The notes below the pieces were generated by a model. That model did no database searches. It was not told the DNA's origin and worked only from the letters and a program-made list of their open reading frames with translations. DNA of 64,000 bases from Diploptera punctata. Taxonomy: Eukaryota; Arthropoda; Insecta; Blattodea; Blaberidae. Location of the stretch: assembly GCA_030220185.1 (NCBI GenBank), contig JASPKZ010007548.1:248001-312000 (forward strand), in the 5' to 3' direction. This document shows positions 1-64,000 of this stretch, piece by piece (position 1 is the first letter of the stretch; each line of letters opens with the position of its first letter). Position numbers and translations under genes: made by a program.

Positions 1-49
1 AAAAATTATTAGGGCAATAGTTTCCAGTATTTAAATAATTCCTTGATTT

Positions 50-328
50 ACTGGGCTACAAGCCAGAGGGTCGAGGGTTCAAGTCCCATTGGGGTCAGGA
101 TTTTTAAACTGACCCAAACCCTCTGGCGGCACTATGACCCTGGGGCCGACTCAGCCTCTAACAGAAATGAGTACCAGATGCTTGTTCTGGGGGTAAAGGC
201 GGCCGTCACGCAGGGCTGACATAAAGTGCCGATTGTCTAGAAAAAGTGGGAGCCTTAACCTCCTACTAGCCCAAGGGCCTCCGGGCCTGTTGTGGGAACA
301 CTTTACTTTACTTTACTTTACTTTACTT
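50..328 (+). repeat. SINE family A, 5'-truncated copy
   Basis: tRNA-derived SINE with B-box GGTTCAAGTCC, a body containing the CCCTCTGGCGGCACTATG motif, and an ACTTT-repeat tail (CTTTACTTTACTTTACTT). The A-box end is missing. Other copies are near 10.95, 15.86, 29.53 and 41.52 kb. Confidence 0.8.
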
Positions 329-483
329 ATTAGCTAACTTTTGATAATTAGAAGTGGTTTTTTATTTTTACACTTCAACTTGTTATTCATTAATAATTCC
401 AAACAGATATGAAATAGATTACTTCTTCATTTAATTTTTAAAGGTAATTTTTCTATTAAACACCTATATATTTAACTTTCACA

Positions 484-931
484 GGGAAAAAACACTACGA
501 GGTTTAATTTAAGGATTAAATTAATGTTTTTATTACCTCACCTCATATCCTTTTTCTTCTAGACTGCAGTTATGGAGCTTATCTCCATCATCAGTAGCCT
601 CTGGTCAACCGGTGTTATGTCGTTTCTTGGCGGTTTTCTTCTTCCTTCTATCAGTGGACCGATGAACCTCTAGATCAGGTCAACATTTGCGGGAGTTTCA
701 AAATTCATGAGTTTATTTTTCTTGTTTTTTTGGCCAATTTCGAAACTCCTGCAAATTTTGACCTGATCCAGAGGTTCATCGGTCCACCGATAGAAGGAAG
801 AAGAAAACCGCCAAGAAACGACATAACAACGATCGACCAGAGGCTACTGATGATGGAGATAAGCTCCGAAACTGCAGTCTAGAAGAAAAAGGATATGAGG
901 TGAGGTAATAAAAACATTAATTTAATTCTTA
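484..931. mobile_element. PLE foldback 1
   Basis: Two inverted arms meet near 733. Each arm is a Penelope-like 3' end whose outermost part is TATGAGGTGAGG. The outer parts also pair (TTAATTTAAGG near 508). The plus arm keeps a full hammerhead core. The minus arm has ATAAC in place of GAAAC. Confidence 0.8.
841..890 (+). ncRNA. Hammerhead ribozyme motif (PLE foldback 1, plus arm)
   Basis: CTGATGA at 847-853, stem II GGAG/CTCC, GAAA at 868-871, palindromic helix III ACTGCAGT at 871-878, then C at the cleavage position. Helix I starts CUA/UAG. Confidence 0.78.
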
Positions 932-1216
932 AACACCTATATGTTTATTCTTTGAGCACTGCATACCTTATTATTAATTGAAAATAATAACTATCTGTAC
1001 TATTTTTTTATTTTATGCATTTCAAAATACCAGATCAAAATTGGATCCTTGTCTCTCTGTGAAATTGTAAAGGAAAAAATAATTATGTGAATTAAAATCA
1101 GCTTTTTCACTAAAAGCAAGATACATTGGCAATATAGGTATCTGAATGTCTGTTAAGATTTTCATAGCACTTTTTCTAATTTTTTTGCTGATGGTTAATT
1201 AACAATTGAAGCATGA

Positions 1217-1560
1217 ATTAATGAGTCATTTTTTATATATCTTACCTCACACTTTATGTTTTCTTGAACACAAGAACTGGAAGTTTTCAAGAGGAAACAA
1301 CTCTCCCATTTTCAACCGACATTATGACTACCGGATTTTCATTCGAATCTCCATCTATAACATTGTCATCTGGTGTTGATTTGATGAACTTCGAGATCAG
1401 GTTCTGTTCATCAGGAATTTTGAAATTCATGAATTTAAATTTGTTCTTCTGAATATGAAAATGGGAGGGATGTTTCCTCTTGAAAACTGCAGTTTCCGTG
1501 TTTAAGAAAACAAACTATGAGGTAAGGTATATAAAAAAGTGACTCAGTCATTCATGAAAT
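1217..1560. mobile_element. PLE foldback 2
   Basis: Inverted arms end outward in TTACCTCACAC and ACTATGAGGTAAGG, with flanking GTCATT/AATGAC. The minus arm encodes part of the PLE C-terminal tail (IPDE..LISKF type). The hammerhead region is degenerate (GAAAACTGCAGTTT). It is the same family as the foldbacks at 27.6 and 54.5 kb. Confidence 0.7.
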
Positions 1561-1990
1561 AAGAACATCATAATGTTATTTCCCATATTTAACTTATGCA
1601 TGAATTTAATGTTTTGTTTCCTTTCTTTCATACCTATTTTCACCTGATTTTATAAAGTTTAATTTTTAATTAAGTAACAAAATTTCTCATAAAGTTTTTA
1701 AAAAATGGCTATCATATGCTATAGAGTGAAGTTGAGTAATGCTATAATTACGTGTGTTACTATGACAACAGTAATTAATGATGATATGTTTTCATCATAT
1801 AAATCATCTAAGTAAAGAATTTTCCTTTCTTTAAGCCCAAACTCATTTAGTAACACATGATAACTAATTGAATAATGTTATACATAGTAGAACAAACTCA
1901 GCCAACCGTGCATATTATGCCTTTTTTTACTTACAATAAAGAATAAAATAATTTCAGGTGATATTAAAATAAATATTTATAAAACTATAA

Positions 1991-2371
1991 TTGGCCACAG
2001 TGGACTAGTGATTATGCTCCTTGCCTCTGGTTCCGAGAGTCATAGGTTCAAACCCAGCCAGGGTCAATGGATTTTTTAGGAATGGGAAATTGCAAGTAGC
2101 AAGTCCTCCAGGAGGGACTTTAAGCTGTGCGTTCTGAGTCTGAAGATTTTCAGGCTTGTAAAAGTTCCTTAAGCCTGAGTAAAAATGCCTCTAAGCAAAA
2201 TTTACTGACCTTAACATCCTAGTAATACCTTAGTTGTCTGTTAGATGTCTCATTGGGTCGGTGTGTTGACCACATGCCATCCATGACATCTGTGAGCAAA
2301 TAAGGTAACTTAAAATTAACTTGGTCTAGTAACGCCTTAAAAAGGAGAGGCTACGGCTCAACAATGGGCAA
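1991..2371 (+). repeat. SINE family C, near full length
   Basis: tRNA-derived head with A-box TGGACTAGTGATTATGC and B-box GGTTCAAACCC. The body contains CTCCAGGAGGGACTTTAAGC and the tail GGAGAGGCTACGGCTCAACA. Other copies are near 3.3, 40.1, 54.4, 58.3 and 58.8 kb. Confidence 0.8.
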
Positions 2372-2402
2372 CGCCATTATATATATAATTAATATTTAAT
2401 TT

Positions 2403-2640
2403 TAGGAAGTGATATTTTGAGGTTATTTTAATTATATTATTTTTAGTCTGATCATCTTACCTCAATATTAATATTGATTTGTTCTTGGACATGTTTCAAA
2501 ACAATTCTGTTTTATCGTCAGCTTGTCCAGTTTGTCCAGTCTGGACAAGCTGACAATAAAACAGAATTGTTTTGAAACATGTTCAAGAACAAATCAACAT
2601 TAATATTGAGGTAAGATGATCAAACTAAAAATAATATAAT
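2403..2640. mobile_element. PLE foldback 3
   Basis: Arms of about 85 bp, with ends ATCTTACCTCAATATTAAT and its complement, meet around 2533. The plus arm has CTGACAA in place of CTGACGA, so only the minus-arm ribozyme core is intact. The family matches those at 26.3, 38.6 and 45.0 kb. Confidence 0.78.
2486..2526 (-). ncRNA. Hammerhead ribozyme motif (PLE foldback 3)
   Basis: Minus strand: CTGACGA, stem II AAAACA/TGTTTT, GAAA, palindromic helix III ACATGT, then C. All core bases are present. Confidence 0.75.
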
Positions 2641-3180
2641 TGATATAATTAGACCAGTTCTAACATATGGTGCTGAGATATGGACTTTAAGAAAGAATAT
2701 CTGTGATCACATAGCCATGTTTGAAAGAATTCCGAGGAGAATTTTTGATGCAGTCAAATGTGGAGAAGCAGATATAATAGTGAGCTGTATAAACTATGTA
2801 AAGAAGTAGACATAACAATATATATCAGAGTGTCAAGGTTGAGATAGCTGGGGCATGTGAATCAAAATGGAGGTTAATAGGAAAAGTTAAATCCATTTTT
2901 AACAGATATCCAGAGGGAACAAGATCAAGGAGTCGACCGAGATCAATATGGTGGGATTGTGTGTGATGGGATCCGCAGGGGGCAAATATGGGAAATTGGA
3001 CCTGCTAATCAGGAGATATAGGCATGCTATGACTTGAATTGGTATGGTGGGATTGTGTGTGATGGGATCTGCAGGGGGCAAATATGGGAAATTGGACCTG
3101 CTAATCAGGAGATACAGGCATGCTATGACTTGAACTGGTATGGTGGACAGCACGAAGATTTTAAAGGTAAAAAAATATCG
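2641..3180 (+). pseudogene. LINE reverse transcriptase C-terminal remnant with a 96-bp tandem duplication
   Basis: It starts as VLTYGAEIWTLRKNICDH, the conserved YG.E.W region near the C-terminus of non-LTR reverse transcriptases, and soon runs into stops. Two 96-bp direct copies occupy about 2947-3138. A diverged third piece follows the SINE at 3583. Confidence 0.65.
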
Positions 3181-3282
3181 TGTATCTTGTAAGCCCATGT
3201 TTCCCTTAACAGAGATTTAGGCACTCTTCCCCTACAGGGTAGAATTTGAACCATACTAATTTAGTTACACTTGTTTTCGTAT

Positions 3283-3583
3283 AAATGTCATTTGAGTGGT
3301 CCGTGGTCAGCGTTCTGCCTCATACTGACATCTAGGAAACCAAGGTAGTACTAGGACAGGAAAATTCGGTAAATTTTGCTTAGAGACCTTTTCATTCAGG
3401 CTTAAGGATCTTTTACGAGCCTGAAAATCTTCAGACTCGGGACTCATGGCTTAAAGTCCCTCCCGGAGGACTTGCTCCTTGGATTTTTCCATCCTAGAAA
3501 AATCCATCAACCCTGGCCGGGTTTGAACCCGCAACCCTCAGGACCAGAGGCAAGGAGCATAACCACTAGTCCACCGCGGCATG
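3283..3583 (-). repeat. SINE family C, minus-strand copy
   Basis: Reverse copy with head GCGGTGGACTAGTGGTTATG and B-box GGTTCAAACCC. It sits in LINE-derived sequence whose 3' part (GGCATGCTACCACTTGAAC) resumes directly after it. Confidence 0.8.
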
Positions 3584-3635
3584 CTACCACTTGAACTGGT
3601 ATGGTGGACAGTATAAAGATTTTAAAGTTAAAAAA

Positions 3636-3940
3636 ACATATAAGAATCAAATGAATCGTGAATTCTTCTTACCTCATACATCTATATATTTTTTTTAAAT
3701 ACAGCACTGCAGTATCGGAGAACCATCTTCTCCATTGTCAGCTGTTTTCACACCACCGCAGTATCGGAGAATCATCTTCTCCATCGTGACAAAAACAGCT
3801 GACGATTGAGAAGATGGTTCTCCGATACTGCGGTGCTGTGTTTAAAAAAAACATAGATGTATGAGGTAAGAAGTATTCACGATTGATTTGATTCTTATTA
3901 ATGAAACCTCAAAATGTTAAAATTCCCAAATTTATTATAT
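3636..3940. mobile_element. PLE foldback 4, with a doubled ribozyme region in one arm
   Basis: Ends are TCTTACCTCATACATCTAT and its complement, followed by the family tail AAACCTCAAAATGTTAA. The left arm holds two successive copies of the ribozyme-like block (CACTGCAGTATCGGAGAA and ACCGCAGTATCGGAGAA). The plus arm has CTGACGA with stem II GAGAA/TTCTC but GATAC where GAAAC is expected. Confidence 0.72.
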
Positions 3941-3999
3941 TAAAAGAAGTATCTCTTGCAACTGCTTATTATCAACTGTAAATACTGAAGTAGACAGAA

Positions 4000-4175
4000 T
4001 ACAAAAAAAAGAATCTTATATGGGAGGCTAGAGGAAGGAAGGGAAGAGGTAGACCAAGAGAACATCGGATGGAAGGAGTAAGAAAAAGTATGGAAAGAGG
4101 ATTAGGGAAGAAGATTAATTAGATCTCTGGTAACAAATCACTTTGGGTTGAAGGAGAACCATTGTAGTGTGGAAT
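4000..4175 (+). pseudogene. LINE C-terminal remnant
   Basis: Encodes GRKGRGRPREHRMEGVRKSM, the G.P...R...GV tail motif of a LINE ORF2. It is a short fragment. Confidence 0.55.
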
Positions 4176-4346
4176 ATTTGTAATAAAATAATACTTGGAC
4201 TACATACATTCTCTCATAAGACGAATAATTCATAGCATTTAAATACTTTTTCAGCAACAAAATCTTAACGAAGGCAATGAATGACTATACAACAAGGCGA
4301 CTCACTTTACAAGCAATCAAAATCAAGGAAAAACTAAACTGCTTAC

Positions 4347-4502
4347 TGTACATACTAGTTGGAGAGCACTGGTTCTCGTACATGATGTGATAGCTGGTGA
4401 TGATTCCATTCCGAGCAAAGCTTGGTGGAAGTGACCACATGACGTGCAATCTGCGGGATGACACTGTACTGCAGTGGACATCTTGTGGCGGTGCTGATGG
4501 TG
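4347..4502 (-). CDS. Dscam: Dscam-family receptor, FNIII-3 first exon
   Basis: This 156-bp exon (phase 1-1) encodes APSAPPQDVHCSTVSSRR, then LHVMWSLPPSFARNGIITSY and ends ENQCSPTSMYS. The acceptor is ATGTTGCAG and the donor A|GTAAGC. PP.DV.C..(S/T)S..L.V.W.PP....NGII..Y is the start of the third FNIII domain. It is the most 3' Dscam exon seen. The rest of FNIII-3, FNIII-4, Ig10, FNIII-5/6 and the membrane part must lie beyond the left edge. Confidence 0.88.
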
Positions 4503-4625
4503 CTGCAACATAACACATTTCAAGTATAAGCAAATAAAATACTGTAACAGATAAATGAATGCATTCTTATTACAATACAGAAAATAACTGAGCAACAAAT
4601 AAGGTTAATCTGTTAAGTTATGTAG

Positions 4626-4888
4626 GTAGGAAATAACACTATGAGGTTTATTTTAATTTTGTTGAGTTGTTTTTTGACTCACCTCATACTTCTTAACTCC
4701 CTCGAGATCCGGATTTCATCACTGTATTTGTGACATTCTCAATGCTGTTCACGTTCACAACATCAGGAGACCATTGGACGTCAGTTCTGAACGTGAACAG
4801 CATTGAGAATGTCACAAATACAGTGACGAAATCCGGATCGCGACGGAGTTAAGAAGTATGATGTGAGTCAAGAAACAACTCAACAAAA
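4626..4888. mobile_element. PLE foldback 5
   Basis: Arms carry TTAAGAAGTATGATGTGAG outward. The ribozyme-like core reads TTGAGAA, stem II GTCAC/GTGAC, GAAA, palindrome ATCCGGAT, then C. So C3 and G8 of the catalytic core are changed. The sister element at 11.64 kb has a different palindrome, ATCTAGAT. Confidence 0.75.
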
Positions 4889-4889
4889 G

Positions 4890-5105
4890 GGTGAATCTAT
4901 TTTCATCTTATCTTTTACATTTCAAGTTTTTTTGGGACATGAATCAAAACAAACTTCTGTTCTATCTTCAGCTTGTCCAGACTGCTGATTTTTATGTTAT
5001 CCATCTTTTTTCTGGTCCAAAGAATATGCATATCAATTCTCTCCCTGGGAATATCAAAGTTCATGATTTCATCCTTATTCTTCTGGATGTATATATTTTT
5101 TTATT
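4890..5105 (-). mobile_element. Single PLE 3' arm
   Basis: Minus-strand PLE end without a partner. It has CTGAAGA, AGAACAGAAG, GATTC in place of GAAAC, then ATGTCC, and upstream coding for the PLE tail (KYIYIQKNKDEIMNFDIPR type). Confidence 0.6.
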
Positions 5106-5395
5106 TAGGAATATTACACAATACAGTGTTTCTCCTTCAACCCAAAGTGATTTGTCGCCATAGGTTCCTGTCTAAATCATCATCTTCCCTCAAATCTCTA
5201 GCTTCCATACTTCTCTTCACTCCATCTATCCATCGTTCTCTAGGCCTGTCTCTTCCACTTCTTCCATTAGCTTTCCAATTAAGGATCTTCTTTGGTATTC
5301 TCTCTTCTTCCATTCTTATGAGGTGTCCATACCATTTCAAACGTTTTTCTTCTATTTTTCCTAATATGTTTTTTCAACTTGCATAATTTTCCTTA
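5105..5395 (-). pseudogene. LINE ORF2 C-terminal fragment
   Basis: Encodes MKWYGHLIRMEEERIPKKIL, then RERWIDGVKRSMEARDLRED, the typical WxGH...R and GRP..RW end of a non-LTR reverse transcriptase protein. The 5' part is missing. Confidence 0.7.
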
Positions 5396-5397
5396 TT

Positions 5398-5480
5398 GTG
5401 CTGTTTCTGACCTTATATGCCTTCCGGATGTATATCTTCTCCCAAATATTGAGTTCTTCAGAATTTTCTAATTGTTTTAA
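5398..5480 (-). mobile_element. PLE C-terminal coding scrap
   Basis: Minus strand reads KQLENSEELNIWEKIYIRKA, matching the KLLKQ...ELTVWEKIYI segment after the GIY-YIG domain in other copies here. Confidence 0.5.
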
Positions 5481-5489
5481 TAATTATTT

Positions 5490-6118
5490 ATTATTTATTT
5501 TATTATTTCAGGATTGTTTCTGTTATATACACAGGTATCCTCAACCAAAATATACAATTTTTATCTTCCACACTTCCCGGTCTTGCATGTCTGCTTCTGT
5601 CATATTTTTCTTCTTGATGTTGTCTTGAATTCCCTTCATCCACGTTAGCTTTGGTCTACCATGTTTCCCTTTTCCAGGAGATATCCATTTCAATAATTCC
5701 TTTGTTTGTTTCTGTATCCCTTCTTCTCATTATGTGCCCATACCATCTTAGTTGGATTTCTTCAATCTCTTGTACAATATTCTTTTCTACATTCATAATT
5801 TCTCTTATTGTATTATTTTTTATTTTATCTAATTTTGATATTCTTGCTGATCTTCTTAAAAAGTCCATATCTGTGATAAATAATATATTTTTGTGTTTTT
5901 GCTTTAATGTCCACGTTTCTGCACCATAAAATAAAATACTCTTCACAATTGTGTTATATATTAATAATTTAGTCCTCTTGATTATATTCCTACTCCATAA
6001 AATATAATTTAATAAGCCAATAACTTTCTTTGTCTCTATTATTCTTTTTTCGATCTCTAATTCAGATGATCCATCTTTTGGAATTATTGATCCCAAATAC
6101 TTAAAATATTCCACTGTT
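5490..6118 (-). pseudogene. LINE reverse transcriptase fragment split by a Harbinger-like insertion (C-terminal part)
   Basis: A 152-residue open frame starts EYFKYLGSIIPKDGSSELEI and includes ILFYGAETWTLKQKHKNILF and QLRWYGHIMRRRD. The upstream RT sequence (IHNKTEYMNTD, ELEINGTKIK) resumes at 6684-6790 beyond the inserted element. The reading would be continuous if the insert and one TTA were removed. Confidence 0.75.
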
Positions 6119-6121
6119 TTA

Positions 6122-6683
6122 GGGTCGAATGTTTGAACGCATTAGACAGTAAAAGGCGTTCTCTGCTGATAAAGTTTTATTCAAACACATTTTTCTTACT
6201 CAGAAATCTATTCACGCGGTAATAATTGTAAAGCTACCTGACAAGGTACCTTAAGATCGTAGCTCAAGATATAAACTTATGTGAAAATCCCGAAGGGAAC
6301 CGATGGTAACCGATGTAGTGTGAAACTTATCCAAGATGTCGGACCTTGAAGAATTCGATCATGTTTTCGGTATATGCGGAGAAGAGGAATTTGATAGAGT
6401 CTACCAAAGAATTCAACTGGAAGAACAGGAGAATCGGCGTAATATTGCGCAGACGTGTTTGTATATGGTATTATTTGCGGGATGCAAGCATAAATGCATT
6501 CCACTATAGCAGACGAAAATAACGGAAGTGGTTTTATCACTGAGAATTCTGGGTAATTCGTTGCCAATATTACGAAAACGTCAAAATTCATGCATGACCG
6601 GTTAAGGCGGCCGTTAATTTGATCTCAGCTCACCAGTGATTGGAAGTAATTTGAGTAGAGAGTAATGTATTTGCATACGACCC
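6122..6683 (+). mobile_element. PIF/Harbinger-like element, copy 1
   Basis: Ends GGGTCGAATGTTTG and CATACGACCC are inverted, and TTA flanks both sides (6119-6121, 6684-6686), the usual three-base duplication of PIF/Harbinger elements. Inside, a short frame reads SDLEEFDHVFGICGEEEFDR, then VYQRIQLEEQENRRNIA. The second copy is at 63.38 kb. It is interrupted relative to that copy (CRRR missing), so probably dead. Confidence 0.7.
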
Positions 6684-6790
6684 TTAATCTTTGTTCCATT
6701 TATTTCTAATTCCTCGGAAAGATCTGTGTTCATATATTCTGTTTTATTATGAATTAATAACTGTAAAACAGTAAAATGTCTAATAATGGC
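6684..6790 (-). pseudogene. LINE reverse transcriptase fragment (N-terminal side of the 6.12 kb insertion)
   Basis: Minus strand encodes TVLQLLIHNKTEYMNTDLS, then ELEINGTKIK, the K.EYM...L..NG..I segment that normally precedes FKYLGS. It is the other half of the LINE interrupted by the Harbinger-like element. Confidence 0.65.
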
Positions 6791-7196
6791 TATCGACACA
6801 AATGCAAAATCCAATCTATGGTATGACACTATAAGAAATGCAAGAGGAATGGCAATGGAGGAGTTCATCATGGGAAACCAACTCTATCTTATCAATGAAG
6901 ACTGTGAAATTAAGACCTATAAGTTCAATAGGTTTAGACAATCTACAGAGATCTATATAGAATAGTATAGTTTTATAATGAATATTGACAAGATTGATAT
7001 AAGGCAGTCAATAAGAATTATTTTGTAATGAATAATTATATATATTTAGATTAATTGGCATGTGTACAATAAAGATACAGTGAACTCTCAATTATCCGTG
7101 TTAATTGGGACTGAGATATGCATGGAAAATCAAAAAACATGGATAATCCAATTAAGTTATTCGGCACCATGGAAGTTAAACAGAAATGTATTTTTT

Positions 7197-7850
7197 ATAT
7201 TTAAAGAGAAAAATTATACGCTCAGACCGGGACTTGAACCCGGGACCCTTGGTTTTCTAGTCCAAGTGCTCTACCATTTGAGCTACCTGAGCAAGTACCC
7301 ATCTAAACGCAAATCTTTCTCTATATACGTTGAAATTCCCGCCCCAAATGCTTTGAAGCCTTTGCTTCTATCTTTGCAAATGGCGGCTCCTATATTAAGA
7401 AGACATATTTGGGAATTATACATTACATTATAAATGCCAGTACGGCTATTTTCGATGTTTTTATTATTAATTTCATACATCTCAATGATGGATAAATCAT
7501 ATTTAAAGAGAAAAATTATACGCTCAGACCGGGACTTGAACCCGGGACCCTTGGTTTTCTAGTCCAAGTGCTCTACCATTTGAGCTACCTGAGCAAGTAC
7601 CCATCTAAACGCAAATCTTTCTCTATATACGTTGAAATTCCCGCCCCAAATGCTTTGAAGCCTTTGCTTCTATCTTTGCAAATGGTGGCTCCTATATTAA
7701 GAAGACATATTTGGGAATTATACATTACATTATAAATGCCAGTACGGCTATTTTCGATGTTTTTATTATTAATTTCATACATCTCAATGATGGATAAATC
7801 ATATTTAAAGAGAAAAATTATGCGCTCAGACCGGGACTTGAACCCGTATT
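7197..7850 (-). repeat. Tandem 302-bp array of a tRNA-like sequence
   Basis: Two full units and the start of a third (CGCTCAGACC at 7219, 7521, 7823). Each unit has a minus-strand tRNA-like head with acceptor GCTCAGG/TCTGAGC, D-arm GCTC...GAGC, a 5-base anticodon stem and T-arm CCGGGTTCAAGTCCCGG, plus about 225 bp of AT-rich spacer. The third unit is cut by a PLE foldback at 7848. A diverged relative is at 45.95 kb. A functional tRNA is unlikely because the anticodon loop is irregular. Confidence 0.7.
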
Positions 7851-8240
7851 TTTCTTCTTCATAAACTAGTTTCAGAACTATCTTCTGTTCCATTGTCAGT
7901 ATTTCATGACCATTGTTTTGTCGTCTTGAAGAGCCATCTTTTGCTCCCTTTGTTAGTAGACTGAAAAACCTTGAAATCAATTAATTTTCCATGGGATTTT
8001 CAAAGTTCCTTAATTTCTCCTTTTCATTTTTTTGAATGTAGAATTCCTGCAGAAAATGATTTGATTTTGAGTTTTTCAGTCTACCAACAGAGGTAGCAAA
8101 AGATGGCTCTTCAAGACAACAAAACAACGGTCATGAAATACTGACAATGGAACAGAAGATAGTTCTGAAACTAGTTTATGAAGAAGAAAAATATGAGGCA
8201 AGTGATAAAATTGTACATATAAATAAACCTCAAAGTAATT
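7848..8240. mobile_element. PLE foldback 6
   Basis: Inverted arms, longer on the left, end in AAAATATGAGGCAAGTG. Both ribozyme cores read CTGACAA (G8 changed) with GAAA and palindrome ACTAGT. It truncates the third unit of the tRNA-like array. Confidence 0.72.
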
Positions 8241-8552
8241 AAGATATAGGGTCTGTGTATTCTTACCTCTTATGGTTGTTTTTGTTGAACATATGTTTCA
8301 AGGCTTCTGAGCCCCATTATCAGCAATTACAGACTGATTTTTCTCAAGTTGTCAGCCCTGATTCTTGGCTCCTGCTCCCTCTGCCTGTGGTCCAATGAAC
8401 TTGCTAATGGAATTTCAAAATATTATTGTTGTTTTCAAATGTTGGGCCTTGGCAATGAAGCTATTAGCATTCTTGCTCTCCAATATTGGCCACAGGCAAA
8501 GGGAGCAGAAGCTAAGGATCAGGGCCAACAACTTGAGAAAAATCAGTCTGTA

Positions 8553-8598
8553 ATCGCTGATGATGGTGCTCAGAAGCTTTGAAATATATGTTGAACAA
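8553..8598 (+). ncRNA. Hammerhead-like motif (PLE foldback 7)
   Basis: CTGATGA at 8557-8563, stem II around GCTCAGAAGC, then GAAA and ATATATGT. The helix III palindrome is imperfect compared with ACATATGT in relatives. Confidence 0.6.
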
Positions 8599-8616
8599 AA
8601 ACATACATAAGAGGTA

Positions 8617-9037
8617 AGATATCTTGTAGAAGATTTCCGGGCTGTTGGCTGTGGTCTTGAGGCTTGTAGTTCCCCGATGTTTCGCCAGAGACTGCATCCG
8701 GCATCCTCAAGGGTTGTCTTCAGACTGGCAATTTTGTCGACTACCTGCCTTATTTATACATTTATCTGCGACATGTTCTCTGCGCAGTCCGTTACTTCGT
8801 TAATTTTATCTGGACCAACCAGAAACGGACCGTGCAGAGAACACATTGTGGATAAATGTATAAATAGGGCAGGTAGTTGACAAAATTGCCAGTCTCAAAA
8901 CAACCCTTGAAGATGCCAGACACAGTCTCTGGCGAAACATTGGGGAACTACAAGCCTCAAGACCATGGCCAACAGCCCGGAAATCTTCTACAAGATCATC
9001 ATAATAACTCCGGCCGTGAAAGCCTAAGTCAATATAT
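8617..9037. mobile_element. PLE foldback 8, nested
   Basis: Long inverted repeats begin CTTGTAGAAGATTTCCGGGC and include GTTTCGCCAGAGACTG. Each arm holds a ribozyme-like block: TTGAAGA or TTGAGGA, stem II GCC/GGC, GAAACAT. C3 is T in both, so cleavage is doubtful. A 13-bp duplication, ATAAGAGGTAAGA, flanks the element. Confidence 0.7.
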
Positions 9038-9225
9038 AAGAGGTAAGAATATACAGACCAAATATCTTAATTATTAAATAAATCTCTTAATTTTACTTCC
9101 TGTTGTATTTTAACATAAAACCTCATAGGGTTAATTCTTAAAATAAAATGTAAAAAAAGTAGGCATGACAGTGAGAGTGCATGAAAACTATTGTATTATT
9201 GGAAAGTGTGATAAGGGAGAGAGAC

Positions 9226-9398
9226 CTGCTTCTGCTGTAATTGATGTCACTTCAGAACTTGCAGGACCAGCCCCGACATTGTTGAAAGCTTGTACTACAA
9301 CTTTGTACTTTGTATAACTGTTGAGACCTTGAAGAATCCATCCATTTGAATCCTCTTCCTTAACAGTTGTGTAATTATAACGATCTTCAGCTCCAAGT
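9226..9398 (-). CDS. Dscam: Dscam-family receptor, FNIII-2 second exon
   Basis: This 173-bp exon (phase 2 in, phase 1 out) encodes LGAEDRYNYTTVKEEDSNGW, then ILQGLNSYTKYKVVVQAFNN and VGAGPASSEVTSITAEA. The acceptor is TTTTTGCAG. The donor, G|GTCTCT, is a weak match to consensus. The L..LN.YT.Y...VQAFN..GAGP.S pattern is the FNIII-2 tail of Dscam. The reading frame is open throughout. Confidence 0.9.
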
Positions 9399-9550
9399 CT
9401 GCAAAAATAAATAAAACATTATTCCATATCAGCTACATATCTAAGTAGATATGGTAATGTTAAGTAACAAATCAAAAATTTCCAGTGGCATACCATGAGT
9501 CTCTAGTATGTGAACACTAATTTGTTTTCACTGTCATAATTTAAAAAGGA

Positions 9551-9990
9551 ACATGGACTCTTACTTTAAGGGAGGAAAGGAGATTACGAGGATTTGAGAA
9601 TAAAGTTCTTATGAAAATTTTTAGAACAAAGAGAGATGAACAGACAGGTGAATGGAGAAGATTACATAACAGCGAGTTGCATGGTCTTTATAGGAAGCCA
9701 GATATAAAAAGAAACAGTTAAGTCTCATAGATTGTGATGGGCAGGTCATGTGGCACAAATGGGGAATGAAATACATGCATGGAAGCTTCTTGTAGGAAAA
9801 CCAGAGGAAAAATGCCCAGTTGGTAGACCAAAGAATAAGGTGGGAGAATAACATTAACTATGATTTGAGGGAAATAGATTGTACAGGGAATGATTGGAAA
9901 ACATTAGCTAAGGATAGGGATGTATGGAGAGCTTGTGTCTGCACTGCCATGAACCTTTGGGTTCGATAGTGTCAGTAAGTTAGTTAGTTA
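9551..9990 (+). pseudogene. LINE 3' fragment (family with the GPKRDEQTGEWRR motif)
   Basis: Degenerate reading of the reverse transcriptase C-terminus (TLTLREERRLRGFENKVL; GRP.K.RWENN). It ends in a run of AGTTAGTTAGTTA. It is the same family as the fragments at 10.5, 19.0, 19.3, 49.3 and 51.6 kb. Confidence 0.7.
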
Positions 9991-10012
9991 ACCATAATTT
10001 TAAAACTAAACC

Positions 10013-10175
10013 AAGGAATATCCAGGACCTGATGGCTGGATCAAGTTAAAACGGATCTAGAATAGAAATATCATAAATGGAAAGAAATCCAAAAAGATGA
10101 AGTGAGACTGGATAGTACTTTGTAGAGGAAGCTATGTTCTGAGATGACCCACACATAAGTTGAAATATCTGATGA
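10013..10175 (+). pseudogene. LINE C-terminal scrap, second family
   Basis: Reads DQVKTDLE and HKWKEIQKDEVRLDSTL, resembling the LINE ORF2 end, followed by a short ATGATGATTAG tail. Confidence 0.4.
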
Positions 10176-10231
10176 TGATTAGAGAACATATTTTGAAGGA
10201 AAGAATTAAAAAAAAAAAAAAATATTAAGAA

Positions 10232-10450
10232 TTATAAAAAAGGGAAAATTTTACCCCAGTTGAACCCATGTCCGCATTTCTTGACGGTTGTATTTTTACG
10301 GTGAAAGATCGTCACTCTTTCGACCAAGGTACTTTTTTCGTCTGGCTTATCACCTTCGACCAGTCCAGCATGGGTAACCCTATCGGCAGCAATGCTACTG
10401 CTAGCATAGCTCTCAGGATCATTTAAGCACGCAAGCCACTCCACCACAAC
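10232..10450 (-). repeat. LINE 5'-region or SINE fragment
   Basis: On the minus strand it has GTGGAGTGGCTTGCGTGC, AGAGCTATGCTAGCAGTAGC, and a segment about processing of ACCGTAAAAATACAACCG. This resembles the conserved 5' leader of insect non-LTR elements, but I cannot place the family. Confidence 0.4.
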
Positions 10451-10485
10451 AAGGTAAAGATACCATATGGGTGAGAAACATGAAC

Positions 10486-10905
10486 TCTTACTTTAAGGGA
10501 GAAAAGGAGATTACAAGTATTTGAGAATAAAATACTTAGGAAAATTTTTGGACCAAAGAGAGATGAACAGACAGATGAATGGAGAAGACTACATAACAAT
10601 GAACTACATGGTCTTTATAGGAAGCCAGATATAATAAGAACTGTTAAGTCTCGTAGACTGCGATGGGCAGGACATGTTGCACGTATGGGGAATAAAAAGA
10701 CTTGCATGGAAGCTTCTTGTAGGAAAGCCAGAGGGAAAACGCCCAGTTGATAGACTGAGAATGAGGTGGGAGAATAACATTAACTATGATTTGAGGGAAG
10801 TAGATTATACAGGGAATGATTGGAAAGCATTAGCTCAGGATAGGGATGTATGGAGAGCTTATGTCTGCATGGCCATGAACCTACGGGTTTGATAGTGCCA
10901 GTGAG
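10486..10905 (+). pseudogene. LINE 3' fragment
   Basis: Carries LRKIFGPKRDEQTDEWRRLH and GRP-like RLRMRWENNINYDLREVD. It ends in the family's GCCAGTGAGTAAG tail. Frameshifts are present. Confidence 0.7.
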
Positions 10906-10953
10906 TAAGCAAGTATAAAAAAGGGAAACATTAAAAAAAATGTAGAAAAGGGT

Positions 10954-11241
10954 AAAAGGTAAAGTGATCCCACTACAGGCCTCAGGGGGTTAATGCTCTC
11001 ACTTATTCTAGACAATCTGCACTTGGTGTCAGTCGGGTTGTCAGCCCTGAATGACTGCTGCCTTTACCTCCAGATTAAGCATCTGCCACTTATTTCTGTT
11101 AGAGGCTGAGTCGACCTCAGTGTCATAATGCTGCCAGAAGGTTTAGGTCAGTTTAAAAATCCTGACCCCACTGGGACACAAACCCTCGATCTCTCGGTTT
11201 TGTAGCATATTGCCTTAACCACTATGCTATGGCATGCCCCC
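10954..11241 (-). repeat. SINE family A, minus-strand copy
   Basis: Reverse copy with GGCATGCC...GTGGTTAAGGC head and GGTTTGTGTCC B-box region. It is more diverged than the others and ends in AAAGGTAAAG. Confidence 0.75.
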
Positions 11242-11309
11242 CTTTAAAAGGGGCATAGGAAAATAACAAAAAAATAAGAATGAATGGTCACAGCCCTTCT
11301 TCTTATGGG

Positions 11310-12315
11310 CACTACAACTTTTGGTCTTTTCAACAAGATGACTCCAGTATGTATGGTGTTGGAAGTAGGATGGCTAATTGTTGATCTCTATTCATTTGAT
11401 ATCCATTATCACATCATCTTCCCATCTATGATCAAAGTTCTTCTTTTTCTACTATAGGCACTAAAATCCTCTACTTGAAAGTTTTGGTCTTCTCAACAAG
11501 ATGTCTCCATCATGTATAGTCTTGGATGTAGGTTGGGCAATTCTTGATGTCTATTCATTTGATATCCATTATCACATCATCTTCCCCATCCGTGATCAAA
11601 ACTCTTATTTTTCTACTATAGGCAATAAAGTCCTCTTAATTAAGTTATGTAGGTAGGAAATAATACTATGAGGTTTATTTAATTTTGTTTAGTTGTTTCT
11701 TTACTCACCTCATACTTCTTAACTCCCTTGCATATCTAGATTTCGTCATTGTATTTGTGACATTCTCAATGCTGTTGTGAACGTGAACAGCATTGAGAAT
11801 GTCACAAATACAGTGACGAAATCTAGATATGCAAGGGAGTTAAGAAGTATGAGGTAAGTCAAGAAACAACTAAACAAAACTAAAATCCTCTACTTGAAAG
11901 TTTTGGTCTTCTCAACAAGAAGTCTCTGCCGTGTATAGTCTTGGATGTAGGTTGGTCAATTCATGATGTCCATTCATTTGATATCCATAATCACATCATC
12001 ATCTTCCCATGTAAGATCACAGCTCTTCTTATATAGGCACCACAACCCACTATTTGAAGGTTTTTGGTCTTCTCAACAAGATGTCTCTACCATGTATAGT
12101 CTTGGATGTAGGTTGGTCAATTCGTGATGTCCATTCATTTGATATCCATAATCACATCATCTTCCCATATAAGATCACAGCTCTTCTTATATAGGCACTA
12201 CAACCCACTATTTGAAGGTTTTCGGTCTTCTCAACAAGATCTCTCCAGCATGTACAATCTTCGATGTTGGCCAGTTCTTGACGACCATTTGTTTGATATC
12301 AACAAATATGAAGTA
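11310..12315. repeat. Tandem array, about 165-bp unit, five copies
   Basis: GGTCTTCTCAACAAG recurs near 11323, 11486, 11905, 12066 and 12234, with TTTGATATCCAT and CACATCATCTTCCC in each unit. A PLE foldback (11640-11880) sits inside the second unit. No long open frame is present. Confidence 0.75.
11640..11880. mobile_element. PLE foldback 9
   Basis: Arms of about 95 bp end in TTAAGAAGTATGAGGTAAG. The ribozyme-like core is TTGAGAA, stem II GTCAC/GTGAC, GAAA, palindrome ATCTAGAT, then A. Flanks TAAAGTCCTCTTA and TAAAATCCTCTAC suggest a roughly 13-bp duplication. Confidence 0.76.
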
Positions 12316-12351
12316 AGATGACAACAGATTCAACTTATTTATTAACCCACT

Positions 12352-13235
12352 GGCTCTGAAGCACGGAATGGTTCCATGGTCTCACCTGGCAGACTGACCA
12401 AAGCACAGAACTGTTCCATGGTCATGTTTACAATGTAGTTCATATTTTCATTCAGAGATGGCACTAATTTTCACTTTTATATTCCAGTTGGGTACATTTC
12501 TTTTCATGCATTTGGCAGCATTGGAGTCTAACTATCGATGAATGGGAAAAAATTGTAAATATATATCGTACCATAACACATCTTCACGCAACTACTGCAT
12601 TTGTGAATAAAGATGGCTGCAGGTAGGAGCTTGAATGCAGACGAAACTACAAAACTTTTGTTAGAAAGCGATGAAACTGAATTTGATTTGAGTCATTCTG
12701 ATTCTGAAAGTAATGTTCATGGAGATAGTGAAGAGAAAAGAGATGAAGTCCATTGGTTATGCAAGAAGTATCAGGTTCTGCTACATGGGCTGTTTTGAAG
12801 CCTATCACACCAAGTTGGACTACTGAAACAGTGAAATAATGTTAGGTTCGTCTCATGACCTACTATGTTAAAGGATTAAATCAGTTAGGTTGAAAATAAT
12901 TGATAAAATATGATATAAATAAAAAAAATTTAAAATCCCATCTACTGTTTATTCAACACTTTTGAAATTCATGTTAAAGCACCGTTGAAGTTATGTAATA
13001 AGATGTTAACCCCTCAGCATGGGAGCATTTAAATATATATTCTATGTTAAAGGAAATTTTAATATCTCCTCTATGAGATGGCAGTTCATAAAGCCTGTTT
13101 TCTTGGTGTATATTTTCATTAAGAATCATAATAAAACAAACGTGGTGCATGTCGAACATGCTCAATCAGCACTCTGCAGAGAAGTAGTGTTTATTTTATG
13201 CGGGCACTGCACGTCATTCCACGCTGATGGGTTAA
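12352..13235 (+). mobile_element. Non-autonomous piggyBac-type element
   Basis: TTAA at 12352-12355 and 13232-13235 flanks ends that begin CCCA on both strands, as in piggyBac. An ORF at 12613-12798 encodes MAAGRSLNADETTKLLLESD, then an acidic stretch (EFDLSHSDSESN), the usual N-terminus of piggyBac transposases. The catalytic region is absent. Confidence 0.72.
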
Positions 13236-13345
13236 TTATATAATTTTTTACCTGGTAAGTCAGTTGTCCACAACTTGAATAGAATAACTTGAAGTTTAAT
13301 AACATAGTTGAGGACGACTGATTTACCAGGTAAAAATTATATAAT
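13232..13345. repeat. Small foldback of unknown family
   Basis: About 35-bp inverted arms (TTAATTATATAATTTT, then TACCTGGTAAGTCAGT) enclose a short AT-rich loop. It abuts the piggyBac-type element on its left and PLE foldback 10 on its right. It lacks a ribozyme core. Confidence 0.55.
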
Positions 13346-14175
13346 TAACATCTTACTTATTAAGGTAGAATATGTTTATCACTCACCTCATATTGTTCCT
13401 CTTATTTGATTATAGACTAGTTTCGGAACATAGTTTCTGTTCCATCCACAGTAACATCACGACCGTTGTTCTGTCGTCTTGAAGAGTTGTCCTTCTCTCC
13501 TTCCATTGGCTGACTGAAAAACCTCGAAACCAGGTCATTCTCACGGGAATTTCAAAGTTCATTAATTTCTTCTTTTCGCTCTTTTGAATGTAGATCTTTT
13601 CCCAAACAGTAAGTTCTTTGGTTTTTCTATTTGTTTTAATAATTTAGCTTCTTTCTCGATAAGATGTTTTTCAGACCATGCATGGGCAGCCACTGCAGAT
13701 TTTTCTACTTCCCCTTTCTTGACATTCCTGAGATGTTCTTTAACTCTAGAGTTAAAGAACATCTCAGGAATGTCAAGAAAGGGGAAGTAGAAAAATCTGC
13801 AGTGGCTGCCCATGCATGGTCTGAAAAACATCTTATCGAGAAAGAAGCTAAATTATTAAAACAAATAGAAAAACCAAAAGAACTTACTGTTTGGGAAAAG
13901 ATCTACATTCAAAAGAGCGAAAAGAAGAAATTAATGAACTTTGAAATTCCCGGTGAGAATGACCTGGTTTCGAGGTTTTTCAGTCAGCCAATGGAAGGAG
14001 AGAAGGACAACTCTTCAAGACGACAGAACAACGGTCGTGATGTTACTGAGGATGGAACAGAAACTATGTTCCGAAACTAGTCTATAATCAAATAAGAAGA
14101 ACAATATGAGGTGAGTGATAAACATATTCTACCTTAATGAATATACCTCATAGTGAGAATTCCTAAAATAAGTAA
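13345..14175. mobile_element. PLE foldback 10, long near-perfect palindrome
   Basis: Arms of roughly 370 bp meet at AACTCTAGAGTT (about 13739-13752). The plus arm encodes RVKEHLRNVKKGEVEKSAVA, then KLLKQIEKPKELTVWEKIYI and FEIPGENDLVSRFFSQPMEG, ending ETMFRN. This is the end of the GIY-YIG endonuclease domain plus the C-terminal tail of a PLE protein. The outer ends are TATGAGGTGAGTGATAAAC. Confidence 0.85.
14040..14090 (+). ncRNA. Hammerhead ribozyme motif (PLE foldback 10, plus arm)
   Basis: CTGAGGA at 14046-14052, stem II GGAACA/TGTTCC, GAAA at 14073, palindrome ACTAGT, then C. The minus arm carries CTGTGGA (A6 changed) and should be inactive. The motif overlaps the 3' end of the coding frame. 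Confidence 0.78.
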
Positions 14176-14322
14176 CATCTTACTGTTCATTTTCCCTAAA
14201 AAGATCCCAGTTCCAAGTGACATAAAATTGAAAAAAAAAAAATCCAGGCTTAATGGGTTAAGAAGAACCTCATAATGTTATTTTATATTGTAATTTCACA
14301 AAAAGTGAAATTATTCACTTAC

Positions 14323-14638
14323 CCCACTTGTACATAACCTAAGTAATAACCAAGAATCTGTCCATTCCTGTCAGTGATGTTTGGAGGATCCCAAGTAGCA
14401 TGCAGAGCATGTGGTCCCACAGCTGTCACAGCCAAGTTGCGAGGAGGACCGGATGGAACTTCAGGTTCTGTAGTTACACTCACAGAACGGCTGGGAGAAC
14501 TAGCACCAAGCTGATTGAAAGCAATCACTCGAAAATAATAGGTGGTTGCTGGACGAAGGTCAGCTATTCTTGCCCATGGCTGAGGTGGAGAAGGCAATGA
14601 GTCAGAGTGAGACTCAGATTTTATTTCAGGCCAGTCCT
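14323..14638 (-). CDS. Dscam: Dscam-family receptor, end of FNIII-1 and start of FNIII-2
   Basis: This 316-bp exon (phase 1 in, phase 2 out) begins EDWPEIKSESHSDSLP. It then has the FNIII F-strand LRPATTYYFRVIAFNQLGAS, the linker TTEPEVPSGPP, and the A-to-C strands of FNIII-2 with HALHATWDPPNITDRNGQIL and GYYLGYVQVG. The acceptor is TTCCCAG and the donor GG|GTAAGT. The VPSGPP linker and NG.ILGYY motif are Dscam hallmarks. The exon is intact and in frame with its neighbours on both sides. Confidence 0.92.
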
Positions 14639-14794
14639 CTGGGAAGAAAAATAAACAATACTGAAATCTTTTAATTTAATACACTGATTAATATTAAATA
14701 CACTCTTAAATGTGCTGTATATATTTTTTCTTAAATTAAGATTTTATTTGCTAGAAAATATATAAAATAGCTACAAAGAAGATATATATACACA

Positions 14795-16641
14795 ACTCAA
14801 AAAAATTAGAGGAACACATGTTTAAACAAAATAAATATTGTAAGAATTTAATTTTTGAGGGTTAGATGTTTTGAGTTCAAATATTGTTTAAAATCAGATT
14901 GAATATCTTCTGGGTGAATATGTTAGTGAAATTCCAAGAGTTGCTGAAACCAAAGTGAGTTTGTATTGATTTATTCTTTTAAAAACAGAATTGAAGAATA
15001 ATCTGTGATAGGGAATCATTATTTTTGTGTTCTCTGAAGCTAATACAGAGCAATGAGACATCTGAATGAAACATCAGTTGCACGAGCAGTTGCACTGATT
15101 GAAGATGGTCATTCCATTCGCCATGTCTCTAGGATTCTTGATGTCAGACCTTCTGTCATCCATAGGCTGTGGAGGCAATATAGAGAGACACAGGGATACA
15201 AGAGGAGACCCGGGCAAGGTCGTAAGAACAAGGCTACAGACGTACAGGATAGATTTCTTGTCTTATCAGTTTTGTACAGAAGAAAATCTACAGCCAGAGA
15301 TCTACAAAATCATTTACGCACAGTAACTAGAAGGTAATTTCCGATCAGAATGTAAGAAATAGACTGAGAAATGCAAGGTTGAGGTCTAGAATCCCCTTTA
15401 AAGCCTCTCGTTAAACACGTCAGCACAAAGAAGCCCAGCTGCAATTTGCTCAGAATCATGTTAACTGGCAGCTCTGCCAAAGGAAGGGTGTTTTATTCAT
15501 GGACAAATCAAGATTTCGTCTAACAGGTTCTGTTGGTCATACACGTGTATGGTGATGTCCTGGTGAACGTTTTGATCCAGCTACAATTATTGAACGTGAC
15601 ATATTTGGAGATGGTTCAGTTATGGTTTGGGCTGGGATTACTATTGAGTCTCGGACAGAGCTTGTCATTGACCCACAGCGAATGAATGCTGACATTTACA
15701 TTATGACATTATCCTCCAACATGTTGTAACCTTTGCTTATGGTATGGACCCTAATTTTCTTCTAATGCAAGATAATGCTAGATGTCATACAGCACAGACT
15801 ACCAGAGATGTCCTGCAAGAATGCCAAATTCGGGTGATGGACTGGCCTGCATGCAGTAAAAGTAAAGTAAAGTAAAGTGATCCCACAACAGACCCGGAGG
15901 CCCTTGGGGTAGTAGGAGGTTAAGGCTCCCACTTTTTCTAGACAATCGGCACTTGATGTCAGCCGGGTTGTCAGCCCTGCGTGACGGCCGCCTTTACCCC
16001 CAGAACAAGCGTCTGGTACTCATTTCCGTTAGAGGCTGAGTCGACCCCAGGGCCATAGTGCCGCCAGAGGGTTTGGGCCAGTTTAAAAATCCTGACCCCA
16101 ACGGGACTTGAACCCTGGACCCTCCGGCTTGTAGCTCAGTGCCTTAACCACTACGCTACGGCGTGCCCCGGCCTGCATGCAGTCCAGACCTTAATCTGAT
16201 TGAGCATATGTGGGATAAGTTGGAAAAACTTGTTCGTAAGCGTCCTGCTATACCTCAGAACCTTGAAGAACTTTCAAATGCACTCACCGTGGAATGGGAG
16301 AGAATCTCACAAGTTTCTGTAAGAAGGCTTCTACGAAGCAAGCCTGGTAGGTGTAATGTGGTCATTCAGGCTCACGGAGGACACACTAAGTACTGAGTGT
16401 TGAAATAACCATGGAAACATTGATTCCAAAAAATTGTAAATCACAAATTTCCACTTTGCTTTCTGTTACAAATGATAACTTGTTCGTATTGCTAATACTG
16501 TACAAGAAAATATTGTTTCAATGTCTATTCTAATTTTACATAAATCTTCAATTTATAATTACAAAAGATCAAACATTAAATTGTTTCAATATTCATTCTT
16601 GTGTTTTGGTTTAAACATGTGTTCCTCTAATTTTTTTGAGT
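14795..16641 (+). mobile_element. Tc1-type transposon, decayed, with SINE insertion
   Basis: Terminal repeats begin ACTCAAAAAAATTAGAGGAA and are matched in reverse at 16611-16641; TA-rich DNA flanks both ends. The transposase starts at 15053 (MRHLNETSVARAVALIEDGH, a helix-turn-helix N-terminus). It continues with frameshifts through LFMDKSRFRLTGSVGHTRVW, LMQDNARCHTAQTTRDVLQE and, after the SINE, CSPDLNLIEHMWDKLEKLVR. The first D, second D and E of the DD34E triad can be seen, but the frame is broken in several places. Confidence 0.85.
15858..16169 (-). repeat. SINE family A inside the Tc1-type transposase
   Basis: Bounded by a 14-bp duplication GGCCTGCATGCAGT (15844-15857 and 16170-16183). 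The head GGGGCACGCCGTAGCGTAGT is at the right, the AAAGTAAAGTAAAG tail at the left. It splits the transposase between the second D and the E. Confidence 0.9.
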
Positions 16642-16656
16642 AATATATATATATAT

Positions 16657-17008
16657 GTCCACCGCTGTGGTCTCGAGGTAGCGTGCTGCCTTGTCACGCA
16701 GCGGGCCCGGGTTCGATCGCCGGTCGGGGCAGTTTTTCTGGGTGAGGTTTTTATCAGGGTTTTTCCTCACCTGTAAGACAAATGTCAGGAAAACTTTAAG
16801 GCCCAAACGGTCCCCGAAATCATATGGCCATCATCTTCATCATCATCATCCTTATCATTATCATCATCACCATCATCCTTCACCGGTGTGGAAAGCAACG
16901 GGAAGCTACCACACCTACACAATTCCCTAGTAAAGCTGCAAGCATAGCATGAAAATGCTATGATTGCAGTGAAGGACCTGCCTTTGGCAGAATTACTATG
17001 GATGGATA
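16657..17008 (+). repeat. SINE family B
   Basis: tRNA-derived head with A-box TGGTCTCGAGGTAGCGTGC and B-box GGTTCGATCGC. The body contains CCTGTAAGACAAATGTCAGG, a CATCAT/TTATCA simple-repeat region, and end ACTATGGATGGAT. Copies also at 19.8, 24.4, 28.8, 56.4, 58.0 and 61.2 kb. Confidence 0.88.
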
Positions 17009-17039
17009 TTATATATATGTACATACACACAATATTAAA

Positions 17040-17064
17040 ATAATATAGTAATAATAATAATAAT

Positions 17065-17104
<40 letters not shown>

Positions 17105-17125
17105 GTAATAGCAATAATGTTGATG

Positions 17126-17162
<37 letters not shown>

Positions 17163-17175
17163 CAACAACAATGAT
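17040..17175 (+). repeat. AAT/AAC microsatellite
   Basis: A run of AAT with interspersed AAC and ATG units following the SINE. Confidence 0.9.
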
Positions 17176-17189
17176 GATGACCACAACTA

Positions 17190-17465
17190 TCCACGCTAGT
17201 ATTAGGCCATGTGGCCTGTTACGGTCTCAAAGAGGAATTTTCCATCCAGTACTTTTTTGGACGTCCCAGCAATCTTTTGCCTTGGGGCAGTTACGAAGCA
17301 TGGCTTTTGGAATTCTATGAGATGGCATTCATTGAAGATGGGCTTTCCAGTTGTTCTGGTAGAATGATAATGATAATAATAACAAAAATAATAATGATAA
17401 TAATAACAATAACAATAAAAACAATGACAACAGTAACAATAACAATAAATATAATAAATTATACT
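17190..17465 (+). repeat. LINE or SINE 3' tail fragment with AATAATAAC repeats
   Basis: Contains TATTAGGCCATGTGGCCTGT, TACGGTCTCAAAGAGG and CTTTTGCCTTGGGGCAG, then an imperfect trinucleotide repeat. A related tail lies at 22.46 and 38.25 kb. Confidence 0.5.
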
Positions 17466-17575
17466 TTTGAAACGAGAAACGTGAAAACACACAACTTTAT
17501 GAGGTGATATTAAAACATTTTCTCCAACTCATTCATAAAAAAGTCATAATGTTACTTCCTCTTGTATTTTCAAAC
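17465..17575 (+). mobile_element. Single PLE 3' end
   Basis: Contains TTTATGAGGTGATATTAAAA, CATTTTCTCCAACTCATTC and the family tail GTCATAATGTTACTTCCT, matching the PLE at 61.7-62.3 kb. There is no inverted partner. Confidence 0.6.
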
Positions 17576-17699
17576 AAATGCAGACTGTTATACATGCAAC
17601 GTGCACTACAAACTAAATATGTCTGCTCCGAAGTCTTTTGCACAGGCAACGACGTAAGGTATTACGTAATAACTAGGAAATTGGAAATGGAAGGAAAGG

Positions 17700-17990
17700 A
17701 GCTTATCTGAGTAGCATGGAGAAAATATAAACATACACAATTCAAGCTGAGATGGCAGGACATATAATGAGGATGGAAGGCAAGGAATGTAGTAAGAAAA
17801 CATTACATTCAAAACCTGGTGGAAAGTTAAAATTAAGAAGATTAAAACTCATTGGATACATGAAGTGAAAAATGACTTAAAGTTAGGATGAAGAAATTGG
17901 AAATTGATTGCACAGAACAGGAAAAGCTGGTGATGTTTGGTAGAGGAGCCTATGACCCACACCAAGCTGTAGAGCTAAATATGGTGAAGA
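17700..17990 (+). pseudogene. LINE C-terminal remnant
   Basis: Degenerate AEMAGHIMRMEGKECSKKTL, then RRLKLIGYMK. It ends AGAGGAGCCTATGACCCAC, as in LINE 3' ends elsewhere here. Confidence 0.5.
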
Positions 17991-18153
17991 TGAAAAGAAA
18001 TCATAAAAATATCAAAATATGAAATCAAAATTCATTTTATAAAGCTTTCAGTGGATTACAAAAAAAAAATGGCAATTACAACTTACTCCTACTTTTTTCC
18101 TTGCAAAGTAATTAAATCTTACATGAATTTGACATTAAATTAATAATTATTAC

Positions 18154-18285
18154 CTGGATTCTGTGTATGAAGAACAGCATAAGAAAGTATAGGACTATTT
18201 CCATCAAGTGGTTCATTCCAAGCTAACTTCACTTCTCGACTTGCACACTCTATTACTCGAACATCTAATGGTGGCTCAGGTACAT
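18154..18285 (-). CDS. Dscam: Dscam-family receptor, FNIII-1 first exon
   Basis: This 132-bp exon (phase 1-1) encodes DVPEPPLDVRVIECASRE, then VKLAWNEPLDGNSPILSYAV, and ends HTQNPG. The acceptor is CCTTTTAG and the donor G|GTAATA. The VPEPP linker, the core W and the P.DGNSPI.SY motif identify the first fibronectin type III domain that follows Ig9 in all Dscam proteins. Confidence 0.9.
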
Positions 18286-18336
18286 CTAAAAGGTTTTTGG
18301 GAAAATAAATACACTTCATATAATAAAGTTGGGAAT

Positions 18337-18897
18337 TTTTACATTGTGAGGTTTTCTTAATAAAAATCAAATGAATCGTGAATTGTTCTTACCTCATACA
18401 TCTATGTTATTTTAACACAGAACCGCAGTATTGGGAATCATCATTCCCATCCTCAGTTGTTGTCACGACTGTTGATACTTCTTTATGCCGGTCATTTTCT
18501 AAACTACCATCTGGTGCTGATTTGAAGAACTTTGTAATCAAATTTGGTTTGTCTGGAAACTTAAAATTCATAGTTCTAATATGGTTTTCTTGAATGTTTG
18601 TTCGGAAACTCAAAATTCATAGTTCTAATATGGTTTTTTTAATTGTTTGGGAACATTGAAAAAACCATATTAGAACCATGAATTTTGAGTTTCCGGATGA
18701 ACAAAATTTGATTACAAAGTTCTTCAAATCAACACCAGATGGCAGTTTAGAAAATTACTAGCATAATGAACAATCGACAGTCGTGACAACAGCTGAGGTG
18801 GGAATGATGATTACCGATACTGCAGTTCTGTGTTAAAATAACATAGATGTATGACGTAAGAAGAATTCACGATTCATTTGATTCTTATTAAATAAAT
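18337..18897. mobile_element. PLE foldback 11
   Basis: Ends are TTCTTACCTCATACATCTAT and ATAGATGTATGACGTAAGAA. The arms encode NFKFPDKPNLITKFFKSAPD, then SLEND, the PLE C-terminal tail. A 60-bp piece near 18560-18640 (AAATTCATAGTTCTAATATGG) is repeated in the left arm. The ribozyme core is degenerate (CTGAGGTGG, GATAC). Confidence 0.75.
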
Positions 18898-18967
18898 ACA
18901 CTGTTTAATTTATGATAGCATTTAAAACTCTCAATTCTGGAAATGTATGCTATTATACATTATGGTG

Positions 18968-19205
18968 ACTCTTGTTGTCCAAACTTCTTTCAAAAAATAT
19001 TAAACTGAAAATATATACAACTGTTATTTTTCCAGTTATATTATATGGATGCGAAACATGGGCTCTAATTTTAAGGGAGTCGATAGGATTACGAGTATTT
19101 GAGAATAAATTTCTTAGGAAAATTTTTGGACCAAAGAGAAATGTACAGACAGGCAAATGGCAAAGACTACATAATAGAGAGCTAAAAGATCTTATAGGAA
19201 ACCAG
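18968..19205 (+). pseudogene. LINE fragment
   Basis: Encodes LLSKNIKLKIYTTVIFPVIL, then YGCETWALILRESIGLRVFE and LRKIFGPKRNVQTGKWQRLH. Same family as the 49.3 kb copy; both ends are truncated. Confidence 0.72.
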
Positions 19206-19311
19206 CTCTGCACCAAGGTTTCATGCCTTATACCTCTCTCAAAACAAGCTTACTCTTATTCTCCCACCTCATTCATGACCTATCGACTTCTTTACTTTTA
19301 GTGTTCCCCAT

Positions 19312-19745
19312 TTGCGAAACATGGACTCTTACTTTAAGGGAGGAACGAGAAGTATGAGTATTTGAGAATAAAGCTCTTACGAAAATTTTTGGGCCAAAAA
19401 AGAGATGAACAGATAGGTGAATGGAAAAAACCACATAATAGTGAGCTACTTTATAAGTATGGGAAGCCAGATATAATAAGAACAGTTAAGTCTCATAGGC
19501 TGCGATGAGCAGGACATGTGGTGCATATAGGGGATGAAAGAGGTGCATGGAAGCTTCTGGTAGGAAAACTAGAGGGAAAACTCCCAGTTGGTAGACCAAG
19601 AATGAGGTGGGAGAACAACATCATCCATGATTTGAGGGAAGTAGATTTTACAGGGTGTGATTGGAAAACATTAGCTCAGGATAAGGATGTATGGAGAGCT
19701 TATGTCCATGGGTTTGATGGAGCCAGTGAGTTTATTAGTTCCCCA
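19312..19745 (+). pseudogene. LINE 3' fragment
   Basis: Continues the same family: AWKLLVGKLEGKLPVGRPRM, RWENNIIHDLREVDFTGCDW, then KTLAQDKDVWRAYVHGFDGA. Frameshifts are present upstream. It is followed by a family-B SINE. Confidence 0.7.
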
Positions 19746-19756
19746 TTCATGAAACA

Positions 19757-20114
19757 GTCCACCGCTGTGGTCTCGAGGTAGCATGCTGCCTTGTCACGCA
19801 GCGGGCCCGGGTTCGATCCCCGGTCGGGGCAGTTTTTCTGGGTGAGGTTTTTATCGGGGTTTTTCCTCACCTGTAAGACAAATGTCAGGAAAACTTTAAG
19901 GCCCAAACGGTCCCCGAAATCATATGGCCATCATCCTTACCATTATCATTATCATCATCATCATCATCATCCTTCACCGGTGTGGAAAGCAACGGGAAGC
20001 TACCAAACCTACACAATTCCCTAGTAAAGCTGCAAGCATAGCATGAAAATGCTATGAGTGCAGTTGAAGGACCTGCCTTGGGCAGAATCAGAATTACTAT
20101 GGAAGGATGGATGG
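19757..20114 (+). repeat. SINE family B
   Basis: Near-complete copy with B-box GGTTCGATCCC and the end GGAAGGATGGATGGAT. Confidence 0.9.
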
Positions 20115-20451
20115 ATTACATGGAAAAATGTCCAGCTAATCACCAGTCTATGAGACCTGTTATTCTTATTTGCTTCAGTTACCTCATCAAGCTAATTATC
20201 TCACTCTTAAGTCCATATCACTTAATCTGTTAGGCTCCTCTTGGTCTCCAAACATTTAGCTAAACACTTATTTTCGAAAATGCCCCTCAAAATTTTTTCT
20301 CCTCTGTTAGAGTAACAGCCAATGTTTGGCATCTCGCTTCCAAAAGGAGACTCAAGGAAATATGGCCGAAATAATATAAATAGGAGGAATGTTAATGATT
20401 TAAAGTAGAATTTTTTTATAAAAAATGCATAATAATCATACAAATCAGTAC

Positions 20452-20614
20452 CTTGCAATCTGATAGATTGTCGACACTACTGTTTCATCCTTTCCAAACG
20501 GATTTTTTGTTGCTATACAGACATACTTTCCAGAGTCCTCTGGGACCGTGTGGTGGAGAATGCTAGCTGTGATATTTTTGAGGAATCCAAAAGAAACTCT
20601 CCTTCAGATGAAAT
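20452..20614 (-). pseudogene. Dscam: Dscam-family receptor, Ig9 second exon, apparently frameshifted
   Basis: One frame gives ITASILHHTVPEDSGKYV, CIATKNPFGKDETVVSTIYQ, a clear Ig9 E-to-G strand segment with the F-strand Cys and the FGKDE motif that leads into FNIII-1. The exon is bounded by TTTCCAG| and AG|GTACTG, giving 163 bp. The phase-2 donor upstream and phase-1 acceptor downstream require a length of 3n+2, and a TGA lies in the good frame near the start. At least one indel, possibly two, must be present. Candidates are the T-run near 20590 and the sequence after TATCAG. This may be a sequencing error in an otherwise intact gene, or a real lesion. No other copy of this half-domain was found between 18.3 and 28.2 kb. 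Confidence 0.65.
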
Positions 20615-20745
20615 CTGGAAACGTGAAAGAATAACATATGCTATCTCATAATAACTTACATGTTAAAAAAATGTAAGAAAAATTCTGCACTTACACTAAA
20701 CTTGCAGTGAGGAAATAAAAAGATGCTCACAAGGAAAGTACTTAC

Positions 20746-20795
20746 GTTGGACCTGGATTGTAACAAAAATTGGAGGATATGTTAATCGAAGGATA
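20746..20795 (-). other. Possible small exon upstream of the second Ig9 exon
   Basis: A 50-bp segment is bounded by GTTTCAG| and C|GTAAGT, a strong donor. It is open in the frame set by the phase-2 end of the 28.2 kb exon (SILRLTYPPIFVTIQVQ). Its length gives phase 1 out. Its peptide does not look like the missing Ig9 strands, and the next exon would then meet TGA at its third codon. A longer version starting at 20820 is also possible. It may be a decoy, an alternative terminal exon or a decayed duplicate. Confidence 0.25.
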
Positions 20796-20959
20796 CTGAA
20801 ACACCGTGAATCATCAGTCACTGCAATGAGGATTCAATAAAGGCATGCAAAATAATATTTAATACGAAAGAAAGGAACAAGAAAAAAATAAATAAAGTCT
20901 TGGCATCGGTACGAATGACAGAATAAATAAGTAATACTAATATATAATAATATAATAAT

Positions 20960-21600
20960 AATAAATAATAATAAATATACTTTATTTATTCTGGCAGAGG
21001 TTTAAGGCCATAAGGCCCTCTCTTCCACTCAACCATCATAAATACAAATAAATATTTGACAAATATAGATATACACTATACTAATTATAAACAGTTAAAG
21101 ATATCTAATAATGTAGCAAGGTAAATGGCATGTACAAACAACATTTTATAGGGTAATAACAATAATGATACGATAATAATAATAATAATAATTAATTATA
21201 CTAATACTATAAATCTGATACATTATAACTAGAACACACCACTTAATATATAACACCTTACAACAACTGATAATAATGAAGTCGAGTTTAGAGCAATATA
21301 AATTTAGATTTCTTTTAAAAGATGCCAATGTCCGGCAGCCCCTTATTTCTTGTGGTAGGGAATTCCAGTTGCAAGAAGTGAAGATGGTATATGACATGGA
21401 GTGATGTGATGTCCTATGTTGCGGTATATTAAGCAAGAGACTATGTTGTGATCTTGTGTTTAAGTTATGGTTTGAGGATAGATACTGGAAACGGGATGAT
21501 AAATAATTGGGAATCGAGGTATGTAGGATCTTAAATAGGAGAATTAGGCAGTGCGATTTTCTTCTCTCTTTTAGATGTAGCCATGACAATTCGGAAAAAA
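20960..21600 (-). pseudogene. LINE 3' end with tail
   Basis: Minus strand encodes ILHTSIPNYLSSRFQYLSSN, then NIPQHRTSHHSMSYTIFTSC and WNSLPQEIRGCRTLASFKRN, the WNSLP..IR...S..FK C-terminus of a LINE ORF2. Its 3' tail includes the AGGCCTTATGGCCTTAA motif and a TTA-rich run. Related copy at 47.4 kb. Confidence 0.75.
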
Positions 21601-22454
21601 ATAAAATAAACAAATAAAAATAGAAAATGTTAGTGTGGTGAATGAGGGAAGAACAAAAAAGGGACAGGGAGAGAGAGATAAACTAATGAAATAAATATTG
21701 CAATGGAGCGGCATGGTTACTTGAAGAGCAGCGCACCGGAGTCTGAATGTTTTTTTCACTCCTACAGTCGAGTATCCATACAGTATATACTAATTGTTTC
21801 TATTTAAACATAAAAAACTCAATAAATTGAAAGTACAATAGAATATTTGTTTTATTATTTATTAATTAGCATATTTATGGTGTAAATTAATACTTTTTTT
21901 AGGACACAACAGTATATTTACACATAAATGTGTACATTTACAGGTAGTCTTGTGAGTCAATCAAATATTTCATCAAAAGAATAAAATGGGCATAATAAAT
22001 CCATTTTACGTCTTAACTATGTTAGAATCTATAGTTCAGCAAACATTTGAAAAACACGAAGACCTGAATTGGAGGATGACCAGTTTACGTATTTTCTGGC
22101 AGAAATTATAGAACAAAAAATATTGAAATGTGTTAGAGGACGTTAGTGAAAATACTTTAGATTTCGACGACTATGCTACTCGCAGTCAGAAGCTCACACA
22201 GGCTGGATGTTGTGAAGACTTTGAAATTGCCAACAAATCCAGTGAGGAACATGACAATTCAAGTAGCTTTGAGCCATCTCCTATTAAATAACCTAAACGT
22301 CCTAATGTACTGTCTGTCTATTCTGAAGAAACTTTGGAAAACATTTATGAATACAGGATGTCAGGGAAATCTGGCCCAAAGTCCTATTCACAAAAAAATA
22401 AAAAATTACCATCATTAATTAATAACCGAAATGTACGAACAGTTTTGAATTATC

Positions 22455-22890
22455 TTCTTCTTCTTCTTCCTTTCAAGTATTAGGCCAAGGCCTGTTACGA
22501 TCCTATAGAAAATTTTCCCTCCAGTGTTTTGATCCTTCTGGGAAATTCTTGTATAAGACTTGAAAGCATAATAATAGTCCCTTCGATTGGTTGCTGGCCA
22601 AAGGAAGGCAAGACCAGTGATGGGGCTGCCATCTTATAGCCTCTGGTCAGGCTTTTCTGGAGAAGAAAAGAAAATAAAGGAAAGAAGAAATGGAAGAAAG
22701 GAAAGACTCCCTAGTCCTCGGATGCACTAATAGCGTCGGAGTCGAAAAAAACAAGAGTTAACCAAGAGAGGTTAGATAGTAAAGTTAAAAGAGTGCAAAA
22801 CACAAGTAAGTGGAAGAAATGTTTTGCTCAGCTTGGACACCTTGTGGTCGCCATCCACATATCCCCTAGATGAGGACCCCTGAGGGAAGT
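22455..22890. repeat. Inserted SINE or LINE-tail element (family E)
   Basis: Flanked by AGTTTTGAATTAT at 22442-22454 and 22891-22903, a 13-bp duplication. It starts with a CTTCTTCTTCTTC run and includes TATTAGGCCAAGGCCTGTTA, CGATCCTATAGAAAATTTTC and, at the far end, CCACATATCCCCTAGATGAG. Confidence 0.65.
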
Positions 22891-22977
22891 TTTGAATTAT
22901 ATAGAAAATAAAACATCTTATCTAGCTTCACAATTAAAAAACAGGGACCCCTACAAAATTGCCCAAATTAAAAACTA

Positions 22978-23085
22978 CATTAGATTGCAACTCACCTCAG
23001 TAGATCAGTTGGTAGAGCATTTGGCCCAGAAGGTCCCGGGTTCGAGTCTCAGTCTAGGCGAGAATTTTTCCCTTCAAATATAAAA
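22978..23085 (+). repeat. tRNA-like SINE fragment
   Basis: tRNA-like sequence with CAGTTGGTAGAGCATTTGGC and GGGTTCGAGTCTC, ending in AATTTTTCCCTTCAAATAT. AAAAACTAC lies on both sides and marks an insertion into the pogo-type remnant. Confidence 0.6.
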
Positions 23086-24362
23086 ACTACTTCCTTAATA
23101 AGTTTCTAGATTCTCGAGATTGGGGATTGACAGTACACTATTGGCATTTACAATCGTGGGTTCTTTTTCGAGTGAAGGAATTGGGTTTGAATGAATTTAA
23201 AGCTTCAAATACATTAATTTTAAATTTCAAAAAAGAAAACGATATTTCTTCAAGAAAAATTACCAAATTTGTCACTGTCAAGGGTATTGAAAATGTAACT
23301 CAAACTATTGGAAATGCAAACAAATTTGTAAGAGACGTTAATCAGACCATTCAAGAAAACTGCATACCAACAAAGATGTGTGGAACTGTGACCAAAGTCA
23401 ATTTAATTATGAAATGACAGGAAACAGAACACTGGGCAGTCAAAGGCAAGAAGGTCACTGTTGCTACAGTTCAAAACCCATGGAACTGCACATTCTTACA
23501 AGATAGATGTTCTTTTTCAATGTGTGGCAAATTGGGAAGAGGTTATACCTCTGGTTTCAAGAACCTACTGGAAACAAATTTGGGCCCAAAGTTCAGAAGA
23601 AGATAGAACAGACTACACCTCCAAATGCGTATGTCGACTGTAGTGCCAGTGGAAAAATAACAAAAGAACATTTGAAAACATTCTTATAACATATGTTTAG
23701 TGAAAACATTGAAATGGATTCACTTTTAATATGCGATTTGTGGTCCAGGCATATGGACGAACAATTGCTACAGGACTGTTTACCCAATAAAAATGTAAGG
23801 TTGAAAATTATTCCTGCAAGAGCCACCAAATATATACACCACTTGATGTTTTTTTTTCTTCCGTCAATATAACATCTATGTGCGACGACTTGAAGAATAT
23901 GTGCATCTAAAATCAGATGGTGACGTGAAAATGTCCGATATATTCTTTATTATAAAACTGCATTTCCCTTGTATATTAACAACTCTCCGCAGAAATTTAC
24001 AAAGATATGCATATTTGTGTGCGTGGAAAAAGTCTGGCTCTAACGTGAACCAAAGTGTTAACGAAGATTCACAAATGTGATTGAAAATTCATTTGACATT
24101 GGTTTTAAGTGAATGCATCACATATAACTGCTCCAGGATTGCCATCATCAGATGCTCATGGTGTTCGCAAAAACTTTTTGTTACAAACCATTTCCAACAT
24201 CGAAGACCCCCCTTATCACCATTGAATTTTATGATGGTCTGATAATTTGTTTTTGTCACTCCAGTACACAAAATTATAACCAATTCTGAATTTCAAATAA
24301 AAAAAAATGTATACAGTGCTCTGCTATCTGTATAAAGTAATAAAGAATAGTTATTAATGTTA

Positions 24363-24714
24363 ATCCATCCATAGTAATTCCGCCCGAAGGCAGGTCCTTC
24401 ACTGCAATCATAGCATTTTCATGCTATGCTTGCAGCTTTACCAGGGAATTGTGTAGGTGTGGTAGCTTCCCGTTGCTTTCCACACCGGTGAAGGATGATG
24501 ATGATAATGATAATGGTAAGGATGATAATGATAAGGATGATGGCCATATGATTTCGGGGACCGTTTGGGCCTTAAAGTTTTCCTGACATTTGTCTTACAG
24601 GTGAGGAAAAACCCCGATAAAAACCTCACCCAGAAAAATTGCCCCGACCGGGGATCGAACCCGGGCCCGCTGCATGACAAGGCAGCACGCTACCTCGAGA
24701 CCACAGCGGTGGAC
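24363..24714 (-). repeat. SINE family B, minus-strand copy
   Basis: Reverse copy with GGGATCGAACCCGGGCCCG at the right end (B-box) and ATCCATCCATAG at the left. Confidence 0.9.
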
Positions 24715-24814
24715 ATTAATGTTAAGAAAGAGGGAAACTAATATTTACGTTATTTGCACCACTAGCAGCACTTGTGCTTGAAACCAGCTGCAATGAGCAA
24801 ACATGCCGTTATGA

Positions 24815-25230
24815 TGGTGAAATTAAATGTTTCTTACCTCTCCTTATCTATATTTTCTAAGTTGATCGCGATTTCGAGACTATAACTGTCTCATCATCAG
24901 AACTTTGTTGGCAACTGGTGTTATGTCGATCGGAAGAACCTCTTCTTCTTCCCTATGTTGGTGGACCGATGAACCTCTGGATCAGGTCAAAATTTGAGGG
25001 AATTTCGAAGTTCATAAGTTTTCTTTTGTTTTTCTGAATGTAGATCTTTTTCCCAAACCGTGAGTTCCTTTTGTTTGTCTATTTGTTTAATTAGACTGGC
25101 TTTTGATTCAATCATTTGTTTAATTAGACTGGCTTTTGATTCAATCACGATCAACTTAGAAAATATAGACGAGGAGAGGTAAGAAACATTTAATTTCAAC
25201 ATAAATTAAACCTCATAGTGATTAATTCCT
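24815..25230. mobile_element. PLE foldback 12, asymmetric
   Basis: The left arm is long and encodes the PLE tail on the minus strand; the right arm is only about 60 bp (GATCAACTTAGAAAATATAG and outward). A 36-bp piece with GTTTAATTAGACTGGC is directly repeated at 25087-25145. The right tail is TTAAACCTCATAGTGATTAA. Confidence 0.75.
24859..24905 (-). ncRNA. Hammerhead ribozyme motif with all three helices (PLE foldback 12)
   Basis: Minus strand: helix I AAGTT/AACTT (5 bp), CTGATGA, stem II GAGAC/GTCTC, GAAA, palindromic helix III ATCGCGAT, then C at the cleavage site. Every conserved core base is present. Confidence 0.85.
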
Positions 25231-26351
25231 ATAAAAGTTAAATGAAAATAAATGCCGTTATGAACTGATCAATGAGATGCAATTGAAATTTATTGACAAA
25301 TAACATGAGTTTTATTAAATTTCCAGCAAAATTACTAATGTCATCATATTTAATGTTAATTAATTAACATATATGAATCAGATATGATAAATTATAAAAC
25401 ATTGAACATAATTATGGAAATGACTTAAGAACCATTTAATATAAAAAAGATGACAAATAAAAATTCTAGCTCCATGAAAGAGTAATTCTTATTTTTGAAA
25501 AATAAAATGTTATTTGTTGCCCATTATAGGAAGAATTAATTAATAACAAAATTTGAATATTTACAATAATTAAATTAAAAATATAATCAATTCTGTAGGA
25601 TACAACATTTTAAAGATGAAAAAGTAACTAAATTCAAGAGTGAAGATAACTCACAGAAGTTAGTATTTCTTCAATGATGCTTTTTACAGCTTAGGTCACT
25701 AGTGTCACATTCACATCTGGGCATGAAAAGCCCAACAAATTTTGCTCAGTTATAATTTTTTTTACTCTTGAAGTTCTTTTACATGTCATAAATCAACAAT
25801 ATAGGACCCACCCCATAAATCCAATTTCCTTTCAAAGGAACCCATGCTCAGGAGAAACATTGTTTTTAAAGAAACATATTTGATACCAAAATTTTACTGA
25901 TTTTCTTTTATTCCACCCAAGAAGATTTTGATAATGAATATAATCATATTGTACATGTTGCTAAAATAAATGGTTTTGATGAAGACATAATAAAGAATAA
26001 ATTAAAGAAATTTAAACAACAGAAAAGGTTATAGGAATACACCACCCTACAACATGATTCCAAGAAAGATGTAAAATTCAAGAAATTTACTTACCATCCT
26101 GAAATTCATAATAAGTTTCAAAAAATTTTCAGAAAATTTAATATAATGTTGGCTCCAATTAACAAATTCAGCCTGGGTAATCAATCATCTGTTAACTAAT
26201 AATAAAGTTAACACCCCAGACAACAAAAAGTCTGGAATTTATCAAATTGATTGCAAAGATTGCAACAGGATATATATATAGGAAAAACAAAAAGGAATTA
26301 TATTATTTTTGGTCTGGACATCTTACCTCAATATTAATGTTGATTTGTTCT

Positions 26352-26390
26352 TGGACATGTTTCAAAACAATTCTGTTTTATCGTCAGCTT
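26352..26390 (-). ncRNA. Hammerhead ribozyme motif (foldback 13, left arm)
   Basis: Minus strand: CTGACGA, stem II AAAACA/TGTTTT, GAAA, palindrome ACATGT, then C. Confidence 0.76.
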
Positions 26391-26719
26391 TCCCAGACTG
26401 GTTTTATTTATGTTGCATTATGTTGCACCACCTGGATGTCGATGTCAGCTCCATCCTGTGGTTGGCAAAAGAACCTCCAAACAAGGTCACCCTCCATTGG
26501 AATATCAAAATTCATAACTCTGTTTCTCTTCTTCTGAATATAAATTTTTTCCCAAAAAAAAAAAATTTATATTCAGAAGAAGAGAAACAGAGTTATGAAT
26601 TTTGATATTCCAATGGAGGGTGACCTTGTTTGGAGGTTCTTTGGCCAACCACAGGATGGAGCTGACATCGACATCCAGGTGGTGCAACATAATGCAACAT
26701 AAATAAAACCAGTCTGGGA

Positions 26720-26758
26720 AAGCTGACGATAAAACAGAATTGTTTTGAAACATGTCCA
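26720..26758 (+). ncRNA. Hammerhead ribozyme motif (foldback 13, right arm)
   Basis: Same core on the plus strand, CTGACGA at 26723-26729. Both arms keep the full core, so one transcript in either direction would hold one ribozyme and its complement. Confidence 0.76.
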
Positions 26759-27629
26759 AGAACAAATCAACATTAATATTGAGGTAAGATGTCCAGACCA
26801 AAAATAATATAATTAAAATAACCTCAAAATATAACTTCCTAAAATTAAAACAAAAAGGAACTTGGAAACTCGTAAAAAAGAAAACTTCAGAAACATAAAG
26901 AATGGAGAAATTGAAAAATCAGCTATAGCAGCACATAGTTTATTAGAGCATCACAGAATTGAAAAAGAAGCAAAACTTTTGAAATATCTATCCAAACCTT
27001 TGGATTTAACAGTTTGGGAAAATATATATATTAAAAAAAACCATACTAGAACCATGAACTTCGAGATTCCAGACAAACCGAGCTTGATTACAAAGTTCTT
27101 CAAAAATACAACAGATGGCAGTTTAGAAAATGATTCCTTCAAAAGAACACCAGATGGCAGTTTAGAAAATAATTCCTTCAAAAAAACACCAGATGGCAGT
27201 TTGGATAATTACCGGCAAAAGAAAAAATTGACAGTTGTGAAAACAGCTGAGGATGGTGACGATGGTCGCTGATACTGCAGTGCTGTGTTTAAAAAAACAT
27301 AGAAGTATGAGGTAAGAAGAAACCACGATTCATTTAATTCTTATCAAGTAATGTGTATTTAAAATAAATGCACTTATATTATTTTCACCTTGTGTTTTCA
27401 AAAATTTGCAGATTAACAAACTGATGCTGTCATACAAACTAAACTCACAGTATAAATAAATATTTGACCTGCAGCTCAAATATTGGAAGAAACAGCATTA
27501 ACTTTAGTTGAAAATGCTAAGTCTGGTTAGTAGCAGACTCTGCAATTATCATGCATGAACAAATTTATTTGCCCACACAAACTATGAGTAATATTTATGA
27601 ATGGTAATTCTTGAAGGAAAGACAGAAAT

Positions 27630-28066
27630 TTGGTTAATAAATTAATGAGTCATTTTAACATCTTACCTCATATTTCATGTTTTATCAAACACGGTAACTA
27701 TAGTTTTCAAATGATCTTGTCATTCATTTTCAACCGCCATTATGACTATCGGATATTCGTTGGAATCTCCCTCTATAATGTTGCCATCTGGTGTTGATTT
27801 GACGAACTTCGAGATATCGTTGCCATCTGGTATTGATTTGATGAACTTCGAGATGAGGTCACGTTCATCCGGAATGTCGAAATTCATAGATTTAAATTTG
27901 TTCTTCTGTATAAATATTTTCTCCCAAACAGGTTGAAAATGAATGAAAAATCATTTGAAAACTATAGTTACCGTGTTTGATAAAACATGAAATATGAGGT
28001 AAGATGTTAAAATGACTCATTAATTTATTAATTAAGAACCTCATAATGTGTTTCCCAATTTTAACT
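27630..28066. mobile_element. PLE foldback 14
   Basis: Outer parts AATGAGTCATTTTAACATC pair with GATGTTAAAATGACTCATT. The left arm encodes the PLE tail on the minus strand, with two tandem copies of TTGCCATCTGGTxTTGATTTG. The right tail is GAACCTCATAATGTG. The element at 54.5 kb is a shorter sister. Confidence 0.78.
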
Positions 28067-28222
28067 TTGAAGAAATTTGGTTCTTTCATCTCTTCAGTAG
28101 TATACAATATTAACATGCAGGAGATGATGAGCTGAAAATTGTTTAGGTCAGCAGAAATGTAATGCACTGATCCTTAATAAAATTTTATCTTTGAGTGTTT
28201 TAAAGACTGTTTACTCACATAC

Positions 28223-28370
28223 CTTCTATTTGATCCATGAGATATTCTAGCTCCGTTGTGGCGCCAGACAATCTGCATGGGCATGTCACCCTCTGCTTCA
28301 CAGAGGAATGTTGCAGTTTCTCCTCGTCGAACCGTTTCCCGTCTCATAGATAACACAAATCGAGGCAAAG
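28223..28370 (-). CDS. Dscam: Dscam-family receptor, Ig9 first exon
   Basis: This 148-bp exon (phase 1 in, phase 2 out) begins ALPRFVLSMRRETVRRGE, with B-strand Cys in TATFLCEAEGD and core Trp in PMQIVWRHNGARISHGSNR. The acceptor is TTTACAG|CT and the donor AG|GTATGT. It is the N-terminal half of Ig9, the last Ig domain before the FNIII block. The exon is intact, but the following exon does not match its phase-2 end cleanly. Confidence 0.87.
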
Positions 28371-28584
28371 CTGTAAATCACAGAAAAAAATATTTTAAAA
28401 AACCTATGAGCTTCTAAAGATAATTTGTTCTTATCTTTGTAAAATTAGGAAAATTCTTTCAAATTAAACTCACTATCGACACATTATAAATGGAACATTT
28501 TGAAAATATGTGTACATGTTCCAATGCTAACCATTGCACTTTTCATGCTTTAGGGTTTGCACCCTATGAAGATAGATACCATTA

Positions 28585-28750
28585 TTCCACTGGTGTAGTG
28601 TTGGGGTAACGCCAGTGTCACAAATGGAGTGGTCCAAATTCAAACCCCGGTCGTGACAAGTTTCCTGGGTGAAGTTGACAATTGGAAAACATTAAGGCAC
28701 AAATGGTCGTTTAACATCATGTGGCCATCAAAATCATGCATATTATATTC
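28585..28750 (+). repeat. Diverged SINE, family B relative
   Basis: Contains TTCAAACCCCGGTCGTGACA, GGGTGAAGTTGACAATTGG and CATGTGGCCATCAAAATCAT. It lies just 5' of a young family-B copy. Confidence 0.5.
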
Positions 28751-28756
28751 ACCTTA

Positions 28757-29089
28757 GTCCACCGCTGCGGTCTTGAGGTAGCGTGCTGCCTTGTCACGCA
28801 GCAGGCCTGAGTTCGATCCCCGGTTGGGGCAGTTTTTCTGGGTGAGGTTTTTATCAGGGTTTTTCCTCACCTGTAAGACAAATGTCAGGAAAACTTTAAG
28901 GCCCAATTGGTCCCCAAAATCATATGGCCATCATCATCATCCTTATCATTATCATCATCATCCTTCACCGGTGTGGAAAGCAATGGGAAGCTACCACACC
29001 TACAATTCCCTGGTAAAGCTGCAAGCATAGCATGAAAATGCTATGATTGCAGTGAAGGACCTACCCTTGGGCAGAATTATTATGGATGG
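28757..29089 (+). repeat. SINE family B with target duplication
   Basis: Flanked by ATATTCACCTTA at 28745-28756 and 29090-29101. It is complete from GTCCACCGC to ATGGATGG. Confidence 0.92.
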
Positions 29090-29377
29090 ATATTCACCTT
29101 ATTTAGTAAGAATGAATGAGTGAATGATGTGCCTTGTTTTAATGTTCAAGTTGTCTCAGAGGTGGCCCTGACATTGAGCTGATCACTCATCTAGGTAGAA
29201 CCTCCATGTTCTTGTGTGGTCAAAATAGTGTGTGTATATGTGTGTGTGATCCAGTGTTAAAAATCCTCTCCCTACAGGTAAGGCCCAGTAGCAAGGGGCA
29301 CATGAAAGTTTTATAAAGGGAAAAGTTAAACTAAGATAAAGAGAGAGATAGATAGATGGATGCAATTATTGTGGTAC

Positions 29378-30150
29378 ATTTTAAAATTTACCCACCACTT
29401 AATAGATTATATAATTTAGACACCCTATTATTTGCAGAAGACATTGTGTTTATAGCGAATTCAGAAGATGATCTACAACGTTCAGTCCACTCTTTTCACC
29501 AAATTGCAATAAACTACAACATAGAAAGGGGCACGCCGTAGCGTAGTGGTTAAGGCACTGGGCTACAAGCCGGAGGGTCGAGGGTTCAAGTCCCGTTGGG
29601 GTCAGGATTTTTAAACTGACCCAAACCCTCTGGCGGCACTATGGCCCTGGGGTCGACTCAGCCTCTAACGGAAATGAGTACCAGACGCTTGTTCTGGGGT
29701 AAAGGCGGCCGTCACGCAGGGCTGACAACCCGGCTGACATCAAGTGTCGATTGTCTAGAAAAAGTGGGAGCCTTAACCTCCTACTCCCAAAGGCCTCCTG
29801 AGGCCTGTTGTGGGATCACTTTACTTTTTTTTTACAACATAGAAATCTCAACAGAAAAATCTAAAGTCATGGCTTTCCTAAGAAAAGACCCAGTTTGGAG
29901 TAAAATATTATTAATATTAAAATATTAGAACAAACTAACACATTTAACTACCTCAGATACCAAAGTTATATACAAAGAGGAAAAAGATTTTAGCCAAAAA
30001 ATTATAAAATTTAACAGAGTAACAGGAATTATAAATATTATTTTCAAACCAAACACAGTACAGCAACACACATGAACTAGAATTTATAAACACTGGCCAG
30101 ACCTATATTATGTTATGGCAGTGAGGCCTGGACAATTCGCAGTGTCTAAG
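29378..30150 (+). pseudogene. LINE reverse transcriptase fragment split by a SINE
   Basis: Before the SINE: DTLLFAEDIVFIANSEDDLQ, where FAED stands in place of the usual YADD. After it: ISTEKSKVMAFLRKDPV and a degenerate ILCYGSEAWTIRS. Frameshifts and stops follow. Confidence 0.72.
29528..29832 (+). repeat. SINE family A with target duplication
   Basis: Flanked by TACAACATAGAAA at 29515-29527 and 29833-29845. It is full length, GGGGCACGCCGTAGCGTAGT to CACTTTACTTTTTTT. Confidence 0.92.
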
Positions 30151-30386
30151 TTCATGCCACAAATGTGTAAGTATTATTTCCTCATAGATCATAGGAAGGC
30201 ATTCTGTTTATAAACACACCGAAGACGCGGATGTGCAATCCATTGGATGGGAGGAATCAGATCCTATGAACTTTTAAGCATCCTTAACTGGATTACTGTA
30301 TTTTCTTTTAAGATTTAACTTAAGTCAACAGACAACTATCTTGAAGCAAATTATTATATGAATTTTTACTTTGTTATGAAACTTAC

Positions 30387-30545
30387 CATTAACTGTAAGA
30401 AAGACGACTGCACTTAGACTGGCTCCTATACCATTATTTGCTTCACACATATAATAACCCTCATCTTCTTCTTTCACATCCAGAATCAGAAGAGTTCCAT
30501 TCTTCAGTGGACCTTCCAATTCATCAAACTGAGAGGCCAGTTTAC
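30387..30545 (-). CDS. Dscam: Dscam-family receptor, Ig8 second exon
   Basis: This 159-bp exon (phase 1-1) supplies the rest of Ig8: KLASQFDELEGPLKNGTLLI, then DVKEEDEGYYMCEANNGIGA with the F-strand Cys, and VVFLTVNG at the end. The acceptor is TTTCAG|GT and the donor G|GTAAGT. The LxNGTLLIxxVxEEDxGYYxCxxxNxxGA pattern is typical of Dscam Ig8 in insects and vertebrates. The exon is intact and joins in frame with the 31.5 kb exon. Confidence 0.9.
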
Positions 30546-30599
30546 CTGAAATTGTTAAAAGATTAAATTGTTTACAAATCTGCACAAATACACATGACA

Positions 30600-30725
30600 A
30601 TGTGTCACCACTCTCATTTGCAGGATAATAACACGAACATAATATTAAGAGATTCCAGGCTATGTGGCTGTGGTCCACGACTAGTGTTTCTTCCTCAACA
30701 GCAGAGGGCATCTTCAGTGGCAAAC
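30600..30725 (-). mobile_element. Single PLE 3' end with ribozyme core
   Basis: Minus strand carries a related PLE family's end (ACCACAGCCACATAGCCTGG, then AATCTCTTAAT). It lies directly upstream of the Ig8 second exon. Confidence 0.55.
30672..30723 (-). ncRNA. Hammerhead ribozyme motif near the Ig8 exon
   Basis: Minus strand: CTGAAGA, stem II CCTC/GAGG, GAAAC, loop ACTA, GTC. It is in the sense direction of the Dscam transcript. Confidence 0.6.
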
Positions 30726-31072
30726 AGTGGCATGCATTCTACCCCAGCTACCCCAGCACTGCTGGGGTAATTAGTATATTCATAATTTAAATTAAAATAA
30801 ACTAATAGATTTACCAAATTTCATTCAAATCAATTACGTGTGAACATTAAATTTCAAATTTCCCACTGTTGCCAACAGTCATCTATCGCATTCAGCTTGA
30901 TGGAGCTTCCTGTGTTCACATTACCCCCTTCTAACATCAGCTGCTAAATTACAGATGAATTCTCGAATGCGTACTTCGATGCGTGGCTGATAAACCATCG
31001 ATAGCCACACTAGTGACACTATGCCATATGATAGAGAATATTTATAAAAGAAAAATAAATGTTTATGCTAGG

Positions 31073-31160
31073 ATGCCTGGATAGCATAACTGGTAGTGCA
31101 CTAACATATCAAGTTAGAGGTCCTGGGTTCAAATCCTGGTGCAGGCACTTATTTTTCTTT
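31073..31160 (+). repeat. tRNA-like sequence
   Basis: Folds as acceptor GCCTGGA/TGCAGGC, anticodon stem CTAAC/GTTAG with a 7-base loop, and T-arm around GGGTTCAAATCC. It is followed by TTATTTTTCTTTTC like the tRNA-like SINEs at 34.6 and 35.3 kb, so it is more likely a SINE head or tRNA pseudogene than an active tRNA gene. Confidence 0.5.
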
Positions 31161-31196
31161 TCATGATATTTATCTTCTTCATCACAGTTTAGGCTA

Positions 31197-31427
31197 ATTT
31201 ACTAGCCTGTTCCGGCTCCAAATTGCTGCTGTTTCCATCTTTTCTTTGGTCTTCCCAAACTACTTCTTCCTCGTGGTGAATAGCTGTATGCTATTTTTGG
31301 TATTCTATTCTCAGTCATCCTTGCCAAGTGTTCTTTCCAGTTTGTTTTGTATTTCACTATTGTTTTGTTTAATTCCTCCACTTTTGGTTGTCTTACTTCT
31401 GTGTTTGTTTTTTGTCTGTTCTTTGAG

Positions 31428-31430
<3 letters not shown>
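31197..31430 (-). pseudogene. LINE C-terminal fragment
   Basis: Encodes YKTNWKEHLARMTENRIPKI, then RGRSSLGRPKKRWKQQQFGA with GTG end. It lies within a Dscam intron close to the Ig8 first exon. Confidence 0.65.
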
Positions 31431-31467
<37 letters not shown>

Positions 31468-31470
31468 ATA
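31427..31470 (+). repeat. TA/CA microsatellite
   Basis: TATATATATATA followed by a CA run. Confidence 0.9.
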
Positions 31471-31548
31471 ATCCAATAAAAGAAAGAGATATCTTGAATT
31501 AAACCTTAAAAATAAAATATTACATTGTAGAAATATGATCATAATTAC

Positions 31549-31668
31549 CATGTCCTTTGCGCCATATAACTGTAGGTGAAGGAAGTCCATCTGCTTGGCA
31601 GTGGAGTGCAACTGTCTGTCCGGCAACCACACTTGTGTCTTTAGGCTCTATCAACCATTCAGGTGGCA
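31549..31668 (-). CDS. Dscam: Dscam-family receptor, Ig8 first exon
   Basis: This 120-bp exon (phase 1-1) encodes VPPEWLIEPKDTSVVAGQ, then the B-strand Cys in VALHCQADG and the core Trp in SPTVIWRKGHG. The acceptor is TTTTTCAG and the donor G|GTAATT. The reading continues directly into the exon at 30.4 kb, whose first codon is completed by the final G. This split of Ig8 after the C strand matches the Dscam family layout. The exon is intact. Confidence 0.9.
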
Positions 31669-31915
31669 CTGAAAAATCAAAATACAGTAAGTCAGTTTCT
31701 GGTAGTCACGAAGGTCCCCTGCCCAATTGCCAAGTGGGAAACCATTTGCTCCTGCTAGGCCAGCTTACATGTTCTCACAAAGTTATTTGTTTAAACTTAA
31801 GTATACATTACCAGGCTAAACAAATAACATTATACACATTTTGGTATGTGCTCCACATTTTCTTTTATGCATATTCCACAGGATCTCAAGAAATTTTTAT
31901 TCACATACACTAGTT

Positions 31916-32160
31916 GTTCTACTGTTATCATCAGGGAAAGTACCTTAGTTGGTTGGGAAATGAGGTATACTACATACAGAACAATTGTGTTTGTATTCTG
32001 TACACTCTCGTATGCATCACAGCTGTGCACTAGGCTGCATTGCTGTCTTGCGCCGTCACATTGCATGCATACTCCGGTTTCAGTTAACTTGTGTTCACTA
32101 CAGAGCACTACAATGCCAACCAAGGTACTTTCCCTGGTAATCATCATCAGTACTACAACC
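31916..32160. repeat. Small inverted repeat
   Basis: GGGAAAGTACCTTAGTTGG on the plus strand near 31937 is matched by its near complement near 32118, separated by about 160 bp. The minus copy is preceded by CTGATGATGA, so it may be a diverged PLE end, but stem II is not convincing. Confidence 0.4.
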
Positions 32161-32395
32161 TACTGTAGGAAATGGCCTCCAACAGAAGTCTCTTCCATTA
32201 TTTTTTATCCTTTGCTTTAGCCAGCCAATTCCTTATTACTATTTCAGTTCCTCTACTGTAATGCACCTAATTACTCTTTTGAATAAGTACTGGTCTTGTT
32301 AATGTTCTATGTAAGTGTATTCTTGTGTGTCTTTGTACTATGGAAGGTTTCATAATTTTGATCCCCACATCTCACACCTTGTGATTTTTATTTAT

Positions 32396-33379
32396 TAATT
32401 AAATAAAAATAAAACATAGTTTTATTTGATTTTCATATTTATTATATAATTCAGTGACAGCTGTTTCGGTACACTGTACCTTCTTCAGACATGTTAACAA
32501 ATTATGAATTGTGTTCCAACTGATCTAAGCAACAATACAACAATATTTATTTAAATTTTTAAATTTAACAAAGGGGATTCATTCAAATCAAGTTGAGAAT
32601 TTAACAGTTTTTTACTACTTTTAAACTTATTATTTTCTACAGCCTCCAAAAGATCTAACTTCTTACCCTTATCACAAATATGTAAAATTTCAAAATTTGG
32701 ATCGAAACAATGATTAAATTGGAATTTGGAATTGGAATTAAATTGGTGGTTAGCATAGTTTGAATTTTCTAAATTTCTGTTATATGCTCTCATGTGTTCC
32801 TTTATCCGAGATATAAAAGGTCTACCAGTTTGTCCTATATAGACATTGTCACGTGTGCCACACTTCAATTTATATACACCTGATAATTTTTCTTTTTTTG
32901 TTTTGGTTTTATTGTTTTATATCTCGGATAAAGGAACACATGAGAGCATATAACAGAAATTTAGAAAATTCAAACTATGCTAACCACCAATTTAATTCCA
33001 ATTCCAAATTCCAATTTAATCATTGTTTCGATCCAAATTTTGAAATTTTACATATTTGTGATAAGGGTAAGAAGTTAGATCTTTTGGAGGCTGTAGAAAA
33101 TAATAAGTTTAAAAGTAGTAAAAAACTGTTAAATTCTCAACTTGATTTGAATGAATCCCCTTTGTTAAATTAAAAAATTTAAATAAATATTGTTGTATTG
33201 TTGCTTAGATCAGTTGGAACACAATTCATAATTTGTTAACATGTCTGAAGAAGGTACAGTGTACCAAAACAGCTGTCACTAAATTATATAATAAATATGA
33301 AAATCAAATAAAAGTATGTTTTATTTTTATTTAATTAATAGAATGGATTTTCATCAAGTAAACACCAACTCAATTGATT
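32396..33379. mobile_element. PLE foldback 15, GIY-YIG encoding on both arms
   Basis: Bounded by ATTTTTATTTAT at 32384-32395 and 33380-33391. Arms of about 400 bp meet near 32900. The minus arm encodes MKCGTRDNVYIGQTGRPFIS, then RIKEHMRAYNRNLENSNYAN and KKLDLLEAVENNKF, a GIY-YIG endonuclease of a PLE family different from the others. The plus arm repeats the same protein from RIKEHMRAY onward. The right end extends with TCATCAAGTAAACACCAACT. Confidence 0.88.
32450..32497 (-). ncRNA. Hammerhead ribozyme motif (foldback 15, left arm)
   Basis: Minus strand: CTGAAGA, stem II GGTAC/GTACC, GAAA, palindrome ACAGCTGT, then C. The plus-arm copy near 33240 has AAAAC in place of GAAAC. Confidence 0.78.
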
Positions 33380-33477
33380 ATTTTTATTTATGATGAATGG
33401 TAAAAAAAGAAAGATTATAAAACTATTCTTCATATGCTAAATGAAATAAAAGAAAATATATAAAGAATAATGAAGTC

Positions 33478-33955
33478 CCATGAGGGGAGCCATACCCCCA
33501 TCGAGCACCTCCCCAGGTAGTGGATAGGGGGAAGCCTGGCAGATATGCCAGGTACCAGGGAAATCAAATACCTGGGGCAAACCAACCAGCGAAGAGGAGC
33601 AGCTGATCAGATTGGACAGCTTCTCATGGGCAAATGTAGCTCAAGAGCTGTGAGAAGGCAATATGTCTAGAGAAGATGACTCGAATCAACTCCTGCAGTC
33701 CTGGAAGTGGTAAGATAGCAGCCCTACCATGAGGATAGTTCTGCGCTGTGCTCGTAATACAGTCAGGACAAAATTCTAATTAATGACAAGCACCAAATAT
33801 TACGCTGGACGGATACAAGATGGACACAGCAGCTATAATACTTGGAGCCGGAATGAACCAAAAACGTTTACTCCTCGCAAGAAGAAGGAGAAGAAGAATA
33901 AAGTTAATTACAGTAGAAGAACTATGTGTATGCAAATAATTTGTTGGGAAGTTGT
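33478..33955 (+). pseudogene. LINE 5'-region fragment
   Basis: Contains TACCAGGGAAATCAAATACC, AGATAGCAGCCCTACCATGA and CTCGTAATACAGTCAGGAC, a layout shared with 56.77-56.96 kb. It resembles the 5' leader of an insect LINE. No long frame is open. Confidence 0.45.
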
Positions 33956-34448
33956 AAAACACAAGAGAAAATTTTAAGCACATACAGCATCTTCTGTGAA
34001 AAGGTAAGTACTAAATGTGTATAACATAACATATACCACAAGCCTGACACTTCAAGTAAAACCCTAGCTTGAACTTACCGGTGCTGTGTGTCAAGAACGC
34101 TAGAGAGAGAGGGTTAGACAAAGAGATAAACATACTAATGTGGTATTGCCATATCTGTAAGTTGTTCAAGGTGGGAAAATATTAAATGAATTGTTGTTGC
34201 TTGGCAAATTGGTAGACTTAAGTAATTGCATTTATCTCAGCATCAAAGAATTCAATTATTTTGCCAACAATATTTCTTCCTTCGTCATGCACAACTTTAT
34301 TTTTACTAATCACCAATACATCAGTGTGAAATAAGATAATTTTAAAATCATTAGAAAATAACATTATGAGGTTTAGTTTAATAATTGAATTTGAATTTTT
34401 TAAACATTCTTACTTCATATGGTAGTTTTTTTGGACATATGTTTCAAA

Positions 34449-34686
34449 TTATTAAATTAATATTGAGAATCTAAACTATTACTATGATAGAAATAAGTAA
34501 ATTAATGAACACAATTAAATTATTGTAAATCAATGGTAAAGAGAAAAATTTCTGCCTGAACCGCGAATCGAATCCCGAACCTTTAGCTTTCTGTGCTAAT
34601 CCTCTGACCACTGAGCTAATCCAGGATTCATTCCCATCCAAGCAGAAATCCTTCCTTTACCTTACTCTCTTTACCATTGATTTACA
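34449..34686 (-). repeat. tRNA-like SINE (family D) inside a ribozyme
   Basis: Minus-strand head GGATTAGCTCAGTGGTCAGA and B-box GGGATTCGATTCGC, with the AGAGAAAAATTTCTGCC junction. The 12-bp duplication ATATGTTTCAAA lies within the ribozyme's GAAA and helix III. Confidence 0.75.
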
Positions 34687-34725
34687 ATATGTTTCAAAGC
34701 TGTTGCTTCATCTTCAGCAGTTACA
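34687..34725 (-). ncRNA. Hammerhead ribozyme motif (foldback 17)
   Basis: Minus strand: CTGAAGA, stem II AAGC/GCTT, GAAACATAT. The target duplication keeps the core, but helix III is changed at its far side by the SINE. Confidence 0.6.
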
Positions 34726-35216
34726 CAAACTGATTTCTTCTTTTCTCCAAGTTGAAGAAACGATGGAGCAACAGCTTTGAAACATATGTCCGACAGAACT
34801 ACCATATGAGGTTAGAATGTTTAAAAAATACAAACTCATTTACGATGATAATAATAAACAATGCTGTTACTAACACCTGTATTACTGTATTACAGACAGC
34901 TAATGAGTAAGGTCAGATATTTTCGGTAACATAGATTTTCCTTACATATTTATGAGGAAATTCAGTGACATTTTATCACACGTAATAAAAAAAAATATTG
35001 ACAGTTGACATGTTTGATCCAATGCTATTGTTATGGACCTTCTCTCGAATGCATGCAAGGAAGAAATGATGGAACCCTTATTATGGCAATACTCTGAAGG
35101 GGTTTCTTCTTTTGGCTACGAAGGTTACAAGTCCCTTCTCCTTATGGAGTGAAAGAGTGAGAATATTAGCAGTTCACATATTTTCTGGGGTTTTACTTGT
35201 AGTTGTCAGACTGTAA

Positions 35217-35490
35217 TTAATGTACACAACTAAATTATTGTAATCAAATGGTAAAGAGAAAAATTTATGCCTGAACCGGGAATCGAACCCCGAACCTTCA
35301 GCTTTCCGTGCTGTTGCTCTATCCATTGAGCTAATCCAGGCTTAAGGTTCGGGGTTCGATTCCCGGTTCAGGCATAAATTTTTCTCTTTACCATTTGATT
35401 ACAATAATTTAGTTGTGTACATTAATATACTTATTTCAATCATAGTAACAGCTTTAGCTTCTTAATATTAATGTCAGACTGTAAGTTTTA
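35217..35490. repeat. Inverted pair of tRNA-like SINEs (family D)
   Basis: AACTAAATTATTGTAATCAA and the tRNA head GCCTGAACCGGGAATCGAAC on the left are followed directly by their complement, meeting at CCAGGCTTAAGG (about 35336). The minus tRNA-like part forms acceptor GCCTGGA/TTCAGGC, D-arm and T-arm. The plus part has only its 3' half. Confidence 0.75.
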
Positions 35491-36348
35491 ACAATTGGGG
35501 TAGTTAGAAGCAAAGGGATGTAAGTAATTTTTTTTTGCAAAAAACAAGTTTGGTGCATAATTACATTCTTGAAGCATAATTTTATTTAGTGGTAAAGGGA
35601 TATAAGACTTAAAGGAGACTTTTTTTTGCAAAATCAAATATGCATATCCTATATATATATTATATATATATATATTTTCTGTTTGACTGTAATAACTCAA
35701 ATAACAAATATTGTGATTGGATTATGACAACCCGTGCCGAAAATTTGTACTGGGTTAGTATAGAAGGATTCTAGAACTGAAAGTTTATTTAGTAAATAAA
35801 ACATCAAAATGTCCAAAACATATAACTATTTACAATAAAAAAAAACATTGTTCAAATTTTTTTTTCAAAGTTTGCAAGTACTGACATGTTTCAAAGCAAG
35901 TCGGCAGGGGTTGCCATGGGCCTACTTACACCAAACTGTACTTACAATTGTTTTAATATTATACAAATAAATTAACAGGGCATGCGTTAAAAATAAAAGA
36001 CTGATTTTTTTGGGGCACCATAGTGTATGCATTAGAAGTAGGTAAAGAATGACTGTTATAACTTTTAATTACCTATGATTTTCATATACAATTTCAATTT
36101 TAAACCTGTTTTTCTCAATACTGCAAAACTTGCACTTACACCTTTTTGCTTCCAACTGCCTCATTTAACTTGCAAGATCACATAAGCTCAGATAGTGGGA
36201 GACGTGTAAGTTCCCATTTAGCAAGTGAGCGAGCGACCTTCATTACGGCATGCATCACACACATTCTAGTATATAAATATTATCATACTTCAGAATACAT
36301 TATATAAATGTTTTATTTCAACTAATTAATAACTTTATATATTGAAGT

Positions 36349-36660
36349 TTTATAGGAAAAAAACACTATGAGGTTTAATTTAAGATTAAATTAAAATGCT
36401 TCATACCTCACCTCATATCCAGTCTTCTAAGTAGACCGCAGTTTCAAAGCCTTGGTGGCTTCATCTTCAGTACTTTCTTGTCAACTGATGTTATGTTGAT
36501 CTGAAGAATTCTTCTTGAGGTTGTAGTTCTTCTGATTGACATAACATCAGTCGACAAGAAAGTACTGAAGATGAAGCTGCCAAGGCTTTGAAACACAATC
36601 TACTTAGTAGACTGGATATGAAGTGAGGTAGAAGCATTTTAATTTAATCTTAATTTTATA
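36349..36660. mobile_element. PLE foldback 18
   Basis: Ends CACTATGAGGTTTAATTT, TACCTCACCTCATATCC and outward complements. Arms of about 140 bp contain CATAACATCAGT near the centre. The plus ribozyme has lost its palindrome (GAAACACAATC). Confidence 0.8.
36429..36475 (-). ncRNA. Hammerhead ribozyme motif with complete helices (foldback 18)
   Basis: Minus strand: helix I AAGTA/TACTT (5 bp), CTGAAGA, stem II AAGCC/GGCTT, GAAA, helix III ACTGCGGT (self-pairing with one G-U/C-A exchange), then C. It has the clearest predicted fold in the window together with 24.86 and 50.96 kb. Confidence 0.85.
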
Positions 36661-36939
36661 CAGATCAAATTTATTAATACAGTAACACAAAACTAACTTG
36701 ACATATGAAACTGAAAGATTAAATATTTCATAAATATTAAAATATTAATATTTTAAATAAATATTTTATAGAAACCAGAAGGAAGCTAGATACATTAATT
36801 TTAAAAATTTAGATAAAATAAAAGTAAGTAGTATTAAAGAGAAAATCATGAAATAACTACAGTTTTAAACTTTTAAACTTAGTGTTATCAACTTCAATAT
36901 TACTTTATTACAATATATACAAAAAAAGTAAGAATAAAA

Positions 36940-37945
36940 TTTTATCTTGAAACACATATTTTTCATGGACTATGAGAAGGCATTTGATAAAATTTTATGC
37001 TCTAAGTTATGGGATATATTAAAAGATAAAAGATATCCACCTCATCAAATTAAAGCTATAAAAAGTTTATATGTAAATACAAAAATTTGTATAGATAAAG
37101 GAAGTGATCCTGGAGAAACTTACATAGACATCAACAATGGACTTTGACAAGTTTATCTACTTTCACCAATACTTTTTAATATATATATTTAGACGATGTC
37201 ATTAGTACATGGCAAACTCTTTTAGATGAATATCTAAATCAACTACAAAAATCAGTTTATAAATTATGGAAACTAATAAAAGATAATTTGAAGATATCAA
37301 CAGAGAAAACATAGTCCATGGCATTTATTGGAACTCAACATAAACGGACAAAAATTGTAATTGGAGGAAACATTATTGAACAAGTAAATTGATTTAATTA
37401 TCTGGGATACATGATATCATACCTGCAAAATTTGGATATGGAGAAGAAAATAGGGAAATTTCAACAGATATGTGGTTCAATAAAAAAATATTTGAGAAAT
37501 AAGACCACAAGGGAAACTCAACTGAAATTTTACAAATCAGTAGCCGTTCCAATGTTAACATATGGGTCTGAGACTTGGCCTTTAATGATTTCTGATAAAT
37601 ATAAAATTGAGTAAAATGGAAATGGGAATCCTGAGATCCATTGCAAGTGTATATTTAAGAGATCCAAAGAGAAGATATCAGAGATGAATTACAAGTATAT
37701 AATATAAACAAGAGAATATACAGAAATAAATATAAATGGTTTGAACATATACAAAAAATGCCAAATAATTGTTTATCAAAACAGATATTTTATTATAGAT
37801 CTGAAGGCCGAAGAAATGTAGGAAGACTGAAATGATGTTGGAAGGATGATCTGTAATATATAGTACAGCGGGGAGCAGAATGGGCAAATAGGCCCATACC
37901 TTTAAGATGATGCTGAATATATACAGAATGGTCAATGAGAATCTT
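36940..37945 (+). pseudogene. LINE reverse transcriptase, internally deleted
   Basis: Starts IFFMDYEKAFDKILCSKLWD, then GDPGETYIDINNGL. The segment with the YADD motif is missing. It resumes at IVIGGNIIEQVN, SYLQNLDMEKKIGKFQQICG, VPMLTYGSETWPLMISDKYK and ends KWFEHIQKMPNN. Stops interrupt it at several points. Confidence 0.78.
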
Positions 37946-38235
37946 AATGGCACTTGGTGATAAGCTGGTCCACCTTCAGAGCTTGTTCACATGAACAGGG
38001 TCTGTTGCAGTTACATACTACAGTCAGTCTTTCTCTTTTTCTCTTTGTCATTGCCTTCTCTCTTTTTTCTTATGATAAAAAGGCATGCATTCAACCCCGA
38101 TTTTACAGCCTGTCATTTTTATTTATGGCAATATATGAAGGATAAAGTAAACAAAGACAATATGCACACAATCCACGAGTTCAAAGACAGTATTTTTATG
38201 AAAAATCGGGAGAATTACATTAGATGAACTTGCAC

Positions 38236-38325
38236 GTTTCTTCTTCTTCTTCTTCTTTTTCCTTCCAAATATTAGGCCAAGGCTTGTTACGATCCTATAG
38301 AAAATTTTCCCTCCAGCCCAGAGAT
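38236..38325. repeat. Family E tail fragment
   Basis: CTTCTTCTTCTTCTTC run then AAATATTAGGCCAAGGCTTG and CGATCCTATAGAAAATTTTC, as at 22.46 kb. Confidence 0.6.
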
Positions 38326-38540
38326 CTTATATACATCTTGGTATATAATTATAAACAGCTTTGAGGATCCAATTTGAACTCATTCTTTCAAGATGGTGTT
38401 TCCAATTTAGTTGGTACTGTTTAATATATTCCAAAATTGGCGTAGTCGTCAATTCTTTTAAGATATCGGTGTTCCTTTTCCGATCCCATCTGGTGTAACC
38501 CGCTGTTCTGTGCATGAATCTAATTTCACAAGCCATTACT
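38325..38540 (-). pseudogene. LINE C-terminal fragment
   Basis: Encodes RFMHRTAGYTRWDRKRNTDI, then YQLNWKHHLERMSSNWILKA. This is the R.AGYT..D..RN..I segment of a LINE ORF2, followed directly by the family E tail on its 3' side. Confidence 0.68.
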
Positions 38541-38627
38541 CTGCTTTCATGTTGTCATTTTAGTATGTGTAAATGGCAATTTCCTTCATAGATATCAGGA
38601 ATGTGTGCAAACAGGTGGTCATAATGT

Positions 38628-38800
38628 TTTATTTTAGGAAGTTCTTTTAATCAAGTTATTTTGAGTATGTAATATCTTACCTCAATTTAATGTTGATTTG
38701 TTCTTGAAGAAATTATAAGACTAATCAAAACGTGTTCAAGAACAAATCAACATTAAATTGAGGTAAGGTATTAGACTCAAAATAACTTGAGGTGGTCATA
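38628..38800. mobile_element. PLE foldback 19, smallest
   Basis: Only the outermost 60-70 bp of each arm remain (ATCTTACCTCAATTTAATG and complement). The ribozyme is reduced to AAACGTGTTCAAG. The tail ACTTGAGGTGGTCA follows. Confidence 0.7.
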
Positions 38801-39331
38801 ATTTTTAATACCTTCTGTAGTAGAGATTAGTAAAAAATGTAAGTACTCTAAAATTTAATAGCTGAATCTAGAGACAGCAGCAGACTTCATTCACTAAGAA
38901 CAACAACCAGTGATTCTGAGCCTGCTTTCTTGCCAAATGCCATAGAGAATATCACTGACTCCTCTGTAAAAAATTGAGTGATATACATATCAATGTAAAA
39001 AAAAAGTGCTTGCATGTGCTACACCATACACTTTTGCATTCATAAAATTTGATGATGGTTGATCCCCATTTCAAATTCTTCTTCTATCCCTTCAATCACA
39101 TCATCCTCATTGATTAATGTATCACTATTCTTTCCACTGGAAATGATGATTTTATTCATACCCATTCATCACAATTCGGGACATGGGGGTGCTTCCCTAG
39201 TAGGAAATTTCTTAGCTAGACTAATTTATTTATTTCATAAAACTTACATTATTATGAAAAATAATATGGCACGGTCAAGTTAATAAATAATATTTTAAAA
39301 TACAATAGGAGGTAACATTAAGAGGTCTTCA

Positions 39332-39768
39332 CTTATTTTAGGAATTCTCACTATGAGGTATTTCATTAAGGTAGAATTTTTTATCACTCACCTCATATTG
39401 TTCTTCTTATTTGACTATAAACTAGTTTCAGAACATAGATTCTGTTCCATCCTCAGTATCATCATGACCGTTGTTCTGTTGTCTTGAAGAGTTATTCTTT
39501 GCTCCTTCCAGTGGCTGACTGAAAAACCTCAAAACCAGGTCATTCTCACCAGGAATTGATGAAATTTGAAATTCCCAGTGAGAATGACCTGGTTTCGAGA
39601 TTTTTGAGTCAGCCAATGGAAGGAGTGAAGGACAACTCTTCAAGACGACAGAACAATGGTCATGACGATACTGAGGATGGAACAGAAACTATGTTCCGAA
39701 AATAGTTTATAGTCAAATAAGAACAACAATATGAGGTGAGTGATAAAAAATTACCTTAATTAAGAGAT
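39332..39768. mobile_element. PLE foldback 20
   Basis: Ends AATTCTCACTATGAGGTATT and ATATGAGGTGAGTGATAAAA. Arms of about 185 bp encode FEIPSENDLVSRFLSQPMEG-like tail sequence. The plus ribozyme has GAAAATAG in place of GAAACTAG. Confidence 0.8.
39418..39465 (-). ncRNA. Hammerhead ribozyme motif (foldback 20)
   Basis: Minus strand: CTGAGGA, stem II GAACA/TGTTC, GAAA, palindrome ACTAGT, then T. Confidence 0.75.
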
Positions 39769-39769
39769 C

Positions 39770-40010
39770 TGTTTAATAATCAAGACATTTTGTCTGTACA
39801 TTCCTACCTTTTATGGTTGTTTTAGCCGAACATATGTTTCAATGCTTCTGAACCTCATCGTCAGTGATTACAGACTCACAGATGATTACAGAGTCTGTAA
39901 TTGCTGACGATGGGGCTCAGAAGCCTTGAAACATATGTTCGACAAAAACAACCATAAGAGGTATGAATGTACAGACAAAATGTCTTCATTATTAATAAAT
40001 AATAACTAAT
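39770..40010. mobile_element. PLE foldback 21
   Basis: It directly adjoins foldback 20. Outer parts are AAGACATTTTGTCTGTACAT and complement, then ACCTTTTATGGTTG. Both ribozymes keep CTGACGA and GAAA. Confidence 0.8.
39897..39945 (+). ncRNA. Hammerhead ribozyme motif (foldback 21, plus arm)
   Basis: CTGACGA at 39904-39910, stem II GGCT/AGCC, GAAA, palindrome ACATATGT, then T. Helix I begins UUG/CGA with a G-U pair. Confidence 0.76.
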
Positions 40011-40045
40011 TTTATTTATTAATTTAGTTAATTTTTTTTCCCACA

Positions 40046-40190
40046 GGTGTCAGCGAGGGACATGTAGTTAGTAAATCGCCTCAAGGTGACATCTAGTAAA
40101 AAACTAAGGTATTACATGGATAATGGTCAGTTAAATTTTGCTCAGAGGTTTTTATTCAGACTTGAGGTTCATTTATGAGCCCAAAAATAT
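40046..40190 (-). repeat. SINE family C, partial
   Basis: Contains GACATCTAGTAAAAAACTAAGG, TTTGCTCAGAGGTTTTTATT and TTCATTTATGAGCCCAAAAA. The tRNA head is absent. Confidence 0.6.
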
Positions 40191-40639
40191 TGATGTGTGT
40201 CAATTATTTTACTTCAATACCTCGATAAAAAAAGTGTACAAAATATATTAAGCAAAATCTTTGATTATTTTCTTATTAACATATTAATTAGTATCATTAG
40301 TTATATTAATAATAACTTAAGTATTACGAATCTTAAGACATCATTGAATAAGTATCATATAAAAAATATGTTATTAAATGTTAAAGGATTTCTGTCAATT
40401 TTTGTTCTTCCTGTAAAACATGTTTCTAAGTCCCGTAGACCATAAACAACTTTCACTTTTGATTGTATCTATGTATATATATTTCGATCCCAGTTCAGGC
40501 ATTTATTTTTATTTTATGTCTATATATATTAATTTTCAATGAAGTTATTTAGATTATAATGCTGGATAATAAGAATAGAATTAAAAAATGAGCAGTATTA
40601 TTTTTATAGTACCACACATGAATGATTAGATCTTAAGGT

Positions 40640-40900
40640 CTATTTCAATCTCATGTTAGAATTGGTCTGTCCATCTTTTACTGGGTCTTCCTACATTTCT
40701 TTGTCCTAGTGGTCTGTAGTGAAGAATCTGTTTCGGGATTATATTGTTACCTATTCTATTGATGTGGTCCATTCATTCGTCTCTGTGTTGTACAATCCTG
40801 TTTAACAGTTTGAATATATTTAGTTCTCTTCGTATATGTTCATTTTGTTTCTGATCTGCTATTGTATAGCCAACCACACTCCTCAAAAACCTTAGCATAA
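40640..40900 (-). pseudogene. LINE C-terminal fragment
   Basis: Minus strand reads EHIRRELNIFKLLNRIVQHR, then DEWMDHINRIGNNIIPKQIL and GQRNVGRPSKRWTDQF. Confidence 0.68.
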
Positions 40901-41104
40901 AATTATTTAATTAACCCTTAATTACTTGTGTGAGATAATTTTTTTCTGTTAGGTTGAAAGACGCTACTATTTAGTGACAATTACATTTATGAGATTCCCT
41001 GGAACTCACCTATTCTCAAATGGACTCGTTCCAGCACATGTTTCAGGTGTTAATTAAATAAAAATAAAACGTAGTTTTATTTGATTTTCATATTTATTAT
41101 ATAA

Positions 41105-41150
41105 TTCAGTGACAGCTGTTTCGGTACACTGTACCTTCTTCAGACATGTT
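41105..41150 (-). ncRNA. Hammerhead ribozyme motif (foldback 16, left arm)
   Basis: Minus strand: CTGAAGA, stem II GGTAC/GTACC, GAAA, palindrome ACAGCTGT, then C. Confidence 0.8.
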
Positions 41151-41202
41151 AACAAATTATGAATTGTGCTTAGATCAGTTGGAACACAATTCATAATTTG
41201 TT

Positions 41203-41250
41203 AACATGTCTGAAGAAGGTACAGTGTACCGAAACAGCTGTCACTGAATT
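41203..41250 (+). ncRNA. Hammerhead ribozyme motif (foldback 16, right arm)
   Basis: Identical core on the plus strand, CTGAAGA at 41210-41216 and cleavage C at 41242. Confidence 0.8.
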
Positions 41251-41516
41251 ATATAATAAATATGAAAATCAAATAAAACTATGTTTTATTTTTATTTAAT
41301 TAATAAATATGGATTTTCATCAAGTAAACACCAACTCAATTGATTATGTTTCAGTTGTATTTAGTTTTTTTGGAATAGCTAATGATGCAATTATATTTAT
41401 TTTATGCCATTGTTGCTGCCTGCGGAAATGTTTTATTCCGCATGCGCCTAGCATCTATAGAGAGATATTTTCTATTCTTTGTACTTACAATTTCAAGTTT
41501 AAGAGTAAAGATGAGT

Positions 41517-41808
41517 GGGGGCATGCCGTAGCGTAGTGAGTTACAAGCCAGAGGGTCGAGGGTTCAAGTCCAGTTGGGGTCAGGATTTTTTAAACTGACC
41601 CAAACCCTCTGGCGGCACTATGGCCCTGAGGTTGACTCAGCCTCTAATGGAAATGAGTACCAGACGCTTGTTCTGGGGGTAAAGGCGGCCGTCACGCAGG
41701 GCTGACAACCCGGCTGACATAAAGTGCCGATTGTCTAGAAAATGTGGGAGCCCATACCTCCTACTACCCCAAGGGCCTCCGGGTCTGTTGTGGGATCACT
41801 TTTTTTTT
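41517..41808 (+). repeat. SINE family A at a transposase start codon
   Basis: Flanked by the 15-bp duplication AGAGTAAAGATGAGT (41502-41516 and 41809-41823), which includes the ATG of the piggyBac-type ORF. Complete from GGGGCATGCCGTAGCG to the T-run. Confidence 0.92.
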
Positions 41809-41817
41809 AGAGTAAAG

Positions 41818-42375
41818 ATGAGTAGAAAGAGGAAAATATTGACAGAAGATGAAATTATAGAACTGTTGGAAGCATCAAATGATGAAATTGTTGGAGAATT
41901 TTCTTCTTCATCAGATGAAGACTGTGTAGAAGACAGTGATCATGATTCTAACTCTATAGAGAGCGCTGAAAGTGATCAGGATGATATTATGTCAGAAGAT
42001 GAAGATGTCCAATCGGTGGCCACTATTTTTTACTTCTTGTTGAATGTTGGCAGTATCAATGCACATATAATTATACAAGAAAATGTAGGAAGAAAGACTG
42101 CTCGCCGCGACTTCCTAAAAGACCTTGGTCGGAGTCTACTGGACAGCTATCTGAAGAAAAAGGCAACCATAAACACTTTGCCAAAACCTCTTCAGGCGAA
42201 AATAAGACATCTCACAGGACCTGTAGAGGAAGCTGAACCACTGATCATCAGAAAAGTCCACTTCTGCTCCAGGGCCAAAGATTGGAAGACGACAAAGTGT
42301 TGCGCCAATTGCGGCAAGCCGATCTGCAAAGAATATATGGTGGAGTCCTGTCCAGACTGCTTTTCTGTTGAGTGA
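41818..42375 (+). pseudogene. piggyBac-type transposase, N- and C-terminus fused, core deleted
   Basis: An intact frame of 185 residues starts MSRKRKILTEDEIIELLEAS and has a strongly acidic N-terminal region (residues about 25-65, SSSSDEDCVEDSDHDSN). It continues with GRKTARRDFLKDLGRSLLDS and ends in a cysteine-rich motif, CCANCGKPICKEYMVESCPD, the C-terminal zinc-binding domain that holds the transposon ends in piggyBac. The DDD catalytic core between them is missing, so the product cannot cut DNA. It could still bind element ends if expressed. Confidence 0.8.
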
Positions 42376-42773
42376 GGTGTGTACAGATATTATTTTTTTA
42401 AAAAATCATTAAACTTTGTAATAATGTGATACAGTGTTATTAACTATGATAAAGACTTGAAGGCAAAAAGTACCCTGCACGAGTCCTCATGTAGGTTATG
42501 TATGTGCAAGTAATTAAAGGTTAAAGACGTAAGTTTAAATTAGATAATTCCAAAAGCATAAACAATATAAAAAAACAAAACATGAGAAGAACCTTACAAC
42601 TGTACAACCTTTGAATGAATTGATGGTGCACAGATAATTTTTAAGTCCCAGAACAAAGCCATTGCACATGTTCAGAGGTCAGGTACTTGGTTCACAAGTG
42701 CACAATTATTTGAGAAACTAATATCCATTCTATTTCATTGTGTGTCATGCAAGGGAAAAGAATTTTGTGTCAA

Positions 42774-43467
42774 GGCTCATTTCCATTCTGACAAGTTCCA
42801 AGCACATGACACACGACATGTCCCAGCACATGTTGCATGTCATTATTTCTACTGTTTCCAATTACCTGCTGCATCTGCAACATTAGTATAGAGGAGTGCA
42901 AGACTGCACTCTCAGATTATACAGTGAATCAGATAGAGTACTATCCAGTGTTTCTTGAGGTTCAAACATTTGAGTGATATGGACAACTCATTTACTTAAG
43001 CTCTTGTGGTAATCGCAAGCACATACTATGAACTTCTAAAAAAAAAGGCAAAAATGACCGAGATGGTGGATTAGAAGTTTTCTAGCAAAAAGGCATTCAG
43101 AAGGAGCCTACAACTCGTTGATGAGAGACTAGCATCTCCAAAGTGGTTATGAGAAACAACAGCTCTGAAACCACTGAAAATACCACAAGCAAAAGAGCAC
43201 ATCTGAACTTATACTCGCAGCGCAGGGTCTGGAAGACAGCTAATATAGACTGTACTGCACATGTGCATGTATTTGGAACATGTTGCAGTCTGTTTCCATT
43301 TTCTGTGCCATAAGTTGCGACATATGTTGACCGCTGCAGTCGCTTGGCACATTTTTGTACCCAGCACTTGCGCTGCAACATGATGCATACTGTTTCCATT
43401 TCAACAAATTTCGGGCACATGATGCTCAACATGTTGCAGGACAAATTTGTAGTAATGGAAACGAGCC
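42774..43467. mobile_element. Non-autonomous DNA transposon, unknown superfamily
   Basis: Inverted ends AGGCTCATTTCCATT and AATGGAAACGAGCCT with TCA on both sides. The interior has several CAACATGTTGCA-like words and no coding capacity I trust. The 3-bp duplication would fit PIF/Harbinger-type. Confidence 0.5.
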
Positions 43468-43539
43468 TTCAGTAAATAAAACAAAGAAAAATAAACGAAA
43501 GAAAACAAACAAAAATTAATTGAAATAAGGACAAAAAGA

Positions 43540-43620
43540 AAAAAACATGACAGTGGAATCGAACATGCGACCTCATGCATGGGAAACAGATGTTCCTTCC
43601 ACTAGTCCACAACCGTCCCT
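43540..43620 (-). repeat. tRNA-like head, weak
   Basis: Minus strand has A-box-like TGGACTAGTGGAAGG and B-box-like ATGTTCGATTCC. Confidence 0.4.
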
Positions 43621-43924
43621 GCTAGAAACAGTCTGTATGAAGCGATGGCAATTCTCCAAAACTTACTTGTATATTGAAATTATATATTAATTTGCCTTAG
43701 TTTAAATTAATCACATACATTTTGCATTCGTTGTGGAAATAAACAATCTTGTTATACCTTGTGTTTTGCAAAGAAACTAATGAGATGTTGCAATCATTAT
43801 TCATTTTCTATATATGACATATTTCCTTTATTTAATTTATTTCCCTATATATACAAATTTATTTATTTAATGAAGCCTGGTAACATGTAGGCATTGTGAA
43901 AATTAACAACATTATTAAAAAAAG

Positions 43925-44010
43925 TTCTTCCAGACCAGGATCGAACATGGGCCAGTGTTGCCGCAAGAGAGCATCTTACTGACTGCTCCACCGAAGTGAA
44001 TGATATGAAT
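43925..44010 (-). repeat. tRNA-like head, weak
   Basis: Minus strand has GGTGGAGCAGTCAGTAAGAT and ATGTTCGATCCTGG. Confidence 0.4.
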
Positions 44011-44429
44011 ATTGCATTAGGAGAGACATATGCTGCCCACTTTGTACTCCAATGAGTCAGCACATGTAACAACGTACTGGTGTGAATCGCTCTCCAAACT
44101 CTAAACTTTCCATCATCAAGAGTTGCACCATCAATTTTTTCAAAAGCTGTACATAATTGTATATTGAAGGGATATTAGTCATGCTTAAAGAAAATATTAA
44201 ATGTTATTTTAAAATATATCACCGTTTTCTATACAGAAAAAATTATTTAGGTCTTTTTAAAAAATGTATGTACACTTGATTTGTTTTAATCTTTTAAATA
44301 TACTAAGCAGTGTCTTGATTTAGACATAGCAGTGCTATCACCATTTTCTATACAGAACAAATTATTTAGGTCTTTTTAAAAAATGTATACTATACTTCAT
44401 TTGTTCATCATCATCATGAACAAATTCGT

Positions 44430-44950
44430 TTTAGGCCATGTGGCCTGTACGGTAAACCTAGTGAAGATGGTCTTGATCTTTCCACCGATGTTTTGGTCTT
44501 CCTTGGTCCCTATGTCCAATTGGGGTATATTGGAATGCCAATTTTGGAAGTCTATTTCTTGCCATTCTCCTCAGATGATTTTTCCATTCTTGTTGGTATC
44601 TTTGTATATCTTCATTTAAACTTGTTACTCCAAGTTTTCCTCTGATAATAGTGTTCCTTTGGTGATCCAGTCTATTAACTCCTAACAATGATCGTAAGAA
44701 GCGCATTTGGCTTACTTGAAGTTTATGAGAGTTTCTTTTATTTAAAATCCAAATTTCACTTCCGTATTTTAGAGCAGCTTTTGATGTGATGTTATGTAAT
44801 CTTAGTTTTGTCTGTCCTCATCTGTTTACCAATATGTCTTCGTATTACCCCATTCATTTTATTATATTTTTGTAATTTTGAATCAATGTCACTCTTATAC
44901 TCTGCAAATACACTTCCTAAGTAAGAGAAATCTGACACTTGTTCTAATGT
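44430..44950 (-). pseudogene. LINE C-terminal fragment
   Basis: Encodes MRFLRSLLGVNRLDHQRNTI, then EWKNHLRRMARNRLPKLAFQ and GHRDQGRPKHRWKDQDHL. Upstream pieces (KIWILNKRN, KLQVSQM) are frameshifted. Confidence 0.68.
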
Positions 44951-45040
44951 TCATTTGTTTTAATCTGTTAAATACACTAAGCAGTTATATTATTTTTGGT
45001 CTGGACATCTTACCTCAATATTAATGTTGATTTGTTCTTG

Positions 45041-45082
45041 AACATGTTTCAAAATAATTCTGTTTTATCTTCAGCTTTCCCA
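45041..45082 (-). ncRNA. Hammerhead ribozyme motif (foldback 22, left arm)
   Basis: Minus strand: CTGAAGA, AAAACAGAAT stem II with one mismatch, GAAA, palindrome ACATGT, then T. Confidence 0.7.
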
Positions 45083-45205
45083 GACTGGTTTTATTTATGT
45101 TGCATTATGTTGCACCACCTGGATGTCGATGTCAGCTCCATCCTGTGGTTGGACATTGACATCCAGGTGGTGCAACATAATGCAACATAAATAAAACCAG
45201 TCTGG

Positions 45206-45250
45206 GAAAGCTGAAGATAAAACAGAATTGTTTTGAAACATGTTCAAGAA
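45206..45250 (+). ncRNA. Hammerhead ribozyme motif (foldback 22, right arm)
   Basis: CTGAAGA, stem II AAAACA/TGTTTT without mismatch, GAAA, ACATGT, then T. Confidence 0.75.
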
Positions 45251-45939
45251 CAAATCAACATTAATATTGAGGTAAGATGTCCAGACCAAAAATAATATAA
45301 TTAAAATAACCTCAAAATATAACTTCCTAAAATTAAACACTAAGCAGTGTCTTGATTTAGACATAACAGTGCTCTGTGCAGTTCCCACTTGGTAAAGGGC
45401 ATAAGAATGTAGAAGGCATATGTGGTGCTCCAATTGTAATATGATGGTGTTAAAAATGCTTGAGAGTAGAGAAAAAGAGAGACGATAGACTGAGTCCTAC
45501 AGAACAATATCCCACAAAGCAACTTATTGCCTTTCCTTTAAATAACAGGGTTAATATAAAAATAGTTAAATAACAAAATAATGCACTTCTTCTGATGAGA
45601 GTTATTTGAAATAAGTATACATATTATATACTATACATCATTCTTCCAAATGTATCTTTCCCTCAAGCCTATTTCTGTGTTAGTCACTTGTTTTCGATAT
45701 AGATGGACATTGTGTTCTTGCCACTAAAAAAACTACAAAAAAATCTTATCTTGGCTAATAAAAAATATTGAACCAAATTATACTGATTATTTTGTTTGTT
45801 GTAATTGTACTTCAACAAATTATTTTGCTTTTAAGCATAATTAAAATCAGACTGAGCGATACGGTATATTCTTTAGAATGCAAAAGAAATATGAAGCCAG
45901 CTTGTATGTGTTACATAGCATAAATAATCAAAATATTTG

Positions 45940-46245
45940 AAGACAAAAATATATGCTCAGACTGGGATTTGAACCCAGGACCTTTGGCTTTCTATACCAA
46001 TGTTCTACCAATTGAGCTACCTGAGCATACCAATCTAAATGCAAATTTTTTTCTTATACATTCCCGAGTGCCAAATACTACGAACTGTTGCTTGTTCATG
46101 CAAATGACGACTTCTTTTTTAAGAAGACTTTCATTGGGAATTTAAACATTACTTTATAAAGCCAGTAGCTCAGTTGGTAGAGCATTGGCATAGAAAGCCA
46201 AAGGTTCTGGGTTCAAACCCCCAGTCTGAGCCTATACTTTTCTCT
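45940..46245. repeat. Inverted pair of tRNA-like units
   Basis: A minus-strand head (GCTCAGGTAGCTCAATTGGT, T-arm CTGGGTTCAAATCCCAG) at about 45955-46030 and a plus-strand head at about 46160-46232 (GTAGCTCAGTTGGTAGAGCA), with a spacer similar to the 302-bp array unit at 7.2 kb. AAATATA lies near both outer ends. Confidence 0.7.
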
Positions 46246-46589
46246 TGAAATATAATTTGTCCTTCAGAGAGAAGTATTAAATTAATAATAAATAATCATT
46301 GTCTACATGGCATTACTAGTGATAAAGACTACCTAAAAATATGATTCTTGGACAGTTAGCTTCAAAATGTTTGTCTCTCTTCAGTAACATTTTTCAAATA
46401 GAATTAATGAAGTTTTAAATAAGTAGGGAGATAAATAAATTAAAAGTAACTATAGCACTATATACTCTGTTACCCTAACTAGGGAACCATGCTTCATTTT
46501 CACTGGATAATGACTCTTACGCAGTATTCATCTAACCTTACCCAATTCCTTATAAATTTGTATGCCTTATAGAAGTACATGATTTATAT

Positions 46590-47083
46590 GATTAAATTAC
46601 TTATTTAATAAATCAGGTGAATCCAGAGTCATCTTATCTCATAACTTTGTGTGTTCTATTTGAACATGTTTCAGTATATGACGTATACAATCGTCAGCTT
46701 TTCCAGACTATTGAATTTTACATTGTTGGCCCTGGATGTCAGCTTCCACTCCATCTTTTGGCTGACCAAAGAACTTGTAAATCAAATCTTTTTCCCCACG
46801 AATTTCAAAATTCATAATCTTGTATTTGTTCTCCTGTATGTAGATCTTCTCCCAAACATACAGACCAACAAAAACAAGATTTTGAATTTCGAAATTCCCG
46901 GGGAAAAGATTTGATTTACAAGTTCTTTGGTCAGCCAAAAGATGGAGTGGGAGTCGACATCCAGGGCCAACAACGTAAAATTCAACAGTTTGTAAAAGCT
47001 GATGGTGGTATACATGATATACCGAAACATGTTCAAGTAGAACACAACAAGTTATGAGGTAAGACGACTCCAGATTCACCTTA
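46590..47083. mobile_element. PLE foldback 23
   Basis: Ends CATCTTATCTCATAACTTTG and AGTTATGAGGTAAGACGACT. Arms of about 220 bp encode FEIPGEKDLIYKFFGQPKDG-like tail sequence, and the plus arm keeps less of it. The family tail AACCTCATGATGTTACTTCC appears only at 48.09 kb, beyond an inserted TIR element. Confidence 0.8.
46660..46702 (-). ncRNA. Hammerhead ribozyme motif (foldback 23)
   Basis: Minus strand: CTGACGA, stem II GTATA-type, GAAA lacks its first base context (CTGAAACATG), palindrome ACATGT, then T. The plus arm has CTGATGG. Confidence 0.65.
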
Positions 47084-47720
47084 TTTGGACAGCGTTATGC
47101 ATTAAGTGGCTAAGTGCCATTATGTAAGTTTCGAGAAAAATATGTTTAAAGTTTAAATTTTCACTATCTATTGTAGCGCCAAACTAACAAAACTGGATAT
47201 TGTAAGTTGTTTTCCTTGTTCAACAGTTATTCATCAATAATCTAAGAGCAGGAACATTTAGCGCTTAGCTGCATGATGCAAAAATTTAGATTACAATTTA
47301 TGAAGATCTGGATTCATACCCATTTGTTGCAAAACACATAATCTCTGATAGGACAGATGACATTTACATTTTTTTAATAATAAGGCTATATTTAAGGTCC
47401 TACATACCTCGACTCCCAATTATTTATCATCTCGTTTCCAGTATCTATCCTCCAACCATAACTTAAACACAAGATCACAACATAATCACCTGCTTAATAT
47501 ACCGCAACATAGGACATCACATCACTCGATATCATATACTATTTTCACTTCTCGCAACTGGAATTCCCTATCCAAAGAAATAAGGGACTGCCGGACATTG
47601 GCATCTTTTAAAAGAAATCTAAATTTGTATTTGGTCTAACCTCGACTTCATCATTACCCAGTGTAAGGTACATATATTAATTGGTGTTTCTCATATAATT
47701 TATTATATATAGACTATTAC

Positions 47721-47754
<34 letters not shown>

Positions 47755-47944
47755 AGTATTATTATTGTTATTATCGTATAAAATGTTGATTGTGCATGAA
47801 ATTTACATTGCAACATTTAATGTATTTATAATTCTTTATAGTTAGTATAGTGTATATCTACATTTGGCAAACATTTATTTGTATTTGTGCTGGTTGAGTG
47901 GAAGAGAAGGCCTTATGGCCTTAACTCTGCCAGAATAAATAAAA

Positions 47945-47977
<33 letters not shown>

Positions 47978-48085
47978 AAGAATTGGTGATAAAAGGGTTA
48001 CTTCATAAGCCAATGGAACAGACGGCTTCAAAATAATATTTTTTAAAAAATGGCACTTAGCCAGTTGATGCATAACATTGTCCAA
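47083..48085. mobile_element. TIR element carrying a LINE fragment
   Basis: Inverted ends of about 38 bp: TTGGACAGCGTTATGCATTA with GGCTAAGTGCCATT, and their complement at 48046-48085. The family is not recognised. The interior holds a LINE 3' end. The element separates PLE foldback 23 from its tail. Confidence 0.6.
47395..47985 (+). pseudogene. LINE 3' end with TTA-repeat tail
   Basis: Encodes IPRLPIIYHLVSSIYPPTIT in a shifted frame and, in the main frame, NIPQHRTSHHSISYTIFTSR with WNSLSKEIRDCRTLASFKRN. The 3' tail has AGGCCTTATGGCCTTAA and a TTA run. Related to 20.96-21.6 kb. Confidence 0.72.
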
Positions 48086-48284
48086 GAATAACCTCATGAT
48101 GTTACTTCCTAATGTAATTTATTAATACTTATATAGGTTTATAGGTTTGGTATCCAAGCTTCCTTCCCTAATAACACAAAAAGTACTCTATGTCTCATCA
48201 TAATTTCTGTACATGTGGTTGAAAATAATACTCATGCAAATATGCTTGAAGTTGGTGAGGTAGGAAAGGCACAAGGTAAGTTAC

Positions 48285-48560
48285 CACTGACGATGAGATG
48301 TGCTGTGTGTGTAGTCACTCTTGCAGGGTTGCTGGCGACACATGTGTAGTTGCCGCTGTCATCACGCCTCACTTTATTCATCGCCACAATGCTAGAGTAA
48401 GCATCGAACGGAGTGATGCGGATGTGGCTCGGCAGTGGTTCCCAGTTCTTCAGCCACGTCAGATTCAGTGGGAAATCCCCCTGGTGCACCGTGCATGACA
48501 CCTGGACCCGAGCCCCCTCGGCCAACTTCGGGAAATGGAACGGTGTGATCTCTGGGGGAA
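48285..48560 (-). CDS. Dscam: Dscam-family receptor, Ig7-type domain exon, copy B (downstream)
   Basis: This second complete Ig exon (276 bp, phase 1-1) begins VPPEITPFHFP and has Cys in VQVSCTVHQGD, the core FPLNLTWLK, and the F-strand DDSGNYTCVASNPA. It ends in LIVSG. The acceptor is TTGCAG|TT and the donor G|GTAACT. It aligns with the exon 4.5 kb upstream through PP.I.PF, GD.PL...WLK, the SS pair and Y.C.ASN. The next exon starts a normal Ig8 (VPPEWLIEP). Two Ig7-type exons in a row, with equal phases, fit mutually exclusive splicing as in Drosophila Dscam2 exon 10A/10B. Serial inclusion of both cannot be excluded from DNA alone. Confidence 0.88.
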
Positions 48561-48630
48561 CTGCAATGTGCAAGAGTGCAAGGTGCAAGAGTGCAATGGT
48601 GCATGTGCATATGTGCTCTGGTGCAGTGCT
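48561..48630 (-). promoter_or_regulatory. TTGCAC-type short repeats at the Ig7 copy B acceptor
   Basis: Directly upstream of the copy B exon the minus strand reads as successive CTTGCACTCTTGCACCTTGC units in place of a plain polypyrimidine tract. The role is unknown; it may be part of splice choice. Confidence 0.4.
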
Positions 48631-48959
48631 CTCGTGCAGGCCAATCATCCATATCCAATTCATGTCTTTGTGTCATCTGATATTCTACAAATTAACAATT
48701 GTTAATATTTCAATGAAAAGAATGGTTCAAATAGTCTCAATTGGTGGACATTTCAATTGAAATTTTTATATTAGTTTAAATTTATTTCATACTTTATGCC
48801 CTTAAATAATTGTTAACAGAAATATCTCACTAATATTACTTTTTTTTTTTAACAATTAATAATTTGCTTTTTCATTATTTAACAAAAATAGTATTAAGAT
48901 TTGTCAATATATTTACCTAATGTCTTATATATAAGTGATAGATTAATAATTCATTAGAG

Positions 48960-49250
48960 TTTATTACTTTCTTTGTATACTTTTTTCTTTTCTTTTTATG
49001 TATAGTAGATTCAAGCTGTTATACCTTTGAGTATACATTATTCCATTAGTATAATTTTAATTCCATTTAATTTTATTGTATTAATTATTAGACATTATTT
49101 TCATTATCGTTCAGTTTGACCAGATAATTAATTGTTTAGTATGTACTATTACTGTAATTTTTTGTATTCAAATGTAACATATGTTTGTCCTGGTGAGTGG
49201 AAGAGAAGGCCACATGGCCTTAAATCCACCAGGCCAAATAAATCTATTCT
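48960..49250 (+). repeat. LINE 3' tail fragment
   Basis: AT-rich stretch ending AGTGGAAGAGAAGGCCACAT, GGCCTTAAATCCACCAGG, AAATAAA. The same tail is seen at 47.88 and 52.66 kb. Confidence 0.6.
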
Positions 49251-49254
49251 ATTC

Positions 49255-50812
49255 TATACTTACTTACTCACTGGCACTATCGAACCCGTAGGTTCATGGC
49301 CACACGGACATAAGCTCTCCATACATCCCTATCCTGAGCTAATGCTTTCCAATCATTCCCTGTATAATCTACTTCCCTCAAATCATAGTTAATGTTGTTC
49401 TCCCACCTCATTCTTGGTCTACCAACTGGGCGTTTTCCTTCTGGCTTTCCTACAAGAAGTTTCCATGCACGTCTTTCATTCCCCATACGCGCAACATGTC
49501 CTGCCCATCGCAGTCTATGGGACTTAACTGTTCTTATTATATCTGGCTTCCTATAAAGACCATGTAGTTCATTGTTATGTAGTCTTCTCCATTCACCTGT
49601 CTGTTCATCTCTCTTTGGTCCAAAAATTTTCCTAAGAACTTTATTCTCAAATACTTGTAATCTCCTTTCCTCCCTTAAAGTAAGAGTCCATGTTTCGCAC
49701 CCATATAATATAACTGGTAGAATAATAGTTTTATATATTTTCAGCTTAACGTTTTTTGAAAGGAGTTGGGACATCAAAAGTCTCTGCAATGCATAATAGC
49801 ATGCATTTCCAGAATTGAGCCTATGTTTAATTTCTTTGTGCATCTCATTCCTATTTGTGATTATTGTTCCTAGGTATTTGAATTCAGCCACTTCCTCAAA
49901 ATTTCCCTCATTTGTCATTAGCTGTCCATTTCCATTATATAATGTATTTCTACGTGTGACCATATATTTAGTTTTACTGATATTTACTTCCAGTCCTAAT
50001 TTCTTAGTGTTACTCAATAGTGTGTGCGTGTTGGCCTTTAGTATCTCCTCGCTATCGGCCAGTAGTACTACATCATCAGCATAAACTAACAGCTTATTAA
50101 TACCATTCAGTTGTAAGCCTTCCTCATTCTCTAAAGATTTAATGGCATTTCCCTCATTTGTCATTAGCTGTCCATTTCCATTATATAATGTATTTCTACG
50201 TGTGACCATATATTTAGTTTTACTGATATTTACTTCCAGTCCTAATTTCTTAGTGTTACTCAATAGTGTGTGCGTGTTGGCCTTTAGTATCTCCTCGCTA
50301 TCGGCCAGTAGTACTACATCATCAGCATAAACTAACAGTTTATTAATACCATTCAGTTGTAAGCCTTCCTCATTCTCTAAAGATTTAATGGCATTTCCCT
50401 CATTTGTCATTAGCTGTCCATTTCCATTATATAATGTATTTCTACGTGTGACCATATATTTAGTTTTACTTATATTTACTTCCAGTCCTAATTTCTTAGT
50501 GATACTCAATAGTGTGTGCGTGTTGTCCTTTAGTATCTCCTCGCTATCGGCCAGTAGTACTACATCATCAGCATAAACTAACAGCTTATTAATACCATTC
50601 AGTTGTAAACCTTCCTTATTCTCTAACGATTTAATGGCATGCTCTAGTACAAAATTAAATAGTAGAGGAGATAGTGCATCTCCTTGCTTCAACCCATTCT
50701 GGATTTCAAAAGTGTCTGAAAACTGTTTGCCTTCACGCACCCTACTCGTTGAGCCATTTAGACACATTCGTATAAGTCTAACTAACTTTTTAGGAATTCC
50801 GAACTCCAGCAG
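49255..50812 (-). pseudogene. LINE reverse transcriptase with three in-frame copies of the YADD region
   Basis: A single open frame of 496 residues (50767 to 49277) starts in LLEFGIPKKLVRLIRMCLNG and has GLKQGDALSPLLFNFVLEHA. Then come three copies of an 82-residue block with KLLVYADDVVLLADSEEIL and KLGLEVNISKTKYMVTRRNT, followed by EFKYLGTIITNRNEMHKEIK, LPVILYGCETWTLTLREERR and GKPEGKRPVGRPRMRWENNI. YADD is the catalytic motif of reverse transcriptase. The protein is 5'-truncated and the tripled palm would not fold normally. The 3' end has the AGTGAGTAAGTAAG tail. Confidence 0.85.
49906..50643 (-). repeat. 246-bp tandem repeat, three copies, inside the LINE frame
   Basis: Units at 49906-50151, 50152-50397 and 50398-50643 are almost identical. 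Each is exactly 82 codons, so the frame is kept. Confidence 0.92.
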
Positions 50813-50877
50813 CTATCTAAATTACTACAACCTTAATATTTATATGATATTAACAGAGGAATCTGTTCTTTTTTTTA

Positions 50878-51164
50878 AATTTTATAGGAATTAATCACTA
50901 TGAGGTTTAATTTATGGTGAAATTAAATGTTTCTTACCTCTCCTCATATAAATCTTCTAAGTTGATTGTGATTTCGAGACTATAACTGTCTCATCCTCAG
51001 AACTTTCTTGGCGACTGGTGTTATGTCGATCAGAAGAAAAAAACATAACACCAGTCGCCAAGAAACTTCTGAGGATGAGACAGTTATAGTCTCGAAATCG
51101 CGATCAACTTAGAAGATTTATATGAGGAGAGGTAAGAAACATTTAATTTCACCATAAATTTGTT
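50878..51164. mobile_element. PLE foldback 24, between the two Ig7 exons
   Basis: Ends AATCACTATGAGGTTTAATT and GAAACATTTAATTTCACC with complements. Arms of about 125 bp meet at 51040. It is the symmetrical relative of foldback 12. Confidence 0.85.
50959..51005 (-). ncRNA. Hammerhead ribozyme motif (foldback 24), sense to Dscam
   Basis: Minus strand: helix I AAGTT/AACTT, CTGAGGA, stem II GAGAC/GTCTC, GAAA, ATCACAAT in place of ATCGCGAT, then C. The plus arm (CTGAGGA at 51069) keeps ATCGCGAT but has a weaker helix I. Confidence 0.78.
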
Positions 51165-51624
51165 CTTGATGATTCATTAAAAGGCTTTATTTGATTTAGT
51201 GCATTGTGTTTTACACGTTTCAAAGAAATTCGTCATTCAGCATTTGTCACTGTACTTTGTGAAACTGATCTAGTTAGACTGCAGAGAAGTGACTTATGTA
51301 CTAATCACATATTGGGAAATGTTTTTTTGATTAACGCATAGAAAATTAGTATGTATAAAATATGTTGCATTTTGATTAGTAAAACATTTTTATTCACAAT
51401 TTGGTAAAAGCTTCAGATTTTTAATCTGACTTCTAAGTAATTATAGCTTTTAAAAGTCTGTCAATCCAAAACAATTGACAGCTACGTATCAGCATTTGTG
51501 TAAAATGTGAACATAACCACAAATTCACTAACAATCACGTAAACAGTTTCCAGTTTCATGATAGTAGTTGTGTGCCTAATCAAGAACTTTACCACAATTG
51601 TGTTTTTATCATGTAACTACCGGT

Positions 51625-52460
51625 ACTTACTTACTTACTTACTCACTGGCACTATCGAACCCGTAGGTTCATGGCCGCATGGACATAAGCTCTCCATACA
51701 TCCCTATCCTGAGCTAATGCTTTCCAATCATTCCCTGTATAATCTACTTCCCTCAAATCATAGTTAATGTTGTTCTCCCACCTCATTCTTGGTCTACCAA
51801 CTGGGCGTTTTCCTTCTGGCTTTCCTACAAGAAGGTTCCATGCACGTCTTTCATTCCCCATACGTGCAACATGTCCTGCCCATCGCAGTCTACGGGACTT
51901 AACTGTTCTTATTATATCTGGCTTCCTATAAAGACCGTGCAGTTCACCGTTATGTAGTCTTCTCCATTCACCTCTCTGTTCATCTCTCTTTGGTCCAAAA
52001 ATTTTCCTAAGAACTTTATTCTCAAATACCCGTAATCTCCCTTCCTCCCTTAAAGTAAGAGTCCATGTTTCGCACCCATATAATATAACTGGTAGAATAA
52101 TAGTTTTATATATTTTCAGCTTAACGTTTTTTGAAAGGAGTTGGGACATCAAAAGTCTCTGTAATGCATAATAGCATGCAATTCCAGAATTGAGCCTATG
52201 TTTAATTTCTTTGTGCATCTCATTCCTATTTGTGATTATTGTTCCTAGGTATTTGAATTCAGCCAATTCCTCAAAATTTCCCTCATTTGTCACTAGCTGT
52301 CCATTTCCATTACATAATGTATTTCTACGTGTGACCATATATTTAGTTTTACTGATATTTACTTCCAGTCCTAATTTCTTAGTGTTACTCAATAGTGTGT
52401 GCGTGTTTGCCTTTAGTATCTCCTCGCTATCGGCCAGTAGTACTACATCATCAGCATAAT
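51625..52460 (-). pseudogene. LINE reverse transcriptase fragment, single YADD copy
   Basis: Open frame of 246 residues (52392-51652) plus upstream YADDVVLLADSEEIL. Same family as 49.3 kb, but with one copy of the repeated block, which is the ancestral state for comparison. 5'-truncated inside YADD. Confidence 0.8.
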
Positions 52461-52467
52461 TAGAAAT

Positions 52468-52730
52468 AAATAACTATTTTCCTTGTATTTTTTATGCATA
52501 GTAGATATGGGCTCTTCTTCCTTTGTATATGTTTTATTATTAGTTATAATTCTAATTAACATCATCTTTATTGTGTTATTACATCTTACTTTTATTATTC
52601 TTCAGTTTGGCCAAATAATATTTTGTATTTAATATTCTTGTGATTTGTGTATTTTAATGTAACATATTTGTCCTGATGGGTGAAAGAGGACACATGGCCT
52701 TAACTCCACCAGGCTAAATAAATAGTTAGG
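52468..52730 (+). repeat. LINE 3' tail fragment
   Basis: Matches the tail at 48.96 kb (TTTATGCATAGTAGATATGG, GACACATGGCCTTAACTCC, CAGGCTAAATAAAT). Confidence 0.6.
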
Positions 52731-53013
52731 ATTCTTAAACCCTTAAAAATCTATGGACACAGTAAGTTATGGGACACTTTTTAAATTTTTAGTTCTCTTA
52801 TATGAAATTGCATTTTACATATCTATATTTTCAACAGTAAGCTACGCCATGTGGGGTAACACATTATGATAATGAAGGTTGTTTTAAAAAAAATCAGTTG
52901 TTAAATTATTGATTGACACAAAGACTTGACTTGCAGGTGGATGAAATGTGCGATGTGCTGGGGTGCCAAGTCCCAAGAATAGCTAAAACAAGGGGAGGCT
53001 GTGTGTGAGATAC

Positions 53014-53304
53014 CATTCACTGCCAACACGACAGAGTGGGAAGCTGTGGCAGCTCGATTGCTGGCTTGGCAAGTGTAGCGTCCGCCGTGTTCTGTGCTCA
53101 GTTGTTCAATCAGCAGTGTGCTACTGAATTCCCCCAGACTGCGCACCGTGACTGATGGCAGTTCCAACCTCTCAACACTGTCTTCATCCTTGAGCCACTG
53201 GATAGTAAGAGGAGAGTCCCCTTTCGTGACGATACACTGCAACCCCAAGCGTTCACCCAACCGGACACCGCTCTCAATGGAAAATGGATAAATGCTGGGT
53301 GGCT
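53014..53304 (-). CDS. Dscam: Dscam-family receptor, Ig7-type domain exon, copy A (upstream)
   Basis: This exon of 291 bp encodes one whole Ig domain of a neuronal or immune homophilic adhesion receptor; the domain would be extracellular. It opens with EPPSIYPFSI, then has the B-strand Cys (LGLQCIV), the GDSPLTIQWLK core Trp region and the F-strand GRYTCQASN. It ends in VLAVNG. The acceptor is TTGCAG and the donor is G|GTATCT, both phase 1, so the exon can be skipped or swapped without breaking the frame. The GD.P..I.WLK and PP.I.PF signatures are those of Dscam Ig7, the domain that is duplicated and spliced alternatively in arthropods. The intron just upstream lacks a good polypyrimidine tract. 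Family is certain; the paralogue (Dscam1, 2, 3 or 4) is not settled. Confidence 0.88.
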
Positions 53305-53574
53305 CTGCAATGGTCCACACAGATTCTTCAGTCTGGGGCTGTTCACAATCTTTTAGCATAAACCATAGCCAATACTTCATATATATTAATTACCTTCTTG
53401 TAAAAGCATTGCAATAACGTGAATTTGCAAATGTTGTGCAATTTAATTACCTGTGGAAACATTTACAGATCATGAAATGAAGAGTTTCAAAAATATGCAA
53501 TACAACAACATATGCCATTGAAGAGGACATATGATCCTCCCTCCATATAAATTATAGTTAATAATATGTCAGAA

Positions 53575-53760
53575 CAAAGGCCAAATTACTGAAACAGATA
53601 AATCTAAGGAACTCATGATTTGGGAGAAAATTTACATCCACAAGAATAAAGAGAGAACTATGAATTTTGAAATTCCTGGGGAAAAAAGAAAAAAAAATTG
53701 ATTTGGAACTTCATCGGTCAGCCAACATCAACCAACTGTAAAATAATTTGCAATCTGGTT
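53575..53760 (+). mobile_element. PLE coding scrap
   Basis: Reads AKLLKQINLRNS-like, then LMIWEKIYIHKNKERTMNFE and IPGEK, the post-endonuclease tail. There is no ribozyme or inverted partner. Confidence 0.6.
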
Positions 53761-54404
53761 CAAAGTTATTTTATAAACAACTAGTGGGATTTGCGATGTT
53801 GTTCACGCGGACAAAATAATTTAAACAGGTTATGTATAAACAATTTATTTAAATGTACACAATGAAATAATAACATTATGTTGTTGAAAAAGTCTTTGTA
53901 ATTAAATCCTTACTTTTAATCATATTTTGAAATGCAAAAATGGTTATTATGAGTTACATATGCTGTCACAGACGTTTTTGTATAATTATTTGAGATATTA
54001 AATTCTGTTTACATTAATTCGGTGTATTTGTTATGGTTTAGGCAATGTAAGCCATTTAAGCATCCAAAAAGCTACTTTTTAGTGCACCGATGCACATTTT
54101 ATTTTAGCTCTGGATGGTAATGTTATATGCATTAAGTGTCCCAAAAAAAATTTTAACTGATGGTAAAAACCCCATTCAAATTGGTCAAGTAATTTTTGAG
54201 TCCATAAAGGTCAAACTCACAGACGTTCATTTTTATGTATAAATGATTCAAATATATTATTACCAATACCAATTGTTGTGTAATTTTAATACAGTTTCAC
54301 CCAGTTTCAAACCACCTTATGATTGATTCTCATTTGTCCCACTGTGGGATATAGGTGCTTCCCTAGTGGCAAGTTTCTTAACCAGATGAATTTAGTTATG
54401 CATA

Positions 54405-54925
54405 TTTCTTCCCCAGAAGTCATGAATGGCATGTGGTTAGCATACTATCCAATGAGACATTTAGTAAGCAACTAAGATATTCAAAGTTAAAATTGGGAAA
54501 CACATTATGAGGTTCTTAATTAATAAATTAATGAGTCATTTTAACAGGGAGATTCCAACGAATATCCGGTAGTCATAATGGCGGTTGAAAATGAATGACA
54601 AGATCATTTGAAAACTATAGTTACCGTGTTTGATAAAACATGAAATATGAGGTAAGATGTTAAAATGACTCATTAATTTATTAACTAAGATATTACTTGG
54701 ATGATGAAGGTAGGTAAATATTGCTTAGAGGTTTCTTTTTTTTCAGGATTAAGGTTCTTTTATGAGCCTGAAAATTTCCAGATTCAAGACCCACAGCTTA
54801 ATGTCCCTCCCAGAGGATTTATTCCTTGGATTTTTCATCCTAAAAATCCATTGACCCCAGCTGGGTTTGAACCCATGACCCTTGGGACTAGAGGCAAGGA
54901 ACAAAACCACTAGACCACCATAGCC
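54405..54925 (-). repeat. SINE family C split by a PLE foldback
   Basis: The tail side (GTCATGAATGGCATGTGGTT) at 54415-54477 and the rest, with tRNA head at 54885-54925 (TGGTGGTCTAGTGGTTTTG), flank foldback 26. AACTAAGATATT lies on both sides of the insert. Confidence 0.75.
54478..54684. mobile_element. PLE foldback 26
   Basis: Outer TTAATGAGTCATTTTAAC pairs with GTTAAAATGACTCATTAA. The left arm lost most of its inner part, so the element is one full arm (CCGTGTTTGATAAAACATG, AATATGAGGTAAGATG) plus an outer stub. The left extension is CATTATGAGGTTCTTAATT. Confidence 0.75.
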
Positions 54926-55531
54926 GAGAAAACTACTTTATTTATTATATTATTTTACTGTGTAATCACTGAATAGGCAAAGCGGTTCTTTTTTTAGACC
55001 CATGATATGAGACCGCCTCATGCTTTTGGCACGGTTCTTTGATGTGTTCAGTCTTGCTGCAATCAGCTTAACAAATGGCAGCCATATTGTCGCTCGGCTC
55101 CAGAATTTTCTCTTGCTATTTATACAAGAAATTATGAGTTTAAATTCAAACGAAAATGTCAAGAAGTTTTAAATAATGTTTTTCAATAAATATATATTGA
55201 AATAATGAAACAAGAGTTAATTATGTGTATTATTCTTTTAGCATCAACACAGATGGCCATTGTAGAAATTTATTTCAAGCAAGTTTTCATAGTTAATATT
55301 AAGGAATCTACAACTAAACGGAAAAAAAAAATTATTAGCAAAGTGAAGCAATTTCAACATTAATAAGGATTGAAGAAGAATTAGAGTTCATCAGCCCTTA
55401 TAGACAATAGGAGCATGTGACCACGGTCCTGACTACAATAGATATTTTAGTCAAAAAATAAAAATTGTATACCAGTAATGCTGTTTTGAAGATCTATGAA
55501 TCAGGTACACAATGATAGTTTCATGAAATTA

Positions 55532-55875
55532 AAATTTAAAAAATCTCCAAGCACGGCAGGACAAGAAGGCTCTTGGCCTACCAGCCGGCTGCTGGCCTCA
55601 CATCCACATGTGTTAATCACAGAGGTAGACGATCATCTAGCCAGTGTAGGGATGACATGTGGTGAACATGTCAGGTTCCCAAGATGGTCTTCTCAACCTG
55701 GAGTCGCTACTTATTGTGGTTACCCAAATGCCTCACGATACTCTCTGGGCACTGGTCCCATACTGGCTGGAATTCCATGAGAAAATTTCTTCCTCCATGG
55801 GGAGTTGAACCAGTGCAAGTCCCGTAGCTCTGTGCCAAGGCTTCTTGCCTTAACCACTCGGCTACGGCGCAGGAC
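55532..55875 (-). repeat. SINE family F
   Basis: tRNA-derived on the minus strand: GCCGTAGCCGAGTGGTTAAG (A-box) and GGTTCAACTCCC (B-box). The body contains GAAATTTTCTCATGGAATTC. The 12-bp duplication TTCATGAAATTA is at 55520-55531 and 55876-55887. Confidence 0.88.
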
Positions 55876-56441
55876 TTCATGAAATTAGGAATGGAGAAAA
55901 TGTTACTGGCATATCGACAATAACAGAATATGAAGTCCACTTTATTGGGAAATTAATTTTGTTGGGCTTTTACTGTATCAGTTTTATAGTTTTAAAATAA
56001 GAGCGCAGTAACTTCCTTTTTTTATTTAGCATCAATATTTTGTGTGTCACTCATCATTTCATGATCAGTAATAGGAAATAGTAACTAATATTACAGTACA
56101 TGTATGTCATCTTTCATCATCTGCAGACCTAGAGTACAGATTATAGCTTCTCACACCTCTTAATGGCAGACCCCACAGCTCGTTATTGCTGGCTCACATC
56201 CTGTGCACGAGCGTGAAATGTTAAAATGTATTTAGTTTTAAGTATTGTACACACAGTAATCACTAAATTTACAGCTGCTGATTCACAAAAAAAATATTTA
56301 ATACTTACTTTAAACTTGCCACAGTAGAATAAGAAGGTATCGATCATTCAATAAATTTTTACATATCAAATTTGCCCTAATGTAACACCTTTTTTTTCTG
56401 AAATCTGACATCTAAAAATTAATCAATACATATACAATAAT

Positions 56442-56759
56442 GTCCACCACTATGGTCTCGAGGTGGCCTGCTGCCTTTTCATGCAGCGGGCCCAGGTTTG
56501 ATCCCCAGTTGGGGCAGTTTTTCTGCGTGAGGTTTTTCCTCACTTGTAAGACAAATGTCAGGAAAACTTTAAGGCCCAAACAGTCCCCAAAATCATATGG
56601 CTGCCATCATCATCATCATCCTTATCATTATCATCATCATCCTTCACCGGTGTGGAAAGCAACGGGAAGCTACCACACCTACAATTCCCTAGTAAAGCTG
56701 CAAGCATAGCATGAAAATGCATCGAAGGACATGCCTTTGGGCAGAATTACTATGGATGG
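56442..56759 (+). repeat. SINE family B with target duplication
   Basis: ATATACAATAAT at 56430-56441 and 56760-56771 flanks the copy. A short deletion lies in GAGGTTTTTATCAGGG. Confidence 0.9.
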
Positions 56760-56771
56760 ATATACAATAAT

Positions 56772-57185
56772 ATGTGTATGGAGATCCCGACCCGTGGTTA
56801 AGGGTGAAGAGGGGTGGACGTGACTCCAGAACCATGGTGACGGCAACATGTCTAGGGATGGTAACCAAATAAATGCCCTGCATGTTTGAAGGCAGTAAGG
56901 TGGCAGCCCCACCACCAAACTAACCCTGCGTGGCACTCGTAATGCAACCAGGGGATATATTCATTACTACTGATAATCTTCAAGAGAGTCAGACTGATTA
57001 CTTGGTGACAAAATTAGTACGAACATCTACTAAGAATGCGAGATGATAGACCTTCTAAAATTATTTTAAATTACAGACCCACAGGATCTAGAAGTCAAGG
57101 AAGACCATTTACTAGATGGAAAGACCAAATTTCTTGAAGTCGGAACGGGCCAGAAGGCCTAAGCCTTGATGTTGATGATGATGAT
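56772..57185 (+). pseudogene. LINE remnant: 5' leader joined to 3' end
   Basis: GTAAGGTGGCAGCCCCACCA and CTCGTAATGCAACCAGGGG resemble the leader at 33.5 kb. From 57025 the sequence encodes MRDDRPSKIILNYRPTGSRS, then QGRPFTRWKDQIS, and ends in GATGATGATGATG, a LINE 3' end. The middle is deleted. Confidence 0.55.
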
Positions 57186-57204
57186 GGAACTTGCCATCTC
57201 TATA

Positions 57205-57420
57205 TATGAATGGCTAGCGTGGGTGGCTGCCCCGACTGGGATCCCAGGTTCGAATCCTGGCAGTTCCAGAGGGCTATTTGTGGTGAACCATACTGGGAGT
57301 TTTTAAGGTTATCTCAGGGTTATCCCATTTCCCAAATTTCATCCCAACAACACTCAACAGTCTCCCTTCCCTCCCCTTCATGTCATTCCATTTCTCACCT
57401 TCAACTCATTTCACATTAGG
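57205..57420 (+). repeat. SINE family G
   Basis: Head GCTAGCGTGGGTGGCTGCCC and B-box AGGTTCGAATCCTGG, then AGTTTTTAAGGTTATCTCAG. It ends in a C/T-rich region. Confidence 0.6.
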
Positions 57421-57584
57421 AAAAAATGGTGAATCTTTACAACATGTGACGTGAAACACTTTTATAAGTTCTAATCATACACCATGTGAATGTGCCAACA
57501 AATGCAAAGCAGTTTACACTGTGGAATCATGGGATGCAGCCAACATATACACAATATTTAATGAACTTAAAAGCTAACCTATTG

Positions 57585-57905
57585 TTAATCTTATTAAAAT
57601 TGTTAGACTGAGATGGGTGGGTCATATAACGAGAATTGATGAGGAGAATACTACTAGAAAGCTTACACTACTGAGACCAGATGGAGGAAGAAGAAGAGGA
57701 AGACCAAAGCTGAGATGGATGGATGGAATAAAGGAGGACCTCCAAAAGCTCGGGGTCTGGGGATAGAGAAGGAGGGCATTGGACAGAGACACATGGAGGA
57801 GTTTCCTAACAGCAGCCAGGGCTCATACAGGGCTGTAGTGCTGGAAGAAGAAGAAGAAGAAGAAGAAGAAGAAGAGAAGATGAAGAAGAAGAAGAAGAAA
57901 AGCTA
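57585..57905 (+). pseudogene. LINE C-terminal end with GAA repeat tail
   Basis: Encodes KIVRLRWVGHITRIDEENTT, RRRGRPKLRWMDGIKEDLQK and, after a frameshift, RRALDRDTWRSFLTAARAHT. A GAA-repeat tail follows at 57846-57900. Confidence 0.75.
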
Positions 57906-58002
57906 ATCTAATGCAATTTAAGCACTCTAACCTGCGAAAGAATTCAATGCCCAAAAGTAAATAGTACGTTATGAAATTCTGAAGTATATGTGTACAGTTA
58001 AG

Positions 58003-58260
58003 GTCCACCGCTGTGGTCTCGAGGGTAGCGTGCTGCCCTGTCACGCAGTGGGCACAGGTTCGATTCCTGGTCGGGACAGGCTCCTGGGTGAGGTTTTTTT
58101 CAGAGTTTTTCCTCACCTGTAAGACAAATGTCAGGAAGCTTAGGGCCAAACGGTCCCCGAAAATCATCCAGCCATCATCATCATCCTTATCATTACCATC
58201 ATCATCCCTCACCGGTGTGGAAAGTAGCGGGAAGCTACCACACGTATAATTCCCTTTCTG
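58003..58260 (+). repeat. SINE family B, older copy
   Basis: GTCCACCGCTGTGGTCTCGA start with B-box GGTTCGATTCC. It lacks the last part. Confidence 0.85.
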
Positions 58261-58261
58261 A

Positions 58262-58540
58262 CATCAGTGAGTGATAAGTGGTTAGCTTATCACCTTAAAG
58301 AGACACACAGTAGGCAACTGAAATATTATTTTCTCAGAGACTCTTATTTAGAATTGAGATTACTTTATGAGCCCAAAAAACTTCATATTTAGGACCCACA
58401 GCTTAAAGTTCCTTCTGGAGGACTGGTCTCTTGAATATTTCCATCTAACAAATCCACTGACCCTGGCCGGGTTTGAACCAGTGGCACTCAGGACCAGAAG
58501 CAAAGAACTTAACTCCTACATAACCGTGGTTGATCTATGC
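58262..58540 (-). repeat. SINE family C, minus-strand copy
   Basis: GGTTTGAACCAGTGGCACTC at the head and TATGAGCCCAAAAAACTTC in the body. Confidence 0.7.
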
Positions 58541-58787
58541 TAATTGGTAAGTAATACTGCTTCTTTTAATTGGATGTTGGTGCTGATAACTGAATATTAT
58601 AAATTATCTTCAGAATAAATTATTTTATGCTCTAGTAGTTGGAATTTTAATGCCACCAGGTTGTCTTTTATGACATTTCTGGCTTTCTCCCCTGGCATTA
58701 GTGGAATTGTAATAAATTTCTTAGGTTGGGACACCTGGAAGACAGAGTTACATTATTCCGATGATATGAGAGAGTGTTTAATAGCAT

Positions 58788-59190
58788 AGCCCATTGTTGA
58801 GCCATAGCCTCTCCTTTGTTAGGTGTTTATAGATCAAGTTCATTTTAGTTATCTTATTTGCCCAAAGATGTCATGAATGGCATGCGGGCAACACACCAAC
58901 TCAATGAGACACCTAGCAGGCAAATAAGGTATTACTAGGATGTCTGAGATCAGTAGAGGCCTCTTACTTAGAGACCTCTTTGTTCAGGCTGCAGGATCTT
59001 TTACAAGCTTGAAAATCTTCAGACTCAGGACAAACGGCTTAAAGTTCCTCCTGGAGGACTTGCTCCTTGGATTTTTCCATCCTAAAAAATCCATTGATCG
59101 CGGCCAGGTTTGAACCTGCGACCCTCGGAACCAGAGATCTCACAAACTGTAGTCAGAAACTTTGACCACTAGCCCATGATGCTAGTTTAT
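58788..59190 (-). repeat. SINE family C, near full length
   Basis: Tail GCCATAGCCTCTCCTTTGTT at the left and B-box GGTTTGAACCTGCGACCC at the right; the best partner for the 1.99 kb copy. Confidence 0.78.
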
Positions 59191-59599
59191 ACATATTATT
59201 ATAAACATGGAATCGAATCCAGACCCCTGGGATACTAGTCAACCAGACATGCAATAAAGGTTATAATGAGATAATAAATTTAGTCCTTCAGCAAGACTTT
59301 GTACTCCAACAACAAGAGTTTGATTCACTTTACCAGCTGTGACAACGAATTTTAATTAGAGACAAACAAATCCTCAACAAATTTTATACCACTTCATGAG
59401 AATTTTGAATTCTTAAGCTTAAAGTTCCCCTTTCTCAAAATACCTACCCAACTTTACTCTGGAATCATATAAATTTTTAAACCTGAAATTCAGGAAATTC
59501 TGTAAATGTAAGAGGAAAGAAGTGTTTGGAATTAATACGTCTTTTCTCTTATTTTATCCCAGCAAATACAAGAATTTACATTTCACAAATTCTACGAGA

Positions 59600-59935
59600 C
59601 AAAGCACTCTCTGCCACAAATGGTTAGACACTTGCCCTCTATTTCTGGGTCCTGAGTTTTCATCTCGGTCATTCATGTAGGGTTTGCAGTGGATGAATCG
59701 GAGCCAGGGCAGGTTTTTTTTTAAGGGCTTCTCCCATTTTTCCTGCCAGAAACTTCATTTCATTTATTCCTCCATACTTGTGTCATCTATTTCATTTTAC
59801 CTGCCTCTGTGATGATGCAACAAACCTGGTCAGTTGGCATCCTTGTATATCACAGATCTTCAATGATAGTGGATTCATCTCATCCCATCACCCCAAACAT
59901 GAACTATAGTTCATTATGCAACTCATTCTGCCTAC
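59600..59935 (+). repeat. Possible SINE family H
   Basis: CAAATGGTTAGACACTTGCC and TCATCTCGGTCATTCATG recall A- and B-boxes. The rest (TTTCTTAAGGGCTTCTCCC-like, CCATTTTTCCTGCCAGAAAC) is not recognised. Confidence 0.4.
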
Positions 59936-60179
59936 CACTGATTTTATGAAAAAAATTGTAAGAAATATTATCTGGATCCTTTTATTATCAATTGTAATAT
60001 TTGACATATTGTATCCAAAAGGAGAGAAAATACAAATCTCTAAATGAATGTTAGTAGAGTCAAAAATATATTAAACTTGAGAAAGTAACAAAAAGTGTTC
60101 AGTTTTAAAAATGTTATTATTGATATGTGATAAAAGTACAATTGTAAAATATATAAAGAAACATAGTTAATTCAATCTT

Positions 60180-60570
60180 TACTTATTTTAGGAATTCACA
60201 CTATGAAGTATATTCATTTAGGTAGAATTTTTTTATCACTCACCTCATATTGTTGTTCTTATTTGACTATAAACTAGTTTCAGAACATAGTTTCTGTTCC
60301 ATCCTCAGTATCATCACGACCGTTGTTCTGTCGTCTTGAAGAGCCGTCCTTCGCTCCTTCCATTGGCAGACTGAAAAACCTCGAATGACCTGGTTTCGAG
60401 GTTTTTCAGTCTGCCAATGGAAGGAGCAAAGGATGGCTCTTCAAGACGACAGAACAACAGTCATGACGATACTGAGGATGGAAGAGAAACTATGTTCCGA
60501 AACTAGTTTATAGTCAAATAAGAAGAACAATATGAGATGAGTGATAAAAAATTCTACCTGAATTAATTCA
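60180..60570. mobile_element. PLE foldback 27
   Basis: Ends CACACTATGAAGTATATTC and ATATGAGATGAGTGATAAA. Arms of about 145 bp meet at 60386. Closely related to foldbacks 10 and 20, but the coding tail is shorter. Confidence 0.82.
60270..60315 (-). ncRNA. Hammerhead ribozyme motif (foldback 27)
   Basis: Minus strand: CTGAGGA, stem II GAACA/TGTTC, GAAA, palindrome ACTAGT, then T. The plus arm has an altered stem II (GGAAGAG). Confidence 0.75.
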
Positions 60571-61143
60571 ATTTGTTTTATTTTTGACTCTGGTAGTATA
60601 TAAGGACAGCTTTTACAAATTTTTATAAATAATTAATAAATTAGCAACTTGGCTATTCTATGCCAGGTTTTGAGTCTATGAATCCTGTAATGGATAATTA
60701 ATAACTATCTATATTAATAGTTATTGATAGCTTATCAAAAAACTTTCCTGCTATCGACATGGTTGCCAACATGTTTATTCACATTTCCATTAGTCAATTG
60801 ACAACATGTTTGTTTATTTTGGTTAGGATAGTTAGGTTAAATTAGGTAGGTTAGCTTATATTAAATTGGTTAGATTAGATTAAACAGATATTCTGCTATC
60901 TTCATATTATGTTAGCGCACTTTTATAAGTTTTTTTCTTTTTGTCTAATGCCACCAGGTTTTCTTTCATGACATTTCTGGCTTTATATTTTTCGTAAGTT
61001 GGGTTTTCTGTTTTGGCAAAGGAAATTGTTATTTTCCAATGATAATATGGAATATTTTAGGTTACTTTTACATCAATTTCTCCTTCAATTTTCAACAAGT
61101 TTTAGGCATTTATTTTGAAAAAGAAACCACACACATACACATT

Positions 61144-61144
<1 letters not shown>

Positions 61145-61178
<34 letters not shown>
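61145..61178 (+). repeat. TA microsatellite
   Basis: A TA run directly before the family-B SINE. Confidence 0.9.
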
Positions 61179-61180
<2 letters not shown>

Positions 61181-61508
61181 CACTGCTGTGGTCTCGAGGT
61201 AGTGTGCTGCCTTGTCACGCAGCGGGCCCGGGTTCGATCCCCGGCTGGGGCAGTTTTTCTGGGTGAGGTTTTTATCAGGGTTTTTCTTCACCTGTAAGAC
61301 AAATGTCAGGAAAACTCAAGGCCCAAACAGTCCCCAAAATCATACGGCCATCATCATCATCCTTATCATTATCATCATCATCGTTCACCAGTGTGGAAAG
61401 CAACGGGAAGCTACCACACCTACAATTCCCTAGTAAAGCTGCAAACATAGCATGAAAATGCTATGATTGCAGCGAAGGACCTGCCTTCTGGCAGAATTAC
61501 TATGGATG
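61178..61508 (+). repeat. SINE family B
   Basis: Full copy with B-box GGTTCGATCCC, inserted at a TA run. Confidence 0.9.
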
Positions 61509-61664
61509 GATATATATATAGTAACTAAATTCAATACTCAAACTTTTAGCGATAATAGAATGGAACAAAAACTTTTTTTTTATATGACCATGGGTCTGAA
61601 ACTAATTAATGACTGAGAAAACCAGTAACTGTACTCTGCAAAGAACAAATATAATCAATTAATA

Positions 61665-62335
61665 AATGAGTTGGAGAAAATGTTTTAACATCTCACCTCA
61701 CAAAGTTGTGTGTCTTCACGATACCAGTTTCAAAAGTATAGTATTACTTCCATCTTCAGTCAAATTCCAACTGTTGAAATTTCATCGTTAACATAGTCTT
61801 CTGAACTGCCATCTGGTGTAGATTTTATGAACTTGGAGATTAAATTATTCTCGTCGGGGATATCAAAATTCATTGCTTTATATTTATTCTTCTGAATATA
61901 TATCTCTTCCCAAATTGTTAATTCCAAAGTTTTCTCCAAACGTTTAAAAATTTTAGTCTCTTTCGATTTTATGATTATCTAGCAAACAATGAGCTGCAAT
62001 TGCCGATTTTTCAATTTCACCATTTTTAATATTTCTAAGGTGTTCTTTTGTACGAATTTCTAAATTCCTTTTAGTTTTTCCTATATATGCTTTATTGCAG
62101 TCATTGCAACTGATTTTGTAAATTCCAGATTTTTTACTATCTGGGACATTAACTTTCTTATTGGTTAATAGTAGATTATCCAGGCTAAACTTGTTAATCA
62201 GTGCTAATGTAATATAAAATTTGTTAAATATTTTTTTTAATTTTCTGTGTGTTTCAGGATTGTAAAACATTTTCTCCAACTCATTTATTAATGTAAATAC
62301 TTCATAGTGTTTCCTCCCACTGTAATTTTAATTAA
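61665..62335 (-). pseudogene. Single PLE 3' part with GIY-YIG endonuclease
   Basis: Minus strand encodes EKMFYNPETHRKLKKIFNKF, the linker, then KSGIYKISCNDCNKAYIGKT and NLEIRTKEHLRNIKNGEIEK, the GIY-YIG domain with its Cys pair, ending AIAAHCLLDNHKIERD. A frameshift near 61953 separates the tail (NKYKAMNFDIPDENNLISKF). GIY-YIG is the endonuclease of Penelope-like elements. This is the most complete endonuclease in the window. The repeat TTTTCTCCAACTCATTTATT lies at both ends (about 61670 and 62270), a possible end duplication. Confidence 0.82.
61714..61766 (-). ncRNA. Hammerhead ribozyme motif (single PLE, 61.7 kb)
   Basis: Minus strand: CTGAAGA, stem II AAGTA/TACTT, GAAA, ACTGGT, then A. 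Helix I GA/UC plus a wobble. Confidence 0.72.
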
Positions 62336-62865
62336 ATATAATCAAGTTGTATCATTACTTAAAACACTCATGCTTCAGAATCATTTCACTTTGCAATCCT
62401 TTACAAAAACTGTTAAAAAAAGAGTACTCCTATTTCAAAACAAGCTCTGCTATAATGTGCCATTGCATGTCATATATGTTCAAAGATTCCAGGCATAAGC
62501 TGCAAAGAGTCATCAGCTGCAAGCACCCAAGAGATGAGTTCTGCCTCAGATTCAATTGGAGTCTCATACAATTGTCCCCACACAGAAAAACTAAATCGGG
62601 AGAAGTTGAGAGAACAAGTAGGCCATTCAATGGGCCCACATCGGCCAATCATCTTGTTACTGAATTTGTGGTTCAAAATCTTCTCGGACTTCACGAGAGT
62701 GTAATAAGTAAAGTTATAGCAGTAGTATTATTGTTCTTTACAGTAGAGCACAGTTTCCGATTTACTCATTCAATAATTAGTTTCAAATCCATGGTCATAT
62801 AACAAAAATATGTTTATTTTGTCTATTCTATAATTCCTAGAAGTTTGGGAATTGAATTTACTTAC

Positions 62866-62892
62866 ATCATATATATATATATATATATATAA
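62866..62892 (+). repeat. TA microsatellite
   Basis: A TA run. Confidence 0.9.
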
Positions 62893-62894
62893 GA

Positions 62895-63379
62895 CAGGAA
62901 ATTGAAAATGTTTAATACAATAATAAAGAGTACAATGACATACGGTGCAGAAACATGGGAATTAATATTTAGAACAATAAGTAAATTACAGGCAAACAGT
63001 TCCATGAAAGACTGTTGTCCTTCTTTAATAATGTATTCAAAAATGCAGATATACCACAAGAATGGAAGACAAGCATTGTTATACCCCTGTTCAAGAAAGG
63101 AGACAAGAAAAAAATGGACAACTATAGGGGAATCCGTTTGTTAAACACATGCTACAAAATTTATGCAAGACATTTTAAATGGTATAGATTGAAAAGTTTC
63201 ACAGTGAAAAAATTCTTTATGGAATGGCCAAATGGATTTAGGAAAGGACTATCTTGTATGGATTCCAGGCATTTTCTGTTAAACTATTGCTTGAAAAAAG
63301 AAGAGAATTCAACTTAGAAACACATTTTGCTTTCATAGATTTTGAAAAAGCATTCGACACAGTCAAGAGATCAAAACTC
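62895..63379 (+). pseudogene. LINE reverse transcriptase pieces in reversed order
   Basis: First a C-terminal piece, NTIIKSTMTYGAETWELIF. Directly after it, an N-terminal RT piece: NADIPQEWKTSIVIPLFKKG, MDNYRGIRLLNTCYKIYA, then FAFIDFEKAFDTVKRSKLL at about 63320-63380, where a Harbinger-like element enters. Confidence 0.7.
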
Positions 63380-63382
63380 TTA

Positions 63383-63992
63383 GGGTCGCATGTTTGGACG
63401 CATTAGACAGTAAAATGCCTTCTCTGCTGAGCAAGTTGTATGCTAATACGATTTTGCTTACTCAGAAATCTGTTCATGCGATAATAATTGGTTAAATTTG
63501 TAAGCTACCTGCGGAGGTAGCTTAAATGAGCAACTCAAATTAAAATCCCGAAGGGAAACCGAACGGGAAACCGATGGTAATCGATGTACTTTGCTGCTTT
63601 ATCCAACATTTATCCAAGATGTCGGACCTTGAAGACTTCGATCATGTTTTCGGTATACACAGAGAAGAGGGAATTTGATAGAGTCTACCAAAGAATTCAA
63701 CTGGAAGAACAGGAGAATCGGCGTAATATTGCGTGTCGCAGACGTGTTTGTATACGGTATTATTTGCGGGATGCAAGCATAAATGCATTCCTCTATAGCA
63801 GACGAAAATAACGGAAGTGGTTTTATCGCTGAGAATTCTGGGTAATTCGTTGCCAATATTACGAAAACGTCGACTCTCGTGCATGACCGATAAGTCGGCC
63901 GTTAATTCGTTCTCAGCAATTGCTCACGGTGAATCAGCTCACTAGTGATTGGAAGTAATTTGAGTAGAGAGTAATGTTCTAACATACGACCA
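63383..63992 (+). mobile_element. PIF/Harbinger-like element, copy 2
   Basis: Ends GGGTCGCATGTTTG and CATACGACCA, with TTA at 63380-63382 and 63993-63995. The internal frame reads MSDLEDFDHVFGIHREE, then a frameshift, then FDRVYQRIQLEEQENRRNIA with CRRRVCIRYYLRDASINAFL and YSRRK. The basic stretch resembles the N-terminal region of Harbinger-type proteins, but I could not confirm it. Confidence 0.72.
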
Positions 63993-64000
63993 TTAAATAT

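Follow-up and report, generated by a model that had tools for sequence, protein, structure and literature searches.

Penelope-type elements (PLEs) in the Diploptera punctata genome usually insert as head-to-head double copies, in one insertion event. In the 64,000-nt stretch of DNA that we analyzed (the window), the foldback at 26.3 kb is a PLE 3' end copied twice head to head, inside another PLE. Its left arm (26298-26550, minus strand) is the 3' end in antisense orientation and lacks the tail; a centre joint (26551-26559) separates it from the right arm (26560-26814, plus strand), which is the same 3' end in sense orientation and the only one followed by the 3' tail (26815-26846, plus strand). 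Aligned as 26296-26550 and 26560-26814, the two arms span 255 nt with a gap of 9 nt and are 100% complementary after rounding, with one substitution. Exact target-site duplications (TSDs) of the sequence AAAACAAAAAGGAA enclose the unit at 26284-26297 and 26847-26860 (plus strand); the original prediction had correctly seen an exact duplication here and had given its length as 12 bp, which is in fact 14 bp. The word AACAAAAAGGAA occurs in the window at 26286 and 26849 and nowhere else. The joined flanks of the unit aligned across the boundary to 62243-61829 (72.8% over 423 columns), and this stretch (61829-62243, minus strand) is related to the PLE frame that the unit splits and is itself uninterrupted. 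The left-flank frame contains one frame change just before the insertion point. The 26.3 kb stretch folded barely better than shuffled sequences (z = -0.88).

The flank alignment, together with the protein domains found in a long arm of the same family (family A), identifies the arms as PLE 3' ends, both facing outward. In this long arm (L052), RVT_1 (PF00078) was detected at 2678-3286 with an E value of 1.1e-13 and GIY-YIG (PF01541) at 605-1189 with an E value of 8.5e-05, the two domains lying in separate open pieces; the uninterrupted relative also carries GIY-YIG, detected at 61953-62327 of the window (E = 1.1e-05). With a reverse transcriptase (RT) domain, a GIY-YIG domain, a 3' tail of 30-40 nt, inverted ends and a short TSD, the element is an endonuclease-bearing PLE of the Penelope/Poseidon type. 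Minimal hammerhead ribozymes are common in PLEs and do not define them; in Rfam searches, with E values of up to 1 for the window and up to 10 for 26290-26860, no hammerhead was listed by the models used, which minimal variants can escape. A foldback or MITE-type DNA transposon was rejected because the full tail stands at one end only, the centres mostly differ and the long arms carry RT and GIY-YIG domains. A possible conserved 3' hairpin (TATGAGGT/ACCTCATA) was set aside as evidence: 97% of the cells pair, no pair has both sides changed, so that compensatory changes are absent, and TGAGGTAAG presumably also resembles a splice donor. The many miRNA-family matches fell below the gathering score and were discarded as a by-product of long hairpins.

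The window holds further two-armed units, all given on the plus strand and with many different 3' ends among them. The second unit of family A (44974-45348) has 12-bp TSDs at 44974-44985 and 45337-45348 and a tail on the right arm only; its arms (44985-45133 and 45152-45300) are 99% complementary, and ACACTAAGCAGT occurs in the window at 44974 and 45337 and nowhere else. Two units with 12-bp TSDs and an extension on the right side only belong to family C. The first (32384-33391) is bordered by ATTTTTATTTAT at 32384 and 33380, a third window copy of this word lying at 38115, and has arms (32393-32818 and 32915-33340) that are 99% complementary. The second (41038-41357) has equally complementary arms (99%; 41050-41168 and 41185-41303), and its TSD copies at 41038 and 41346 differ at 1 of 12 bases. 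Exact 12-bp duplications had been predicted at four foldbacks: three proved exact, and the one at 41.05 kb carries this mismatch. Two TATGAGGT-type units were found at 13346-14184 (12-bp TSD, tail on the right arm only) and 18303-18902 (13-bp TSD, tail on the left arm only). The remaining units are a two-armed unit at 456-942 (14-bp TSD at 456-469 and 929-942, tail on the left arm only), a small one at 38613-38802 (13-bp TSD, extension on the left side only) and two tRNA-bearing units with an extension on the right arm only, of family D at 35204-35484 (13-bp TSD) and related to family E at 45920-46298 (11-bp TSD).

Genome-wide, a 30-nt word near the family A 3' end gave 14,138 forward and 13,957 reverse matches with at most 2 mismatches in the 3.12-Gb genome, corresponding to about 28,000 matching family A ends, and the control for this word gave zero matches. 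Our sample comes from this one genome and from its first contigs (C1-C6), and consists of exact matches only, at the first 100 listed places. These included 41 head-to-head neighbours within 5 kb, compared with 5 tail-to-tail ones. Among the 59 clusters of the list, 52 were two-armed, one was uncertain (L036) and six showed no partner arm (L018, L027, L037, L043, L053 and L054); in three of the six (L027, L037 and L043), a duplication of 11-24 nt adjoins the lone arm. Both arms carried the search word in 47 clusters, and the partner lacked it in five (L015, L024, L034, L042 and L049). The expectation that nearly every PLE copy is two-armed thus holds for the 26.3 kb family within this sample. 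The 66 family A units analyzed below, each measured as two arms read inward from the 3' end, comprise the 47 listed ones and 19 from outside the listed exact-match sample, namely 12 of 14 picked for both arms (L107 and L110 were dropped because the second arm lacked the search word), 4 further loci and 3 from the window. L001, L004, L006 and L008, which are the window's own unit or repeat readings, were omitted from the family A counts. A flank-to-flank word of at least 10 nt, most often 12-13 nt, was found in 62 of the 66 units, compared with 1.1% of 1,980 mismatched flank pairs. A single TSD surrounds the complete unit, and the 26.3 kb site has an uninterrupted relative, in agreement with the prediction that the inverted dimer is itself the inserted unit and did not arise by later fusion.

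The tail, 35-45 nt long, was present on one arm only in all 107 evaluable units of families A, B, C and E. In family A, a tail of ~35 nt stood on a single arm in 66 of 66 units (65 by score, L033 by eye), 33 times on the left and 33 times on the right, with L033 counted as right. Evaluation by eye gave a single tail in 16 of 16 units of family B, where that of L070 is shortened, in 12 of 12 of family C, and a single full tail in 13 evaluable units among 14 of family E, in two of which (L123 and L126) the other arm also carries 10-14 nt of the tail. Since the search words lie inside the arm, the sampling is not biased towards tailed arms. Families B and C have 6,122 and 25,199 genome matches, and among 100 exact places listed for each, 36 and 14 formed exact head-to-head pairs within 4 kb. 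The family B sample consists of 16 of the 18 exact pairs listed, 64 of the 100 places having no exact partner. That of family C was drawn from 7 listed exact pairs and 9 places picked by hand that lacked an exact partner; five of these had a partner within 1.2 kb and four had none. For family E, 14 pairs were picked and L114 was dropped, its pair not being the outermost. In three further family A units, the partner of the untailed arm is 22-36 nt long and consists of tail only, and in L015 and L042 the tailed arm is paired with an arm that starts further in. Two junction words for tail arms blocked at the inner start site had few genome sites (4 and 1). The one-tail rule means that the two ends of a unit are not equivalent.

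The two arms of a unit mostly end at nearly the same point of the element. Measured against one long arm, they were equal within 50 nt in 51 of 65 family A units (the rearranged L040 was omitted from the length tests), compared with a mean of 16.1 and a maximum of 28 of 65 in 20,000 re-pairing trials. The listed units alone gave 37 of 46 versus 16.2 expected, and the units with both arms longer than 110 nt gave 24 of 30 versus 5.4 expected. The spacer between the arms was at most 50 nt in 12 of 16 units of family B, 8 of 12 of family C and 9 of 13 of family E, short mismatched centres being counted as none. Variants also tend to be common to both arms: private substitutions within a unit averaged 0.73% per site in 46 family A units, versus 1.53% when arms were re-paired within length classes (the lowest of 2,000 re-pairings was 1.06%), and identical arms were found in 15 of 46 units versus 3.5 expected (maximum 9). 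This test, which omits L033, L021b, L040, the reference L052 and pairs compared over less than 60 nt, confirmed the expectation that an arm resembles, on average, its partner in the unit more closely than it resembles arms of other units. In the equal-armed L032, the left arm carries 23 private substitutions and the other arm 2, with indel differences between the arms at 37 places, possibly owing to an assembly error or local hypermutation. Taken together, the enclosing TSD, the common truncation and the common variants show that most units arose in a single event from a single source.

Centre joints mostly differ in position, as had been predicted: the 65 family A units showed 60 distinct centre coordinate pairs, and 56 units had a pair of their own. 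Filler was present at 28 of 65 joints and an overlap of 0 or more at 37. Among the 37 filler-free units, the overlap was at least 2 nt in 23, compared with 16% of simulated blunt joins, and the 31 joints with an overlap of 0-8 nt averaged 2.2 versus 0.69 for simulated blunt joins; the centre microhomology proposed for checking is therefore in excess, and as real overlaps allowed mismatches whereas simulated ones used exact words, this excess is an upper estimate. When fillers of at least 10 nt (13 units) were compared with the element and the flanks, clear element copies were found in L014 (23 nt) and L048 (52 nt) and short matches only in the others. These exact element pieces suggest template switching during joining. 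The centre was palindromic in 51 of 66 units, with arms of 14 bp around a loop of at most 60 nt, and the loop was 0-2 nt in 11 of 66. Several centres lie at self-complementary words of the element (AATATT, AATT and CCAGACTGG), which annealing of two antisense ends would explain. The position 93-98 nt inward of the search word (CCAGTCTGGG in sense) accounted for 24 of 130 family A arm ends and for 23 of 92 in the listed sample. This position coincides with the self-complementary CCAGACTGG, so that a joining hot spot is the simpler reading of the cluster; it may alternatively be an RNA 5' end, the sequence resembling an initiator motif for transcription start. Hammerhead cleavage was rejected as the source of this arm end because the Rfam scans of the window and of 26290-26860 listed no hammerhead.

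Each palindrome is probably the product of one PLE insertion by twin target-primed reverse transcription. The endonuclease would cut both target strands ~12-13 nt apart and leave 3' overhangs, which would become the TSD. On the element RNA, cDNA synthesis would be primed by the 3' end of one target strand at an outer ("tail") start site and by that of the other strand at an inner one, ~35-45 nt away. Both cDNAs would grow towards the 5' end of the element and in most cases stop at nearly the same place, which is what two cDNAs that follow one RNA molecule to its end would do, and the two antisense cDNA 3' ends would then be joined head to head through short microhomology or short filler, in several cases at a naturally self-complementary word. 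This reading draws its support at the sequence level from the one TSD per unit, the single-arm tail, the mostly near-equal truncation, the variants common to both arms on average and the mostly new centres, and from it we infer the order of the strands, the polarity of the overhangs, the copying of just one RNA and the joining enzymes.

According to the portions of the study cited here, purified Poseidon PAc of Anolis carolinensis, a GIY-YIG PLE, cuts the two target strands in vitro, extends each of them and starts reverse transcription internally; the authors take the tail to be the interval that separates two RNA start sites (PMC11167929). The two-strand cleavage and extension and the tail between two start sites resemble what we propose. 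Those portions mention no inverted dimer, whereas the genome here indicates that each site is used once per insertion, and the start sites of PAc were not seen to differ between the top and bottom strands in vitro (PMC11167929), so that a strand-specific pairing of sites would go beyond what PAc showed. Equal independent use of two start sites would predict that about half of the units carry two tails or none. The one-tail rule, together with the two-strand extension by PAc and its two RNA start sites, is most simply explained if each target strand primes at one site. Arms that end together, at points that otherwise vary widely, favour one RNA.

The original prediction had offered template switching onto the second strand or twin priming from both nicked strands; the latter fits best, and a first strand that is copied back on itself is the poorer fit. 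In this unlikely alternative, a tailed first cDNA would fold, copy itself as far as the inner start site and join the break, and trimming at the centre would make the arms unequal. Such folding would explain the equal truncation and the common variants without two polymerases, and the filler of L048, with its 52-nt element copy, shows that joints can involve some copying beyond a plain join. However, every round of copying would have to end at the inner RNA start site, and the untailed arm, which would be the copy, is the longer one by at least 4 nt in 21 of 65 family A units (the tailed arm is longer in 25, and the two are within 3 nt in 19), with lengths such as 544/1736 and 368/760 nt for the tailed and untailed arms. 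The three units that join a tail-only arm to a longer untailed arm do not fit either. Loops of 0-2 nt are too tight for a plain hairpin, so that the 11 units with such loops would need later trimming. Longer untailed arms, tail-only arms and near-zero loops thus argue against folding, although trimming at palindrome centres could mimic unequal arms and blur the first and third of these points.

Similarly improbable is a dual target-primed synthesis in which each target strand copies an RNA molecule of its own. It would explain the single tail if a protein dimer presents two different sites, and two RNAs could have produced the arms that differ by more than 50 nt in 14 of 65 units. Moreover, of 94 private substitutions in 29 units compared over at least 100 nt, 17 recur in other units, most of all in L108 (4 of 6), so that some units may combine mixed source copies. 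Random truncation points on two RNAs would not coincide, however, as the arms do at 217/219, 522/522, 627/631 and 1311/1315 nt, in either order, and arms of one unit show half as many private differences as arms from different units.

Self-priming on an antisense transcript is very unlikely here. It was suggested for the endonuclease-bearing PLEs of the rotifer Adineta vaga, whose Penelope copies, in the passages cited, are described as head to head with palindromic junctions, 8-10 bp TSDs round whole inserts and a 31-bp tail at one inverted end that is termed optional (PMC3846280). Head-to-head inverts, junction palindromes, TSDs and a single-end tail are thus common to both genomes, whereas the few copies there contrast with tens of thousands of matching ends here, and the optional tail contrasts with a strict one-tail rule in our sample, with equal truncation and with either arm being the longer (PMC3846280). 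Antisense self-priming does predict head-to-head palindromes, but their outer ends should then match, yet a single end is tailed, and the two fixed start sites would be left without a reason.

The original prediction described the units as ready-made, and it is extremely improbable that palindromic units are transcribed and copied whole: although four centre coordinates are common to 2-3 units each (9 in all), two of these four sit at self-complementary words, and the 60 distinct centres among 65 units contradict such an origin for most units and indicate a dimer built anew at most insertions. Palindromes are a known artefact of long reads, but two separate insertions with later fusion, or folded sequencing reads, can hardly be credited either, being contradicted for most units by the single TSD that encloses each unit, beyond which the flanks differ, and by the uninterrupted relative of the 26.3 kb site.

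Twin priming is familiar from LINE-1, in which synthesis on the element RNA is also primed by the second target strand, so that one insertion has inverted parts. There it is occasional and the second priming is internal, whereas in family A it would be the usual form, with both primings in the 3' region, ~35-45 nt apart. More broadly, PLE twin priming may be obligate: a protein dimer would hold one RNA with two start sites, one per strand, two polymerases would follow each other along that RNA, the cDNAs would be joined head to head preferably at self-complementary words, and tandem RNAs that carry a tRNA and are unrelated to PLEs would have spread by the same route, to tens of thousands of sites. 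We put this wider proposal at slightly less than an even chance. Head-to-head PLE copies, their TSDs and the tail were already known, and a curation guide, in the part cited, describes inverted pLTRs with short 3' extensions (PMC8969392); the strict rule, its scale and the inference drawn from it are new, and our search of open-licence literature found no paper that ascribes to PLEs a single tail per unit, equally truncated arms or twin priming. The mode of PLE integration, the frequency of inverted copies and the role of the tail are long-standing questions, for which the one-tail rule and equal truncation provide a concrete model that is testable in the purified Anolis system and yields a prediction for the two strands in each product. 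If the sampled families are typical, ordinary retrotransposition can add many thousands of near-perfect palindromes to a genome.

Two of the two-armed families carry tRNA sequence. Family E (sampled at L113-L126) is a tRNA-Ser-like element in tandem monomers of ~302-304 nt, located at 7197-7846 of the window, where 45920-46298 and 35204-35484 are its relatives; the latter is the unit of family D, a family with 2,859 matching genome sites. Family E has 43,501 matching genome sites with at most 3 mismatches, same-strand neighbours within 1.5 kb were spaced 289-313 nt apart in 24 of 25 cases, and it is inserted as PLE-type head-to-head units with a TSD and one full tail. Retrozymes likewise show a tandem arrangement of monomers. 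Those of animals, in the passages cited, are non-autonomous, with monomers of ~300 nt and a hammerhead ribozyme (PMC7229834). Family E resembles them in being non-autonomous with tandem monomers of roughly 300 nt, and differs in having tRNA-like sequence where they have the hammerhead (PMC7229834). Among 20 Rfam matches for L126 (E up to 5), a tRNA was listed and no hammerhead. Finally, minus-strand frames with Ig and fibronectin III (FN3) domains lie at 14319-14675, 48232-48672 and 52901-53389 in this repeat-rich region; one of them matches a DSCAM model below the cut-off, and the frames are perhaps DSCAM exons.
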